From: Cyanidium caldarium | Taxonomy: Eukaryota; Rhodophyta; Bangiophyceae; Cyanidiales; Cyanidiaceae | Assembly: GCA_026184775.1 (NCBI GenBank) | Contig: JANCYW010000014.1 | Span: 276,893-340,892 of the forward strand | Direction: 5' to 3' | Length of the DNA: 64,000 bases | Part shown: one piece after another, positions 1 through 64,000 of the stretch | Position numbering within the stretch: position 1 is the first letter of the stretch | Layout of the letters: the number at the start of each line of letters is the position of its first letter | Made by a program: the position numbers and the translations under genes | The notes under the pieces: model-generated | The model's input: only the letters and a program-made list of their open reading frames with translations | The model's database searches: none | What the model was told of the DNA's origin: nothing

Positions 1-340
1 AGCCATGAGCGCAACGAACTCGGAGAGCCGAGGCTGGAGGGTACGCCCAATTTCGCCGCATTTCTATTTTTAGCAACCATAACGAGACAAAACAATGAGA
101 TTTCCGAACGAATCATCAACAGAGCGCTTTTCTGTGGCGCAAAACGCCACATTCCGTAATTTTCTCTCGTACATGCGCTGTCCCGCACCCCTAAATCTCC
201 AGCACGACTCGAGCGCTTGGATGAAAACGGCCACTGCCGACGGCGTCGAAAGTCGGCGGATTGGCTGGTTGGCCTTGTGCACGACGGCCATTCGCGACTT
301 TGTTACTCCATTCATTGCACCCCATACAAACTTTACGACA
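1..340. other. Upstream region of the first cysteine-rich gene
   Basis: No gene is recognised here. The reading frame of the following gene stays open from about base 95, but that segment lacks the composition of a secreted protein and precedes a good signal peptide. I treat it as promoter and 5' leader. The opposite strand has an open frame across the whole gene, which is a shadow of its biased codons. Confidence 0.5.
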
Positions 341-1030
341 ATGAAATCCTCTCGTTTCCTGTCGGTGGTGTTGCTATTCGTGCTGGCGGTGCTGGTGGGT
401 TTGGAAGGCGCGCGCGCCTGGGAGCCGCAGCAGCAGTGCCAGGAGGTGCGCCGGTGCGTACAGTACGAGCAGCAGTGCGTGCAGCCGGTGCAAGTGTGCA
501 TCCAGCCTACCCAGAAATGTGTGCAATATGAGCAGGTGTGTGTGCAGCAAAAGTTCCAGCAGCAGTGCAAGCTGGTGGAAGTGCAGCAGGAACAGAAGCA
601 GTTCTGGTATCGCCGCTGGCAGCAGAAGGTCATTCCGGAGAAGCAGCAACAGTGCCAAAAAGTGGCGGTGGGATGCGCCCAGTACCAACAGGGCAAATGT
701 GTGAAGTACCAACAGGCCTGCGCGCAGTATGGGCAGCAGTGTAAGCAGTTCCAGAAGGTTTGCAAACAGTACCAGAAGCAGCAAGTTTGCCAGCAGGTGC
801 AACAGGTGCAACAGACTCAGCTGGTCATCCCGACGAAGCAAGTAATCCCGACGAAGCAGGTCATCCCGACGAAGCAAGTAATCCCGAAGAAGCAGGTCAT
901 CCCGAAGAAGCAAGTAATCCCGAAGAAGCAGGTAATCCCGAAGAAGCAGGTGGTGCAACAGCAGCAGCAAGAGTTTATCTCGAACAACCAACCGAACTGG
1001 GGCGGGATGATGAACACCAACAATTGGTAA
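341..1030 (+). CDS. Secreted cysteine-rich repeat protein, paralogue 1
   Basis: A 229-residue protein of unknown function. The start at base 341 opens a classical signal peptide (basic residues, then a Leu/Val core, then Ala-Arg-Ala, roughly residues 1-26). The mature part begins WEPQQQC and places cysteines at a near-constant seven-residue spacing (C-x5-C or C-x6-C), surrounded by Gln, Val and Tyr. A WYRRWQ block sits in the middle. The C-terminus carries seven copies of the hexapeptide VIP(T/K)KQ and ends in an Asn/Trp-rich tail. Paralogues start at 3454 and 5562. The composition suggests an extracellular or wall protein cross-linked by disulfides; that role is inference. I know no named domain that matches. 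Confidence 0.8.
   Translation: MKSSRFLSVVLLFVLAVLVGLEGARAWEPQQQCQEVRRCVQYEQQCVQPVQVCIQPTQKCVQYEQVCVQQKFQQQCKLVEVQQEQKQFWYRRWQQKVIPEKQQQCQKVAVGCAQYQQGKCVKYQQACAQYGQQCKQFQKVCKQYQKQQVCQQVQQVQQTQLVIPTKQVIPTKQVIPTKQVIPKKQVIPKKQVIPKKQVIPKKQVVQQQQQEFISNNQPNWGGMMNTNNW
823..954 (+). repeat. 18-bp minisatellite coding VIP(T/K)KQ hexapeptides
   Basis: Seven in-frame 18-base units lie inside the 3' end of the first cysteine-rich gene. The codon for Ile alternates between ATC and ATA-type context (gtcatccc / gtaatccc), giving a partial 36-base higher-order period. The third position changes from ACG (Thr) to AAG (Lys) halfway along. The unit length keeps the frame, so copy number can vary without breaking the protein. 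Confidence 0.85.
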
Positions 1031-1465
1031 CCGCGCGGGAAGAGATACGACAAGGGTCGAGCGTCACGGTAGCATGCGTTTGAGCAGGACAGCTTAGCTC
1101 CCACGAGTTGTTACAAAAAGGAACGTCATCAAGGGGCGCAGCGCTCGTAAAGTTGAAGCCAAAGTCCGAGGAAATTCTCCCCGAGATGGGGCAGATTTGT
1201 CGCCGATCGCGAGAGCGACTCTTTGGCCCTTGCGTTTTTCCACTCCACTGCCACAACGCGAGAGTTGCTTTCCATGGTCAAAAGTACGTGCCGGGCGCGC
1301 GCCTGGCGCACCTATGACGAGACACCGCCGCAGACGTGTTCGGAGCGTGAAAGACCCAAAAAAAGAGGGCCGAAAACGGCGAGCTCATGCCCGTTTCTAC
1401 AGATTCTCGCGAACGTCGGGGTTGTCCACGCGCGCGATCGTACCGTTCCAGCGCTCCTTCCACCC
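1031..1465. other. Intergenic region
   Basis: About 435 bases between the first cysteine-rich gene and the P19-like gene. The downstream reading frame stays open through the second half, but no conserved protein is seen there. It is likely the 3' end of one gene and the promoter and leader of the next. Confidence 0.5.
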
Positions 1466-2014
1466 ATGTACAAGTTCACGTTGGCGCTTGTTTTGATTTT
1501 GGCGTCATTCCTCAGCCCAGCCTCCCCGACGTTCGGAGCGGCACTGGGCAGTGAGTTTCTGATCAATCGCGGCGTCACCAAGAACAACATGGCCATTGTG
1601 CCCAACCATCTCATCGGCATCGAGCTCTCACCGATGCCACCAGGTATGCCGACGGGCTCGGATGTGATTCATCTCGAGGTGGACGTGCACGCCACGGCAG
1701 GGAATCCGTGGGGGTTTCCCGAAAAGGCCTGGATTCCGTACCTGAGCATTGTGTATCTGTTGGAGAAGGACGGGTCGGACTGGCGAGCGGAAGGTGTGAT
1801 GCATCCCATGACCGCGGACGGCGGGCCCCACTATGCGGACAGTTTGCGGATGGACGGGTCGGGAAGTTATCGATTGACGTATCGGCTGAGCCCGCCGCGA
1901 GTGAACGGGTTTTTGCGTCACGTGGACAATGCGACGGGCGTGCCGGAGTGGTGGGATCCGTTTGAGGAAAGGTTCAATTTTACGTATCCGATAGCGACGC
2001 CGGTTTCTGGTTAG
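1466..2014 (+). CDS. P19-family iron/copper-binding secreted protein
   Basis: A 182-residue protein matching the bacterial P19/Tp34/FtrA periplasmic iron-transport family. These bind Cu/Fe and deliver iron to an FTR1-type permease. A signal peptide covers about residues 1-25. Family landmarks follow in order: HLEVDVHA, WIPYLSIVYLLEK, PMTADGGPHYADSL, SYRLTYRLSPP, FLRHVDNATGVPEWW and FNFTY. The metal-site histidines of the family appear retained. I chose the start at 1466 because it opens the signal peptide, although the frame is open further upstream. No permease lies beside it. In a eukaryote this family suggests acquisition from bacteria. The likely site of action is the cell surface or periplasm-like space in iron uptake. 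Confidence 0.85.
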   Translation: MYKFTLALVLILASFLSPASPTFGAALGSEFLINRGVTKNNMAIVPNHLIGIELSPMPPGMPTGSDVIHLEVDVHATAGNPWGFPEKAWIPYLSIVYLLEKDGSDWRAEGVMHPMTADGGPHYADSLRMDGSGSYRLTYRLSPPRVNGFLRHVDNATGVPEWWDPFEERFNFTYPIATPVSG

Positions 2015-2686
2015 GTTACGGGAAAGGTGTGAGCGAGAGATGGCCATCTGTTAGCAGAGCAAAGTTGCGGAGGGATCGATCGATGCGAAGCATGGTCTGG
2101 AGCAGGAATGATGACTGCTCTGTTTTTAAACGACGCATTTCTTGCTGCTCTTGCCGCGATGGAGCGCATCGCAGGACCGACTTCGACTCATCTACATATT
2201 TCTCGCCCGACCAGATCCACTCTTCTCCGCCACACGTTTCCACCACCTGCGCCTCCCTCGGCACCCCGATGTCTCCGTCGCACGCATCAAGCGAGATTCG
2301 CCGGGGTTACGCGTCCGCGCGTCTGTTCTTGTGACAGAGCGCACATCGATGTTTCTACGCCGATTCGGATCGTTCCCTACGGCAGTCGCGGCAGCGATTC
2401 GAGTCGCGAGACCATGACGACTACGTGTCCCACACGCCTCTCACCGCATCGGATGCCTTGAGGTGCGGCAGAAAACTGCGAGCTCGTCGGTGCGGCGCAA
2501 CACGACTCGAGACGCTTGGCATTCTTCGGCAAATTTGTGATCAGCTCGGCCAAAGACGCTGCTGCTGCACGTCACAGCTGCCATCTCTTGCATTCCTTCC
2601 CCTGCTGTGAAACTACTTTTGCCGAATTGAACGAGATGTAAAAGTTCAGATGGGCATCGTTGTTCGCATTGATATGTACGCTCGCT
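2015..2686. other. Intergenic region upstream of the proline-rich gene
   Basis: About 670 bases with only short, unconvincing open frames on both strands. The last 50 bases hold ATG-TAA followed by an open frame in the same phase as the proline-rich protein (see that gene). I see no RNA gene. Confidence 0.5.
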
Positions 2687-2989
2687 ATGGTGATGTCGGT
2701 GGTGAGCGCAGTGCCGGCGGTTGAGCGCTGGAACCAGAAGCCACCGCCGCCGAAGAAGCCGCCTCCGCCGCCACCTCCGCCGCCAATGAAGAAGCCGCCT
2801 CCGCCGCCAATGAAGAAGCCGCCTCCGCCGCCGCCTCCGCCGCCAATGAAGAAGCCACCCCGTCCTCCCCCTCCGCCGAAGAAGCAGCCACCGCCGCCGC
2901 CACCGAAGAAGCAGCAGCCGCCGCCGCCGCCGCCGAATTGGTATAACCAGGGACAAGGCGGCAACGGTGGCAACGGCTGGCAGTGGTAG
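2687..2989 (+). CDS. Secreted proline-rich protein, apparent stop at codon 2
   Basis: From the ATG at 2687 the protein has 100 residues: a hydrophobic stretch (VMSVVSAVPAV), then Pro runs punctuated by MKKP or KKP, then a Gly/Asn/Trp-rich tail. The in-frame sequence just upstream reads ATG (2636), TAA, then KFRWASLFALICTLA, which runs straight into MVMSVVSAVPAV. That whole stretch looks like a complete signal peptide, so the second codon of the original gene appears to be a stop. Either translation starts at 2687 with a shortened signal, or TTG at 2660 is used, or this is a sequencing error or an inactivated allele. The product resembles extensin-like wall proteins only in composition. Confidence 0.55.
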   Translation: MVMSVVSAVPAVERWNQKPPPPKKPPPPPPPPPMKKPPPPPMKKPPPPPPPPPMKKPPRPPPPPKKQPPPPPPKKQQPPPPPPNWYNQGQGGNGGNGWQW

Positions 2990-3453
2990 AGGGGAAAGCC
3001 TCGCTGGCTCGTCTCGAATACTGCCAGCACTCATCGGGGAAGAAGGTTGACGTTGGCCTCCCGCCACTTTGATAGTATGCGGACGGTCTAGCGGGAACGG
3101 CATGGTGGAAAGAGGGACTACGGAACGTCGCTGCGGGGTAGATGAGTTGATCCGCAGCATCGAATGATGGGTGCCGGTTTGGAGTAGCATAAAGTTCAGG
3201 GTGTGAGTGGCCGACCATACTGATGGAGCGGCACTGTTCTTCGGCACAACCGAATTATGCAGTTGAGAGTCAAAATAGAAACCGCGGACACCCTATTTGG
3301 CAGCAATTCTATTCTCGCATTTTCTCCGCAGGCAACATTTCTGGTTCACCTTGACAACGGTGGGGAAGCCATCTTGCGTCCTGAGTTGGCGGTGTGCATT
3401 TTCTCTCACTTCATCCTATTCCCTTCTGCCTTTCCATACCTCCTCCTACGACT
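2990..3453. other. Intergenic region
   Basis: About 460 bases between the proline-rich gene and the second cysteine-rich gene. No gene is recognised. The last 60 bases are pyrimidine-rich (tcctattcccttctgcc type), as upstream of several genes in this window. Confidence 0.5.
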
Positions 3454-4131
3454 ATGCGCTCTCACACTTTCACGGCCTCCCTCCTCACTTCCACGCTCCT
3501 CTTCCTGGCGCTGCTTTCCGTCTCTCACTCAGCGCTGGCGTGGGAGCCGCAGCAGCAGTGCCAGGAGGTGCGCCGGTGCGTGCAGTACGAGCAGCAGTGC
3601 GTGCAGCCGGTGCAAGTGTGCATCCAGCCTACCCAGAAATGTGTGCAATACGAGCAGGTGTGTGTGCAGCAGGGTCAGCAATGCGTGGCCTACCAGAACG
3701 TATCGGTGACGCAGAATGTATGCGTGCAGTTCGCCCAGGAATGTGTGCAATACAATTACAAGCAGCAGTGCGAGATCGTCGAGGAGGTGCAGCAACCGTA
3801 CTGGTATCGCCGCTGGCAAGAGAAGGTTGTACCGGTGAAGCAGCAGCAGCAGTGCAAGCAAGTGAAGGCGGAGTGTATTCAGTATCAGCAGAACAAGAAC
3901 AAGTGCGTCCGCTTTGAGAAGATCAGTAAGATTGTGCAGCAGTGCGCCAAGTACGAGAATGTTTGTCTGCAGCACCAACAGGGCAAGTGTATCCAATATC
4001 AGCAAGCCTGCGCACAGTACGGACAGCAGTGCAAAGAGTTCCGTAAGGTCTGCAAACGTTTCCAGAAACAGCTGGTATGCGAGAAGCAGCAGGTGCAGGT
4101 CGTTGAGCAGCAGCAACAACAGTATTACTGA
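3454..4131 (+). CDS. Secreted cysteine-rich repeat protein, paralogue 2
   Basis: A 225-residue protein with a signal peptide (residues about 1-29, ending SALA) and a mature part starting WEPQQQC. The first 45 mature residues match paralogue 1 almost exactly, and the DNA for that block differs at only a few positions over about 130 bases. Cysteines again fall every six or seven residues. The middle carries YWYRRWQ, followed by an extra cysteine block with NKNKC, and the tail is Gln-rich. It lacks the VIPTKQ array. Function is unknown; a secreted disulfide-linked structural protein is the best guess. The near identity of one segment points to recent duplication or gene conversion with paralogue 1. 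Confidence 0.8.
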   Translation: MRSHTFTASLLTSTLLFLALLSVSHSALAWEPQQQCQEVRRCVQYEQQCVQPVQVCIQPTQKCVQYEQVCVQQGQQCVAYQNVSVTQNVCVQFAQECVQYNYKQQCEIVEEVQQPYWYRRWQEKVVPVKQQQQCKQVKAECIQYQQNKNKCVRFEKISKIVQQCAKYENVCLQHQQGKCIQYQQACAQYGQQCKEFRKVCKRFQKQLVCEKQQVQVVEQQQQQYY

Positions 4132-5561
4132 GGGAGGAGTAGAGAAAAAGAGAAAACGACGGAAAAGAATGCAAGTGGACAGTGACGGAACGGGCCTAAA
4201 GTGAGCAATTTGAATCGAGAATCTAGGGACCTGCTCTCAACCTCTGTGCTCCCACACCTCCTCCAACTTTGAACTCCCCCGCGCACTCTAGTCGATGCGA
4301 TCCGAGCCAAGTTTGGAGAACAGGCAGGGCGCCCGACGCCTCGCTACTTCGCTCAGATGATGCCGCTGTGAAGCGGCACGAGCGCCCCCCTCTAGCGTCC
4401 GATTGCAAAACTTGCCCAAGTCGCGCGACAAGCCCCAACACTCGCCGCCGCAACGACAAACGACTCTCTTGACACTGCCATCCACTCAACCACCCTGCTC
4501 TCCGATCGCTGCCGACCCCATCACGCGCAGAACGTCGCCTCTCTCCAATGATTTCCCGCGTTTCGGTGGCGATTCCCGTGCTGGCGACATCCCGAATGCA
4601 ACCATCCGTGCACCCACATCAGACGACCCTCCTTGCGATACCTCGGGTGGGAATGCGGGCGCTGCAGCACCAGGTGACAACGACCGACACAGCATATGGA
4701 GTTGAGGGTGGTGGTGAGGTATTCGTTGATCAGATACGCCGCATAATGGTGTCGGTGGAACAGTCGACGTAGATCCTTGCCCGGCGTCGGTGTGCGACGC
4801 CGCAAGACCATACCTCGTCGCCGATAACTTGCACAGACGCTGTTGTAGCACCTTCCCGTCCACTTCCACCCCCAGATCTCAGAGTTGCGTCAGCGTCCCG
4901 GAGCTCAACGGTGACGCGCCCTCCTCCCGGGCACGCCTGGCCGGCAGCGAGACCGCGGCAGTACTGCCGGCTCGTGCAAGTATGTCTGTGAGTGTTGTGC
5001 AGTGCTGCTTGATGGGTAACGACGATAGACGCAGCGCGACGTGTCGACTCTGATGGGCGAACATCCCCTGAACAAGCAGCGGCCCTCCTACCGGTCAGCA
5101 CTCCAGTCGATGGAAAAATGAGATCGAGGATAGGCGAGCGCGGCGCCACGATAACTGAGTGGGCATCACGCGTGTTGATGGATGGATGAGTATATGGTCG
5201 GTTTATCGCATGTAGCGGGAGGTTTGGATGGTGGCGCATGCAATGGGAGCTGGTTGCCTTGGGCAATGCACTGATGTGGAGGCCGGGGGTGCGATCGCGC
5301 CGTCGTAAGAACGAGGGAAAAAATATCGATACGCATCAGGCACGATCCGAGATTCCCTTTTTGTGGGATTCTGAATTTTTGCCGTGACGAGTGGCGTATA
5401 TTGCGTGTCCTCCCCTTCTCATCCGATGCGCTACTTTATTCCTTGCTACCATACCTGCCCCGTGCAACTGCCTTGTCGTTCTCTATTCCCTCTTCCATCC
5501 ACGTGCGCCCTCTCATCCGCCTCCCACCTTGCTCACCTTCACTTCATTGCCCTCTCCCGCG
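4132..5561. other. Gene-poor 1.4-kb gap with a decayed transposon-like relic
   Basis: No intact gene is seen. The minus strand between about 4521 and 5065 carries fragments resembling the C-terminal half of a TnpB/Fanzor-type protein (separate entry). The part from 5070 to 5561 shows nothing coding. A hairpin near 5350 followed by AATTTTTG was noted and not taken as an snRNA. Confidence 0.5.
4521..5064 (-). pseudogene. Decayed TnpB/Fanzor-like (OrfB zinc-ribbon) relic, copy 1
   Basis: On the minus strand the frame starting at 4811 reads RRTPTPGKDLRRLF, then YAAYLINEYLTT, then a Cys-containing stretch (SICCVGRC), a basic SHPRYRK segment, WVHGWLHSGC, and finally NRHRNAGNHWREA. This order resembles the C-terminal RuvC and zinc-ribbon part of eukaryotic TnpB-like proteins: PTPxK, (L/I)(D)EYxTSxxC, HGLLxC, NRDxNAAxN. 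A second frame upstream (VIGDEVWSCGVAHRR) would join the first by a frameshift near 4800. The D of NRD is H, the D before EY is N, and there is no start or complete frame, so it is a relic. The assignment rests on motif order only. Confidence 0.4.
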
Positions 5562-6203
5562 ATGCGCTCGTCCCTCTTCGTCTCTCTCCTCATCTTCGCG
5601 CTGCTGCTGGCGGCGGGCAACACTGCGCGCGCCTGGTCCGACAATCAGAACTGCCAGGAGGTGAAGGTGTGCGTCAATCACACCAAGGTATGCTCCGAGT
5701 ACGCCAAGGTGTGTGTGGAGCCAGTGCAGATATGCAAACAGTACTCGCAGGTGTGCGTCAAGCAGGAGAAAAAGTGCATTGAACACAAAAACGTGACCGA
5801 GTACACCACCAAGTGCGTTCAATATGCGCAGGAGTGCGCTCAGTACGCCTACAAGACGGTGTGCAAGGAGGTGGATGCGCAGTCAAGTTCGCAGTACTGG
5901 GTGAACCGCTGGAATCAGAAGCAGGACTGCCAAAAGGTCCAATCGGGCTGCGCGGTCTACCAGGAGAACAAGAACAAGTGTGTGCAATATGAAAAGGTGG
6001 CCAAGACGGTGACCAAGTGCACCAAACATGCGTACGTCTGCAGTGAATACGCTCAGGGCAAGTGCCTGCAGTACACCGAGGGCTGCAAGCAATTCGGTGA
6101 GAAGTGTGCCAAGTCAAAGAAGGTCTGCAGTGCATACGCCAAGCAGCTGGTATGCTCCGGCGTCTCCCAGCAGCAACAGCAGGATTATGTCGTGAAAAAG
6201 TAG
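5562..6203 (+). CDS. Secreted cysteine-rich repeat protein, paralogue 3
   Basis: A 213-residue protein with a signal peptide (about residues 1-25, ending ARA) and the same plan as the two upstream paralogues: cysteines spaced six or seven residues apart, a YWVNRWNQK block matching WYRRWQQK, an NKNKC segment, and a QGKCLQY block near the C-terminus. It has drifted much more than the other two. Many Gln are replaced by Lys or Asn, and the start of the mature part is WSDNQNC. It ends in a Gln run. The function is unknown and presumably extracellular. The upstream frame is open but lacks signal-like features. Confidence 0.8.
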   Translation: MRSSLFVSLLIFALLLAAGNTARAWSDNQNCQEVKVCVNHTKVCSEYAKVCVEPVQICKQYSQVCVKQEKKCIEHKNVTEYTTKCVQYAQECAQYAYKTVCKEVDAQSSSQYWVNRWNQKQDCQKVQSGCAVYQENKNKCVQYEKVAKTVTKCTKHAYVCSEYAQGKCLQYTEGCKQFGEKCAKSKKVCSAYAKQLVCSGVSQQQQQDYVVKK

Positions 6204-6456
6204 GGAGCAATGGGGAGCATTGAGCAAAGCAGGTTACTCGCGGAAAGCGTAGATAATTTCGGAAAGGCACCGATAAAGTAGATACTTTTTGGGCACATTG
6301 GCCCTGTACTCATCCTGTCATCCCTGTACCCTCAAACTGCCGCATCGCTCACTCGGGGCGCGCCGATCGGCGACACGTGGAGCGCTCACGGTCCCCACGT
6401 TCGTCTCCCTCCGCCACACCCTCCCTCACCCCCTCGACTTTGCCTCTGCCCCCGTC

Positions 6457-7188
6457 ATGCCCTCGAGTGAGGAGAGCGGGCCGCTTCCTGCACCTCCTCC
6501 TGATCCCGATCCTCGTGGCGCTACCGATGATGACGCCATGGCTGCCAGCCGGCGGGCCATCGCCCACGAGCCCGAACGGTAAGTCAAAAGCAGTCGGGAG
6601 CATAGCAAACCTGCTGCAAGACACGCTCTCGTGCAGCCGACAGCAAAACTAACCCACGGGAGACATCTCCGCCCTTAACCCTCCCCAGATTCCTCCCCAT
6701 CGCCAACATCAGCCGGTGCATGAAGAATGCCCTGCCGGAAAACGCCAAAATATCCCGCGAAGCCAAGGAGCTTGTACAGGAGGCCACCAGCGAGTTTATC
6801 TCATTTATCACTTCCGAGAGCAGTGACAAGTGCCTGCGGGAGCGCCGCAAGACTATCTGTGGAGGTACGTAGACCGCCGAGCGCCCGCACACACACACAC
6901 ACACACAGCTCCCTCCCGCTCAACAGGCGACTAACCCGCGCGCCGCGCACCACTTCGACGCCTCTGTTCCCAGAAGACATCCTCTACTCTATGCGCACGC
7001 TCGGCTTCGAAGAGTACATCGGGCCGCTCTCCGCTTACCTCGAGCGGTTCCGCGCCACCGAGCAGGCCCGCAAGACCGAACGCACCGGCGCCAGCGGCGA
7101 CGAGGGGCCCACCGACAGCGACGCCGACGCCCATGAAGAGGTACGAGTGCCGGGCGACTTGGCCCGGTCATCGACGACCGGCGAGTGA
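6457..7188 (+). CDS. NF-YB/HAP3 histone-fold transcription factor (two introns)
   Basis: Joining 6457-6578, 6689-6864 and 6974-7188 gives 170 residues. The central part reads [38 protein letters not shown]..., the histone fold of the CCAAT-binding factor subunit B. It includes the conserved end of the fold ([21 protein letters not shown]) and YLERFR. NF-YB pairs with NF-YC, then NF-YA, to bind CCAAT in nuclear promoters. The N-terminal 40 residues are acidic and Pro-rich; the C-terminus is Asp/Glu-rich. Both splice junctions fall inside codons and restore exactly the conserved residues (R|F and G|E), which makes the introns certain. Confidence 0.93.
6579..6688 (+). other. Spliceosomal intron 1 of NF-YB (110 bp)
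   Basis: Starts GTAAGT, ends CCCCAG after a pyrimidine-rich tract. An ACTAAC branch-point sequence lies at 6648-6653, with the branch A about 36 bases from the acceptor. Removal joins CG to A and reads Arg then FLPIAN. Confidence 0.92.
6865..6973 (+). other. Spliceosomal intron 2 of NF-YB (109 bp)
   Basis: Starts GTACGT and ends TTCCCAG. ACTAAC lies at 6930-6935, with the branch A about 39 bases from the acceptor. The first half holds a run of about ten CA dinucleotides. Removal joins G to AA and reads KTICG-E-DILYSM. Confidence 0.92.
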
Positions 7189-7277
7189 CGCATGTCGGTG
7201 AATGGGGCGATGCCCGCCACTAAACGCTCGATGATTGTGCCTCTGGCGGTTTTCGTCGCGCGCCACACACCGGCGAG

Positions 7278-7763
7278 ATGCCCTACCCCAGGCGGAGACA
7301 TCATCGCCTACTCACGTTTACCTCTTCTTCATCGCCGGTGCTTTTCGTACCGTGGCTGGTACTGCTGTGCGCCGAGCGAGCTCTGAAAAACGCCGCGGCG
7401 CATGAACGCGGCAAGCAGGACACGGGCCCCGCCGACCCATCCACCTGTGCACCCAACCCGCACGTCTGGGAGCTGGACGGCGAGGAGAAGCGGCCGCGCA
7501 CCGCCAAGCCGCCACTGGCGGCCAGTGTGGCCAGCGCGGCGCCACCGTTGCGGCTAGAGGCGCTGGGCACGCGGTACCAGGACGGGCGGTACGGCCAGTG
7601 CGTGCATTGCGGGCAGCCACTGGCGATACCGGGTCTGGGGCAGTCGTACTGTGTGTCGTGCGGCCGGTGGGTGCCGCCGGTTTTGGATACCGACCCCGAG
7701 CTCGGTGACGGCGACACGCTATCCGTGCCCAAGCCGCGGCGCAGCCGCTCCAAGAAGACGTAA
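7278..7763 (+). CDS. Zinc-ribbon protein, ZNRD2/p27 autoantigen-like
   Basis: A 161-residue frame. Its best feature is near residues 100-132: RYQDGRYGQCVHCGQPL, then QSYCVSCGRW, two CxxC knuckles spaced as in the Sjogren/scleroderma autoantigen p27 (ZNRD2) zinc ribbon. The tail is acidic, then basic (PRRSRSKKT). The N-terminal 40 residues contain a hydrophobic stretch (SPVLFVPWLVLLC) that is odd for this family, so the true start may be further downstream, or an upstream exon may exist. The family is small, poorly understood and cytosolic or nuclear. The gene follows NF-YB by only 90 bases in the same direction. Confidence 0.5.
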   Translation: MPYPRRRHHRLLTFTSSSSPVLFVPWLVLLCAERALKNAAAHERGKQDTGPADPSTCAPNPHVWELDGEEKRPRTAKPPLAASVASAAPPLRLEALGTRYQDGRYGQCVHCGQPLAIPGLGQSYCVSCGRWVPPVLDTDPELGDGDTLSVPKPRRSRSKKT

Positions 7764-7793
7764 ATCGTCGTTTATGTCTAGGCCCGGCGTCGA

Positions 7794-8243
7794 TCAATTC
7801 CCCTCGTCCTCCGGCACGTACTCGAGCGTCATGCTCCCGGTGACCGGGTTGGTCACCAGTTTGGGCACGACACGACCCTTGCCCGGCGCCGAATTCGCCG
7901 TCGGGGACGAGTTCCCGCTGCTGCCGGTACTGGGCGCGTTGGGCGCGGCGCCGCCCGCCCGCGGCTGTTTCTCCGCCTCCACGTACGGCACATCGTCCAT
8001 CTGACCGCTCTCCAGCCATTTGAACAGCGCCTCCTCACCGCCAGGCCAGCCGCCGCACCACATATTCTTCCAGCCGGGAATGGCGCCGGGGTCCTCCTCT
8101 TTGCCGGCGGCCATGAGCAGCCGCGCCGCCGCCCGCGTCAAACGCCGACGTTGCGGCGTGGGACGAGGGCTGCTCCCCGATGCAACCGCGCGCCGGCCGT
8201 CCGATCGCGCTGGCGCCGCCCATGCACTCACAAACGCGTACAT
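7794..8243 (-). CDS. Hypothetical, probably organelle-targeted protein
   Basis: A protein of about 149 residues if the Met at 8243 is used; the frame extends further upstream to 8390. The N-terminus is rich in Ala, Arg and Ser with no acidic residues, like a transit peptide. A distinctive core follows (IPGWKNMWCGGWPGGEEALFKWL) with DDVPYVEAEKQ, then a low-complexity Gly/Ser/Pro stretch, and a C-terminal VVPKLVTNPVTGSMTLEYVPEDEG. I do not recognise the family. The Trp-rich core suggests a conserved fold. It ends 31 bases from the zinc-ribbon gene, tail to tail. Confidence 0.5.
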   Translation of the reverse strand: MYAFVSAWAAPARSDGRRAVASGSSPRPTPQRRRLTRAAARLLMAAGKEEDPGAIPGWKNMWCGGWPGGEEALFKWLESGQMDDVPYVEAEKQPRAGGAAPNAPSTGSSGNSSPTANSAPGKGRVVPKLVTNPVTGSMTLEYVPEDEGN

Positions 8244-8680
8244 TCTCGACGAGACCAGGTCGGCCAGACGCTGCCCCTGCTCTCCGTACGACAGGAGTTG
8301 GAAGCGCGCCTTGCAACGAGAGGTGCGAGAGCGCGCCCGCAGGGTGAGCACGCCGCGCCGACGAGACCGGGAACGAGCGAGATGGGGCAATTATGGTCGA
8401 AATGGGAGAAATGTGGATGACGGGAAGGAGCGGGAACTGGGAATGCCTGGAGAAGGCACCCGAGCGGGACAGCGGACAAGCCACAAGTACACCTACAAAC
8501 ACGACGCGCACCGGCTTGTCTTCCTCTTCTTCATCTTTTTGCACGTGCGAGCTCTCCAACCCTATCTCCGTCTCCTCCGCTCCGTCGCCTGGACGGTTCT
8601 CGATTTCAGGGCGGTGGCGCGTTCGCCCCTCGGTCTCGTCCTTCGCCAACACGTATTTGCCCACGTTCTCCCTCGCGCTC

Positions 8681-9178
8681 ATGAACGCGCCATTCAGAGC
8701 ACTGGGACGCTCCCTGTTCCGGCGTCCGCCGTTGTCGCGGTCGTACGATCCGAAAGTGATTGAGCACTTTGAGAACCCGCGGAATGTGGGCACGCTGGAC
8801 CGCAAGTCGGCCGACGTGGGCACCGGCCTGGTGGGTGCGCCCGCGTGCGGCGACGTGATGCGCCTGTCGATACGGGTGGACCCGGCGACCGGACAGATTG
8901 TCGAGTCAGTGTTCAAGACGTTCGGGTGCGGAAGTGCGATAGCGAGCTCGTCGTTCGCCACGGAGACCATCAAGGGCAAGCGCCTGGAGGAGGCGCTGAA
9001 GATCAGCAACCGGCAGATAGCCTCGGAGTTGAAGCTGCCGCCGGTGAAACTGCATTGCTCGATGTTGGCGGAGGACGCTATCAAGGCGGCTATCGCCGAC
9101 TATCGGAAGAAGCAGGCGGCCGCCCCGAGAGCGCAGGGGCCGGCGGCCGCCTCCACCACCCAGGAAGCGTCTGGGTGA
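8681..9178 (+). CDS. ISCU: Mitochondrial iron-sulfur cluster scaffold ISCU
   Basis: A 165-residue homologue of ISU1/IscU, on which [2Fe-2S] clusters are assembled in the mitochondrial matrix by the NFS1/ISD11/frataxin machinery. The N-terminus (MNAPFRALGRSLFRR) is a basic presequence. YDPKVIEHFENPRNVG then begins the conserved domain. The three cluster cysteines are visible in APACGDVM, FKTFGCGSAIASS and KLHCSMLAEDAI. The HSCA-binding LPPVK motif is present. The C-terminal 30 residues are an Ala/Gln-rich extension not typical of the family. The frame is open upstream, but the presequence fixes the start at 8681. Confidence 0.95.
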   Translation: MNAPFRALGRSLFRRPPLSRSYDPKVIEHFENPRNVGTLDRKSADVGTGLVGAPACGDVMRLSIRVDPATGQIVESVFKTFGCGSAIASSSFATETIKGKRLEEALKISNRQIASELKLPPVKLHCSMLAEDAIKAAIADYRKKQAAAPRAQGPAAASTTQEASG

Positions 9179-9209
9179 ACGAGGATAATGCTAGTCGGTG
9201 GCAGGAAAT

Positions 9210-10268
9210 TTACCGAATTGGGCGGCGCCGTGCCTGCATTCGGGCAAGCAGGCGGGAGCGGGCGGTGCCCGGGGTCGGCGAGGCGACGCGCGACGCGGGC
9301 GTCACCGGCGTGGTGGGAAGAGAGAGCGGTGGAGCAGGAGGAGTTGGGAATTTGGCGGGGGAAGGCGTTGACGGGCGGCGCAGCGGTTTGGCGTCTGACG
9401 CCATTCCCAGAATGGCGTTCGCCCGTTGTTCGACGCTGGCGGCGTCGCGCACTCTGGAAATGCCTCCGACCGATACCCCGCTCTCGCTCGCTGCCCGGCT
9501 CACCGGCGAGCAGCTCAGCAAACATTCTGGATCGTCGTCTGTAAAAAAACTCTCGTAGTCGACGCTCTCACGCTCCGACTCGAACATATCCTCCAACGAA
9601 TAGTCCTTTCCTTCCGCCTCCTCGCTATCGCTGCTCAGCGGATGTCGCAACGACGGCAGACACTGCGCCAGCAGCGAGGCGGCATGTGGCGGCGGCGCGT
9701 GCTTCACTCGCGTCCTCCTCACCTTTTTCTGTCGTTTGCCCGGTGGTCGCCCTCGCTTCTGCCTCTCCTTCCGACGCGTCTTCGGCGCCTCCACGCTCGC
9801 CTCCTCCCGCTCCTCCACTCTTCTGCGCATCCTCCGTTTCGGCACCGCTCCCGTCTCCACTCGCTTCCCCTCCTCCTCCTCCTCATTCTGCCCCTCTCTT
9901 TTCTTCCTGCGACCTCGTTTCGGCGCCTTGCGCTTCCCGTTCCAGTACACCAGGCTCGAAAACGTCTGCCAGTCGGCCTCCCAGGCGTCCGATCGCCCCA
10001 ACATACGCGACACCGCCTCGCCCACTCGGCTGCCGTCATCGCCGCGCAGCGCCCGCCGTGCCGCCCACGTCAAGTCTTCGGGGAGCGATGCGTCAGGAAG
10101 AGCGGCTCGCCAGTCCCTTTCGGGCGGAGCGGGCGTGGACATACCACCCGTGAGAGAAATATTTCGCCTCTTGCGCGAGCTCTGCGACTCGACCGCCGAA
10201 GATTTTCCGGCGGCCGCACGGCGCAATCTCCGGTGCATTGGCGTTTCGCGTTTTTCTGTCGACCGCAC
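9210..10268 (-). CDS. Basic nuclear-type protein with an AT-hook-like motif
   Basis: A frame of up to 352 residues; a start at 10142 (MSTPAPPERDW) is an alternative that clears the divergent neighbour. The first third (DWRAALPDASLPEDLTWAARRALRGD...WEADWQTFSSLVYWNGKRK) looks folded. The middle is strongly basic with KRGRPPGKRQKK, an AT-hook-like sequence, and many RRK clusters. An acidic Ser-rich patch (SDSEEAEGKDYS) and a Thr/Pro-rich tail follow. This suggests a chromatin or DNA-associated protein. I know no closer family. Confidence 0.55.
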   Translation of the reverse strand: MRSTEKRETPMHRRLRRAAAGKSSAVESQSSRKRRNISLTGGMSTPAPPERDWRAALPDASLPEDLTWAARRALRGDDGSRVGEAVSRMLGRSDAWEADWQTFSSLVYWNGKRKAPKRGRRKKREGQNEEEEEGKRVETGAVPKRRMRRRVEEREEASVEAPKTRRKERQKRGRPPGKRQKKVRRTRVKHAPPPHAASLLAQCLPSLRHPLSSDSEEAEGKDYSLEDMFESERESVDYESFFTDDDPECLLSCSPVSRAASESGVSVGGISRVRDAASVEQRANAILGMASDAKPLRRPSTPSPAKFPTPPAPPLSLPTTPVTPASRVASPTPGTARSRLLARMQARRRPIR

Positions 10269-10339
10269 GCATTTTGGCCGCTCGATTGTTGTCTGTTGTT
10301 GACGCTCCCGTGCCGTACTTGCCCCCCGTTCATCCCCTC

Positions 10340-11005
10340 ATGTCGTCGGGTTTTCGCAGAGTGACGGTGCAGGTGAAGGAAATTAAGGACATTCCGGTGG
10401 GAAGCTTTCCGAAGCGCGTATATGTGCGCACGCGGCTGGACACGGCCACGCCGTTGCGCGGCAGCGACGAGACCACCTTTGCCACCAACGTGCTGACCAT
10501 CAGCAAAAAGACCGCCGGGCCGTACACCTTCTATGAGGAGAGCGGCGACGCCAACGTGTTTGCGCTGCCAGACTTTACGGTGGTGTGCGACGTGCACAAG
10601 GTGGGCGGCGGGTGTTTCCAGAGCGGCGCCGACGAGCGCATCGCCACCGTGCGCATTCCGTTGAGCAAGATAGAGATAGAGAACGGCGGCAAGCAAGAGA
10701 CGTGGTACTCGTTGCACTATCCCTCCAACGTGGGTGGCATGAAGAAGCGTTTGTATGCGGGAAGTTTGCTGTTGTCTATTCAGATCGAACAGCGCCTGCC
10801 GCGCACCTTCAACTTTGGAGCGTTCCGCCCCGTAGAGACCAAGTCGCCCGAGGAGCACAGTCCATACACCGGGGAGGGGGCGCCCGCGCCCGTCTCGCCG
10901 CGGATGGATACCTCGGCCGACTCGTCGTCGCGTCTCGAGGGCGGCGGCGTCGGCGGTCAGAGCGTGTTTTCGGCGGTCAGTGCGGACGCGGCTCGGAACA
11001 CTTGA
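10340..11005 (+). CDS. C2-like domain protein, paralogue 1
   Basis: A 221-residue protein. Residues about 5-150 form a beta-rich segment (VTVQVKEIKDIPVG, VYVRTRLDTATP, FTVVCDVHKVGGG, IATVRIPLSKI, QETWYSLHYPSN, LLLSIQIEQRLP). The strand pattern is like a C2 or similar beta-sandwich adaptor. The C-terminal 60 residues are Ser/Gly/Pro-rich and probably disordered. A clear paralogue lies at 49063-49797 with the same blocks. I do not see the five aspartates of a classical calcium-binding C2, so calcium binding is doubtful. The role is unknown. Confidence 0.6.
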   Translation: MSSGFRRVTVQVKEIKDIPVGSFPKRVYVRTRLDTATPLRGSDETTFATNVLTISKKTAGPYTFYEESGDANVFALPDFTVVCDVHKVGGGCFQSGADERIATVRIPLSKIEIENGGKQETWYSLHYPSNVGGMKKRLYAGSLLLSIQIEQRLPRTFNFGAFRPVETKSPEEHSPYTGEGAPAPVSPRMDTSADSSSRLEGGGVGGQSVFSAVSADAARNT

Positions 11006-11148
11006 GCAGTGCGCGTAGAGCGAGATGTGGTAGCGCCGTGGCAGCCAACCGGGGAGCATGCATGGGCGAGTGGGCATGGTGGATGTCTCGCGTAAACCAC
11101 GGCAGACGGCCAGCATTGCCGGTGCAATTACAACTGACCCTCCCTCTG

Positions 11149-12429
11149 CTACCTCCGCATGGTCGGCGTGCTGATGGTCATGCGGCCGCGGTCGTCACTC
11201 CCACCGCTGCGGGCAGGCCGCGTCGAGCCACCGGCGTCGGAGGCCGCGCGGTGCTCCAGCACCTCCAGCCGCGCCTCCATGGTGATCAGGCGCCGCTCCT
11301 GTTCGGCGGCAAGCCCGCACAGCTGCCGCACCTGCGACACCGCCTGGTCGATGCGGCGGAGGAAGAGCGTGTTGGCCTGGCGCAGCGCCGCCAAATCGGC
11401 GCGCGCCTGCACCAGTTCCAAGTTCACCGTGCCGGCGGCGGGCGCTGCAGTGGGCATCAGCTGGTTGCTGGCGAAGATGGTGGGCAGCTGGTTGAAAGGC
11501 GACGGCCTTCTGCCGCCGTTGGCCACGGGAGACGGCGTCGCCAACCTTTGGATGCCGGTCGGCTCGGTGCGCCAGCTGCTGACGCCGGCGTGGGCATTGC
11601 CGTGGAATTCGCCATGCAATTTCCGCAGGCGTTGCGGCGGCGGCTCCGGCAAGAGAGCGCCCTCGGACGGCGTTCGCCGCGCTATCATCGACCGATGCGC
11701 CTGCGTCTGCCCCGGCGGCGCACTCGCGTGTGACTTCCTCTCGCTGGGGCTGGTAGGTGGTGTGCGGGCACTGGTCCTGGACACGTCGGCAGCGGACGCA
11801 GACAACCCGATCGCCGGCGGGCTGTACCCTCTGCTGCGGCTCCCGTTGCCCGAGGCCGCTCCTCTATCCGCCTCTGCGGGTTCCCCGGCGTCTACCTCAT
11901 CCTCAAAGTCGGTGGCATCGTCCAATAAATCCTCGACGTCCGAATCGGTGGCCGGACCGGAGTCGTCTACCGCACACGTTCGGGTGGCAGCGACGGCGGC
12001 CGCAGCGGCGGTGGTCGCCACCGGAACGCTCAGCGCACTCGAGGGTAAGTTCATCCGCAGCGGGCTGGCGGCGCTCTGCCGCAACCGATGCCTCTGCCAC
12101 TGGCTGTGCTGTGCCAACAGCTCCAGCTGCTGCCGACTCCACACCGCATGTTCAAGTCGCGCCGCTGTGCCGTCGCGGCCTATTTGCACCCCGAAGCCGT
12201 GCTGTCGCAACACCTGCACCCACTGCTCCCAGGTGCGGTACGGCGGCCAGGCGGCACTGGCCAAGTAGCGCCGCACAAATTCCGGTATGTCGAGCACCTG
12301 TACCGCGGTGCCATCGTCGGTCCAACCAATGCACTGCGGCGGGTGGTCCGAGCGAATCACTGCGAGGAGTTTCAGGACGAGTGGCAGGAGGATGGCAGGT
12401 GACTCAGGCGGAGGCGATGTGTCTGCCAT
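11149..12429 (-). CDS. Heat-shock-factor-like transcription factor
   Basis: A 426-residue protein. Residues about 13-105 follow the HSF DNA-binding domain pattern: LVLKLLAVIRSD, then IGWTDDGTAVQVLDIPEF, then RTWEQWVQVLRQHGFGV, then VWSRQQLELL. The usual aromatic residues are partly replaced, so it is a divergent member. A long low-complexity acidic and Ser-rich linker follows. Near residues 335-395 is a coiled coil with heptads of Leu (LELVQARADLAALRQANTLF...RRLITMEARLEVLEHRA), fitting HSF trimerisation. The Met at 12429 was chosen because the domain starts at once; the frame is open for 97 codons upstream. Confidence 0.75.
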   Translation of the reverse strand: MADTSPPPESPAILLPLVLKLLAVIRSDHPPQCIGWTDDGTAVQVLDIPEFVRRYLASAAWPPYRTWEQWVQVLRQHGFGVQIGRDGTAARLEHAVWSRQQLELLAQHSQWQRHRLRQSAASPLRMNLPSSALSVPVATTAAAAAVAATRTCAVDDSGPATDSDVEDLLDDATDFEDEVDAGEPAEADRGAASGNGSRSRGYSPPAIGLSASAADVSRTSARTPPTSPSERKSHASAPPGQTQAHRSMIARRTPSEGALLPEPPPQRLRKLHGEFHGNAHAGVSSWRTEPTGIQRLATPSPVANGGRRPSPFNQLPTIFASNQLMPTAAPAAGTVNLELVQARADLAALRQANTLFLRRIDQAVSQVRQLCGLAAEQERRLITMEARLEVLEHRAASDAGGSTRPARSGGSDDRGRMTISTPTMRR

Positions 12430-13265
12430 CGCCTTTTTCGCAAAGCGGGTAGCGAGCGGCGATTTCGAGCGCCGACGAGGCCGCAGCCGAGTCGAGGCGG
12501 TGCGCGGCCCTCGTCGTGGCAAGCCCGCGCGCCCCCGGCCACCCCGCAGGTGGAGGTCCGGTGGCCCCTCGGTGCGCCCTCGGGTCAGCGCGGGCCGATG
12601 TCTCGTGGGAGCGTAGCGACGGGGGACACGGCAAATTACACTCTGTAAGTCGAGTGGTTGCGCGCGGGCACCGGTTTCCGGCGCGGCGTTCGCATGGCAC
12701 GAAAAATTCGGGTGTCTCAACGAGGCGACGTCGCCGGTGCTTGTGAGACAAGGAGGTGAGACCGCGAAAGTGCGTGTGACTCACGAGCCGCGGGAGCGCT
12801 GTGGATTCGCGCGTATCAAGCAGGGCACCGAAAGAGAGGTATCGGTGATGACACTGCAAGCTTGCGAGCGGCAAACGCTTCCCCTCATGGACACTCTCCC
12901 TTTTCCGGAGCGTGTATCACGTCTCCCGCCAACTCCTAGGTGACATTTTTCGCTCCAGCAGTGGATGCGGTTGCCAGTGCTCGGCGCTCCGTTCGTCGTC
13001 GCGCCCAGAGCTCATCGTGACATTTGATTTCGTCACGCACGCATGATTTTCCGGACCGCTGCGCTGAGCCGTCGACACGGCGCCGCCTCCGCGTTGTGCG
13101 CACCACGGAGCCGCTCCCTGACGTTACGCCTGTTCGCTGAGGTGACTTCGTGTTGGTGGTTGTCGCGCTCTCGAATTGGATCAGTTCATCGAGCACCCCA
13201 ATCTCGTTCCGCGCTGCTCCCCATCCCTCCTGTTCACCGCTCCCTCCCTCCCTCTCCTCCTCTTC
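12430..13265. other. Divergent promoter region between HSF-like gene and CP12
   Basis: About 835 bases. Both flanking frames remain open for some way upstream, but no conserved protein is visible. The part just before CP12 is pyrimidine-rich. I see no RNA gene. Confidence 0.5.
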
Positions 13266-13646
13266 ATGTCGCCGGCGTTCGTCGCCCCCATCGGCACCCT
13301 CCTCCCCTCGGGACGCGTGCCGTCCCGGAGCACCTTCCGCCCCTCCTCGCGGCTCGCCGTCCCGCATCCCCAAATCGCTCTCCGTCGGCGGGCGGGCGCG
13401 CTGCACTCGCTGCATATGAGCGAGACCATGAGCGACCGAATTCAGGAGGCCATCGACCACGCCAAAAACGCCAGCGAAAAGTACGGCAAGTCGAGCGCCG
13501 AGGCCAAGGTGGCGTGGGACGTGGTGGAAGAGCTGGAGGCGGAGCGGTCGCACCAGGCGGATAAGAAGAGCGTCAAGCAGGATCCGCTGGACGAGTACTG
13601 CAAGGACGCGCCCGATGCGGACGAGTGCCGCGTGTACGAAGACTAG
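13266..13646 (+). CDS. CP12, Calvin cycle redox regulator, lacking the N-terminal Cys pair
   Basis: A 126-residue precursor. About 50 residues of Ser/Arg/Pro-rich transit peptide precede SETMSDRIQEAIDHAKNASEKYG, then VAWDVVEELEAERSHQ (the CP12 core helix) and DPLDEYCKDAPDADECRVYED. CP12 joins GAPDH and phosphoribulokinase into an inactive complex in the dark plastid. The C-terminal cysteines C112 and C121 are present with the usual spacing. The N-terminal pair found in plants and most cyanobacteria is absent: the region before AWDVVEE has no cysteine. So only the GAPDH-contacting redox switch remains. An upstream Met at 13176 is possible but fits a plastid precursor less well. Confidence 0.93.
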   Translation: MSPAFVAPIGTLLPSGRVPSRSTFRPSSRLAVPHPQIALRRRAGALHSLHMSETMSDRIQEAIDHAKNASEKYGKSSAEAKVAWDVVEELEAERSHQADKKSVKQDPLDEYCKDAPDADECRVYED

Positions 13647-13895
13647 AACGGCGGCGCCGCGGACTGCAGATCACGGCAAGGCAGGGCGGGCGTTGCGCGC
13701 TCGCTTGCAGGCGGTAAAAAAGGCGTGGCCCGATCCCGACATTTACCAGCGTTGCTTACTCTCCTTTCGGCAATGACACCTCGCTATCCGCGCCTGGCGC
13801 CTCTATCGTTCCTTGCGCGTAGCCACTGCTGCCATCGCAGCGCCCGCCGACTTGCACTCGCTCTACACATGACCAATCTTTCCCTCTTCCCTGCT

Positions 13896-14627
13896 CTACC
13901 CACACACGATTCCAGCGCCCTCGCAGGGCACGCTTTCGTACTCCAGAAAGCCGTAGTCCAGAAAGCCGTTTTTCATGGGCGCGCGCTCCGAGATGTTCTG
14001 CGGGTCGGCCGCCCGCCACGCCGCGTAGAACACGCCTGGACGCGCCACCGTGGCCAGCTGCTTCAGCGTCACCACATGCGCCGAGTACTTGATAATGCCT
14101 GGCGGGTTCAACTCGGCCGCGTACGAGAAATTGCGGTTCGGGTTGTCCGACGACACGAAGCGCGCCAGCGGCTTGGCGTAATAGGTAAAGTTGACGAACT
14201 CGCCGCTCTGCAGCAGCTCGGTCGCATTCATCACGTGCACCGTCGGCGGCGACGCCACCGGGTACACCGCCGCATAGTCCAGACCGGCGCTGAACAGAAG
14301 CTCCGTGTCCGCCCGAAAGTCGTTGGTCTGCGAGTGGTTGTCGATCTGGATCTCCACGCCGGAGAATATCACCCGCGCCGCGTGGGTGTAGTTGTACGTC
14401 GGCGGGTGCGCCGCCGGCGTCGGGTACGGGAACGGCGGCCGCCCCGAACCCACACTCTCCCCGATGCCCCCAGTGAACGACTCGTTGCTGGAGAGACGCA
14501 GCAGGTGATCGGCGGCCAGGCCCGTGTCCAAGCGCGCCGGCGTGCCCAGCACGGTAGGCAGAGCGTGGGCGGCGAAGAGGAGGGTGAAGAGGAACGCGGT
14601 GAGGATGGCGCGCACCGGGCGAGTCAT
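13896..14627 (-). CDS. Secreted glycoprotein, Pro-linker/VPCxxAGI family, member 1
   Basis: A 243-residue protein of unknown function. A signal peptide (about residues 1-25) is followed by a Pro/Gly segment and YNYTHAARVIFSG. A beta-rich body then carries several N-glycosylation sequons (NHS, NAT, NFT, NFS, NIS). The C-terminus is VPCEGAGIVCG with two cysteines. Members starting at 47118 and 48276 share the same plan: a PPxY(D/N)xNxT motif after the Pro segment, NATxLL, a YF/YY x KPLA or HPLA block, and VPCxxAGIxC at the end. It is likely at the cell surface. No known domain is recognised. Confidence 0.7.
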   Translation of the reverse strand: MTRPVRAILTAFLFTLLFAAHALPTVLGTPARLDTGLAADHLLRLSSNESFTGGIGESVGSGRPPFPYPTPAAHPPTYNYTHAARVIFSGVEIQIDNHSQTNDFRADTELLFSAGLDYAAVYPVASPPTVHVMNATELLQSGEFVNFTYYAKPLARFVSSDNPNRNFSYAAELNPPGIIKYSAHVVTLKQLATVARPGVFYAAWRAADPQNISERAPMKNGFLDYGFLEYESVPCEGAGIVCG

Positions 14628-14982
14628 GACTTGGAGATGTCGTTGATGGATGACTGATCCTCCTGGTCGCGGGTCTAGTTCACAGTGAGAACCAAGTACG
14701 GTTCCCAGACACACTCGGGTGAGAAACTCGGGTGCAGAAATAGACGCAGAAGAAATCAGCGCCTGGCAGCGGCGATTGGATCCGTGCGGGTTTTGTTCTT
14801 GACGAGAACGGCACGGCCGGCACCACGGAGACGAAAAACAGGCAGAGCGCCCTCTCTGAGCAGATCACACGAACGAGGGCCTCGTCGCGTGAGCGGCAAG
14901 CATTGCTTGTTGCACGTAGGGTTTTCTCTCTCTCCCTCACACACACACACACAGTCACTTTTCACCACCTTTTACTTTTCTT
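14628..14982. other. Intergenic region with CA microsatellite
   Basis: About 355 bases between the secreted glycoprotein start and the glycine decarboxylase stop. It contains a short CT then CA dinucleotide run near 14931-14953. No gene is seen. Confidence 0.5.
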
Positions 14983-17900
14983 TCACGCGCCACCCAGAGC
15001 CTCCTTGGCGCCGTTGTCGCCGATCGCCGTCCTTCCTGTCATAGCATTCTCCATCTCCTCTACCGGCGGGCAGCTGCACACCAGGTGCCGGTCGCCGTAC
15101 ACATCGTCGACGCGGGAGACGCGCGGCCAGAACTTGCCGCGGGTGTGCAACCAGCGCGCAGGATACGCACCCAGCTCGCGCGGGTACGGCCGGTCCCAGC
15201 TCTCCGCCAGCAGTACCTCGGCGGTGTGCGGCGCGTGCTTGAGCGGGTTGTTGTGCACGTCCCAGCGGCCGTCCTCAATAGCCCGGATCTCCTCGCGGAT
15301 CATCAGCAGCGAGTCGCAGAAGCGGTCGAGCTCGTCCTTGCTCTCGCTCTCGGTCGGCTCGAGCATCAGCGTGCCCGGCACCGGCCACGACATGGTCGGC
15401 GAGTGGAATCCGTAATCTTGCAGCCGTTTGGCCACGTCCGTCTCGGTGACGCCGGCGCTGGCCTTGAACGGGCGCAGGTCCATGATAAACTCGTGCGCAC
15501 AGCGTCCGTTGGCACCGCGGTACAGCACCGTGTACACCGACGACAGCCGCGTGGCCATATAGTTGGCGTTGAGGATGGCCTGCTGGCTGGCCTCGCGCAG
15601 CCCGTCGCTGCCCATCATGTGCACGAACATCCACACGATCGGCAGGATCGATGCCGAGCCGTACGGCGCCGCCGAGATCGGTCCGATGGCGGTGGCCGGC
15701 TGTGCGCTGGCCACCGGTTGCACCGGATGCGACGGCAGGAACGGCGCCAGGGCGCGCGTCACCGCGATGGCGCCGACGCCGGGCCCGCCGCCGCCGTGCG
15801 GGATGGTGAGCGTCTTGTGGAGGTTGAGGTGGCAGGCGTCGCCGCCGATCTCACCGGGCGACGTCAGCCCCATCTGTGCGTTCAAGTTGGCGCCGTCGAT
15901 GTACACCAGCCCGCCGTGCCGATGCACCACCTCGCAAATGTCCTTGATGCCCTCCTCGAACACGCCGTGCGTCGACGGGTAGGTGATCATGGCGGCTGCC
16001 AGCTGCGTGGCGTGCTGTTCGGCCTTGGCGCGCAGCTCGGCCACATCGATATTGCCCTTGTCATCGGTACCGATGGGAACGATGTGCAGCCCGGCCATTT
16101 TGGCGCTGGCGGCGTTGGTGCCGTGCGCCGAAGTGGGCACCAGACAGACGTTGCGGTGCGCCTCGCCGCGCGACCGATGGTACGCCAGAAACGTCAGCAG
16201 ACCGGCGTATTCACCCTGCGCGCCGCTGTTCGGTTGCAGCGACGCCGCCTCGAAGCCGGTAATGTCCGCCAGCACGCGCTCCAGGTCGGCAAACAGGCGC
16301 GCGTAGCCTTTCATCTGCTCAGGTGGCGTGAATGGGTGCGGCAGGCTAAACTCCGGCCACGTCACCGGCTGCATCTCGCTGGTGGCGTTCAGCTTCATGG
16401 TGCAGCTGCCGAGCGGGATCATCGAGTGCACCAGCGACAAATCCTTCGCCGCCAACAGGTGAATGTAGCGCACCAATTTGTGCTCGGTGCGGTACTCGTG
16501 AAACACCGGGTGTGTCATGTACGTCGACTGGCGGGCAAACGTCGCGGCGCGCGTCATCTCCGGCAGGCTGGCGTACCCGTCGGGCGGCATCTGCTGCTCC
16601 AGGCGCGCCAGCTCCGGCAGGCTCAGCGGGGGGTCCTGCGGCCTGCGGAACGCGTTCAACAGCGCCAGCAGCTGCTCGGCAGTGTGCGTCTCGTCGAACG
16701 ACACCGACAGCGAGGTGTCGCTCAATCGGCGGATGTTGATCTTGGCGGCGTCGCAGCGTTGCAGCACCGCCTCGGCGTCGGCTGCGGCCGGATAATCCAC
16801 CCGCACCGTGTCGAACAGCAGCAGCTTTTCCGGCACCTGCGCCGGTTCCGGCACAGCCGCCGCAAACACCCGCGCCATGCGCTGGATGCGCTCGGCGATG
16901 GCCCGCAGGCCGTCCGGTCCGTGATACAGCCCGTACATCGCTGAGATGTTCGCCAGCAGCGCCTGCGCAGTGCACACGTTGCTGGTGGCCTTGTCGCGCC
17001 GAATGTGCTGCTCGCGGGTCTGCAGCGCCATGCGCAGCGCCGGCCGGCCGTTGGCATCGCGACTCACCCCGATGATGCGCCCCGGCACCAGCCGTTTCAG
17101 GTTTTCGGTGCACGCGAAGAACGCCGCCGCCGGCCCGCCGTACCCCATCGGCACGCCCAGGCGCTGCGCGTAGCCGAGGGCGATGTCGGCGTGCCACTCG
17201 CCAGGCGGTTTGAGCATCGTCAGCGCCAATAGATCCGTGGCCACCACCACTTTGGTGTCGTGCGCATGCGCCCGCTCCACCCACTCCGCATACGACTCGA
17301 TGCTGCCGTCGGTGGCCGGGTACTGCACCAGCGCGCCGCTGTACTCGCCGCTACCGAAATGAACGGCGTGCGCGTCGCCGACCACCACCTCGATGCCCAT
17401 GGGGCCGGCGCGCGTGCGCACCACCTCGATGGTCTGCGGGTGTGCCTTGTCGGACACAAAAAACTTGGGACGTTTGCCACGCGCCGCCACATGGCACATG
17501 GCCATGGCCTCGGCGGCCGCGGTGCCCTCGTCCAGCAGCGACGAGTTGGCGATGGGCAGCGCCGTCAGGTCGCTCACCATGGTCTGAAAGTTGAGCAGCG
17601 ACTCCAGACGGCCCTGCGCCACCTCCGCCTGGTACGGGGTGTACTGGGTGTACCACGCCGGATTCTCCAACACGTTGCGCTGGATGACCGCCGGCATCAG
17701 CGTGCCGTAGTAGCCGCAACCGATAAAATTGGTGCGCAGCTCGTTCTGCTGCGCGATGGTGCGCAGCTCCGCCAGCACCTCCGACTCGGCCCGTTTCGGC
17801 CCGATAGACAGCTGACGTTGCGTTCGGATCGACCGCGGCACTGCCTGATCCATAAGCTGCTCTATGCTGTCCACGCCCACCGTCTGCAACATCTCCCGGT

Positions 17901-18225
17901 TGGCCTGCTCGCTGCCCGATCCGGTGTGCCGCCGGTGAAACAGATCCAGCGGCCGGAACGGCGTCTCACTGGCCGCCGCGCCACCGGAGCTGTAGTGACG
18001 CAGACGCAGAGCGCAACCGACGCGCAACGACAAGAGTGAATGGGGCGGGGGGCAGGCGGCAGCAGTCGCGGTCGCCGCCGCGCCGCCCGGCGACCGCCCC
18101 CCTGAATTCACTCCCACGCCGGTGCCGCGCGCCCCACCGAGGCCGTTCAGGCGCGTCGCCGTCTGAGATGGTGCATGCAACACCCGACGCACTTGACGTA
18201 CCAGATTCATCCGCATCGTGTTCAT
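14983..18225 (-). CDS. GLDC: Glycine dehydrogenase (decarboxylating), P-protein
   Basis: A 1080-residue PLP enzyme of the mitochondrial glycine cleavage system. It decarboxylates glycine and passes the aminomethyl group to the H-protein, as in photorespiration. The N-terminus (MNTMRMNLVRQVRRVLHAP...) is a basic presequence. The N-terminal half has LRTNFIGCGYYGTLMPAVI, YTQYTPYQAEVAQGRLESL and LDEGTAAAEAM. The C-terminal half has SMIPLGSCTMKLNATSEM and HLNLHKTLTIPHGGGGPG, whose Lys (about residue 804) is the PLP lysine. Length and order match the single-chain dimeric type of mitochondria and plants, not the split bacterial type. No introns. Confidence 0.97.
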   Translation of the reverse strand: MNTMRMNLVRQVRRVLHAPSQTATRLNGLGGARGTGVGVNSGGRSPGGAAATATAAACPPPHSLLSLRVGCALRLRHYSSGGAAASETPFRPLDLFHRRHTGSGSEQANREMLQTVGVDSIEQLMDQAVPRSIRTQRQLSIGPKRAESEVLAELRTIAQQNELRTNFIGCGYYGTLMPAVIQRNVLENPAWYTQYTPYQAEVAQGRLESLLNFQTMVSDLTALPIANSSLLDEGTAAAEAMAMCHVAARGKRPKFFVSDKAHPQTIEVVRTRAGPMGIEVVVGDAHAVHFGSGEYSGALVQYPATDGSIESYAEWVERAHAHDTKVVVATDLLALTMLKPPGEWHADIALGYAQRLGVPMGYGGPAAAFFACTENLKRLVPGRIIGVSRDANGRPALRMALQTREQHIRRDKATSNVCTAQALLANISAMYGLYHGPDGLRAIAERIQRMARVFAAAVPEPAQVPEKLLLFDTVRVDYPAAADAEAVLQRCDAAKINIRRLSDTSLSVSFDETHTAEQLLALLNAFRRPQDPPLSLPELARLEQQMPPDGYASLPEMTRAATFARQSTYMTHPVFHEYRTEHKLVRYIHLLAAKDLSLVHSMIPLGSCTMKLNATSEMQPVTWPEFSLPHPFTPPEQMKGYARLFADLERVLADITGFEAASLQPNSGAQGEYAGLLTFLAYHRSRGEAHRNVCLVPTSAHGTNAASAKMAGLHIVPIGTDDKGNIDVAELRAKAEQHATQLAAAMITYPSTHGVFEEGIKDICEVVHRHGGLVYIDGANLNAQMGLTSPGEIGGDACHLNLHKTLTIPHGGGGPGVGAIAVTRALAPFLPSHPVQPVASAQPATAIGPISAAPYGSASILPIVWMFVHMMGSDGLREASQQAILNANYMATRLSSVYTVLYRGANGRCAHEFIMDLRPFKASAGVTETDVAKRLQDYGFHSPTMSWPVPGTLMLEPTESESKDELDRFCDSLLMIREEIRAIEDGRWDVHNNPLKHAPHTAEVLLAESWDRPYPRELGAYPARWLHTRGKFWPRVSRVDDVYGDRHLVCSCPPVEEMENAMTGRTAIGDNGAKEALGGA

Positions 18226-18489
18226 CTTGCGGCACTCGCCGGCGATGAAGAGGAGAACCACACCGTCGAGCGCGTCGCCAAGGCGCCCGCACAATGCGCC
18301 GCTGGGAGACGCGAGAGCGGAAAACGTGCGGCGCCGATGGAGCGCGCGCGAGCGTTCGGAATGCGCCGTGCGTGGGCGTGATGCGGGCGTGCCTCCCGGA
18401 CGAGGCACCACAGCACGACAGCCCCCGAGAAGTGGACATAAGGGATACATTGCACACAATCACGTAGAGCTCCCATGACGTTCTGGGCT

Positions 18490-20598
18490 TTAGTCTTCAA
18501 TCTCTGGGAACAGATACTGCCCAAATACATCCAGGCCACCGCGGCCGCTGCCCTGGTGGGCGCGCACTTCGCGGTCGAAATAGGGCACGCGCAAGAGAGG
18601 CAACGGGGCCGTCTCACCGTCTTTGGCGCCATCTGACGCCAACTGCTGCAGCTTCTCCTGTAGCTGATCGATGCGCTGCTGTTGCACCTGTGCCGTGCGG
18701 GCGGCGAATGCACCCCAGTCGGCATCGGTGGACGGCACCACCTGATTGATGACCAGACGGTACGAGGCGATGTGTTGCCGCTCCAGCGCGTCGGCCAGTC
18801 GCAGCGTCTCGGCCACGTTCAGGTGCGTCGGTCGCGTCACCAGCACCACTTCGCATTGCTCCGGGTCGTGCAGCGTGTCGCGCAACTGCACCAGCTGGGT
18901 GCGGAAACGCTCCAGGCGCTGCGCTGGGGTGCCGGCTGCCGGCTCGCCACCAGTGCCGCCACCAGCGTCCGTCGCGGCTGCCGGGGCGTCGCCGCGGAAT
19001 TGGGTGAAGAAATTGGTCACCCCGTCCAGTTTGGCCTTGAGCCGCAACAATTTGCCGAGCAGGTTGTCCAAAAAGTCCGGAAACGACAGCAGCCGCAGCG
19101 TGTGGCCGGTGGGCGCCGTATCGATCACGATGTGGTCGTACTTCCCCTGCAAGAGTCCGATGACCCGCGCCAGCGCCACCAGCTCGTCGATGCCCGGTGG
19201 CAGCGAGTCGAATACGTTGCTAAAGTCGCCAATATCCAGGTCCATGCCCAACACTTTGGCCGAGCGCAGCGAGTCCACCGTCTGGCGGAACTCATCCAGG
19301 GCGCCCTCGGCATCGATCTCGTACACCGAAAGATTGTCGCCCACGGCGGTGATGTCGCGCAGGTACGGCGAGCCGCTCGATGGCACCGGCGACGGCGCCA
19401 CCCCGAAAATGTCGCCCAGCGAGTGCGCCGGGTCGGTGGACACCACGATGCAGCGACGGCCGGCGCGCGCCAACTGCATGGCCACGGCGGCGGCAGTGGT
19501 GGTCTTGCCGCAGCCGCCTTTGGCCGCGGTGAGCACCACCTTGCGCAGCGGCGGGTCGGAACCTTCCACAAGCGGGGCGATCACCGCCCCGAACGCCTGC
19601 ACGCCGTACGGCGTACTCACGTCCATGTCGAACACCGGCACTTGCATCACCTGCCGGTGCCGCCGCTCGCCCAACGCACTCTGCAGCCAGCGCAGCGACT
19701 GCGCTTGCGACTGGCGCATCGATACCATGTAGGCCGCGCGCGTCGACGGCGACAACACCATGTTGACCACCACCGCGGCCACCGCCAGACGCCGTTTCCG
19801 GGTCAGCTCCGCGATCAAGCGCACCGACTCGGCCACCGCCATGTCGGTGGGCGTGGTCACAATCACAAACTGCGTCTGGGCGCGGTCGCGCAACGTCTCC
19901 GACAGGCGCTGCATACGCTGCTGGAACCGCTCCACGCGTCGCGCCGCACTGTCCCAATCCTTGCCCGACAACGTCGATGCGGCGGCGGTAATCCACCCGC
20001 TGAGGCGCTGTCGCAGCCGCAGCAACTTGCCCAGAAACGAATCCAAAAAGTCCGGAAACGACAGCAGGCGCAGCGTGTGTCCGGTCGGCGCGGTGTCCAT
20101 CACCACGCGGTCGTACTGCTCGGTGAGGTCCAGCACCCGCGCCAGCGCCACAAACTCGTCAGCGCCTGGCGGCACCGTGTCCAGCAGATCCTGCACGTCG
20201 GTCAGCCCGAGCTTGCCCAGATCCACCACATTCTGCGTGGAGATGGTGCGGCGGAACTCCTCCACCGCCTCCGTGGTGTCGATCTCCAGCGCATCCAGGT
20301 TCTCGGACACCGCGCAGATGCGGCCGCGAGGGGAGGCGCCGGCCGTCACCGGCCCGTCGACGCCCTCCTGCAGTGCGCCCGAGCCCAGGTCCACGTCCAG
20401 CGCATCGCCCAGCGAGTGCGCCGGGTCGGTCGATATCACCAGCGTGCGCAGGCCGCTCGCCGCCAGACGATACGCCACCGCCGCCGCCGTGGTGGTCTTG
20501 CCGGTGCCGCCCTTGCCGGTCACCAGACACCAGCGCACCGGGGAGTCGCGCGACAACCACCGGGTCAGCGGTGAGGAAGGGTGTTGGGCGGTGGTGGT

Positions 20599-20633
<35 letters not shown>

Positions 20634-20916
20634 TCACGGCAGCGCCCGAGTTGCGAGAGGAAGGGCTCTCGTCGTCGGCAGTCAAACGGAGGGTGCGCAC
20701 CGAGCGCGGAAGAAAGGGAGTGTGACGGCGGTTGGGCCAAAGTGCTCGTCGACGAGGACGAATGGCCGTCCGCCAGCACGTCGGTCGTGGCGGTTCCGCG
20801 ACCGTGCTGCCATCCCGGCCGCGAAAATGGGGTGAATGGACAGGCGCCAGAAAAGCCGCCATCAAGTGCTGGATAATGCCGTTGCCGCTGGCACTGCCAT
20901 TCTGACTGGCGTTCAT
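18490..20916 (-). CDS. Two-domain ArsA/GET3-type ATPase
   Basis: An 808-residue protein. After an Arg/Pro-rich N-terminus with a poly-Ala/Thr run (a likely organelle transit peptide), two homologous ATPase halves follow. Half 1 has LVTGKGGTGKTTTAAAVAYRL and STDPAHSLGDALDVDLG; half 2 has LTAAKGGCGKTTTAAAVAMQL and STDPAHSLGDIFG. Both carry VMDTAPTGHTLRLLSFPDFLDSFLGKLL-type switch regions. GET3 proteins are single-domain homodimers that insert tail-anchored membrane proteins; bacterial ArsA is a fused double. Here both P-loops keep the signature lysines, so both halves may bind ATP. Plastid targeting is inferred. It could act in tail-anchor insertion or metalloid handling; the sequence does not decide. 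Confidence 0.88.
20590..20640. repeat. GGC/GGT trinucleotide repeat in ArsA-like gene
   Basis: A run of (ggt/ggc)n on the plus strand, encoding the poly-Ala then poly-Thr tract before the first ATPase half on the minus strand. It is a simple repeat expanding in the disordered transit region. Confidence 0.8.
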
Positions 20917-21225
20917 GGCTGGTTACGCGCTTCGCACGCCCGACCACGCACGACGACGCGACCATCACGCGCGAAAGCCGGTGCATCCCTTTCGCGCGAT
21001 ACCCCAGTGCGGACGCACCGTACCATGCCCCGGATACACAGATAGGACTGGACAGCGCAGAAGAGCAAGACGGCTTTCGGATGCGCAGCCTAGTGCAGCA
21101 TTCGACTGTGCGCATCCCATCTCCTGCCACCTCCACATACACGGCGCCATGCAACACTTACAGTATCGCCTCGCCCCCTCCCTCTCACAGAGCGCACGCC
21201 CACACTCTCCTTTACCACAACCTCG
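20917..21225. other. Intergenic region
   Basis: About 309 bases between the ArsA-like start and the uL18m stop. No gene or repeat is recognised. Confidence 0.5.
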
Positions 21226-21750
21226 CTATGCACGATCCCTCTCCCCGGAGGTGCGACTGGCGCCCTTGACCTCGTACACTCGGATCCCGCTCGCGCAGAA
21301 CGCCTCGTAGAAGGCCCTGATCTTGCCGTGGAATCGTCCCGGCCGCTGCCATTGTGCGTGCACAATGCCCACCCGTCGCGCCCGCTCCCCCAACACCTGG
21401 CCGATGCGCCGCGCGCCCTCCACCGACGCGCGACGGTACCCCAGCAGCGGCAGCTCGTGTGTCACCTCGCCCTTCACGACCGGCTTTTGTAGCGTCGACG
21501 CCTCCGCCTCCACCGTGCCGCACTCCTTGTTTACCACTTGCGCCTTGATGTGCTTGCCGCTCAGCGTGAGCACCACCCAGTGCGGCCCGTGCACCCAGTT
21601 GCGCACGCGCGTGCCCAGTCCGCGTCGCCACTCACGACGTGCAACAGAAGCGTAATAGGAAGAAAAGGAACCCGCCACCAGGCTATTGATGGGACGAAGA
21701 TGATACCCGCCGAGTGGTCTACTCCACCGCGCCACCCCCGCCAGGCTCAT
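21226..21750 (-). CDS. Mitochondrial ribosomal protein uL18m
   Basis: A 174-residue protein. The basic Ser-rich N-terminus is presequence-like. The body has TRVRNWVHGPHWVVLTLSGKHIKAQVV, then an Ala/Glu segment, RRIGQVLGERARRVGIVHAQW and GRFHGKIRAFYEAFCASGIRVYEV. The last block is the uL18 C-terminal signature (R-x-G-x-x-H-G-R/K-x-x-x-x-x-E-x-x-R-x-x-G). uL18 binds 5S rRNA in the large subunit central protuberance. The divergence and presequence fit the mitochondrial rather than the plastid or cytosolic form. It is transcribed head to head with the MoaA gene, with start codons only tens of bases apart. Confidence 0.75.
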   Translation of the reverse strand: MSLAGVARWSRPLGGYHLRPINSLVAGSFSSYYASVARREWRRGLGTRVRNWVHGPHWVVLTLSGKHIKAQVVNKECGTVEAEASTLQKPVVKGEVTHELPLLGYRRASVEGARRIGQVLGERARRVGIVHAQWQRPGRFHGKIRAFYEAFCASGIRVYEVKGASRTSGERDRA

Positions 21751-21789
21751 GGCGCGCGCCCTCTCGCCGCACAAGCCGTCGTCGACGAC

Positions 21790-22971
21790 ATGGGGCGTCC
21801 CCGATGGAGAAACCGAAACGCGGACGGACGGACGGCGATCGCGCCTCTCTCGGCGCCCGGTGAGACGCTCGGCCTGCATCTTCGCCTCGTAACGGCCATG
21901 CGATGGCTGCGAGACGGGTTCGGCAGGGTGCACACCTACTTGAGAATATCCCTCACGGACAAATGCAACCTGAGGTGTCGGTACTGTATGCCGGAGGCGG
22001 GTGTACCGAACCCGACGCCCAACGCCGCGCTGCTGACGCCGTCCGAGCTGGGCGGTCTGGCGCGCTACCTGGTGCAGGAGCGCGGAGTGCGCAAGTTGCG
22101 GCTCACTGGCGGTGAACCGCTGTTGCGGCACGATTTGTTGGAGGTGCTGCGGGCGCTGCGCTCGGTGACTGGGCGGGAGCAGCGCGCTGCCAGCGGGCTG
22201 CACGCGTTCGGGCTGACCACCAACGCGGTCCACCTGGAGCGGTATCTGCCGGCGCTGGTGGCCAGCGGGTTGGACGCGGTGAATATATCGTTGGACACGT
22301 TGCGTGCAGACCGCTTTACGGCGCTGACGCGGCGCGATGGACAGGCGCACCTGCCGCGGGTGCTGCGGGCGGTGGATGCGGCCGTCGATGCCGGTCTGCG
22401 CGTGCGGGTGAACTGTGTGGTGATGCGCGGCCGCAACGACGACGAACTGGAGACGTTCTGCGAATACTTTGCGCAGGCGCCCGCGCGCGGACTATCGGAG
22501 ATGGTGGATGCGGTGCGATTTATCGAGTACATGCCGTTCGAGGGCAACGAGTGGCACCAGGGCAAGATGGTATCGTACGCGGAGATGCGCCAGCGGCTGC
22601 AGCCGCGGCTGCTGCGCGACACCGCCGAGCCGGACCGACACGACACCACCAAGTACTGGCGGTATCGGACGCGGGACGGTACGGAGGTGCCACTGCGGGT
22701 GGGCTTTATCACTTCGATGAGCGAGCACTTTTGCGCCGGCTGCAATCGCCTCCGCATCACCGCCAACGGTCACTTGCGGCCGTGCCTTTTCGGACGACAC
22801 GAAGTCGATCTACGGCCGTTTGTACAGCGGGATGACTGGGAGGCGTGCGGTGCGGCCATCGATGCGGCGCTGCTGCGCAAGGCGTTCGCCCTGGGCGGCG
22901 CCTCGTCCGCCCTGAACGACTTGCCACAGCGTATGGCGCACGACCGGCCCATGACCGCCATCGGGGGGTAA
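21790..22971 (+). CDS. CNX2: GTP 3',8-cyclase MoaA/CNX2 (molybdenum cofactor step 1)
   Basis: A 393-residue radical SAM enzyme that converts GTP to (8S)-3',8-cyclo-7,8-dihydroGTP in mitochondria. The SAM cluster motif CNLRCRYC gives C59, C63 and C66. LTGGEPLLRHDL follows. The second [4Fe-4S] site is HFCAGCNRLRITANGHLRPCLFG. The C-terminus ends in Gly-Gly (MTAIGG), essential in this family. The Met at 21790 gives a basic presequence, as expected for CNX2; the internal Met at 21898 is the other candidate and starts exactly at the catalytic domain. No fusion to MoaC is seen. Confidence 0.93.
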   Translation: MGRPRWRNRNADGRTAIAPLSAPGETLGLHLRLVTAMRWLRDGFGRVHTYLRISLTDKCNLRCRYCMPEAGVPNPTPNAALLTPSELGGLARYLVQERGVRKLRLTGGEPLLRHDLLEVLRALRSVTGREQRAASGLHAFGLTTNAVHLERYLPALVASGLDAVNISLDTLRADRFTALTRRDGQAHLPRVLRAVDAAVDAGLRVRVNCVVMRGRNDDELETFCEYFAQAPARGLSEMVDAVRFIEYMPFEGNEWHQGKMVSYAEMRQRLQPRLLRDTAEPDRHDTTKYWRYRTRDGTEVPLRVGFITSMSEHFCAGCNRLRITANGHLRPCLFGRHEVDLRPFVQRDDWEACGAAIDAALLRKAFALGGASSALNDLPQRMAHDRPMTAIGG

Positions 22972-23072
22972 GCGTGCGTGCGTGCGTGCGTTTCTGTGTG
23001 GAAAAGGGTAGACACGGCGTCGACTGCCGACATGACCGGATCGCCCAACAATCTCCTCTCGTCGGCTTCGGC

Positions 23073-23843
23073 TTACTCGTCCTTGCCGCGCACTTGCCGC
23101 GTGCCGCTCACGCGACCGGTGCGTCGCGCCGCGATCAGACCGACCTTTTGGCCGGGCACGCTCCAGCGAGAGACGGTGGTCGGGTGGCCCACGTGCTGGT
23201 GGTTACCGCCGCCGTGCGGGTGATCCACCGGGTTCATGGCCACACCGCGCACGCGCGGCCACTCGTTGCGCTTCGCCTTGTACTTGTGGTAGGCACGACC
23301 GGCCTTGAGCATCGGTTTGGCGGTGCGGCCACCGCCGGCGGCGACGCCCACGGTGGCGCGGCAGGCGCTCGGCACCAGCCGCCGCGCCCCGCTCGGCAAC
23401 CGCACTCGCGTCTTGCCGTTCTCCAGGTGATTCACCACCACCGCGTACATGCCAGAGGTGCGGGCCAGCGTGCCCCGGTCGCCCTGCTTGCACTCCAGGT
23501 TGCACACGATGGTGCCCTCGGGCATGGACGACAGCGGCAGCGTGTTGCCCACCGCTAGCACCGCCTTCTTCCCGCAGTACACCGCCATGCCAGTGTACAT
23601 ACCCTCGACGGCTAACATGCGCTCCACGCGCTTCTTGTAGCGGTACGGATCTTGGAACTTGACCAGGGCCACCGGGGCGCCGCGCCCGGGATCGTGCTCG
23701 ATGGCGGTCACCAGCCCGCGGATGTACCCGTTGCGCTCGGCGTAGTCTACGGGCCGCAGCTTCACCGCTCCCTTTCGTTTGGCGGTGTGCGCCTTGAACA
23801 CACCGCCAGCGCCCTTGCGCTGTCCGCGGATGACGCGACCCAT
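23073..23843 (-). CDS. RPL8: Cytosolic ribosomal protein uL2 (RPL8)
   Basis: A 256-residue protein starting [20 protein letters not shown], the exact eukaryotic uL2 start. It contains [39 protein letters not shown], and [20 protein letters not shown]. The last block carries the peptidyl-transferase-centre histidine loop. uL2 is essential for subunit joining and peptide bond formation. Length and sequence are ordinary; no intron is present, unlike in many eukaryotes. The start is fixed by family alignment. Confidence 0.97.
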
Positions 23844-24119
23844 AGCGGGGAGGGGAGTCGATGGAGGAGGCGGATGCGGAACAGGGGGTGCGCTCGAGCG
23901 GTGCGCGCGGAGGGACGCAGAGCGGCGAAGAGGTGCAGCCCGCCGCGCGGGTCGGCGCGTCGAAGAATCCGATATGCGTCAAGACTATACAATCCAGAAC
24001 AAGCATGGCCGATCTTTCCCTGTGCGGGTTCCCTGCGCGCGAGTTGGTCTCCGCGTCGCGCGTAGCACACTTGCCCCTGGTTTGCGCTCCAGCTCTTGCC
24101 GGACGCCCATTCACCTGAA

Positions 24120-25799
24120 ATGTTTGTGAGACCGGTGGGGTCTTTCGGGGCTTCACCGATTGCAACGACATTACGCCCGATATGCCGATTCCCCGTTAAG
24201 CACGCCCGTCGGAAACGCGGGACGCGAGCGGTCCGCCTCCGCATGGAAGGGAGCGACGACGACGACCTGCCCGAGTGGGTCAAAGAGCTGCCGCACATGA
24301 AAGAGCCCAACGTGCCCACCGAACCCCTGCTGCAACCGAAAGCGCCACCGCTGGAGTTTTACTTGGGCCTGCGGGATATCATGGCGCGCAGCGACGACCC
24401 CAAAGATCGTCAGATGGCGGCCGAGCATCCGCTCATGCCCAAGATCGACCAGTACGTGGCCGAGCAGGCGTACCGGGCGGCTTGCGGCGATCCCAACGCG
24501 CGCCCCATCACGCCTATGCCCGAGGCGGAGGTGCAAAAGGTTATCGACGAGCACGCAGTGTACTATAACGCCCTCTTCGATAAGATCATGGGTATGGGCA
24601 AGGACACCGGCAACGGAGTCACGCTGCGGACCGACGGCGTCGACTTTAGCCAACCGCCGCCGCAAGCGCCCGAGCCGACCGACGAGGAGGTGGAGCAGCT
24701 GCTGCGCGAGTACCGCGGCGTGCCCACCGACAAGATCTTCCCGGGGTACGCGTATGCGCGCGACCACCCCAATGTGCAGCCGCCGCCGCTGGAGTTTGAC
24801 ATGCACGACATCCGCCGGTCGGACCCGTACTTGGCAGCTGTGCCGGACGAGATCGCCTACCACATACTGGAGAAAGTAGCCCGGAGGGTCGGGCCGGTGC
24901 GCAAGTGGGCCGTTAATGACACGCGCGGTCCGCGGTATTGCGGCTCAGTGTACTTTACCGACCCGATGTTTACCGACGGGTATGTGCCGTCACAAGGCAC
25001 CAAGGAAGAGTTTGGCGGGCAGACCACGTTCCGCGCGCCCACCTGGGAGGAGCAGATCGAGCTCAGCGGCGGTATGGTGCTGGGCGAGGAGCGCATTCGG
25101 GCGGCGTGCGAGTGGACGCGCCGCTACTATCCGGATTTCGGCCGCGAGGACGGCGCGGCCACCGCCGACCCCCTGGGCAGCAGTCGCTGGTTCTTTGAGA
25201 CGCTGCGCGACTGCCAACCGCGCTGTGGGTCGATATTTTTGCATTTCGGATGCGGTGACGGCCGCTGGGTGTATGCCGCCATCGCCGCGTTCGATTTCCT
25301 GCTCGGACGCGGCATTGTGGATGTGCCGCAGGATCAGATCGAGTCGACTGAGGCCGATCGCCTCGTGGCCGCCATCCGACCCATCGGCGAGCGCATCGAC
25401 AAGGAGACCGGCGCCAAGGCCGCGGAGCTTTCTGCCGAGTTTCAGCGGCGGGCACGCGTCGCCACCCCGACCGACAAGTACCGGAATATGGCTGCGAACC
25501 CGTTGGCGGGCGAAAAACAGCAGGAAGAGGAGGAGACGCCGCGCCGCTTTCACACCGACAAGGGCGACTCCATCAAAATCACGCCGGTGATGTTCGAATC
25601 GAACGGGCTGATGTTGTTCGACGCCGACATTTTGTTGTGTCAGTCGCTTGACGACATCGATTTCGCCCGCGTCCGCATCGGCTGCAAACTGATCTGCCGC
25701 AACAACCGATACGGCGCGGAAGCCGCCCGCTCCACCCGGCGCATCGCTCGGTACGTCTACTTTCGCATCGACGAGACGTATCCGCGGGAAGACGCCTAG
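24120..25799 (+). CDS. Unrecognised 559-residue protein, probably plastid-targeted
   Basis: The first 45 residues (MFVRPVGSFGASPIATTLRPICRFPVKHARRK...) are basic with Ser/Thr and a Phe near the N-terminus, like red-algal transit peptides. An acidic start (MEGSDDDDLPEWVKELP) follows. The body is hydrophilic with no membrane segment. It includes PPLEFYLGLRDIMARSDDPKDRQM, a linker rich in Pro and Glu, WEEQIELSGGMVLGEERIRAACEWTRRYYPDFG, and a C-terminal beta-rich part (VRIGCKLICRNNRYGAEAARSTRR). I cannot name a family. Codon use and GC match the neighbours, so it is a native gene. The last third has an acidic EKQQEEEE patch. Confidence 0.75.
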   Translation: MFVRPVGSFGASPIATTLRPICRFPVKHARRKRGTRAVRLRMEGSDDDDLPEWVKELPHMKEPNVPTEPLLQPKAPPLEFYLGLRDIMARSDDPKDRQMAAEHPLMPKIDQYVAEQAYRAACGDPNARPITPMPEAEVQKVIDEHAVYYNALFDKIMGMGKDTGNGVTLRTDGVDFSQPPPQAPEPTDEEVEQLLREYRGVPTDKIFPGYAYARDHPNVQPPPLEFDMHDIRRSDPYLAAVPDEIAYHILEKVARRVGPVRKWAVNDTRGPRYCGSVYFTDPMFTDGYVPSQGTKEEFGGQTTFRAPTWEEQIELSGGMVLGEERIRAACEWTRRYYPDFGREDGAATADPLGSSRWFFETLRDCQPRCGSIFLHFGCGDGRWVYAAIAAFDFLLGRGIVDVPQDQIESTEADRLVAAIRPIGERIDKETGAKAAELSAEFQRRARVATPTDKYRNMAANPLAGEKQQEEEETPRRFHTDKGDSIKITPVMFESNGLMLFDADILLCQSLDDIDFARVRIGCKLICRNNRYGAEAARSTRRIARYVYFRIDETYPREDA

Positions 25800-25840
25800 C
25801 GGCGAGATGCGGTCGTCGGCGCCCGGTCACCTGTCTCCGT

Positions 25841-26446
25841 CTACCACAAGAATCGGCGCGTACCGCTGCGGCTGTCGGTGGCGCTGCGCTGCCCGATACT
25901 AAAGTCGCCGCTCTCCGACAGCACCGCCACCAAAAACGGTAGCGGCACCGGGTGGGAGAACTGGTAGCCGTCGCCGCCCACACGAGTCATCTCCTCGATC
26001 TCCGTTCGCAGCAGCTGCGCGCGTTTGCGGTCCGGTGAGCGTCGTTTGCGCACCGGACTGGACGCGCCGCTGGATGAAGTGTCCGCCCAGCTCGCGCTGT
26101 GACCACTGTGCAGCAGTCGCCAGCTGCAGGCGCTGTTGCCGGTCAACTCGTCGCCCGCGTCCGTCTCCCGAGAGCCCCGACGCGGTCGGCGCCGCCGCAC
26201 CCAATTGAGTCGCAGCAGCGCCAAGAAACGTCGCCAACCTCTGCGCCATCGTCCTCTCGCCCGAACGCCCTCCTCTGCCGGCCGTTTGGACAGGGTACTG
26301 TCCGCCTCGGCCGAGCTGCTCACCGCACCGTCGACCGGCGGCTGTAACCACAGCTGTCGATCCCGCTCGAACGCCGCAGCTCCGCGAGTTGGCTCCGCGA
26401 CGCTTGCCGGAAGCGGTTCGGAAAAGTTGTCGGCCGTCGATGCCAT
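25841..26446 (-). CDS. Hypothetical protein
   Basis: A 201-residue frame starting MASTADNFSEPLPASV. The middle has WRRGWRRFLALLRLNWVRRRRPRRG, a basic amphipathic or nuclear-localisation-like stretch. The C-terminal third (KRAQLLRTEIEEMTRVGGDGYQFSHPVPLPFLVAVLSESGDFSIG) looks folded. I recognise no family. It lies tail to tail with the preceding 559-residue gene, 41 bases apart. A shadow of high GC cannot be fully excluded. Confidence 0.4.
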   Translation of the reverse strand: MASTADNFSEPLPASVAEPTRGAAAFERDRQLWLQPPVDGAVSSSAEADSTLSKRPAEEGVRARGRWRRGWRRFLALLRLNWVRRRRPRRGSRETDAGDELTGNSACSWRLLHSGHSASWADTSSSGASSPVRKRRSPDRKRAQLLRTEIEEMTRVGGDGYQFSHPVPLPFLVAVLSESGDFSIGQRSATDSRSGTRRFLW

Positions 26447-27073
26447 GCCGCCGCCGCCGCCGCCGCCTCCCCAACAGGCAATCACTCGCGCGGGTGCTGG
26501 GAGGTTCCCCGACGAGGTGAACCGAGCGCCGGTTTCCGAACGCGCTGCGCGAGGGTAACGTCAGAGCAACGTGCAGTGCCGGTCATCGGTCACCCAAGCA
26601 GGCACCTGGTGGTCATGCCGCAATAGGTGGCACCCCCGCACACCTCTCGTCGCGACCCGCGTCAGCGACGCTATAGAAAGCGTCCTCAACGCGCTGGAGC
26701 GAAACGGTGCCCGGGCCATCGGCGATCTTTTCTGCGGTGCGTGCGTGCGTGCGCGCGTGCGTGTCCGCGACGACGGCGATTTCGGACCGTCGAAAATGCG
26801 CAGCGGCGGGCCGGAGAGCGCACGAGAGATGATGGAAGCGGTGACGAGGAAGCGGTTGGGTGCGTGTGGTGAAAGAGGTGGGCGTTCGTGTGTGTGTGTG
26901 TGTGTGTGCCAATGATGGTTGGCGTGCAGTTTACAGGAGCCGTGTGGATGCACTCTCGAGGGATGCTGCCCGACGAGCGACGCGCTGCTGGGGCGGCAGG
27001 CGCGGCATCAACGCGCAAACGCACCGAATGCCATACGGCACATCGACGATACGCATACACCCCGCTTCCACCA
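26447..27073. other. Gap with GT/GCGT microsatellites
   Basis: About 627 bases. It holds a GTGC run near 26738-26765 and a GT run near 26888-26907. One small minus-strand frame is listed separately as a candidate gene. Confidence 0.5.
26561..26719 (-). CDS. Candidate small protein, mitochondrial presequence-like
   Basis: Fifty-two residues starting MARAPFRSSALRTLSIASLTRVATRGVR..., with Arg, Ser and Ala and no acidic residue, like a mitochondrial presequence. The short His/Trp-containing tail is HLLRHDHQVPAWVTDDRHC. Small inner-membrane subunits can look like this, but length is the only other support and I recognise no family. It could be chance. Confidence 0.25.
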   Translation of the reverse strand: MARAPFRSSALRTLSIASLTRVATRGVRGCHLLRHDHQVPAWVTDDRHCTLL

Positions 27074-28981
27074 TCAAGTGCCGTTGCTGCAGCACGACAC
27101 GGTGCAGCTGGCGCGGTTCGGCTGCGGCGGCAGGTCGATGGCCGGGTTGGCGTCGAAAAAGCCGCACGGCGTGAGCGTGAATCCGGTGCTCATCGTCGTC
27201 TGCACCGGAAAGTCCTCCGGGCGCGGCAGGTGGTGCAGTCCGAACACGTGCCACAGCACCACATCGGCGTTTTCCAGGTTGCGATTCTGCTTGACAAAGT
27301 CGGCGACACCACCGGCACCGCTCGAGTGGTTCATAAACTCGCCGCCGGGGTATCGCTCCTCGGCGTCGTACGCGGTCACCCAGAGGTGGTTGTAGATGAA
27401 GCGGGAGCGCGCACCGGAGAAGCTGTCCGGTTTGAGGAACGGCGTCAGCGGGTGCGACGGCTCGAGTTTGTAGGCGACCGGTTTGCCGACGCGATTCAGT
27501 CGGTTCGGGTTGATCACCTTCCAGTAGCGTTGCGTGGCCGGGTTTGCGCGTCGACACGCGTCTAGCTCGCGGCGCAACGGCACCTCATCGATGTAATACG
27601 CGTTGCCGTACGGGTTGTGCTCGTCCGCCTCGGCGCAGGTGTTGCATTCGGTGACCGTGTTGGCATCGCCGTCCACGCTCATGTCCAGGCGTGCACAGAA
27701 GTGGTGCTGGTGAATTTGCCCCTCGACGCCGGACGCCACCTCCGCTCCGTACTTGGACGGCTGGCCCGGCAGACAGCCGACCGTGTTGATGATGCCGGTG
27801 GCCTTCATTTCAAACTCGATCGCGCCGTCCTGTCGCAAGTACCAGTACGACGCGTACTCGTAGTTGCACACCGTCGAGATGGAGGATATGACCAGGCGAC
27901 GACCGCGACGCGTCTCCGCGCGGTCGGTGCGAAAGTCCCAGTGTTTCCACAGCACGCCGGTGTCCTCCTCGTGGATGCAGATGGCGTTCCGAATGGTCAA
28001 CACCTCGCCGCGCATGGTGCTCAGGTGCGCATCCAAATAGGCGATGTGGCCGAGACAGTCGCATCCGAGGCGCAGCGAGTTGGCCAGCTTGCCCAGGCCG
28101 TACTCGCCAATATCAAACACATTCTTCCGGTAGTGCGGTGCGTGCGGCGTGCCGTACGGCACCACCATTTCCACCAGCGACATTCGGTGAGCCACCGGGC
28201 GGCCGTCGTAGCGTACATCGTGCAGCGTGATGGCCTCGCGCGCATTGAACCCAATCACCAGCGACCACCGGTCCCAGCGAACGGCGTGCCCGTCGAGCGC
28301 AAAACTCGGCCCCTCGGGCTGCACCACCTCCCACGGCCGCAGCGGCTGCCGAAAGTGGGTGCGCATCTCGGCCTCGTACTGGTGCTCGGCCATCGGGATG
28401 GGCATCCAGTGCAAGTCGTCCACCCGCAGCACTTTGTGTGCCAGAATGTCCACCACCGCATAGAGACCCTCGATGGGGTGCGCATACAGGTTGTCGTGGG
28501 CGCGCGTGCGCACCCAGCAGAACGCGTGCGACAAGTGGCGGCCCTCCTCGCCCGGCACGCCAAAGTTGCCCGCCGACCACGGGTCGATGCACACCAGACT
28601 CATGTCAGTGATGCCACGTTTGGCGCACGCTGCCACAAACTCCGGGTGCTGGCGCACCAGCTCCTCGATGGCTACAAACTGCTCCAGCTGGATGGTCGGA
28701 CGCGCACCCGCCACAAAACGCTGCCGAAGCACACATCCTTCACGCAGCGACACCACCAGTTGCCACACGCCCAGCTCGGTGGTGCGGAACACGTTGACGC
28801 GCGCTTCACGCGGCACGCTCCCGTCGCCGCTGCGCCGTGCGCGCTTGGGCGGCTCGTGCAGCTCGACGGTCTCAAAGAGGATTGACGCGCCGAATTCAGG
28901 CACAGCGCGCACTATGGCCACAGCCTGCCGAATTTCCTCTGCCGACAGCGGCGCGAACGGATGAGAGAGTGTCGATTTCAT
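27074..28981 (-). CDS. Copper amine oxidase (primary-amine oxidase)
   Basis: A 635-residue TPQ-dependent oxidase that turns primary amines into aldehydes, H2O2 and ammonia. The cofactor motif TVCNYEY is present, with the TPQ tyrosine at about residue 374. The copper ligands are visible in GQIHQHHFCARLDM (near residue 423) and in the C-terminal WHVFGLHHLPRPEDFPV. The start MKSTLSHPFAPLSAEEIRQAV matches the usual N-terminal domain. No signal peptide and no C-terminal SKL are seen, so the location is probably cytosolic, or peroxisomal by another route. Length is typical of microbial and peroxisomal enzymes. Confidence 0.95.
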   Translation of the reverse strand: MKSTLSHPFAPLSAEEIRQAVAIVRAVPEFGASILFETVELHEPPKRARRSGDGSVPREARVNVFRTTELGVWQLVVSLREGCVLRQRFVAGARPTIQLEQFVAIEELVRQHPEFVAACAKRGITDMSLVCIDPWSAGNFGVPGEEGRHLSHAFCWVRTRAHDNLYAHPIEGLYAVVDILAHKVLRVDDLHWMPIPMAEHQYEAEMRTHFRQPLRPWEVVQPEGPSFALDGHAVRWDRWSLVIGFNAREAITLHDVRYDGRPVAHRMSLVEMVVPYGTPHAPHYRKNVFDIGEYGLGKLANSLRLGCDCLGHIAYLDAHLSTMRGEVLTIRNAICIHEEDTGVLWKHWDFRTDRAETRRGRRLVISSISTVCNYEYASYWYLRQDGAIEFEMKATGIINTVGCLPGQPSKYGAEVASGVEGQIHQHHFCARLDMSVDGDANTVTECNTCAEADEHNPYGNAYYIDEVPLRRELDACRRANPATQRYWKVINPNRLNRVGKPVAYKLEPSHPLTPFLKPDSFSGARSRFIYNHLWVTAYDAEERYPGGEFMNHSSGAGGVADFVKQNRNLENADVVLWHVFGLHHLPRPEDFPVQTTMSTGFTLTPCGFFDANPAIDLPPQPNRASCTVSCCSNGT

Positions 28982-29640
28982 GGCGAGCGATGAAGTGCAC
29001 TCGTCGACGCCGCACAGTCCGAAATGCACACCGGACCCTTGCCCGGACGCAACCGACTGGTCAACGGAAACGCGTGCGATCGTTGGCGATCGCACCGACC
29101 GACACGGGCGCGCTGTCAGACGAAGCGCGCGCGCGCGAGCGAGCGAGGCGGGGCGAGGCGAGGCGGGGCGTGCGGAGATGTGCCGTGGCATACTGTGGAC
29201 ACGCTCGACCATTCTGGATGGGCTGCCGGCGCTGGGCGTAATGGAAAGGGGAGTGCTCAGGCCGAGGCGTCAGCCACCGGCGCCTGAACGCAACCCGAAA
29301 TTCCCCCATCTGCTGGCATACTCCTATCACACACATACACCGCCAAAACCTCTCCCGACCGTTCACCGGTCCTCTTGTCTCGTATCCCCATCATCACACC
29401 GCGCTCCTTCCATGCTCGCGTCCGCCCTCCGTCCCGAATCCGTGCGGATTGCGCGCTCCGGTCCGAACGCGCAGCCGCGCGCGGGTCCGCGAGTGTTGCG
29501 TCGCCGGTTCGCGGTCCTTGTCAGCGGCTGCCTCTCCAACCGGTCGCCGCCGCGCACTCGTTCACCGCGAACCGTTTTCCGGTCGATACCGCGCATTGCC
29601 TGTGCGCCTGGGTCGGTCAGTATCGCTGGACGCGAGCGGC
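28982..29640. other. Divergent promoter between amine oxidase and flippase
   Basis: About 660 bases between two head-to-head genes. It has a purine-rich GCGAGGCGGGGCGAGGCGAG stretch near 29147-29166. The frames remain open on both sides without conserved content. Confidence 0.5.
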
Positions 29641-32600
29641 ATGGAGGACGGTGGGGTGGACTCGCTGTCCACGTCGAATGAGACCTCGCTGAACAAGTCG
29701 GCGGGCGCGCTGTCCGCCTCGGGCACGTCTTCGGCACCGCAGCGGGCATCGTGCTGGTCAGCGACGGCGGCGTGGAGTCGTCGGGCGGTGCGTGCGGTGG
29801 TGGATTTCTTGCGCGACCCCGACTTGTCGCGCCTGTTCGAGCGCAAGCGCGGAACGCAGCCGCGGCTGGTGCGCTTCAACGATCCAGCGTACAACGGCAG
29901 CCACAAGTATCACAGCAACCACATATCGACGGCACACTATCAACTTTGGTCGTTTGTGCCGGTATTTTTCACGCGGCAACTGCTGCGCACTGCCAACTTT
30001 TACTTTTTGGTGGTGGGCGTGCTGTACCTGGTGCCGGCCATCACGCCGGTGTTCACCGCCGGTCGGTATGCCACGTTGGGCTCGCTGGCGTTTCTCATTT
30101 TCATCACCGGCGTGAAGGAGCTCGCCGAGGATATCAAGCGGCATCGCGAGGACCGTCGTGTGAACAACACGCTGGTGGAGGTGTTGCGCGGCGCCAGCGA
30201 TGCCTCGCTGGATGCGCACGAGGGCGAGACCGTCGCCTGGAAGCATGTGCGTGTGGGCGACTTGGTGGTGGTGCGGCGCGACGAGGGCGTGCCTTCCGAT
30301 CTGGTGTTGCTGGCCACCAGCGCCGAGGACGACATGTGCTACGTGGAGACGCGCGCCATCGACGGCGAGACCAATCTGAAAGTGAAGATGGCCGCGCCGC
30401 TCGACCGCCACCTGTTCACGCCCAAATCGTGGCACCTGCTGGTGGGTGAGGTGGAGTGCGAGGCGCCCAACCCGCGTCTGTACGAGTTTGACGGCCATCT
30501 GCGGGTGCACATTCCCGACGAGGACGGTCTGCCCACCGAGCGGATGCTGGAGTGCGGCCTGACGCGCGATCACATGCTGCCGCGTGGTGTGGTGCTGCGC
30601 AACACCGACTGGGTGGTCGGCCTGGTGGTGTTCACCGGCAACGAGACCAAGCTGATGATGAATCTGCGGCGCGAGGCGCACAAGGTGGGGCGCGTAGAGC
30701 GCGTCATCACCCGCTACATCATCTTCTTGATTCTGTTCGAGGCGGTGGTGTCGCTCATCCTCACCATCTTGTTCGCGGTGTTTGCGTCGCGCAACGAGCA
30801 CCGCGACAAGTTCTGGTACCTGTTCGCCTCGTATAGCGGCAGCGAGGTGGTGCCGCGCTTTTTCACCTTCTTCCTGACGCTGTCGTACCTGGTGCCGATC
30901 TCGCTGTACGTGACCATGGAGATCGTGCGCGGCCTGCAGTCGATCTTCGTCGTGCTCGACGATCACATGTACTGTGCGGAGACACAGACGCGGGCGCGCT
31001 GCCGCAACTCGAACCTCAACGACGAGCTCGGCCAGGTGACGCACATCTTCTCGGACAAGACCGGCACCATTACGCAGAACGTGATGGAGTTTAGTCGGGC
31101 CTTTGTGGGCGGCGAGATGATCACCGAGCGGCGGCGGCAACACCCTGGCGACGCCGAATTCTTCCGTCTGCTGGCGCTGTGCCACACGGTGGTGCCGGAG
31201 CGCGACGTGGACGCGCACCGCATCGAGTATCACGCGTCGAGCCCGGACGAACAGGCGCTGGTGATGGCGGCACATCGCAACGGCGTGACGTTGTTGGAAC
31301 GCACCTCGCGTTCGATTCTGCTGGGCGAGGACGATCAGTTGGCGTCGTACGTGGTGTTACAGGTGCTGGAGTTTAGCTCGGAGCGCAAGCGCATGTCGAT
31401 TGTGGTGCGGCGGCCGGACGGGCGCGTTCGCCTCTATATCAAGGGCGCCGACTCGGTGATGTTTCCGCGCATGCGCGGCAACGAGGCGCCGGCGTCGCTC
31501 CAGAAGGGCGATGCCGCGGCGGAGACGTCGTCTTCGTCGCTGACCGCACCGCCGCCGACCGATACTTCCGTCGAGGCGCAGGCAGTGAGAGAGGCGCGCG
31601 CCGCGGTACACTCCTTTGCCATCGGCGGCCTGCGCACGCTGGTAGTCGGCTATCGCGATCTGGACGAGGAAGCGTACCAGGAGTGGGCACAGCGGTATGC
31701 CGAGGCCAACGGGAAGCTGCAGGACCGCAGCGAGGCGCTGGATCGGCTGGCCGACGAGCTGGAGCAGTCGCTCACCCTGCTGGGCGTCAGCGCCATTGTG
31801 GACTATCTGCAGCGCGACGTGCCCGACACGCTGCGCTCGCTCTTCTGCGCCAACATCAAAGTGTGGATGCTCACCGGCGACAAGCAGGAGACCGCCATCA
31901 ACATCGGTCTGGCGGCCGGCCTGCTCAGCTCGGACATGGATATCGTGGTGATGAAACCGGGCGATGCCGCCGATGTGGGTGCGCAGCTGGACTGCACCGA
32001 GGCGCGTTGGCGCTCGCTGGAGGTGGACGGCGTGCCGTCGTTCCAGAAGGCGCTGGTGGTGGGCGGCGATTTGTTGGATTTGGCGCTGAGTTCGCGGCTG
32101 CGCCCGCGCCTCATTCGGGTGAGCGAGCGCGCGCGCTGCGTGATCGCCTGCCGCATGACCCCGAAACAGAAGGCGGAGCTGGTGCGCGCCATGAAAGAGG
32201 AGAACCAGCGCGCGGTCACGCTGGCCATCGGCGACGGCGCCAACGATGTGGGCATGATCCAGGCGGCGCACGTGGGCGTCGGACTGGCCGGCCGCGAGGG
32301 CATGGAGGCGTCGCTGGCGAGCGACTTCTCCGTCGGCGAGTTTCGCTTCCTGAAACGTTTGCTGCTGGTGCACGGTCGCTGGTTCTACAAGCGCAACTAC
32401 AAGCTGATCGTGTTCATGATCTACAAGAACGCCGCCATGGCCGCGTTCTCCATCTGGTACGACACCATATCGGACTTTTCGGGGTCGCAGTTTTTCGACC
32501 CGTGGGTGCAGTCGATGTACAACCTGTTTCTGACCTCGATCCCGATCATCGTGCTGGCCACGCTGGACCAGGAGGTGACTGCGGCGTACGCGCTCTTCTA

Positions 32601-33525
32601 CCCGGAGATCTATCGCAGCGGGCAGCGCAACACCAGCGGGCGGCCGCGGGTGTTCCTGTACTGGTTTGTGACCGCGCTATGGCAGTCGGTGGTGATGTTC
32701 TATCTGACGTACTATGCGAACGCCGACGGGCCGGTGGGCGACGGCCAGATGATGGGGCGCGACATGTTCGCGCTGGTGTGTTTCACGGAGCTGGTGGTGG
32801 TGGTGCACATTCAGCTGGCGCTGTACCAGTCGCGCTGGACGTGGTTCTCGGGGCTGCTGTACTTTTTCAGCGCCACATTGTGGTTCTGGCTGGGGCCGGC
32901 GTACTGTGCGCGCACCTTCACCGCTGACCTGCACCTGTCGCCGATGCTGTACTGGGCGATGATGCGGCTGCTGAGTGAGCCGTTGCTGTGGCTGATTATG
33001 ATCGTGACGGTGGTGATCTGTGCGGTGCCGCCGCTGCTGGTGCGTCACTGGAATCGGATGTACTTGCCGTCGCCGAAGGTGATCGTGCAAGAGCTGGAAT
33101 GGGTGGGCATCTTGCACACCAAGCGCACGGCGCATCTGGGCGAGGAGCTGGCGGCGCCGACCGAGCCGCGGTTTGTGCAGTTTGAGCGCAAGCGCGCCGA
33201 CCGCCGCACGATGCATGCAGTGCCGTGGAACTTTGGCGGTGGGGCGTTTGCCCAGGATGACCGGGCGGCGCGGACGCACTCCCACTCCCGCTCGCGCCTG
33301 CCGTCGCTGGAGACGGCCACCTCCACCGATGGCATTCCGCGGGGAGTGCGGGAGCGTGCGCTGAGCAGCAGCATCCGGCAGCGACGTCGGCGTTTCTACT
33401 CGTCGGATATCAGCACGGTGGATCTGGAGGAGCTGTGGACGACGCGCGGCGCCCGCTCGGACACGCACGTCACCCTCGAGTCACCGCCTCCCAGCGCCAC
33501 GAGCCTACCACGACCCGATCCGTGA
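29641..33525 (+). CDS. P4-type ATPase, phospholipid flippase
   Basis: A 1294-residue aminophospholipid flippase that moves lipids from the outer to the inner leaflet of plasma, Golgi or endosomal membranes. Conserved steps in order: RLVRFNDPAYNGSHKYHSNHIS, the first membrane pair, DGETNLKVK (about residue 241), the PISL motif in LSYLVPISLYVTMEI, FSDKTGTITQNVMEF with the phosphorylated Asp at about residue 472, and IGDGANDVGMIQAAHVGVGL (about residue 864). Six further membrane segments follow. The C-terminal 150 residues are basic and Ser/Arg-rich, probably regulatory. Partner CDC50 is not in this window. The upstream frame is open for 64 codons but is unlike the family. Confidence 0.96.
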   Translation: MEDGGVDSLSTSNETSLNKSAGALSASGTSSAPQRASCWSATAAWSRRAVRAVVDFLRDPDLSRLFERKRGTQPRLVRFNDPAYNGSHKYHSNHISTAHYQLWSFVPVFFTRQLLRTANFYFLVVGVLYLVPAITPVFTAGRYATLGSLAFLIFITGVKELAEDIKRHREDRRVNNTLVEVLRGASDASLDAHEGETVAWKHVRVGDLVVVRRDEGVPSDLVLLATSAEDDMCYVETRAIDGETNLKVKMAAPLDRHLFTPKSWHLLVGEVECEAPNPRLYEFDGHLRVHIPDEDGLPTERMLECGLTRDHMLPRGVVLRNTDWVVGLVVFTGNETKLMMNLRREAHKVGRVERVITRYIIFLILFEAVVSLILTILFAVFASRNEHRDKFWYLFASYSGSEVVPRFFTFFLTLSYLVPISLYVTMEIVRGLQSIFVVLDDHMYCAETQTRARCRNSNLNDELGQVTHIFSDKTGTITQNVMEFSRAFVGGEMITERRRQHPGDAEFFRLLALCHTVVPERDVDAHRIEYHASSPDEQALVMAAHRNGVTLLERTSRSILLGEDDQLASYVVLQVLEFSSERKRMSIVVRRPDGRVRLYIKGADSVMFPRMRGNEAPASLQKGDAAAETSSSSLTAPPPTDTSVEAQAVREARAAVHSFAIGGLRTLVVGYRDLDEEAYQEWAQRYAEANGKLQDRSEALDRLADELEQSLTLLGVSAIVDYLQRDVPDTLRSLFCANIKVWMLTGDKQETAINIGLAAGLLSSDMDIVVMKPGDAADVGAQLDCTEARWRSLEVDGVPSFQKALVVGGDLLDLALSSRLRPRLIRVSERARCVIACRMTPKQKAELVRAMKEENQRAVTLAIGDGANDVGMIQAAHVGVGLAGREGMEASLASDFSVGEFRFLKRLLLVHGRWFYKRNYKLIVFMIYKNAAMAAFSIWYDTISDFSGSQFFDPWVQSMYNLFLTSIPIIVLATLDQEVTAAYALFYPEIYRSGQRNTSGRPRVFLYWFVTALWQSVVMFYLTYYANADGPVGDGQMMGRDMFALVCFTELVVVVHIQLALYQSRWTWFSGLLYFFSATLWFWLGPAYCARTFTADLHLSPMLYWAMMRLLSEPLLWLIMIVTVVICAVPPLLVRHWNRMYLPSPKVIVQELEWVGILHTKRTAHLGEELAAPTEPRFVQFERKRADRRTMHAVPWNFGGGAFAQDDRAARTHSHSRSRLPSLETATSTDGIPRGVRERALSSSIRQRRRRFYSSDISTVDLEELWTTRGARSDTHVTLESPPPSATSLPRPDP

Positions 33526-33818
33526 CGAATAAGAAAAGGAACGTAATGTAAAGAGACGATATGGTGTGAAGAGCGCGAGAGCAGCGTCGTGGTGCTTGTA
33601 GGGAATGGGGTCTGCGTGCCGCTCTGCGTGTTCGATGGCTGCGGTGGCGAGCGATGCGCGGCAGCGACGGGCCACCGAATCGCAGGACGCGTTTCGGTTT
33701 GCCGGCGGCGGTGGCGGTCGTAGAACGGGTGGGGTGGAACGTGCCGCTCGAGACGTCTGTGAAGCGTCTCCATGTTCGAGTTTCGGGGCGAACGTTGGGA
33801 CACAAGTGCGATGCGTCG

Positions 33819-35063
33819 ATGACGGACCCGAATAGGGTAGAGGCGGCGGTGAGGTGGCACTGGCGATGGACGCGGGAGTTGTGGCCGCGCCCGACCGAAG
33901 CCGGGGAGAAGAGCGCCGAACGGAGTGCAGCTGCTCTGTACCGAGAAGAATCGTTGGAGTGGGTGGAGAGTGTCATCGAGCGGGCTCGTGTACCGCCTAG
34001 TGCATCCTTGGTTCCGTACACCTCCGAGGCCTCCACGCTGCTGCCGTACTCTGCGCGCTCCCTCCCCTCGTTTCGGCTCTACCGGGTGGTGCAGTACACC
34101 GCGGCACACAACCCTATCCACGCCCTGGCCACTTCCGCCGACAACCGGCAATTGTCCGTCGGTTGCACCGACGGCACCATCGGCCTGATCGATATGGCCA
34201 CCGGGCAGCGCATCAGCACGCTCGTCTCCGACCGCCAACTGCGCGGCAGTGTGCAATGCTTGGCGTATGCGCCGCACGCCCCACAGATACTCTATTCCGG
34301 CGGCGGGGACAAGCGCGTGCTGCAGTGGGATGCCCGCATCGGCCGCATCACCCAGCGACTGGTGGGACACACCGCCGGGGTGTATGCGCTGGCCGTGCAC
34401 CCGCTGCTCGCGCCGGTGATCGTCTCCGGCGGCGGGGATGCCACGGTGCGCGTATGGGATGCGCGCGCCACCGGTGATGCCTGCGTGCACGCGCTGGCGG
34501 GTCATGCGGCGGCGGTGCGCTCGCTGGAGGTGCGCGAGCAGGAGCCGCAAATCCTCAGCGGCAGCGACGATGCCACCATGCGGTGGTGGCAGTTGACGCC
34601 GCGAGCGCAACTGGCGGGCGTGTACGCGCGACATGCGCACGGCCTGTGTCGGGTGCAACGATGTTGGCTGGAGGTGACGGGAGAGGAGCATGAGGAGGAG
34701 ATGGAGGCGGTGGTGTCGGCGGCCGGCGACGGGGTGTGCCTGTGGCGACTGCCCGACGGCCAATGTCTGGCGCGCGGCGCGTGGGTGCATCACCGCGAGG
34801 GCGCCGCGACGGCTTTACGGGATCGGCGGATGGTGAGCGCGGAGGCGCGCGATGTCGACGGGCTGGTCGCCGCGGCGGACGCATACGGCCAGGTGTGGTT
34901 GTGGCACTGGACGCAACCGCGATGGACACCGCTAGAGAGACAGCCGGCGGGGGATGAACAGTGCGTGGATCGGGTGCTGTTCGATCGATCGACGTCGCGC
35001 TTGATCGTCGGCGATCGCGCTGGACGACTCCGGTGGTACCGCGAGGAAGAACCGGAACGATGA
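33819..35063 (+). CDS. WD40 protein, Prp46/PLRG1-like (spliceosome NTC)
   Basis: A 414-residue protein. The N-terminal 90 residues are helical. Repeats then follow the PRL1/Prp46 order: LATSADNRQLSVGCTDGTIGLIDMATGQ, LAYAPHAPQILYSGGGDKRVLQWDARIG, GHTAGVYALAVHPLLAPVIVSGGGDATVRVWDAR, and EVREQEPQILSGSDDATMRWWQL. The phrases GHxxGVYxLAxHP and EPQILSGSDD are typical of Prp46, a core of the NineTeen Complex. In an intron-poor genome this would be part of a reduced spliceosome. Divergence from the consensus (no leading RVIxGHxGWV) leaves room for another WD40 family. Confidence 0.65.
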   Translation: MTDPNRVEAAVRWHWRWTRELWPRPTEAGEKSAERSAAALYREESLEWVESVIERARVPPSASLVPYTSEASTLLPYSARSLPSFRLYRVVQYTAAHNPIHALATSADNRQLSVGCTDGTIGLIDMATGQRISTLVSDRQLRGSVQCLAYAPHAPQILYSGGGDKRVLQWDARIGRITQRLVGHTAGVYALAVHPLLAPVIVSGGGDATVRVWDARATGDACVHALAGHAAAVRSLEVREQEPQILSGSDDATMRWWQLTPRAQLAGVYARHAHGLCRVQRCWLEVTGEEHEEEMEAVVSAAGDGVCLWRLPDGQCLARGAWVHHREGAATALRDRRMVSAEARDVDGLVAAADAYGQVWLWHWTQPRWTPLERQPAGDEQCVDRVLFDRSTSRLIVGDRAGRLRWYREEEPER

Positions 35064-35087
35064 CCGATGCAGACACATCTGCCTTGC

Positions 35088-36131
35088 CTATTCCCGCTGG
35101 GAGTGCGGCCACCAGGTCCACGGTCGGCGGACGCGTTGCAGCGCGGCCATGTCGCCGTGGTCGAGTGGCATCCGCGGCAGTTCATACGGCGGTAGCACCT
35201 TCAGGTTGTCCATGCGGCGCACCTCGCCCGGGTCGTATCGATAGCGGTCCGCGTGGTCAAGCGTGTCGCCGCGCATGACACACTCCAGCACGCTGAGCGG
35301 GTACGAATCGGCGGCCACGATCACCACCGAGGCGCGTTGGGCGCCGTACTGTGTCTCCAGCTTGGACATCAGTTCGCGCATCCGGATGTACACGTCTTGC
35401 AGGCTCTCGGGCGGCGTGCCATCCTCGCCCGGCGGCGGTCGAGCGCGCGGGTCGGCGCGGTCGAGGCCGTCGATCAGCGGCATCACCGCGGTCAGCGGCT
35501 GGCCGTTGTACGCGCCCACGCCGCGCTTGTCCAAATAGCTGAATTCGGGTATGAGGTGTTCGTGACCGAGCGCGGCGACGGCGGCGATGATCTCTCCGGT
35601 CTCGTACGCGTTGGCGGTCATCGACGCCCATATCCAGCAGGCGAAAGGATCGACGCCGACGCCCTCGCCACTGCAAAAGCCCAGCTCGTCGAGCAGCCGT
35701 TGCGCCGCCCGTCGCGACTGCTCGGCGCCCTTGGCGGTCAGGCCCGTGTGCGACACGGAGGTCTTTTTGACGGGGTTGGTTTCGATGACGCCGCGCGCCT
35801 CGTCCAACGATTCCCCGGCGCGCACCAGATAGTACACGTTGCTCAGCGGTTGGTGCAACGGGAAATCCACCAAACCGCTCATGGCTCGTGCCGCTGGAGG
35901 GTGAAATGGAGGCGGCAGAGGGAATGGAGAGGCAGCGAGGCAGGAGAGCGCCAACGCCGTGGCGGTGGTCACGGTGGCCAACGTCCGCAAGACGGGCAAC
36001 GCTCTACCCTTCCCTTCGCCGCCCTCATTCACGCGCGCCACCAGCGTTCTGTACAGCCGACACGCTCCCCGACACGCCCGCGGTCGTTGTAAAGGCTGAG
36101 CACCACTGCTCGTCACAAACGCTGCCTCCAT
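35088..36131 (-). CDS. Phosphoglycerate-mutase-like pseudoenzyme, likely thylakoid lumen
   Basis: A 347-residue precursor. The first 90 residues look bipartite: a basic Ser/Ala-rich part, then LRTLATVTTATALALSCLAAS, ending AARA just before MSGLVDFPL. This resembles thylakoid lumen targeting. The histidine-phosphatase fold follows (NVYYLVRAGESLDEARGVIETNP, LTAKGAEQSRRAAQRLLDE, VVIVAADSYPLSVLECVMRGD). The catalytic RHG is RAG (about residue 104), and the second catalytic His position also lacks His. It therefore should not form the phosphohistidine and is likely a structural or regulatory protein. It overlaps no neighbour and has native codon use. Confidence 0.75.
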   Translation of the reverse strand: MEAAFVTSSGAQPLQRPRACRGACRLYRTLVARVNEGGEGKGRALPVLRTLATVTTATALALSCLAASPFPLPPPFHPPAARAMSGLVDFPLHQPLSNVYYLVRAGESLDEARGVIETNPVKKTSVSHTGLTAKGAEQSRRAAQRLLDELGFCSGEGVGVDPFACWIWASMTANAYETGEIIAAVAALGHEHLIPEFSYLDKRGVGAYNGQPLTAVMPLIDGLDRADPRARPPPGEDGTPPESLQDVYIRMRELMSKLETQYGAQRASVVIVAADSYPLSVLECVMRGDTLDHADRYRYDPGEVRRMDNLKVLPPYELPRMPLDHGDMAALQRVRRPWTWWPHSQRE

Positions 36132-36326
36132 GAACGGGACTCCGGCACCGACGCCACGGCCTCCGCAGCGTGCGCGCCACCGATTTCTGTGCGCCGCGTG
36201 CCGGAGAACACCGAGCCGATGCGTTTTCGCGACAAGCCGCCATGCCCCACCGCCTCCCGACCCCCCATCGTATCGGGACACGCTCTCCACCCCTACTGGA
36301 CAACCCCCGCCTCCGCACACGCTTGT

Positions 36327-37166
36327 TTACTTGTTCACGTCGGTGCGACCGGAGGCGCTGCTGGCCTCTAGTTCTCGTTTCACGTCCTCGAACACCGGCT
36401 GCAGTTGTGCATCCTCCACGGCGCGAAACACCACCATCGCCTCCTGCTCCTGCTCTGCTCCCTTGCTCGTGGCCGCGTCCGGCTCGCGACCCACCACGGT
36501 CACCTCGAGTTTATTCACATCCAGCATGGCCACGTCGGCGGTCTTGGCAAATACCCGCGCCACCAGTCGCATGGCCTGCTCCAGCGTCACCTCCGCAGCG
36601 GCATCGTTGCCCTCGGGGTACTCTTGCCGCAGCAGGCTGTTGGCGGCGGCCTGGTTCTGCCCGATGGCGATCGCTCGCCACCCGCCATAGTTGCCGCTCG
36701 GGTCGCTGGCGTACAGCTGGTAGCCGTAGTGCCGATCCCACCCAGCATACAAGATACTGACGCCGAACGGACGCAACCCGCCAAACTGGGTATACCCCTG
36801 TTTGACGTCGGCAATCTGTCGCACCAGGTACTCCACCGGCACCGGCTCGTGATAGGTGTTGCGATACCGCTGCGCCGCCTGTCGCGCCCGGTTCACCAAT
36901 GAATTGGCGTCGGAGGTGATACCGGCCACCACGCAACCCACGTGCGCGTCGATCTCGTACATCTTCTCCGACGCGCGAGCAGTGCGGGTGCTCGAATCCA
37001 ACAGCTTGGAGAGGACGCGCCGCTCAGCCGCCAACACCACCCCATCGCGACTCTGCACTCCGACGCACGCACCAGCGTGCGATATGGCCTCGAGGGCGTA
37101 CTCCACCTGGAAGAGTCGGCCGTCGGGACTGAAGGTGGTCACGCGTTGATCGTACCGCCGCGACAT
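36327..37166 (-). CDS. PSMA4: 20S proteasome subunit alpha-3 (PSMA4/PAC)
   Basis: A 279-residue subunit of the outer alpha ring. It starts [28 protein letters not shown], the alpha-subunit N-terminal signature. [45 protein letters not shown] and [16 protein letters not shown] are diagnostic for alpha type-4 (yeast Pre9). The C-terminus is extended and rich in Lys/Glu/Ala. Alpha subunits are not proteolytic; they gate the pore. The start is fixed by family alignment. Confidence 0.96.
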
Positions 37167-37348
37167 GATGAGGTGGATCGGGAGCGAGCGACGGAGTGGT
37201 CGGCGGAAACCACCATCGGTGGCGAATGCGTGTCGGATTTGTTTTTCTGGTTTTCCGCCACCGCGCGCGCGCGCGTAGAGCATGCACCGAGGGGGCGACG
37301 GACGTTCACAGCGAGACACGACCTCGAGAGCGACAGCCGGTTGACGCT

Positions 37349-38155
37349 TTATTCTGCGGCGCTCGTCACATTGTCCGCCACCGACGACCTCTCCTCGGTT
37401 TGATCTGTACTGGCGTATCGTAGTTCCAGGGTGGGAAACTCGATGAGGCACTCGGCAGCGCGCAGCACCTCCAGCAGCGTCCGTCGTTCCCATTCGCGCA
37501 GGTGCAGGTGCGGGTGGTTGGCTCGGTCGGCCAGCAGCCACACCTCATCGAGATCACCGAGTGTATGAGCGAGTAGCGGTTGCAAGAGGGTCAGCAGGGT
37601 GTCGCGCTCGGAACAGTGCGGCAGGACGTGCAGCGACGTCTCCGCAGGCGCATCACGTCGAACGCGCACCTCCACCCGCCAGTACATGGTATCTGTGGTG
37701 GCATCGTAGGTGGAGGTGTTGCGACGGCGCTTCTCCATACCCGCCGGCATGCCCTGCAGGCGCAGACCGCGTTGGCGAGCGGCACGTTGCCACGCTCGCC
37801 GCTGTCGCTCGTGCCGTCGCGGGGATGAAAAAGATGCGGGTGGAGGTTGAGCGCCGACCAGCCGACGCTGTCGCTCTACATCGTCCAAAAATGCATAGTC
37901 CTGTAACAGCTGCGGCAGATCAAACTCCCGCCTGCCCACGTACCCCGCGCGGTGTCGCCGGCCGCCGCCGGGACACGTCTGTCGGTCCCGTGCGTGCCCG
38001 CGGTAACACTCCAGGCAACACAGCGGCGCCCGACATCCCGGGCAAGTGTACCGCGCGCCACCGTCTCCATGACAGGTGATACAGAAACGATGCGCGCGCG
38101 GTGTGGAAGAGGTGGAGAGCAACGCGTCATCCGTCGGGTGTTGCGGCGCGTCCAT
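37349..38155 (-). CDS. BCD1/ZNHIT6, box C/D snoRNP assembly factor
   Basis: A protein of about 268 residues with an N-terminal HIT zinc finger: [18 protein letters not shown], then [10 protein letters not shown] and CPGG. It is followed by [21 protein letters not shown], the segment that comes after the finger in BCD1. The C-terminal half contains a folded domain with [15 protein letters not shown] and [15 protein letters not shown], again BCD1-like. BCD1 controls loading of NOP58 on U3 and other C/D snoRNPs. The frame is open up to 38338, giving possible extra N-terminal residues. I chose the Met at 38155 because it leaves a normal spacer to the neighbour. Confidence 0.8.
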
Positions 38156-38353
38156 CTCGGCAGACGGCGACGGTGTGACCGGCTCCACTGGATCTCTCCC
38201 CTCGAGCACGCGACACTGACCTCGCCACCCGTCCACCCCGCTCATCGACTCGCTTTTCGCTGCATGGCCACGGTGTTTGCCGTCCACGGTTACGGTGGCA
38301 ACAGCCGAGGAGAACGCCAACGTTTCTGCGACGGACATGGGAGCTTTACCGCT

Positions 38354-39496
38354 TCAGGAGCCCACATCGGTGGAGACCGGCACCTCCGGCTCCGCACTGC
38401 TGGCCAGGGACGAGCCCAACGCACTGGTCACCGGGGACACGGTGCACGTCTCCAGGTACGCTCTGGCCAGTGGCGTCTGTTCGTGCCATCGCTGTCGCCA
38501 CACCGAAGCGATGAGCGCATCCACCGCCTGCCACGGACGGCGGCGGGCGGTGTGCACGTGCGCGACCGACTCCACATGCGCCGCGTAGTCGGCAAAGCGG
38601 GTGTGGCATAACTCGCACAGACCGGGGTGATGCCACGGCGCGTTCCAGATATCCGCCGGCGACGCAGGTGCGGGTGCGGGAGTTGTGGGCGGACGCTGAC
38701 GCACTGGCTCCTCGCCGGTGCCAGCGGCTGCTACGGCGGCCGGCCAGTGCCAGCGAGGATACGGCGGCAAGGCGGTCGTCTTTCCCGACGTGGGCGCGTC
38801 TCCCTCGGGACGATATTCTCGCCAGAAAGGCGCATATCGCTCCGCAGCCGAGACATTGGCATCTAGCACCACGATGGCCGGACCGGACAGACGCGGCACG
38901 CCGTGTTCTCGCAACCGCATCGCCGTATCCGCGTCCTGCCACGGATCTCGGAACGCTGCTCGCGCTCGCCGCGACAAACCTGAGGCGGCGTCTACGTCCA
39001 CGACTGCTCCCTGGTCCTCTCGGCACCCTTCTGCTCGCCCACCGGTCTCCAATCCGATGCGCACCCAGCGTTGCACGCGCGCCTCGGTCAGACTCAACAC
39101 ATGCACCCGCCACCGACGCGCCTGCTCCATAATGCGCCCCTTGGCGTTCCCCTCGCGGTGCGTCACCATAGCGTACAGGCTGGCGTCAAAGTACGGTTGC
39201 GGCACCGCACCGTACGCCCGCAGCGCCCGGGCGACTTGCACAGCCCACACCGGCGGCACGTCCGGATCGACGTACACCCGCTTGCCCCGAAAGCGTTCGC
39301 GGTACTTGCCGAATCGTTGCCAGTGAGGTGATGCGGGGAGGGAAGCGTGGCCGGTGCCTACAGCACCCTCGCAGTGATCGTGACGAGAGGAACGCTTGCG
39401 CACCTGGGCGCTGTCGACGGTGTGCCGCTCTTGGCGCCCTTGTATCCTGTACCGGATGGTCGGTTGGCGCCGCGACCACCCTGGAAGTTGCTCCAT
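38354..39496 (-). CDS. DBF4-like regulatory subunit of Cdc7 kinase
   Basis: A protein of about 380 residues. The N-terminal half has FRGKRVYVDPDVPPVWAVQVARALRAYGAV...YFDASLYAMVTHRE, a BRCT-like motif N region. The middle is Pro/Ala-rich. The C-terminal part carries HPGLCELCHTRFADYAAHVESVAHVHTA, a DBF4-type zinc finger (CxxC...HxxxxxH). DBF4 activates Cdc7 to fire replication origins. BCD1 and STI1 flank it on the same strand with no functional link. An upstream Met at 39526 is possible. Confidence 0.78.
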   Translation of the reverse strand: MEQLPGWSRRQPTIRYRIQGRQERHTVDSAQVRKRSSRHDHCEGAVGTGHASLPASPHWQRFGKYRERFRGKRVYVDPDVPPVWAVQVARALRAYGAVPQPYFDASLYAMVTHREGNAKGRIMEQARRWRVHVLSLTEARVQRWVRIGLETGGRAEGCREDQGAVVDVDAASGLSRRARAAFRDPWQDADTAMRLREHGVPRLSGPAIVVLDANVSAAERYAPFWREYRPEGDAPTSGKTTALPPYPRWHWPAAVAAAGTGEEPVRQRPPTTPAPAPASPADIWNAPWHHPGLCELCHTRFADYAAHVESVAHVHTARRRPWQAVDALIASVWRQRWHEQTPLARAYLETCTVSPVTSALGSSLASSAEPEVPVSTDVGS

Positions 39497-39879
39497 GCGT
39501 CCACCGACGTGCAGTGTGCTGACCACACACAGCGCAGAACTAGAGGAGGGGATGCATCGAGCGTGAACAGACCCCGCCAGCCACTCTCAACACGTCGGTG
39601 TGCCCGCGCCCGCGGCCCTACACGCAACACCCGATGTCGGTCTCGGTGCGCGGGCGCATTTGAACCCGAACACGCGCGCAGGCGCGCACGCCCATCTCTC
39701 TCTCTCTTTCGGTCGGTCGGTCGGTCGGTCGGTCGGTCGGTCGGGCGGTCGGTCGGTGATTTCGCGGGCGGCGGCAACGCGATCGCCGCATCGGCAGCGA
39801 GGCATTGCCGACGGGCGCACGTCGACACGCCTGCGGGAGTGTCGCCGCGGACTCTCTCTTTACCACCTGCGTTCCCTTC
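39497..39879. other. Spacer with GGTC tetranucleotide array
   Basis: About 383 bases between STI1 and DBF4, probably holding the DBF4 promoter. Contains the GGTC array listed separately, preceded by a short CT run. Confidence 0.6.
39711..39757. repeat. (GGTC)n microsatellite
   Basis: About eleven GGTC tetranucleotides with one variant unit (GGGC), preceded by a CT dinucleotide run from about 39694. It lies upstream of DBF4 on the minus strand. Confidence 0.9.
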
Positions 39880-41565
39880 TCATCCCATACGTACCACGCC
39901 GGCCGCGACCAGCTTACGAATTTTGCTGGCCACTCCGGGGTTTTGCATGGCGCGCTGGGCGGCGCTGGGGTCCGACTCCATCTGTTTCAGCAGGATGTTC
40001 ATCTGCGGGTCCATGAGGATGGCCTGGATCTCGGGGTCGGCCAGGGCGCGTTCGGCGCGCTCCGGATCCGCCTCGTTGCTGTTGTGGATGGCCATCATGA
40101 CGCGCATGTAGCCGTCGCGCAGCTCGGCATGGTTGGGGTCCACCTCGAGTCCCTTTTCGTAGGCGTCCAGCGCGCGATGGTACTCTTTCATGGCGAAATG
40201 TGCCTGGCCTTTGCGGGCGTAGGCACGCACGAATTTTGGGTCCAGTTCCAGCGCGCGGTCCACGTCCTTGATGGCGGATGGCAGCGCGCCCAGTTTGATG
40301 TAGGCGGCGGCGCGGTTGGACAGCGGGATCGGGTCGCGCGGGTTGCGCTTGTGCGCCTCGGTGTAGTGCTCGATGGCCTGGGGAAAGTCGCCCGCTTTGA
40401 AGGCGGTGTTGCCGGCCTCGCGCTCTTGCTCCGACTTGTCCACGTCAATGTACGCCTCTTCGTCCAGCTGCTTCTTGCGGCGGCGGCACGCTTGCAGCTT
40501 GAGCAGCACCCGATCGTCGTGATGCTCCAGCAGCGACTTTTCATAGGCGTCGATCGCAGCCGCCAGATCGTTCAGGTGTTCGTGCGCGTTGCCCATGCGG
40601 GCGTAGGCGCGGGCGACCAGCTTAAAGTCGGTGCCCAGCTGCTCGTCGCGGTTGCGGTCGATCGCCCACTGACACAGCTCGATGGTCTTGGCGTAATCGC
40701 GCCGTTCGAAATGCACTGCCGCCTCGTTCACCAAATGCACCAGATTGTTCGGCTCTAGCTCTTGCGCCTTGCGGTAGTGCTCCAGTGCGCTATCGAAATC
40801 GCGTCGCTTGTACGCCGCGTTGCCCTCGCTCTTCAAACGCTCCGCCTCCCGATGCGCATCGAGGTCCACACCCGTTTCGGTATGGGTGGTTGGCTCGGCG
40901 GCCGCATCCGTGGTGTGCTCGCTGTGCTGCCCGTTGGCCGCCTCTTCCGACGTCTCGACATCCGCCTCCGGCATGTCCATATCGCTGGCCACCAGCCCGA
41001 ACAGCTCCTGCAGCTTCGGGTTTTGCAGCGCCTCCATCATACCGCTCGGATCCCGTAGCCGCTGCAGTGCCTGCATCACCTGCGGGTCCCGCAGCAGTGC
41101 CTGCGCCCGAGGATCGCTCGCCAGGCGCGCCAGCAACTCCGCAGGTAGGCCCGACGGTGCGCCGCCCCGGCCAGAAGTCGCCTCCGCCCGCTCCACATCC
41201 GCCAGTCCCTGCCGAAGCCCGGCATTGTCCGCGTCCCGCTGCAACCCATCCTCGAAGGCGGCACGCGCCTCCGCCAGTCGCCCCAACCCCAGTAACGCCG
41301 CCCCTTTGCGAGAGTACCCTTTCACCCAGTCCGGCGCCAGCGCCACGCACCGCTCCGCATCCGCCAACGCCTCGGCGTACGCTCCCTTGCTGGCGTACGC
41401 CGCCGAGCGATTGGAGTAGAGCACGTGCTGCGTGTCGTCGTGCGTGAGCGCTCGGCTGAAGTGCTCGATGGCCTCGTCGTACCGCTTGGCCGCGAACGCC
41501 TCGTTGCCCCGCTGCTTCCATGCGGTCGCATCCTCGGTGTTGGGTTTGCTCGTCGTGCTGGACAT
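39880..41565 (-). CDS. STI1: STI1/HOP Hsp70-Hsp90 co-chaperone
   Basis: A 561-residue adaptor that passes clients from Hsp70 to Hsp90. Domains in order: TPR1 (AWKQRGNEAFAAKRYDEAIEHFSRAL... from about residue 14), the first DP/STI1 domain (LLARLASDPRAQALLRDPQVMQALQRL), TPR2A (AERLKSEGNAAYKRRDFDSALEHYRKA), TPR2B (SEQEREAGNTAFKAGDFPQAIEHYTEA) and the C-terminal DP2 (ERALADPEIQAILMDPQMNILLKQM). All five modules are complete. No intron. The start at 41565 places TPR1 immediately after a short tail, as in the family. Confidence 0.97.
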   Translation of the reverse strand: MSSTTSKPNTEDATAWKQRGNEAFAAKRYDEAIEHFSRALTHDDTQHVLYSNRSAAYASKGAYAEALADAERCVALAPDWVKGYSRKGAALLGLGRLAEARAAFEDGLQRDADNAGLRQGLADVERAEATSGRGGAPSGLPAELLARLASDPRAQALLRDPQVMQALQRLRDPSGMMEALQNPKLQELFGLVASDMDMPEADVETSEEAANGQHSEHTTDAAAEPTTHTETGVDLDAHREAERLKSEGNAAYKRRDFDSALEHYRKAQELEPNNLVHLVNEAAVHFERRDYAKTIELCQWAIDRNRDEQLGTDFKLVARAYARMGNAHEHLNDLAAAIDAYEKSLLEHHDDRVLLKLQACRRRKKQLDEEAYIDVDKSEQEREAGNTAFKAGDFPQAIEHYTEAHKRNPRDPIPLSNRAAAYIKLGALPSAIKDVDRALELDPKFVRAYARKGQAHFAMKEYHRALDAYEKGLEVDPNHAELRDGYMRVMMAIHNSNEADPERAERALADPEIQAILMDPQMNILLKQMESDPSAAQRAMQNPGVASKIRKLVAAGVVRMG

Positions 41566-41896
41566 GATGAGGGATGGACTGAAGAGGAAGCGGGGGGACG
41601 CGTCTCGCTGCTGCGCCGCCCCTCGATGTCCAGCCGCAGCGCGCGTCCGCGACGCCTGCAGAATCCGTCGGATCAGCGGCGGGCGTCGGTGCCTGCTGGA
41701 GCACAGAAGAGGGCACTTGTCGTGGAAGGGCGCTATACGAGGATATGGGGAGTATGTGAATAAGGAGTCACGCTCATGCGTGTCATCAGACTCGGCAAAC
41801 TGTTTAGGACCGGCAGCGCAATGCAAATGTCAATTCTCACGTGTGTTTCTCTCCCTCTCCTCCCCGCCCGTGTCCCTGCCTCTCCCTTGTCGCTTC
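41566..41896. other. Intergenic region
   Basis: About 330 bases between the secreted protein stop and the STI1 start. Nothing recognised. Confidence 0.5.
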
Positions 41897-42637
41897 CTAA
41901 AAACTGAACGTGTTGTGCACTACGTCGTTGGTGGTGCTCGCGCAGTGCTGATCGGGCGAGTTGCCCACTACCACAAATGCGTACACTTCGTAGCTCGCCA
42001 GGGCCGCAAAAGCGGCGCCCGCGAAGCGGTACTCGTGCGTCATCAGCGTGTGGTTCAACTTGCTCATCACGAACGCCGAGGCGGACAGTGCAGCGTGGAA
42101 CGCGTGTTCTCCGTATAGCCCGCCGGTCTCCTCGCCGATCAAACTGCTAAAGTTAAAGTACGACGCCGGTAGATGCGCCGCCAGCGCGACGGAGCGGTAG
42201 TCGTCGCCGGTCCACCCCGCCGAGTGTAGCGCGTAGGAGATGTTGGCCGGCTGGCCGGTGCTGCAGTTGCCCGCCTGCACCTCCTCCACCGTGCACAACA
42301 CCAGCAGTTCCACCGCGTTGGCCGCCCCCACTGTCAGCGCCGTGTTCAGACACAGGCGCGGGTCCACCACCAGCAACGAATTGATCAGCGTGTAGTCAAA
42401 CTGCGTGTAGTTGAGATCGAAAGCGATGGTCTCGTTCAGAATGGGACGGACGGTCGTTGCTAGGAAATCGTCGGCCCAAGGGGCCGGCGCGACATCCAGG
42501 TCGGCGGACAGCTCTCGCACGTCGTAGGCGCCCAGAGTGTCCCGTTCCGCTAGGATGGCTTGTCCCGCACACAGGAGCCACCCTACCAGTAACGCCAGTA
42601 CTCCCAAACGACGGAAAGCGTGTTGAGAACGCACCAT
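41897..42637 (-). CDS. Secreted protein of unknown function
   Basis: A 246-residue protein. A strong signal peptide (RLGVLALLVGWLLCAGQAILA, about residues 10-30) leads into an acidic start (ERDTLGAYDVRELSADLDV). Sequons such as NYT, NCS, NIS, NFS and NHT suggest N-glycosylation. Six cysteines are present in the mature part, including LCTVEEVQAGNCSTGQ. It does not share the VPCxxAGI ending of the other secreted family here. I recognise no domain. It is probably extracellular. Confidence 0.65.
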   Translation of the reverse strand: MVRSQHAFRRLGVLALLVGWLLCAGQAILAERDTLGAYDVRELSADLDVAPAPWADDFLATTVRPILNETIAFDLNYTQFDYTLINSLLVVDPRLCLNTALTVGAANAVELLVLCTVEEVQAGNCSTGQPANISYALHSAGWTGDDYRSVALAAHLPASYFNFSSLIGEETGGLYGEHAFHAALSASAFVMSKLNHTLMTHEYRFAGAAFAALASYEVYAFVVVGNSPDQHCASTTNDVVHNTFSF

Positions 42638-42981
42638 TTCTGGAAAAGAAGCTCGATGATGGCGACGATACGCTCGATACAGTGCTCGTTGTCCCTGATC
42701 CAGCCAGCCCTGTCGTCAGCCCGGCCTCTTCCGAGTTTGTCAGGCTACTGGGGCGTTCTGTGGTACGCCGGAGCGAAAACAACGCGGACAGAGACGATTC
42801 GCGCAGTTCCAGCAAGATACCCCGTGACCTTGATGGCTCAACGGTCCACCAACCGGCGATGTATACGCGAGTACACTTTTCCGTGCACACACCACAAACA
42901 ACGCCGAGCGAATTTCTCGTCGCTCGCGCCGCCTCGAGGGCAAAATTGCCGATCGCCATCACACACACGTTTTCCTCGCGC
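42638..42981. other. Divergent intergenic region
   Basis: About 344 bases between the secreted protein start and a small plus-strand hypothetical gene. Nothing recognised. Confidence 0.5.
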
Positions 42982-43338
42982 ATGGCCGACGCGGATGGCG
43001 CCGACCGGCGCGTCCCATGCGTCCGCCGCCGGCCCACGACGGCACAGATATGCCGGGCGTGGAAAGCCTTGCAGAACGTCCAACGGGACCTGCGGCAGGT
43101 TATTGAGGAGGCGCTCGAGGACAGGTCACCCGTTGATGATCTCAAGACCGTCGAGGGACACGCGAATGGGTTACGGGAACTGCGAGACGCGTTCCTGTGT
43201 CCGCGTTGCCTTTGTTTTGGTGTACCGCGGGACGCCCAGAGAACCCGTCGGCCCGGTAGAGGTGGAGCTGACATTGGGCTGGCTGGATCAGCAGTGAGCT
43301 CGATTCGCGGCCGCGCTCAACGCTCGTTTCAGCACTGA
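42982..43338 (+). CDS. Small hypothetical protein
   Basis: A 118-residue frame. The N-terminus is acidic, then Arg-rich (ADRRVPCVRRRPTTAQICRAWK). The middle is helical and charged (LQNVQRDLRQVIEEALEDRSPVDDLKTVEGHANGLRELRDA). A CPRCLCF pair of cysteines and a basic tail follow. The helical middle with heptad-like Leu/Val suggests a real protein. No family recognised, and the frame continues upstream. Confidence 0.4.
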   Translation: MADADGADRRVPCVRRRPTTAQICRAWKALQNVQRDLRQVIEEALEDRSPVDDLKTVEGHANGLRELRDAFLCPRCLCFGVPRDAQRTRRPGRGGADIGLAGSAVSSIRGRAQRSFQH

Positions 43339-43485
43339 TTCACAGCCCGTTGAACCTGAACGGTCGGCTGAGCCATTCCGACAACGTTTCCGCGGTGTAG
43401 GCAAGAGGATAGGTGTTCGCCACACTGAACGGACGGGCAACACCGCGCCCGTCCTCTGAAGGTGAAGCGTTTCCTCCTCCTTATT

Positions 43486-43659
43486 ATGGGCGCCCTCCTC
43501 TGCCTCCCCGTCCTCTGTTACTGCCTGGAGCAGGATCGCCAAAAGAAGAAGCGCGAGCAGGCGAATCCCGAGGGCGAGCCGCCACCCGACCCGCACGTCT
43601 CCCAAGTGGCCCAGGACGGCGAACAGGTACCTTACAGCAGTTCGTACCAGATCAAATGA
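43486..43659 (+). CDS. Small single-pass membrane protein
   Basis: Fifty-seven residues from the ATG at 43486 (a GTG at 43462 would add eight). A hydrophobic segment (MGALLCLPVLCYCL) is followed by EQDRQKKKREQ and a polar Pro/Glu tail ending QVPYSSSYQIK. This is the plan of a small signal-anchored protein with a cytosolic tail. It lies in a short gap tail to tail with DnaJ. No family recognised. Confidence 0.45.
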   Translation: MGALLCLPVLCYCLEQDRQKKKREQANPEGEPPPDPHVSQVAQDGEQVPYSSSYQIK

Positions 43660-43769
43660 CAGCAGCAAGCAGACCGGAACGACCGGGGAAGCGTTCTGGG
43701 GTAAACCGCACCTGTTCTTTTTTTATCGCCCTCTTCGACTCGCTGCTTCACGGCACACGCCCGGTGCAT

Positions 43770-45191
43770 TCAGATTCTGGGCCTGAATCCGCCGAAAATA
43801 CCTCCGCGACGCCGGTCCTCCGACGCCGACCCGCTGCCGGCCCCGTTCTCCCCGCCGCCACTCAGTTGGTCCAGCTGCTCTATCAGCGCTCGCTCCTTGT
43901 CGGAAAGTTGCCGCGGGATGGTCACTTTCACGTTGATGTAATGGCTGCCGCGCCGGTTTGGCGCACCGAGTTTGGGCACACCCTTGTCGGCAATTCGCAA
44001 CACCGTGCCCGGCTGCGTGCCCGCCGGCAGCTGCACGTCCACCGCGCCGTGCACTGTATTCACGTGCAGGCGGCGCCCCAGAATCGCATCCAGGTACGAC
44101 ACACTCACGTCGGCGTAGATGTCTTGCCCCTCGCGCCGAAACTCCGGGTGCGCCTTCACCTTGATGTACACGTACAGGTCGCCCGGCGGGCCGCCGCGCA
44201 CCCCGGCGTCGCCCTCGGAGCGCACCCGCAGCCGCGAACCGTCGTCCACCCCGGCCGGTATGTTCAGCATCAGCTGTTTCTGCACTTGCACCCGTCCGCG
44301 CCCACCGCACGTGCCGCAGTAATCCTCCACCATCTCGCCGGCGCCGCGGCACTGCGGACAGGTCTGGGTGGACTGGAACGCGCCCAGCGGCGTGCGGGCC
44401 ACCTGGGTGACCACGCCCGCACCGCCGCACATGTTGCAAGTGCGGGCGCTGCTGCCCGGCTTGGTGCCGCTGCCGCTGCAGGTGTCGCACTTTTCCAGGT
44501 GCGAGATGCGCACTTTCTCGTCGCCGCCGAAAATGGCCTTGTCGAAGTCCACCTCGAGGTCCAACCGCAAGTTGTCGCCCGCCTCGGGACCGTTGCGCTG
44601 ACCGCCGCGTGACCGCCGGCCGGTGGCGCCCATGCCCATGCCGCCGCCGAAGAACTGGTCGAAGATGTCACCGAGTCCGAGGTCCGACAGGTCCACGAAC
44701 GGACTGCCGCCCTCGGCGGCCGCCGCGCCCTTCACACCCGCCTCGCCGAACGTGTCGTAACGCTGGCGCATGTTGTCATCAGAGAGCACCTCGTACGCTT
44801 CGGCTATCTTCTGGAACTTTTCCTTGGCGTCGGGCGCCTTGTTCACGTCGGGATGCGTCTTGCGCGCCAGATTGCGAAATGCCCGCCGGATTTCATCTTG
44901 GCTGGCACCGCGAGACACCCCCAGACGCGCGTAGTAATCGTCCTCCGCCCGCAGGCGTGTGAGCGCGTGTTGGGTAGTGGTGGTGGTGGTGGTGGACGTT
45001 TGGCGTCGGCGGGTGTGTGGGGCGGCGCGCGCCGAGCGGGGCGCCGAGGCGGGGCGGCGGTCTGGGGGCGCAGTGCCCGGTCGCCCGGTGGTGAATGCGC
45101 CGGTGGAGCAGATGCTGGGGTAGCGCAATCGATGCGCTGCTGTGCCATGGGGGAGAGGCGTCACGAACGCAACCATTCGGGGGGGAAGCAT
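43770..45191 (-). CDS. Type I DnaJ co-chaperone, organelle-targeted
   Basis: A 473-residue class A J-protein. The first 90 residues form a Ser/Thr/Arg/Pro transit peptide with a Thr run. [21 protein letters not shown] starts the J domain, with HPD near residue 111. A GMGMG-rich linker follows, then four zinc motifs: [24 protein letters not shown] and CGTCGGRG. The substrate-binding C-terminal domains come next ([25 protein letters not shown]). The sequence around YWxLG and the C-terminus resemble cyanobacterial and plastid DnaJ more than mitochondrial forms, so plastid targeting is inferred. It stimulates the organelle Hsp70. Confidence 0.9.
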
Positions 45192-45471
45192 CGGTGCGAA
45201 CGTCGACGTGATTCCGGAGCGAGGAAACACCGCCGCCGCCGCCGCCGCCGGCAATTCGTGAGAGCGCAGCAAAAGGTCGCCGGTGACGCGCGCACACGGA
45301 ACATCCGAGAAAGGAGCGTGAAGCCCGCGCAACCGTCGAGAGGAGGACAGCGGGAGGAGGACCCGTTGGGTGGGTGGTTCGTGAGTGCCGCCACAGCACT
45401 CACGAGACGATATCCTCGCGTCGCCACTTCTCATTCGCTTTACCCATTCAATGATCTCCCACCCTCCTCTC

Positions 45472-46197
45472 TCAGGCGGTCTTCTTCACGCTTTGCAGCG
45501 CCTTCGTGACCGAGTCCAAGCGGTCGTCGCGGATGCGGTTCAGGGCGGACACGTTCTCTTGGAGCAGGCGCACGCGGTCAGCCTGCGTCGCCGCAAAGCA
45601 CACCAGCGTCGCCTCGGCGGCTTTGGGCGCCTCTTCCAGAATGTTCTTCTGGCGCTGGAGCACGTCGGCCTCGGCTTCGCGGAACTTGGTCTCGGCGGAG
45701 GACATGGCGGCGCGCACGTTGGTCATCTTCTCCTCGGGCGTGTTGGCGCGCTCCTTGTCGTCCACCACCGCGCGCCGCGCGTCATAGTCCTTGGCCAGGC
45801 TCTCCATGCGCGACGAGCGCGACTTGCACTCGGTCACCTGCTTCTTGAACTCCTTCAGCAGCGCCATGAGTTTGCCGGACGGCGTGGCCGCTTCGCCGGC
45901 GTGCAGCGCCTTGAGCTTGCTGCCCACCTCCTGCGCCGTCGTGTTCAGCGTCGCCGCCATTTTCTTCACGTCCTCACCCTCCATCTCCTGCGCGTACGCC
46001 TGCGCGTCGGTGCCGAACGAGACGTACTGCTCGCCGAGGCGCACCCACGTGTTCTGCGTCTGCTCCAGGTCGCGGATGAGCTTGCCGAGCTGGTTGTCCA
46101 ACGCGATGATCTTCTTCTTGTTGGTGTCGTACTCGGGCATCGGCGTGCGCTCATACTGCTGCAGCGTGCGCTTCATACAAAAGCACGAGAGCGCCAT
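45472..46197 (-). CDS. Helical BAR-like protein
   Basis: A 241-residue, almost entirely alpha-helical protein. It starts [51 protein letters not shown]. Helices rich in Lys/Glu/Gln with regular hydrophobic positions follow ([66 protein letters not shown]). Length and pattern (three long helices, a basic middle) fit a BAR domain, which bends membranes. The assignment is by pattern only. No SH3 or PH domain is attached. Confidence 0.5.
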
Positions 46198-46410
46198 GGT
46201 GAGCGAGGGGTGTTGGGAGAGGGAACGCGGAGCGGTACACACCGGAACCCGAGAACGGAAAAGGACACGCGCGGCTGTGGCGACCGCGCGACCGACTGCT
46301 GCACTTGCACCTTCGCGTCCGCTCTGCAAGTTTTACCACTTCATTGCCGCCCGCTCCCTTCCGATCGGTCTATTCTCTTCATCTATCCCCATCTATGCAT
46401 CGCTCCTGCT

Positions 46411-47118
46411 CTAACAACTGATTCCTGCCCCGCTGCAGGGCACCCTGAGGATGCTCAGCACGCCAAACTCCAGCAGGCTGCTGGGAATGTCGGGCACGCG
46501 CGAGTCGTTGCGCGGGTCGTACACGTTGAAGCTGACGTACACCTCGCCGGGTGCTCCTGCCGGCTGCGGGTTGACCTGCTTGATCAGCACGGTGCCGGTG
46601 GTGAAGTTGACGTTGTGCTGGCTCGACTGGTACAGCGCGGTGATCGAAGAGTTGACGCCCGGCAAGTTGCCGGCGGTGTACATGGCCAGCGGGTGTTTGT
46701 AGTAGACAAAGTAGCTGAAGGAGAGGTTGGAGAGCAACGCGGTGGCATTCACCACCTTGAAATCGGTCACGTCATCGTCCGGGTACACGGTGGCCTTGTC
46801 GATGCCGGCACTGAAGGTGATCTCGCCGCCCACCCCAAAATCGTTCGCCTCTGCGTTGTTGCTGTTCTGCACGTCGGCGCCGGTGACCACCACCGTGGCC
46901 GTGCGGTTCTCGTCGTAGACGGGTGGGTGCGGCAGCAGCGGCGACGGCGGCAGGAAGTTGCCGTTGGCGGCCTGGTCGGCATACTGACGATCGGCGGCCG
47001 CCAGATCCCAGGCGCGCATCTCCACGATGGACGCGGTGGCCTGCATGCTGACAAGTAGCAGCGGGAGCGCCATGATCGCCGCCAAGAAGAGGGCGGTGTG
47101 GTGGCGGATGGAGGCCAT
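46411..47118 (-). CDS. Secreted glycoprotein, Pro-linker/VPCxxAGI family, member 2
   Basis: A 235-residue protein with a signal peptide (about residues 1-27, ending ATAS). After an acidic start comes a PPSPLLPHPPVYDENRTATVVVTGAD segment. The body has NATALLSNLSFSYFVYYKHPLAMYTAGNLPG and several sequons, and it ends VPCSGAGISC. Its neighbour at 47581-48276 is a tandem paralogue with a matching order: YDLNRTATVVIAGAD, NATELL, YFVYYGHPLAWYAAGNLPG, VPCTEAGITC. Function unknown; secreted surface protein inferred. Confidence 0.72.
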   Translation of the reverse strand: MASIRHHTALFLAAIMALPLLLVSMQATASIVEMRAWDLAAADRQYADQAANGNFLPPSPLLPHPPVYDENRTATVVVTGADVQNSNNAEANDFGVGGEITFSAGIDKATVYPDDDVTDFKVVNATALLSNLSFSYFVYYKHPLAMYTAGNLPGVNSSITALYQSSQHNVNFTTGTVLIKQVNPQPAGAPGEVYVSFNVYDPRNDSRVPDIPSSLLEFGVLSILRVPCSGAGISC

Positions 47119-47580
47119 CGCAGTGGGAGTGCGTGCTAGAGTCAATGCGGCAATGCGGTTCGGGCGTGCGAAGTGGCACCGACTTTTTTCTACCCACTTG
47201 CACAACGCCAAAGGAGAAAATCACGCGGGCACCCGTTTTCGTCGAGAATCGCGGCGAGGACCGCTAAAATTGGATCTGCGCGTGCCCGATGCGTGTCGGT
47301 TCTTTTTTCACGGCGGTGCTTCAATCTCGACGCGGAGCCAAAGCGAGCCATCGGCGCACGGGGGGAGTGAACGTTGCTGCGAGCACGGGCGGACAGCTGT
47401 GCTGGGGGGGTGGCGTGACGAAAGTGGGAAGTGCCGAAGCGTTAGGCAGGGGAGAAAACCACGGGAGAGCCCCGCGGACGCCCCTGCGCACGCACTGCGA
47501 TAGGCTCTCCAGGCGCCTCAACTGCATCCGCCGTTTATTCCCCAAAGTGCTACCGACGCCTTTCCACACCGACCTACCTT
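47119..47580. other. Spacer between tandem secreted paralogues
   Basis: About 460 bases with no recognised gene. It serves as the promoter of member 2 and the 3' flank of member 3. Confidence 0.5.
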
Positions 47581-48276
47581 TCAACACGTGATTCCCGCCT
47601 CTGTGCAAGGCACCTTGGTGAAGGTGACCACACCGTAGTCGTTCAGAGCGTTGGGCAGGTGCGGCGCCGCCGAGACGTTGTGCGGATCGTACGCGTTGAA
47701 TGCCACATTCACCACGCCCGGTGTGCCGGAGATGATGGTGTTCACCTGCGTGATCGCAAAGGTGCCGGCGATGAAGCGGGTTGAGTTGCCTGAGGGCACG
47801 TACTCCTGGGAGACCGTCGAACGGTTGCCTGGCAAGTTGCCCGCCGCGTACCATGCGAGCGGATGTCCGTAGTAGACAAAGTAGCGGAACTTGAGATCTT
47901 GCAGCAGCTCGGTGGCATTCAGCAGCCTGTAGGTGCCGGCATCGTCGTTGGGATACACCGCCGCATACTGCGCGCCGCCGCTGAAGGTGATCGCCGCGCC
48001 GTGGCCGAAAAAGTTGAACGCCGGAGGAAAGTCGCTGATGGCGTCGGCGCCGGCAATGACCACCGTAGCCGTCCGGTTCAAGTCATAGGTGGGCGGCGGC
48101 GATAGCGCTGGCGAGGGCGGTGGGTAGAACACGTCGATCGTTCCGCCGCTACTATTGCCGTGGCTGCCACCACTGCTGCTCTCGACGCGCACCGCAGGCA
48201 GCGCGGCTGCCGGCAGTGCGAGCAACGAGGCGAGCGCCACGCCGAGTACAACGAGAAACAGACGGCGAGTAAACAT
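47581..48276 (-). CDS. Secreted glycoprotein, Pro-linker/VPCxxAGI family, member 3
   Basis: A 231-residue protein. The signal peptide (RRLFLVVLGVALASLLALPAAALPA) starts at the Met at 48276; an earlier Met at 48294 is possible. A Ser/Gly-rich stretch, then FYPPPSPALSPPPTYDLNRTATV, then the shared body follow. There are two C-terminal cysteines in VPCTEAGITC. It is a direct tandem paralogue of the gene ending at 46411, with moderate divergence, so an older duplication. Likely extracellular; role unknown. Confidence 0.72.
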   Translation of the reverse strand: MFTRRLFLVVLGVALASLLALPAAALPAVRVESSSGGSHGNSSGGTIDVFYPPPSPALSPPPTYDLNRTATVVIAGADAISDFPPAFNFFGHGAAITFSGGAQYAAVYPNDDAGTYRLLNATELLQDLKFRYFVYYGHPLAWYAAGNLPGNRSTVSQEYVPSGNSTRFIAGTFAITQVNTIISGTPGVVNVAFNAYDPHNVSAAPHLPNALNDYGVVTFTKVPCTEAGITC

Positions 48277-49062
48277 GTCGCTGCTGGCCAACATGTGGTG
48301 GTCTTGTAATGAGCTTTGAGCAGTGCCAATCTCCTGAACAACACCAAGTGCCGGTGCTCGGGTCGAGTTCACACCCGCAACGCTCGCCTAGTTTGCTGCA
48401 CAGGGTGCGACATGCCTGGAAAAGGAAGGAAAACGGCTTGAGAGCCGAGCACGTGCCTGGCGTGCGCTCTGCGCGTGCCACCTGTCCCGAATCTAAATTG
48501 GGGGGCCGACGCGGGCGCAAACCTCAACACCCGGGCCACTGAAGGGGGCCAATGCGTTCCGGCCACGGGCAAGTGCCACGAAGAACAGAGCTAGTGCGTC
48601 CTAATTTGCACCTTTTCCAAATTAGGCTCCTGAACGCAAGGCCTCAAGCAGGCGCCACCCGTCGCTTGGACCACTCACAGGTTCGCGCGCCTGGCAGGTC
48701 GCGCTACCGCGCGCAGCCCCTCGTCGCCTCCTGCAGGTCACGTCATGCCGCCGAAGACGCCCAATCCTCCCACTGGACATTCCCGTCCATCACCGCGAGG
48801 CGATTGTGCGCCCCCGGTCGGCAGAACCATCCCACTCACTGCGTGTCCTTCGACTCCGTTCTCCCGTTCCGCGGTTCTGCGGCCGCGGCCGTGTTGTTCG
48901 CCTCGAAAATCTGCGGCGCGCGCGCACGCACGTCCCTTCCGTCCGGACACGCCAACGGGGGCGTCTGAGACGTACAGGAGGTCCACTCCTCCCCACAGAG
49001 TGTTGTCTCGGACGTATCGTCGTTTCGAGCTGGACGTACACCATTCCATCTCGCACTCCCCA
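48277..49062. other. Divergent intergenic region
   Basis: About 790 bases between a secreted protein gene and the C2-like gene. The frame of the C2-like gene is open back to 48745 without conserved content. No RNA gene seen. Confidence 0.5.
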
Positions 49063-49797
49063 ATGCAGCCCCCACCGTCGCCGCCTTCGCTTCGTAGCGA
49101 GGCGCCAGCAGCGTCGCTGGCACCGCTGCCGGACGGGCGCGCGCGGGTCACCGTGCACGTTCGCGAAGTGCGCGACGTCTCGGTGCGCTACCTGAGCAAG
49201 TCCATCTACGTGCGCACCTGGCTGGACACCAGCTTGCCGCCGAGTCGGCGGGAGGCCAGTGCGGTGGCTACGAACTTGGTGCGCTTTACCAGGAAGAGTC
49301 GCGGGCCAAAGGCGTTCGTCGAGGAGACCGGCGAGTCCAACGTGCTGCCGCTCCCAGAGTACGTGGTGGTGTGCGACGTGTACAAGACCAGCAGCGGCTG
49401 CTGTGCGCTGGGCGGTGAGGCGCTCATCGGTTCGGTGCGCATTCCACTGACCTCTGCCAAGCTGGACGAGAGCGGCCGCAGCGAGATGTGGTACAGCTTT
49501 CACTACCCGCACGGCAGCGGGCGGCCCAAAGCCGGCCAATTCGCCGGCAAGCTATTGATCGGACTGCGGGTGGAGGGTGCCACAACGACGCCCGCGGCCG
49601 ACTGGCCCCGTTGCCTATCGAACGGCGCGCGCACGCCCCAATCGTACCCACCGTGGCCGCCGAGCTTCCAGCCGACGTCGCCACCCGACAATCCTCCAGA
49701 ACCGGACCGCAACGGCGAGCCGCACTCCTGGCGTCGACGACGCACCGAGCCCACCGTCGCCCGGTTGCCGGACGCGCTCCGGCAACTCGATCCTTGA
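49063..49797 (+). CDS. C2-like domain protein, paralogue 2
   Basis: A 244-residue protein that is a paralogue of the gene at 10340-11005. Shared blocks: VTVHVREVRDVSV, SIYVRTWLDTSLPPSR, KAFVEETGESNVLPLPEYVVVCDVYKTSSGC, SVRIPLTSAKLDESGRSEMWYSFHYPHGSGRP and GKLLIGLRVEG. The beta-strand pattern is C2-like, without an obvious calcium-site Asp set. The C-terminal 70 residues are Pro-rich and disordered. A start at 49063 is chosen because residues before it look random. Confidence 0.6.
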   Translation: MQPPPSPPSLRSEAPAASLAPLPDGRARVTVHVREVRDVSVRYLSKSIYVRTWLDTSLPPSRREASAVATNLVRFTRKSRGPKAFVEETGESNVLPLPEYVVVCDVYKTSSGCCALGGEALIGSVRIPLTSAKLDESGRSEMWYSFHYPHGSGRPKAGQFAGKLLIGLRVEGATTTPAADWPRCLSNGARTPQSYPPWPPSFQPTSPPDNPPEPDRNGEPHSWRRRRTEPTVARLPDALRQLDP

Positions 49798-49983
49798 GCG
49801 CGCACCTCCATACACCGCGCGCAATGCTCAGAACTCACGTCACCGAGCAGTGTCCGCAGCCGTGACGCCACCTCACCTCCGTGATGGCGGCGCCCCGCTC
49901 AGACAGGGATAACTCGAATGCCGATGCTCGCAGACGCCAACCGACGCCTCGAGCCCGGTGCATCATCGCACTGCGCTGTGAAT

Positions 49984-50902
49984 CTAAAATCGATGCTGCT
50001 TGCCGGTCAGGGCGCCCACAGGACACAGGTCGATGATGTTGCCGCTCACCTCCGACTCGAACACCTTCGCCGACAGGTACTGCGTGATCTCGGTCATCTC
50101 GCCGCGCCCGGCGGTGCCGATATCCGCCACGCCGGCCACCTCCTCGGCAAAGCGCACACACCGCGTGCAGTGGATGCAGCGCGTCATCACCGTCTTGATG
50201 AGCGGTCCCCAGTACTTGTCGTCCACGGTGCGCTTGTAGTCAAAGTAGCGGCCGCGGTCCGCCCCGAACACCATCGACAGCTCCTGCAGTTGACACTCGC
50301 CTCCCTGATCTGTACCGTGCTCTCTCGCGGTTAGTTGCCTGATCGCTCGCTCACACTCTGCCCTCACGCATCTCAGCACACACACACACACTCGGCTCCG
50401 ACCGACGCGTCCACTTACCGCATATGGGACAGTCCAGCGGGTGCGACTTGAGCAGAAACTCCAGCACCATCTCGCGGCTCTTCTTCACCCGCGGCGACCC
50501 GGTGATCACGTGCATGCCCTCCATCACCGGCAACGCACAACTGACGGCCAGCTTGGGCATCTTCTCCACCTCCACCAGACACATGCGACAGTTGCCGGCC
50601 ACGGAGAGGCGCTCGTGGTAGCAAAAGTGCGGCACGTTCACCCCCGCCAACCGACACGCCTCGATGGCGGTGATGGCCCGCGGCACCTCCACCTCCCGCC
50701 CGTCCACCTTCATGCGTATGTGACCCGGCTTGGGCGGCGGCCGCTCCTCCGGCGCCCTCGCCGGTGCCGCCTCCGCCGACGAGGATGAAGTGGAGGAGGC
50801 CGGACGGGAAGGTGCCGACGCGGCCAGCAGCGCGGACACAGATCGACTCCACACCGGAAGCGCGAGCTGGCGTAGTCCCGCTCGCGCCACAGTACACGCC
50901 AT
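49984..50902 (-). CDS. Complex I 75-kDa subunit, FeS domain only (one intron)
   Basis: Joining 50902-50419 and 50309-49984 on the minus strand gives 269 residues. The presequence ([21 protein letters not shown]) leads to a [2Fe-2S] site ([15 protein letters not shown]), then [19 protein letters not shown], then the [4Fe-4S] ligands CIHCTRC...LCPVGALTG. Splicing recreates exactly CPICDQGGEC, so the intron is certain. The usual 75-kDa subunit (NDUFS1/NuoG) continues for about 450 residues with a molybdopterin-oxidoreductase-like domain; here it stops ten residues after CPVG. The opposite-strand C2 gene ends 187 bases away, so the missing part cannot follow. It acts in mitochondrial NADH oxidation. 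Confidence 0.9.
50310..50418 (-). other. Spliceosomal intron in the 75-kDa subunit gene (109 bp)
   Basis: On the minus strand it starts GTAAGT and ends GGTACAG. AACTAACC lies near 50330-50336, with the branch A about 21 bases from the acceptor. A GT dinucleotide run (CA on the plus strand) lies in the first half. Removal joins G to AT, restoring CPICD. Confidence 0.92.
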
Positions 50903-51139
50903 GGTGCGTACGTCTGCCGTGGGTGATTGACGCAGCGTGAAAGGCGCACCCGCACCACCGCGCTGGTAGAACAACACCCCCACCGACCGAGAGAGACACG
51001 AAACGCGCCGCTGGACAGACGAATGCGCGCCGCGTGCCGCTCCGATAGCTCTAACTACCTACACGCACGCATCCATCCACATACAGTCTGCAGCTTTACA
51101 CCCGCCGCAACACGTGCCCTAAACGTGCCAAGGTACTTG

Positions 51140-52339
51140 TCACCACTCATCCAGTGCCTCGAGGTTTTCATCGAGGTGCAGTGTGCGTTTGACAAACTCA
51201 AAGGTGGTCCACGCCACCGCACCGGCCGGGGCGTGGAACAGGACGCGCGGCCGGACGCCGGCGAAGAGGCCGCGCGCGCCCTCCTCGATGGCGACCGAGC
51301 GGAACGCCGCCCACATGCCGCGGTACTTGCGGGCACCCGGTTCGCCCTGGGTTTGTAGTCGGGTGCGCACCACGTCGAGCGGGTTGGTGATGGTGGCGGC
51401 GGCGGCGCCGGCCACCCCGCCGCTCACAAAGTGCAGCAGGGTGCGACGGGCGGCCTGGCCGAACGACTCGTGCGCCACGTTGGCGGTGGTGCGCACCGGA
51501 TGTCGTCGCCCGAGCAGCAGTTCGTGCATCGATTCGTACACCGTAAAGTAGGCCGCACTGAACGGGATGTTCATCACCAGGGTGGTCGGGTAGCCGCGAT
51601 AAAACGTCCGCCAACCGCCCTGCACTCGATACACCCGCAGAATCGTGTCCAGCACCGAGCGATATCCGCGTTGCACCTGCATGCGCTGCTTCACCACGTC
51701 GAACGGCGCCATCACCCCGTCGCTGACAATGGTGGCCAGCGCGCCGGCACTGGCAGTGGCCACAGACGCCGACGTGTCCGGCAGTCGCGGAAGCAGTTGC
51801 GCCCGCGCCGCCTCGTACAGGGAAAAGTAGAGCGCGTGCGCCGGACCGGCCGACAGCGCCACCGCCCCCACACCGCGCCACAACGCCCGCACCCCGCCAC
51901 CGTGACGCGCTATGCGCCGCACCGCCTGCACCAACCCGCTCTCCGCCAATCCCGCCTGCCCCTGATACACCTGCATATGTGTCTTCACCGTGTCCACCGG
52001 GAACAGCGCCACGTGCTCCGCTATGCCCGCAGCCCCGCCCGCCAACATGTGCTGCACGTGCAGCGGCAGCGCCACCTCGTCCCGCACCGCCACCGGCACG
52101 TGCTGGTGCTGCAGCACATGGTAGTGGTGGTGGAGGTGGCGGTGGTGGCGCGCCCCATCCACCTCGCCCTCCACAGCCGTTGCAGGGTCTCGCGTTCGGA
52201 GCGCACGGGCCGGCGCCTGCCCCACCGCCGTTGCGCAGGCGTGCGTCGTCGGTGCCGCCGCCGCTCGAGTGTCCGTGTCACCAGCCGATGCATCACCCGA
52301 ACTCATACCCGCCTCCTCCTGTGCCACCGTTGTCGCCAT
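51140..52339 (-). CDS. Mitoferrin-like mitochondrial carrier
   Basis: A 399-residue carrier of the inner mitochondrial membrane. An Ala/His-rich N-terminal extension of about 100 residues precedes three carrier repeats. MLAGGAAGIAEHVALFPVDTVKTHMQ, then SAGPAHALYFSLYEAARAQL; VSDGVMAPFDVVKQRMQVQ, then MNIPFSAAYFTVYESMHELL; and FVSGGVAGAAAATITNPLDVVRTRLQTQ. The GPAHALYF and VVKQRMQ forms are typical of mitoferrin/Mrs3/4, which imports ferrous iron for Fe-S and haem synthesis. That assignment is by motif; an S-adenosylmethionine carrier is the main alternative. Confidence 0.85.
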   Translation of the reverse strand: MATTVAQEEAGMSSGDASAGDTDTRAAAAPTTHACATAVGQAPARALRTRDPATAVEGEVDGARHHRHLHHHYHVLQHQHVPVAVRDEVALPLHVQHMLAGGAAGIAEHVALFPVDTVKTHMQVYQGQAGLAESGLVQAVRRIARHGGGVRALWRGVGAVALSAGPAHALYFSLYEAARAQLLPRLPDTSASVATASAGALATIVSDGVMAPFDVVKQRMQVQRGYRSVLDTILRVYRVQGGWRTFYRGYPTTLVMNIPFSAAYFTVYESMHELLLGRRHPVRTTANVAHESFGQAARRTLLHFVSGGVAGAAAATITNPLDVVRTRLQTQGEPGARKYRGMWAAFRSVAIEEGARGLFAGVRPRVLFHAPAGAVAWTTFEFVKRTLHLDENLEALDEW

Positions 52340-52529
52340 AGGATGATGCCCGGACGCCCGGTGACCATAGAGGGAGACGGAGCGGGCGGGCGGGCGAGCA
52401 AGCGAGCGAGCGAGCGCAACACCCGCGCGAGCCGTCGCCCCCACACCCCGGCGTCGAGGCCGTTGCCGCTCGGTGTCGTGTGATGGACACACAGGACGGC
52501 ATCACCATGGACACTCTATACGCTAGTGT

Positions 52530-52814
52530 ATGAGCTCTCGACCTCATTCTCGGCTGCCGCTACCACACTACGGATGGTACACTGCGGGGTTTCTGACGGG
52601 CTGTGTGGGCATGGGCGTGTACTTGCAGTTGCGCAAGGAGCGACACTGGCGGGAGCACGGCGCCGGTCTGGCGGTGCCGCGGGTGAAGCCGCTGTACTTT
52701 TTCGGCGAGGACCGCGGCAGCAAGGAGTACTGGGTGAAGAAGGGGCGTATTCGCGATGAGGAGGATGAGGTGGTGGGGGTGCGGCCGGCGGCGGCGGCGC
52801 GACGCGGCCGTTGA
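52530..52814 (+). CDS. Small single-pass membrane protein, possibly mitochondrial
   Basis: Ninety-four residues. The hydrophobic segment WYTAGFLTGCVGMGVYLQL sits after a short basic Ser/Pro N-terminus, followed by RKERHWREHGAGL and a charged C-terminal half ending in RRGR. This resembles accessory respiratory-chain subunits in size and layout, but I recognise no family. It sits between mitoferrin and HCF101. Confidence 0.5.
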   Translation: MSSRPHSRLPLPHYGWYTAGFLTGCVGMGVYLQLRKERHWREHGAGLAVPRVKPLYFFGEDRGSKEYWVKKGRIRDEEDEVVGVRPAAAARRGR

Positions 52815-52816
52815 GA

Positions 52817-52855
52817 ATGTGTGTGTGTGTGTGTGCGTGCGTGTGCGTGTGTGGT
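52817..52855. repeat. GT microsatellite between genes
   Basis: A GT/GC(GT) run lies just after the small membrane protein stop, in the 40-base gap to the HCF101 stop. Confidence 0.8.
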
Positions 52856-54457
52856 TTAGCGTGCAGCGGGAGCCGGCGTGGAGGGTTCGGGCGCCGGGGC
52901 GGGGGTGCTGCGGCGCCGCGAACGGTACTGCGTGAGGATGCGTTCCCAGGGCATGATCGACTGGTGGCTGTCGCTCCAGTTGATGGCTAGCGCGTAGTTG
53001 CCCACGTTCATCATCTGCTGCGGCCGCACGTTCTCGTCCACCTTGCCGGGGTCTAGCAGCGGCGCGCCACTGTATTCGTCGACGCAGGCGGCACAGCGGC
53101 AGGCGCGGCGCAGCGCTGCCGGCCAGATGTGCTCCACGTGCGCATCGTCGTCGTTGGCGCCGCCGATGCGCACCACGATATCGCCGCTCTCGGTGTCGTA
53201 GTGCGCCTGCGGCACGGTGTTGGCGCCGAAGCGGATGCGAGCGCATTCTTGCACCACCGCATCGGCGATACGCTTATAGCACTGGAACACGGCGTTGTCT
53301 TCGGGCGTCGTGAGGGTGATCGGGGTGCCGGTGTCGCCGGCGGCGTTGATCTCCGGCATCAGCGGCACCTCGAACGTGTTCTCGATGCCGAATTCCCGCG
53401 ACAGGCGCGCACCGTGGCCCTGGCCGAACAGGTAGTATCGCCTCCCGGTGTCGGGTGCCTCGAAGTAGGCCATCGACTCCACCACGGCGATGGGCGGCAC
53501 CGCCAGCTTGTCCAGCAGCTGGATGCCCTTGACGACATCGGCAAACGCCAGGCGCTGCGGTGTGGTGACCACCACCGCCGCCGTCGCCTTCAGCACTTGC
53601 CCCAAGGTGATCTGCACGTCGCCGGTGCCGGGCGGCATGTCCACCACCAGGTAGTCCAGCTCGCCCCAGTGCGTCTGCTGCACCAACTGCGTCACCATGG
53701 AGGCCACCATCGGGCCGCGCAGCATGGCCGGGTCCGGGTTGATGTACCCAAAACTCATCAGCTTGACGCCGGCGCGCACGAACGGCTCGATGAGGCCGTC
53801 GTCGGTGAGACGTACCTGGGTGCCACCCTCGGGCGCCACCATGATGGGCAGCGACGGGCCGTAAATGTCCGCGTCCAGAATGCCGACGCGCGCCCCGCTG
53901 CGTGACAACACGTACGCCAGGTTGACGGCGGTGGTGGACTTGGCCACGCCGCCCTTGGCCGACGCCACCAGGATGACGTTGGACACCCGTTGCAGCGAGC
54001 GCGTGTTGGCGTCCGTGAGCTCGGCGGTGGCCCGCGGCGCCTGTGCGGTCATGCGCACGTGCGCCTCGCGCACAAAGGGTAGCGACTCGGCCAGCTGCTG
54101 GCACTGCTGCCGGAAGGCGTCCTTGACCGGGCAGGCGGGCGTGGTCAGCTCCACGTCGAACGACACGTCGCCGTTGTCCCTAAAGTCGATGTTCTTGACA
54201 AACCCCAGTGAGACAATGTCATCGCCCAAGTCCGGGTCCACCACCGCCCGCAGCGCCGTCAGCAGTGCCGCCTTTTTGTCGGCGAAGGGCACGTCCGACG
54301 ACGGCGCGGCACACAGGCGCAACAGGGAGCGGCGACGGCGGCGAGGGAGGCAGGGCCGCAAGCTCACCTGCCGGCGGGAGGCGACTGAGGGACGGCGGGA
54401 GGTGCCAGAGAGAGCGCAGGGAGGGAAGGGCGAGAGAAACGTGAGTTGCGGTTGCAT
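52856..54457 (-). CDS. HCF101: HCF101, plastid Fe-S assembly P-loop protein
   Basis: A 533-residue precursor. A basic Ser/Pro transit peptide leads to a MIP18/DUF59 domain (AALLTALRAVVDPDLGDDIVSLGFVKNI, TTPACPVKDAFR). The Mrp/NBP35 P-loop domain follows (VILVASAKGGVAKSTTAVNLAYVL, DADIYGPSLPIMV, VVDMPPGTGDVQITLGQ). The C-terminal DUF971-like domain ends with NVGNYALAINWSDSHQSIMPWERI. HCF101 delivers [4Fe-4S] clusters to photosystem I in the stroma. The Walker A is KGGVAKST, where the family normally has KGGVGKST; this unusual Ala sits in the loop itself. The cysteine positions of the C-terminal part are present (CRCAACVDEY). Confidence 0.93.
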   Translation of the reverse strand: MQPQLTFLSPFPPCALSGTSRRPSVASRRQVSLRPCLPRRRRRSLLRLCAAPSSDVPFADKKAALLTALRAVVDPDLGDDIVSLGFVKNIDFRDNGDVSFDVELTTPACPVKDAFRQQCQQLAESLPFVREAHVRMTAQAPRATAELTDANTRSLQRVSNVILVASAKGGVAKSTTAVNLAYVLSRSGARVGILDADIYGPSLPIMVAPEGGTQVRLTDDGLIEPFVRAGVKLMSFGYINPDPAMLRGPMVASMVTQLVQQTHWGELDYLVVDMPPGTGDVQITLGQVLKATAAVVVTTPQRLAFADVVKGIQLLDKLAVPPIAVVESMAYFEAPDTGRRYYLFGQGHGARLSREFGIENTFEVPLMPEINAAGDTGTPITLTTPEDNAVFQCYKRIADAVVQECARIRFGANTVPQAHYDTESGDIVVRIGGANDDDAHVEHIWPAALRRACRCAACVDEYSGAPLLDPGKVDENVRPQQMMNVGNYALAINWSDSHQSIMPWERILTQYRSRRRSTPAPAPEPSTPAPAAR

Positions 54458-54593
54458 GGCGTGTCCGAGACGAGCGTGGCCACGGCCGCTTCGTAAAGAC
54501 GGGGAACGGCAGCGGTCGGGAGGCGCGACGAGCACGTTGGGCCAAGTGCGACTGAGGGCGCGCAGGGGTTGCGACAACGAAAAAGCAGTCCGG

Positions 54594-54782
54594 TCAGTAT
54601 AGCTGGTTATGCTTGGCCATCCAGAGTCTTAAGGCAGGGATGACTTTTTGTCTGGCTCCGTCTCTCCACAACCACGCTGCGACCTCCTTCACCGCGCGCT
54701 GCCTTTTCAGGGACGCCCTCTTGGCGTTGTCGAGCGCGTCTGCGACAACGGTCGGGGCATGAACCGCAGGGTCGACGGCCAT
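54594..54782 (-). CDS. Candidate small protein
   Basis: Sixty-two residues starting MAVDPAVHAPTVVADALDNAKRASLKRQR and ending KVIPALRLWMAKHNQLY. Codon use is GC-rich at third positions and the composition is protein-like (a helical, Trp-containing basic segment). Its ATG overlaps the ATG at 54781 on the opposite strand by two bases. If both starts were used, they would share the same two bases; more likely one of them is not the start. No family recognised. Confidence 0.3.
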   Translation of the reverse strand: MAVDPAVHAPTVVADALDNAKRASLKRQRAVKEVAAWLWRDGARQKVIPALRLWMAKHNQLY

Positions 54783-55440
54783 GTTTGTTGCGTCGGCACC
54801 GACACGGGCTCGCACCTATGCACAGCGGAGGGCGCGACCGGCGACAAACAGCGCCCGAGCACCGCAGCGGTGGCGGTGTGCGGCGACGTCCGGCGACGTC
54901 CCGCCCACCGACGACGACGCGGGTGACACGGCGGTACGGCGGGGGGCGTTCTTCGGGCGGTTCCTGCGCGGTCGGCCGGGGCAAACGCGGCGGCGAATGG
55001 ATCGAGTGCCGGAGCCGGAGACGGCGTGTGCGTGCGGCTCCGGGCGGGCCTACTCGCGCTGCTGCATGCCGGTGCACACGGGCGCGCGACCCGCCGCCGA
55101 CGCCGAGGGACTGCTGCGGGCGCGGTACGCCGCGTACGTGTACCGGCTGCCGGGCTACCTCATGCGCACCACCTCGAAGAACAACCCGGACTACACGGAC
55201 GACTGGGGGCTGTGGGAGGCGGAGATTCTGGAGTTTTGCGACTCGTACAAGTTTTTGGGACTGGAGCTGATCGATGTGAGCTACGCCAGTCCGGACGTGT
55301 GCTTCATCCAGTTTTTGGTGCGCCTGGCACGCAACAGCGCCCCCGGGTTTTTCATCGAGCGCAGCCGGTTGACGGTGGAGCGCGGGAAGTGGTTGTACGC
55401 GAGTGGCAAACTGATAAGTTATGACATGAGCTTCGCCTGA
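54781..55440 (+). CDS. YchJ-like SEC-C/NTF2-fold protein
   Basis: A 219-residue frame. The SEC-C-type zinc motif ACACGSGRAYSRCCMP is followed by PAADAEGLLRARYAAYVYRLPGYLMRTTS, then WGLWEAEILEFCDSYKFLGLELIDVSY and a C-terminal beta part, as in the bacterial YchJ family (role unknown). The first 70 residues are basic, with Arg and Ala, and could be a plastid transit peptide. If instead the Met at 54997 is used, the protein has 147 residues and begins directly at the family domain. Confidence 0.8.
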   Translation: MFVASAPTRARTYAQRRARPATNSARAPQRWRCAATSGDVPPTDDDAGDTAVRRGAFFGRFLRGRPGQTRRRMDRVPEPETACACGSGRAYSRCCMPVHTGARPAADAEGLLRARYAAYVYRLPGYLMRTTSKNNPDYTDDWGLWEAEILEFCDSYKFLGLELIDVSYASPDVCFIQFLVRLARNSAPGFFIERSRLTVERGKWLYASGKLISYDMSFA

Positions 55441-56468
55441 CTGCCGTTGCAGCTGCCGCAGAGAGTATTGCTGGGGAGCACGAGTCTTCCGCCGCCTCTG
55501 TGTCGGTCAAAGGTGCGCAGTGCATCCAGCCGCTGTAAATGACGCAGCTTGGTCCTTCGTCAGTCCAGACACTCTACTCCGGACTGGGCGAAATACGCGG
55601 TTGCCACGTAGTCGTCTGAGCGGGCTTGACCGCGGCGAGTGCCCTCGTTTGCGGTGCGATGGGTCGTTCGGGCACTGCAGTGCGCGATGATGATAAGATT
55701 AGAGTGTCAGGTTTGGTCGTGCGGCGGCGCCCGCGCGCTGGGCGTTGCGCTAAAGCAGGTGCAGAATTCAACTTTGTAGAACCTCGACGAGGGCGACACG
55801 GATAGGCGGGGTGTGGAACGCCGTGCGGAATGGCCAACGTGATCCGTGGCAGGTTGAATACGGTATTGCTGTTGCGGCTGTGTATGTACTCACACTTCGT
55901 GATCTGACACTGCAGCAGACGCTTGACGGTGCTTGCGTTTTCGTCCTCCCCACGGCGTTTCCTCAGGTGAGACCGAGCACTGTCAGCCGTATCGCGATTG
56001 ACGCACCGACCAGAAACGCTGTGCGTGGCCTCGGTTGCGGTGTCGGAATACCAGTTGCCGCCGCACGCTGCACCACGACGAAAACGCCGTATGCAACGGA
56101 CTGTTCATCACCGGGAGGCCTATGTCAGTTACATAGAGCGATGGATCTGTTGGTGTCGTCGTATGTCGAGAAGAGCAACAACACGTGTGACTCGGCGCCA
56201 TCCCCTTCACCGAGCGTCGCCGACGACCTAGTGGGTGAATTCTGTCTCTTACCTGCTTTCCAACAACACTCAAGTTTATGATTCGGTGTTGGTGGCGCTG
56301 GTGCTCTCTCAGTATGCATTCAATGCTGTCCTCATTCATGTGTGTCTTTCCTGGGTGTATTCTGGTCGTTGCCGTTCCGTGCATGCAATCCATTGTCCGG
56401 CTCTCGTTCCCGTTGCCCCAGCGCCGTCGGTCCGTGCGCGCTCCCCAATCTGCCTTCCTCCTCCTCAT
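55441..56468. other. 1-kb gap with a decayed transposon-like relic
   Basis: No intact gene is seen. Minus-strand frames between about 55574 and 56110 carry a relic similar to the one at 4521-5064 (separate entry). The rest, including 56110-56468, shows short AT-richer stretches and no clear gene. Confidence 0.5.
55574..56110 (-). pseudogene. Decayed TnpB/Fanzor-like (OrfB zinc-ribbon) relic, copy 2
   Basis: A minus-strand frame open from about 56105 with no start codon. It reads ATHSVSGRC, then SARSHLRKRRG, then VKRLLQCQITKCEY, then IHSRNSNTVFNLPRI, then PHGVPHPAYP. The last part resembles the end of TnpB/Fanzor-type zinc ribbons: xLLxCxxxxC, then (N/S)RDxNAxxN(L/I)xxI, then a GxxxPAxY-like tail. 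D of NRD is N, and A of NAA is T, so catalysis would be lost. The SHxRxRK-basic segment sits at the same place in copy 1. Based on motif order by eye only. Confidence 0.35.
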
Positions 56469-59009
56469 CTAACGTATGGCCACACACTCTGTATCGTTGA
56501 CACACACCTCGTCGTCGGTGCAACAGCGCACCTTGTTCACAAAGTTGTCCGAAGGTATGGTGTAGGTGCCGCACTGCTTGGAGGGGTCCCGGCACACGCA
56601 GAACGAGGTCGCGGTGCCATAGGTGGATGATGATAACGCCGTGTTGCCGCTGGCTCCTGCGGTGTAGGCGCAGTTTTGGGTGGCGGTGTTACAGCACTCG
56701 GGACCGCACGGCACATACGTGGTAGAGTTGCTCGTTCCCGAACTGGTGCTGTCGGTGGCCGTCGTTGACCCCGCCGACTGACACACAAACTGCGGCACCT
56801 TCTGATAGCACTCGCCGCCGTAGCCCACGCAACAGCCCGCCTGCAGACACTGCTGCACCGTGGGTGTTGTCGAGGAAGATTGGTGCTGCGGGTGACAGGG
56901 CTGTCGCTCAAACTGCGGCACCGCACAGGTGTGCTCTGCCTGGTAACAGTACGGTGTGGCGCGGTATTCGGCGGCGTGTTGGCCGTTTTGCACCCAGGCG
57001 CTGTGGGTGGCGGCGTCGTAGCAGCATCCCTGGGAGAGGCAGGTGAAGCGGTTGATGCCCGGCTGGCCGCACGGCTGGCGGGTGGAAGAGGTGTCCGAAG
57101 AGGAACACAGGGGCACCGGGGCCTGCACTTCGAGAGCGGCGGCCGACGCTTGCGGAGCCTGTTCGGCGTCGTAGAAGCACCACGGGGCGATGACGTCGTT
57201 GGGTGTCGGTTGCCAGCAGCATCCGGGGATGGCGCGGCACTCGTCGGGGTAGATGTATGCCCAGCCGCAGGCGATGCGGGAGTGCACCGACACCAGCGCG
57301 CATTGTTGGGAGACGCTGCGCAGGGTGCATTGTTGGGTGTTGGTGTTGAAGCAGCAGCCGACCTGTTCGCACTGTTGGGCGTTGGTGTATTGGTTGGGGC
57401 TGCCGCAGGTGGTGTTGGTGCAGAGCGGTGTGGGGGTGGGGGAGATGGTGGTGGTGGCGGTGGCAGTCGCGGTTGCAGTCGGTGTCGGTGTGGCTGTTGT
57501 GGTTGCGGTGGCCGTCGCGGTTGCAGTCGCGGTTGCGGTCGGCGTCGGTGTGGGCGTGGCGGTGACCTCGGCCAGGAGAAAGAGGTCGTTCAAAAGACCG
57601 AATGCGTCATTCACGTCGTATCCGACGCCACCAAACAAGTACGGGTCGCCACTGGCAGTCGTCCATGACACAGCTACATAGCGAGCGCCCGGCACGGTGG
57701 TCGCATTGAATACGCCCTTCTGGTTGTAGATGCCTGGCTGGTTGGTCGCATTGCTCCCACTCAGCCATGCCCACAGCCCGGTGGCCACGTCATACGACCA
57801 AAAGTCGTTCCTAAGGTTCCCGCCAGAGTTGGAACCGCCGAACAGCTGCAGCTCACCGGTTGGCCCGTCGAACGGCACCGCATATTTGCGAGCTCCTGGA
57901 TATGCGCTGGCGCTCTGCATGCCCTTGTCGGCGTAGACACCCGGAGCGTCGCCAGTGTCATTGCCCGCGATCCACGTCCATATGGTGGACGTGTAATCAT
58001 ACACCCACAAGTCGTTGAAGGGAGCGGTGGGAGTCGTTCCACCAAAGAGGTACAACTTGTCAGTAGGGCGCGTCCACGACACCGCGCCGAAGCGACTCGG
58101 CGGCAGCGTCGACGCGTTGCCGACGCCCAGTGTGCCGTAGAATCCCGGGTCGTTCGTCGCGTTGGACCCAGAGAGCCACACAAACTCGAATGACGTGAGG
58201 TCCAACTGCCACAAGTCGTTGAAGACGGCGCCGTCGGCATTCTCTCCTCCAAACAGCAGCAACCGGTCACCACTCAGCGTCCACGGCGATGCCAACGAAC
58301 GTGCGCCAGGGTAGTTGTTCCTGCTGGGCACGCCCTTGGTGCCGTACACTCCAGCCGCATTGATGGTCGTCTTGCCAGCGATCCACACCCACTCGTTCGT
58401 CTGCGTGTCGAAAAGCCACCAATCATTGAGGTCGCCAAAATCGCCGTTTGTATCGTACCCAAAGCCACCAAAGAGCACCAACGACCCGTTCGAGGTGACC
58501 CAACTCGCGGCAGAGCCGCGACTGCCTGGCGCGTTCGACGGGCTGGGCACGTACAGCGTGCCGTATTCGCCGGCAACGTCAGTGCTCGTGTCGCTCCCGC
58601 TCACCCACTTCCATTGTCCCAGCTGCGGAGAGTATGCCCACAGGTCGTTGAGATAGCCTTCGTTGCTAGCAGAGAGATAACCGAACCCGCCAAACAGCCA
58701 CAAAAAACCGTCCAGGCCCGTCCATGAAGTCGCTCCGAAACGCGCGCCCGGCATGTTACTGGCAGCAGACACGTTCTTCGTGCCATACACACCTCCAACG
58801 TTGATCGTGTCGTTGCCACTCACCCACGTCCACTCGATCGTCGGCACACCCGCTGACACTCCCGTCGCTGCCCGCTCCACCCGCCTGCGCCCCGCCCCAC
58901 CCCACTCCAACGCCGGCCCGCGTCCCAACACCTGACACACCACCCCGCCCACCACACACGCCGCCACCAGCACCCCCAACAGCACGGCGTGCAGTCTCGA
59001 CGAAGCCAT
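56469..59009 (-). CDS. Secreted kelch-repeat plus trefoil-domain protein
   Basis: An 846-residue protein. A signal peptide (about residues 1-26: LHAVLLGVLVAACVVGGVVC) is followed by kelch-type repeats to about residue 490, each with W-x-W-(V/I/L)-(S/A)-G-x-x-x-x-N, YGTxGV, PGAR, LLFGG and NDLW. A Thr/Ala/Pro linker (TATPTPTPTATA type) leads to a Cys-rich half with P-type trefoil-like modules (CGSPNQYTNAQQCEQVGCCF; CRAIPGCCW; CGQPGINRFTCLSQGCCY) and a Ser/Thr-rich region. Kelch propellers bind ligands; trefoils are secreted Cys-rich modules. It is likely an extracellular matrix or mating-type surface protein. It is the last intact gene before the telomere. Confidence 0.85.
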   Translation of the reverse strand: MASSRLHAVLLGVLVAACVVGGVVCQVLGRGPALEWGGAGRRRVERAATGVSAGVPTIEWTWVSGNDTINVGGVYGTKNVSAASNMPGARFGATSWTGLDGFLWLFGGFGYLSASNEGYLNDLWAYSPQLGQWKWVSGSDTSTDVAGEYGTLYVPSPSNAPGSRGSAASWVTSNGSLVLFGGFGYDTNGDFGDLNDWWLFDTQTNEWVWIAGKTTINAAGVYGTKGVPSRNNYPGARSLASPWTLSGDRLLLFGGENADGAVFNDLWQLDLTSFEFVWLSGSNATNDPGFYGTLGVGNASTLPPSRFGAVSWTRPTDKLYLFGGTTPTAPFNDLWVYDYTSTIWTWIAGNDTGDAPGVYADKGMQSASAYPGARKYAVPFDGPTGELQLFGGSNSGGNLRNDFWSYDVATGLWAWLSGSNATNQPGIYNQKGVFNATTVPGARYVAVSWTTASGDPYLFGGVGYDVNDAFGLLNDLFLLAEVTATPTPTPTATATATATATATTTATPTPTATATATATTTISPTPTPLCTNTTCGSPNQYTNAQQCEQVGCCFNTNTQQCTLRSVSQQCALVSVHSRIACGWAYIYPDECRAIPGCCWQPTPNDVIAPWCFYDAEQAPQASAAALEVQAPVPLCSSSDTSSTRQPCGQPGINRFTCLSQGCCYDAATHSAWVQNGQHAAEYRATPYCYQAEHTCAVPQFERQPCHPQHQSSSTTPTVQQCLQAGCCVGYGGECYQKVPQFVCQSAGSTTATDSTSSGTSNSTTYVPCGPECCNTATQNCAYTAGASGNTALSSSTYGTATSFCVCRDPSKQCGTYTIPSDNFVNKVRCCTDDEVCVNDTECVAIR
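57428..57572 (-). repeat. Minisatellite coding the Thr/Ala/Pro linker
   Basis: Repeats of GCGGTTGCAGTC/GCCGTC-type six- and twelve-base units on the plus strand encode TATATA and TPTPTP on the minus strand. They separate the kelch half from the trefoil half of the same gene. Confidence 0.8.
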
Positions 59010-59429
59010 ACGCAACTCTAGCACTCACCAGCACACCTGGAACGAGAAAGATGACTCTACTTGGAATGATTCTTGGAGTAGTGGTCACGCAAACGCCCGC
59101 GCACAACTCCAAAGCACGTGCGGGGCCGTTCCGCGTCGTCCATGTGTTTTGAATTGCCCGCGATCGCCACCGAGCCACCGAGCCGTCCTCTGGAAGGGAA
59201 AAATGGCGCGCGCATTTTGGCGCCAGATTTGATCGGGCATCGGCGCGCACGGTTTTGCGGAGTGGACGGGAAAGGGCGTGCGTGCGGCATGGAGGATGGG
59301 GGTGGCGTGGTCTGCGGCACCTGTTCGGCATCTGTTGGGGAATGGTGACAGTAGTGGGTGGGTGTCGGGAGTGTCACCAGTCGTCGGTGGAGGGCGATGG
59401 GGAGTGGGTATGGAGGGAGGCAGGTGGTG

Positions 59430-60290
59430 GCGTTGCCCCACACCTTGGGTGGCAGCGGTGTGCCCGTGCGATCGAGCAGCGGACATCGCCCACAGCAGTC
59501 ATCATGGACGACGCGCTTCTTGATACTGGCGCGTTCAATGACCGACTTGAGCCGGTGGTGTGCGCTGTCGGTGCCGACGAGGCCAGAGTGCCCTGCAGAC
59601 CGAGTGGCGCAGCCGGTCGCCCAGCAGCGTGCTCGACACACGCGCACAGGGCGCTGTCGCCGAGACCGCTCTGGCGTGGGGACCGTCTGTTCGGGCGCTG
59701 GTGGCACCCGGTGATGATGAGGATGACCATCGAGTGTTCGGCTCCATGCGATATTGAATGTAAACGTGTGCGGCATCGGGTGGGTACCGACGGTCACTGG
59801 GAGCGTCGATGCGGATCCCAGCAGACCCAGAGTGTCCGGCCATGCCGAGTGGTCAACGCCACCGGCATCCGGTGGAGCGCGGCACTCACCTCGCGGTGGA
59901 GCATCCGACCACCCGATCGGACACTGACCCGGCACCCATCGCCACATCGGGTGCACCGATCGATGGTGGTCGCGGCACTGTCCAGCGGTATGCGTGTGAG
60001 GGCGTGGCCGTCGGCGCGGTGTGTGGTGCCGCGAACAGGCAGTGGTGGCCACATCGACTGGGCCAGCAGCGGCGCCTCCGCACACACACACACCACCCTC
60101 CCGGCACACCCCAGCAGGCCCGGTGGAAGACCTGTCTCCTGGTGCCCGGTGCACTGGTGACTCCGGGCAGTGGCGCCCACATCCCCTCTGCAATGGGCCC
60201 GGCGATGATGCCGGTGTTGGGGTGGTGGTGGTGGAGGAGGTGCGCTCATCGCCGGGCACCAGCCATGTCGCCTGCCAGAATGGCGGTTCG
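59430..60290 (-). pseudogene. Decayed P1B metal-ATPase relic (actuator to phosphorylation site)
   Basis: In one minus-strand frame the order is CPESPVHRAPGDRSSTG (near 60110-60170; resembles the TGExxPVxKxxGDxVxxGT actuator loop), then a stretch with Cys near 59600-59650, then VIERASIKKRVVHDDCCGRCPLLDRTGTPLPPKVWG (near 59438-59530). LLDRTGT is close to the phosphorylation motif (F/L)DKTGT, preceded by VIExxASIK as in metal pumps. Lys to Arg in DKTGT, missing membrane segments and no start codon mark it as a relic. By eye only. Confidence 0.3.
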
Positions 60291-60426
60291 TGTCGGTGAG
60301 CGGATGGTGGGCACCCCGGGCGCACTGCATCGAGTGTCCACCGGTCACGGTGACCGCTCGCTTGACGCTGCACCGTCGCCGTCCCCACTGGAGCCTACGC
60401 CGCCCAGGTGACCGCGACCACGCCCC

Positions 60427-61290
60427 TCACAGCCGCCCGTCTCCCGCACTGATCGAGAACGACTCCCGCAATCGAATGGCATTGACAACCACCAACGAGG
60501 CGCATTGCACGGCGAGCCCAGTCAATGCCCACATCAGCGCCAGCACGGTGCCAGGGTATTGCACATGGTCGTGGAGACGGAGGCCAACGGCTGAGGGTGT
60601 GTGTATGTGTGCATGGGCGCGCACACACGCTCTCGCCTATCGGCACCCAGAGCGATCTCTGATGAGCGGTGGGGAGCACCCACCGGGCAAGCACATAGGC
60701 ACACCGCGCCGTGTCACGGAGAGGTGGCTGCTCCCAGACTGGGGGGCAGCGCCCACATCCACCCGACGACTGTGGTGAGAGGAAGGGAGTCGGGAGTGGT
60801 GCGTGATGTGTGTGTGTTCGTGTGTGCGAGGTGGTGGTTGTGGTCATCATCACCATCGGTGTCGTCGTCATCACTATGGTCGTCGATCTTCGGGTGCGCC
60901 CTCTCAGGGACACCGGGCGCACCGGGTGGCGGTCGGAGACATCTGTTGTCGCCGCGCAGTTGGCCCCGAAGCAGGTCCGTGCATCGGCCAGTGCAGGCGT
61001 TGCCGGTGGCGCATGCACTGTCTCACCTCCGCGAATGTCCACAGCTGGTGGCGGTTCTAGTCATTCAACGGCAGGCGCGTTGTCGACAAACACACCTGAC
61101 GCTGTCGACGAGGAGATGGCGCGCCGCCGGCGCGCCAGAGTATTGTCGGGGTGCCTGCACGCTTGGCCGGCGCATTGTGTCATGGTGGATGCGATGCCGG
61201 CGTCACTGGCAGTGCTGGTCACTGAGATGTTGGTGATGGTGGGTGAAGAATGGAGCTGGTGTATGTGCGAGGTAGTGATGGGAGTGTTGG
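60427..61290 (-). pseudogene. Decayed P1B metal-ATPase relic (hinge to C-terminus)
   Basis: The minus strand shows, in the order expected for a P1B ATPase C-terminal half: VTSTASDAGIASTM near 61175-61231 (like the GDNxxTAxxIAxxxGI segment), then PALADARTCFGANCAATTDVSD near 60930-60990 (like GDGINDxPALAxADVGIAxG), then PGTVLALMWALTGLAVQC, ASLVVVNAIRLRESF near 60470-60560 (like the last membrane segment ending SxxVVxNALRLR). The frame is not continuous and the GDGIND core is degraded. By motif order only. Confidence 0.32.
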
Positions 61291-61481
61291 GTGAGAGAGA
61301 GGCATGTGGCGTATGAGGTGCAGTATTGGGCGACGAATGGATCATTGTGGTATTGCGCATTGGGTGTGTGTGTGTGTGTCGGGGCAGACGGTTACGCGGC
61401 CGGATGGTGTTAGGGATGCGGGATGGCGGATTTCGGGTTTTCGCGCTGTGGGATGGTTGATGGTTGAGAGAGGGCAACGCC

Positions 61482-61607
61482 GATTGAAGGCGATTGCCGA
61501 TCGCCGATCGAAGACAATCGCCGATTACGGATTACTGATTGAAGGCGATTGCCGATCACTGATTGCCGATCGAGGACAATCGCCGATTACGGATTAGTGA
61601 TTGAAGG

Positions 61608-61639
<32 letters not shown>

Positions 61640-61800
61640 CGAGGAAAATCGCCGATTACGGATTACTGATTGAAGGCGATTACCGATTGCCGATTGCCGA
61701 TTGCCGATCGAAGACAATCGCCGATTACGGAATAGTGATTGAAGGCGATTGCCGATTGCCGATCGAGGAAAATCGCCGATTACGGATTACTGATTGAAGG

Positions 61801-61832
<32 letters not shown>

Positions 61833-61838
61833 CGATCG
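61482..61838. repeat. Higher-order repeat built on a GCCGATT heptamer
   Basis: Units begin GATTGAAGGCGATT at 61482, 61537, 61599, 61668, 61737 and 61792. Spacings are 55, 62, 69, 69 and 55 bases, all differing by multiples of seven. Each unit has a constant part (about 48 bases, including AATCGCCGATTACGG) and one to four copies of a heptamer of type GCCGATT. GGCGATTG and CAATCGCC in each unit are inverted repeats that could form hairpins. Confidence 0.92.
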
Positions 61839-62099
61839 TGCGCGGGCGGGGAATGGTAAGAGTGTCGTGCGGCGCCATTGGGCAGTGCGTGGGGGGCAGT
61901 GGTGTCGAGTGAGAGAGCGTGTGTGTGTGTGTGCGCGTGAGTATACGTATGGAGTGTTTGGGTGAGTGGGGGAGGTGGTGTTGTGTTTCGAGTGTGTTAC
62001 GTGCTGGCGTAAGGGCGTGCAGTGGGCACGCGGTGGGCGGTGGGCGTTGGCGCGGCGCTGGCGTATGAGGGCTTGGGCTGACCGACGACGATGGGCGGT

Positions 62100-62169
62100 G
62101 GTGGTGGTGGGAGAGGGGTCATGAGGGTGCGGGAGCGTTGGTTGTTGGGTGTGGAGTGTGTTGGGAGTG
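62100..62169. repeat. 70-bp direct repeat, copy 1
   Basis: Matches bases 62295-62364 at 67 of 70 positions by my alignment. G/T-rich, containing GGGAGAGGGGTCATG and GGGAGCGTTGGTTG. Confidence 0.85.
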
Positions 62170-62294
62170 TTTGGAGTGTTCATGAGTGTGTGTTGGGTGT
62201 TGGGGTCGGTTTGGGGCGGGAACGGCCAGCGGGTCGGTTGGGAGCTGGGAGCTGGGGGAGTGTTGGCGGGTGAGCGCCTGATGGGTTGATGATC

Positions 62295-62364
62295 GGTGGT
62301 GGTGGGAGAGGGGTCATGGGCGTGCGGGAGCGTTGGTTGGTGGGTGTGGAGTGTGTTGGGAGTG
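62295..62364. repeat. 70-bp direct repeat, copy 2
   Basis: Second copy, 195 bases from the first. Three substitutions, no indels. Confidence 0.85.
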
Positions 62365-63734
62365 CGTTGGGGTGGTTGGAAGCGGAAGCGGGGAGCGGTG
62401 GCTGCGCGTGCGTCTGGGAGTGTAAAAGAACGCTGAGAGCTCTGGATCGATGGAAGGAATGAAGGAATGAGCGATTGATGGGGTGAGCGTGTGGGATGGG
62501 CGTTGCGCAGCGCTGCGCAGCGTCGGGAGGCGTGTGTGTGTGTGTGAGTGTTGTGATGGTGGTGGTTGGCTACAGGGGAACGAGCGGGGCAGGTGAAGTG
62601 AGATGGGTGAGTATGGGTGAGTATGGGTGTGTGTGGGATGGGGTGTTGATGGATGTGGAGATGTAGGTGAATGATTGTTGAGGGTTGGTGGTGGGTTGGA
62701 GTGAGATGAATGGAGGTGTTGGTGTTGGTGGATGTGGGAGTGTTGGTGGAGTGAAGTTGGAGGGCGGCTGTGAGTGTGTGTGCGCTTGTGTAAGTGAGTG
62801 TATGCGTTTGGGAGTGAGTGGCTGGTTGTGGTGGGTGGATGCGTGTGTGAGTGGGATGAGCGTGTGTTGCCTGAGTGGGTGTTACTGGGGTGGTTGGATG
62901 GTGTGTGTGTGTGTGCGCCGGACGGTGGGACGGTGGGACGGTGGCGGGAGGTGGGAAAAGCGTTTCGGTGTGTTGGCGGGTGCGAGAGGAGTCGGTGTTG
63001 ATGCGGCTGGTTGTAGACGAGGGGAGTGCCGAGTGTATGGAAGCGTATGGAGTGGAGTGGAAGTGTATGGAATGGGGTCGCCTTGTGTGTGGATGCGCAC
63101 AGATCGGTGACGGTTATGGGAGCGGCGGCGCATTGTGGGTGCGCGCGCGCCGATCGGCGGCGGCGCGCAGGTGAGGGGCGCGTTGATTGTGTCGATCGAG
63201 AACAGTAGACAAGAAGCGGCGATCGCGGCGATGGCGCGGAGTGGTGGATGCGGTGTGGGCGCCACCTGGTGGGAAAGCGTCGGTGGTAGTGGGAGAGAGC
63301 GATGGTGGTGGTGGGCAGCGCGGCGGCGGTTCCGGTGTCTATGTGGGTAGTGTTGTTGCTGCTGCAGGGTGTATGTAACGAGTCCCGGAACGGCGACGAT
63401 GATGAAGCGTGTGGAAGGTGTATGTGTGGGAGCGGGTGTTGTGGACGGGAGTGTGTGTGTGTGTGGGAGTGGCGTGACCTGAATGGAATGGATGTTGTGT
63501 GGCATGGCAAGCCGCAATTGCGTTTTTTGTGGTTGCGTATCGCCGATCGGCGCCGTGCCCTGCCCGGGAGTGGAGCGTGTGTGTTTTGTTGGAGCGGTGG
63601 GGAACGGGCATGGGGAGTGGGGCAGCGCATGTCGGGAATGTGTTTTCGTTATTTGTTTTTTATTGGGGATCGACGTGTGCGCGCGCGATCGTGCGCACGG
63701 GAGAGCGTTTGGGGCGGATTGGGAGTGGTGTCGC

Positions 63735-63860
63735 GTGTGAGTTGGGTGAGATCGGGCGACCGGGTGTGAGTTGGGGGGGATCGGGCGACCGGGTGTGAGT
63801 TGGGCGGGATCGGGCGAGCGGGTGTGAGTTGGGTGGGATCGGGCGAATGGGTGTGAATTA
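63735..63860. repeat. 29-bp tandem array next to the telomere
   Basis: Four full units of 29 bases starting GTGTGAGTTGG at 63735, 63764, 63793 and 63822, plus a partial fifth at 63851. Units have the form GTGTGAGTTGGGnGnGATCGGGCGAnCGG. The fifth unit degenerates (GTGTGAATTA) directly into the telomere. In this array AAT-like and G-run pieces already appear, so it may have arisen from telomere-like DNA. Confidence 0.92.
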
Positions 63861-64000
63861 GGGGGGAATGGGGGGGAATGGGGGGGAATGGGGGGGAATG
63901 GGGGGGAATGGGGGGGAATGGGGGGGAATGGGGGGGAATGGGGGGGAATGGGGGGGAATGGGGGGGAATGGGGGGGAATGGGGGGGAATGGGGGGGAGGG
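63861..64000 (+). repeat. Telomere, (AATGGGGGGG)n
   Basis: Thirteen perfect 10-base units (GGGGGGAATG in this register), then one variant unit with AGGG. The G-rich strand runs toward the window end, as at a right chromosome end. Each repeat has seven consecutive G. I recall nine-base AATGGGGGG units in C. merolae, so this differs by one G. Confidence 0.95.

Follow-up and report, generated by a model that had tools for sequence, protein, structure and literature searches.

The right-hand edge of the 64,000-nucleotide stretch of DNA analysed here (the window) runs out in a tandem repeat of a G-rich ten-base unit, and it raises two questions: whether this edge is a chromosome end, and whether the unit, one G longer than that of Cyanidioschyzon merolae, is genuine. 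Our analysis indicates, with high confidence, that this edge is the right-hand end of a chromosome from the nuclear genome of the hot-spring red alga Cyanidium caldarium, or of a very close relative, and that this end closes in the published telomere repeat AATGGGGGGG.

A script count of the array reveals perfect, uninterrupted copies of the unit, with the G strand directed toward the window's end (coordinates in the table below). The G run is exactly seven bases long in 13 of 13 units, and six Gs are present in none of them (0 of 13); that is, the C. merolae unit AATGGGGGG is not matched in the array. The initial annotation had read thirteen uninterrupted AAT+G7 units, which our count confirms, but it had placed the array at positions 63861–64000, a span that holds for the array itself and fails at both edges. 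Specifically, position 63861 opens a run of six Gs (63861–63866) that is part of the junction and lies outside any full unit, and the terminal AGGG, where the unit would continue as AATG, has two mismatches, at 63998 and 63999. The terminal AGGG may be the end of the assembly or a variant unit.

TRF reports the array at 63841–63997, with a period of 10, 15.6 copies, and 94% matches. A pattern of two consecutive units has 12 matches, all inside the array and on the + strand only, as compared with 0 in 100 dinucleotide shuffles. A script search of both strands of the window gave no AATG5 or longer outside the array, and a three-unit pattern matched 0 stretches in either a viral-contig or a genome-contig collection, a result that bears on those collections only. 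At 130 bp, the array is shorter than the telomere arrays of C. merolae, which span 400–700 bp by restriction-fragment analysis (PMC1955436). A cut or collapsed assembly end may account for this difference in length, and the short array and the off-unit AGGG together may be the mark of such an end.

Table. Coordinates of the features identified toward the right-hand end of the window
Feature	Coordinates	Strand	Description
Kelch+Trefoil (K+T) subtelomeric gene	56469..59024	-	851 codons in one open frame; kelch and trefoil family matches; ~5 kb from the end
Strand-asymmetric zone (~2.6 kb)	61251..63866	+	43.2 GGG runs/kb vs 1.1 CCC runs/kb
Subtelomeric tandem repeat, 29-bp unit	63735..63867	+	TRF, 4.6 copies; consensus GTGTGAGTTGGGGGGGATCGGGCGACCGG; runs directly into the telomere
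Junction AATTAGGGGGG	63856..63866	+	AATTA, then G6; links the 29-bp repeat to the first complete unit
Telomere array	63867..63996	+	13 perfect AATGGGGGGG units of 10 bp; script, TRF, and shuffles
Terminal AGGG	63997..64000	+	Off-unit four bases at the window edge, after the last unit

The unit of the array is in print as the telomere of C. caldarium. In particular, strains 063 E5 and NIES-551 Ha5 both have AATGGGGGGG as their telomere in Table 1 of PMC13353863, and the C. caldarium assemblies in that table come from two studies (PMC13353863, PMC9812998). Compared by way of the tabulated unit, the repeat in the window is identical, with a G run of seven and a length of ten bases, and no difference is seen. 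The published assignment bears out the reading of the array as a telomere of the cyanidiophycean type; it also means that the ten-base unit, put forward as a new finding in the initial annotation, had already appeared for C. caldarium (PMC13353863, 2026). The unit is therefore already known and is ordinary save for its unusually long G runs.

The same table gives AATGGGGGG for two strains of Cyanidiococcus and for C. merolae 10D, so that the comparison among cyanidiophyceans proposed in the initial annotation yields G7 in C. caldarium and G6 in Cyanidiococcus and Cyanidioschyzon (PMC13353863). With the G7 and G6 repeats both published, the array is useful chiefly as a pointer to where the window comes from. 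The telomere of C. merolae 10D and Cyanidiococcus yangmingshanensis resembles the unit in the window in having AAT and then a single long run of Gs and differs from it in having one G fewer, for a total of nine bases. For C. merolae, the nine-base AAT+G6 unit, which the annotation had also named, is stated in PMC1955436 for all chromosome ends, the longest array sequenced there comprising 2.5 repeats. Galdieria partita, from the same class of red algae, has another sequence, CCCTAA(A)TAAA (Table 1, PMC13353863), with a run of three Gs on the G strand; because this repeat has only three Gs, the polarity of the change, from G6 to G7 or the reverse, is not readable from the comparison. Telomeres were identified in the three genomes of PMC9812998 and are described there as highly diverse relative to probable ancestral repeats.

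The array is preceded by a subtelomeric tandem repeat that leads into it. The second copy of the 29-bp unit contains TTGGGGGGGAT, which resembles the telomere unit, and the last partial copy reads GTGTGAATTAGGGGGGAATGG, merging into the telomere. The ~2.6-kb zone before the array is G/T-rich on the strand that ends as the telomere's G strand, with TGTG at 22.6 per kb and CACA at 0.4 per kb. The corresponding values in positions 1–56000 are 12.7 (GGG), 13.6 (CCC), 3.7 (TGTG), and 3.6 (CACA) per kb, and those in positions 59001–61250 are 19.6, 16.4, 6.2, and 9.8 per kb; because this latter segment is without such asymmetry, the strong bias starts only near 61.25 kb. From 61251 onward, GC skew calculated per 250 bases is 0.43–0.84 in 10 of 11 steps and 0.13 in the remaining one, 61501–61750; the final step takes in the telomere. 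A separate tandem array at 61497–61825 comprises 5.2 copies with a period of 69 bp and is composed of short words, CGATTGC and CGATTAC among them.

The asymmetry of the zone could reflect a replication-linked bias or decayed telomere-like repeats. A more far-reaching reading, which we consider unlikely, is that the entire G/T-rich zone forms an extended, quadruplex-capable end structure, being in part a degenerate telomerase product or a repeat seeded from it, and would make the protective end much longer than the array of ten-base units.

The genes and base composition of the window fit the assignment to C. caldarium in several respects. The K+T gene near the chromosome end in the window resembles those of Cyanidium subtelomeres, for which PMC9812998 describes Kelch+Trefoil genes and states that kelch-hint fusions were not identified. 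The GC content of the window, 64.3%, is close to the 65.7% published for C. caldarium, as compared with 54.6% for Cyanidiococcus, 55.0% for Cyanidioschyzon, and 37.6% for Galdieria partita (Table 1, PMC13353863). Nine of the 68 listed open reading frames were scanned against Pfam; seven of the nine have matches within a single open frame, and two are without a match. These single-frame matches, from 9 of 68 frames, fit an intron-poor genome; intron poverty is not distinctive of Cyanidium, because its sister genera are intron-poor too (44–46 introns per genome in C. caldarium and 34–36 in the sister genera; PMC13353863).

Several other frames drew attention by eye. The frames at 46411–47211 and 47581–48372 (- strand), which gave no Pfam match when scanned, look alike, and seem to resemble the frame at 13896–14714 on the same strand, the words AAVYP or ATVYP and YYxxPLA being common to all three. 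On the + strand, the frames at 95–1030 and 5391–6203 are rich in Cys, Gln, and Tyr and have a hydrophobic stretch ahead of repeats, with VIPKKQ-type repeats near the end of one of them; by eye, both resemble secreted proteins of the wall or matrix.

Three other explanations of the array have to be weighed. Long reads are prone to error in runs of G, and the true unit could be AATGGGGGG, as in C. merolae, with the seventh G introduced systematically by homopolymer error in one assembly; the run of six Gs in the junction ahead of the array would agree with such an error. The uniformity of the array, with every run at exactly seven, speaks against it, as do the PacBio reads and Pilon correction described in the methods of both studies (PMC13353863, PMC9812998). 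The published units weigh further against it: the two studies behind the Cyanidium strains, both given as AATGGGGGGG, also supplied the Cyanidiococcus strains, which are given as AATGGGGGG, and a platform error would hardly be so selective. A homopolymer error would need to have inserted one G in each Cyanidium strain while sparing those Cyanidiococcus strains, and we regard it as highly improbable. The initial annotation had also rejected slippage of a nine-base unit, by appeal to the perfect periodicity of the array. That conclusion stands on other grounds: periodicity alone carries little weight, given the Pilon correction reported in the methods of both studies, and an assembly slip is an unlikely source of the ten-base unit because this unit is given for two C. 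caldarium strains, with genomes from two studies.

The array might instead be an interstitial, telomere-like tract within a chromosome, at which the window merely stops. The size of the window is fixed, position 64000 being its set limit, the last four bases are off-unit, and the end of the record lies out of view, all of which would be compatible with an interstitial tract. The position of the array at the window edge and the outward direction of its G strand are as in a chromosome end, and the 29-bp subtelomeric repeat, the asymmetric zone, and the K+T gene constitute chromosome-end surroundings. We accordingly give an interstitial origin only a very small probability. The chromosome end could also belong to another cyanidiophycean sharing the G7 unit, for example one of the sister genus Cyanidiofrigus, which PMC13353863 names. 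The GC content, the type of subtelomeric gene, and the unit all agree with the published C. caldarium assemblies, and we consider such a source unlikely. On these indirect features, we take the array to be the telomere of a chromosome that is probably from C. caldarium.

Telomerase adds its unit to the 3′ end of the G strand by copying an RNA template. At the C. caldarium chromosome end, the telomerase RNA template would hold CCCCCCCATT plus an alignment part, to be copied onto the G-strand 3′ end. A template with one C more than in the C. merolae candidates would yield a uniform ten-base unit instead of a nine-base unit; in C. merolae, a putative TERT gene that is transcribed is reported, together with two candidates for the telomerase RNA, CMM123T and CMP131T, whose sequences contain UUCCCCCCAUU and CCAUUCCCCCCAUU (PMC1955436). 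The array in the window probably began on the 29-bp subtelomeric repeat, in which the second copy carries the near-telomeric TTGGGGGGGAT.

The window itself was searched for such a template. Outside the array, neither strand of the window matches any circular permutation of the unit over 11 bases or longer. Shorter template-like matches before position 63840 comprise one of 10 bases and seven of 9 bases on the + strand and none on the - strand. Rfam at gathering scores gave 0 matches in the window, and a tRNA search gave 0 in the window with the bacterial code, a setting that could overlook eukaryotic tRNA genes with introns.

The long G runs of the array are also of interest for quadruplex work. 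ViennaRNA quadruplex energies for four tracts are -84.6 kcal/mol for G7, -66.6 kcal/mol for G6, and -12.6 kcal/mol for UUAGGG; these energies derive from RNA parameters, are uninformative for DNA in the cell, and were set aside as evidence on quadruplexes. The methods of PMC9812998 include circular dichroism of cyanidiophycean telomeric oligonucleotides, with quadruplex-forming repeats for comparison, so the question whether these algal telomere repeats form quadruplexes is already under study. With respect to telomerase, we infer that the RNA template differs between Cyanidium and C. merolae; G7 as opposed to G6 in related genera would offer a neat natural example of what is probably a change in the telomerase template.
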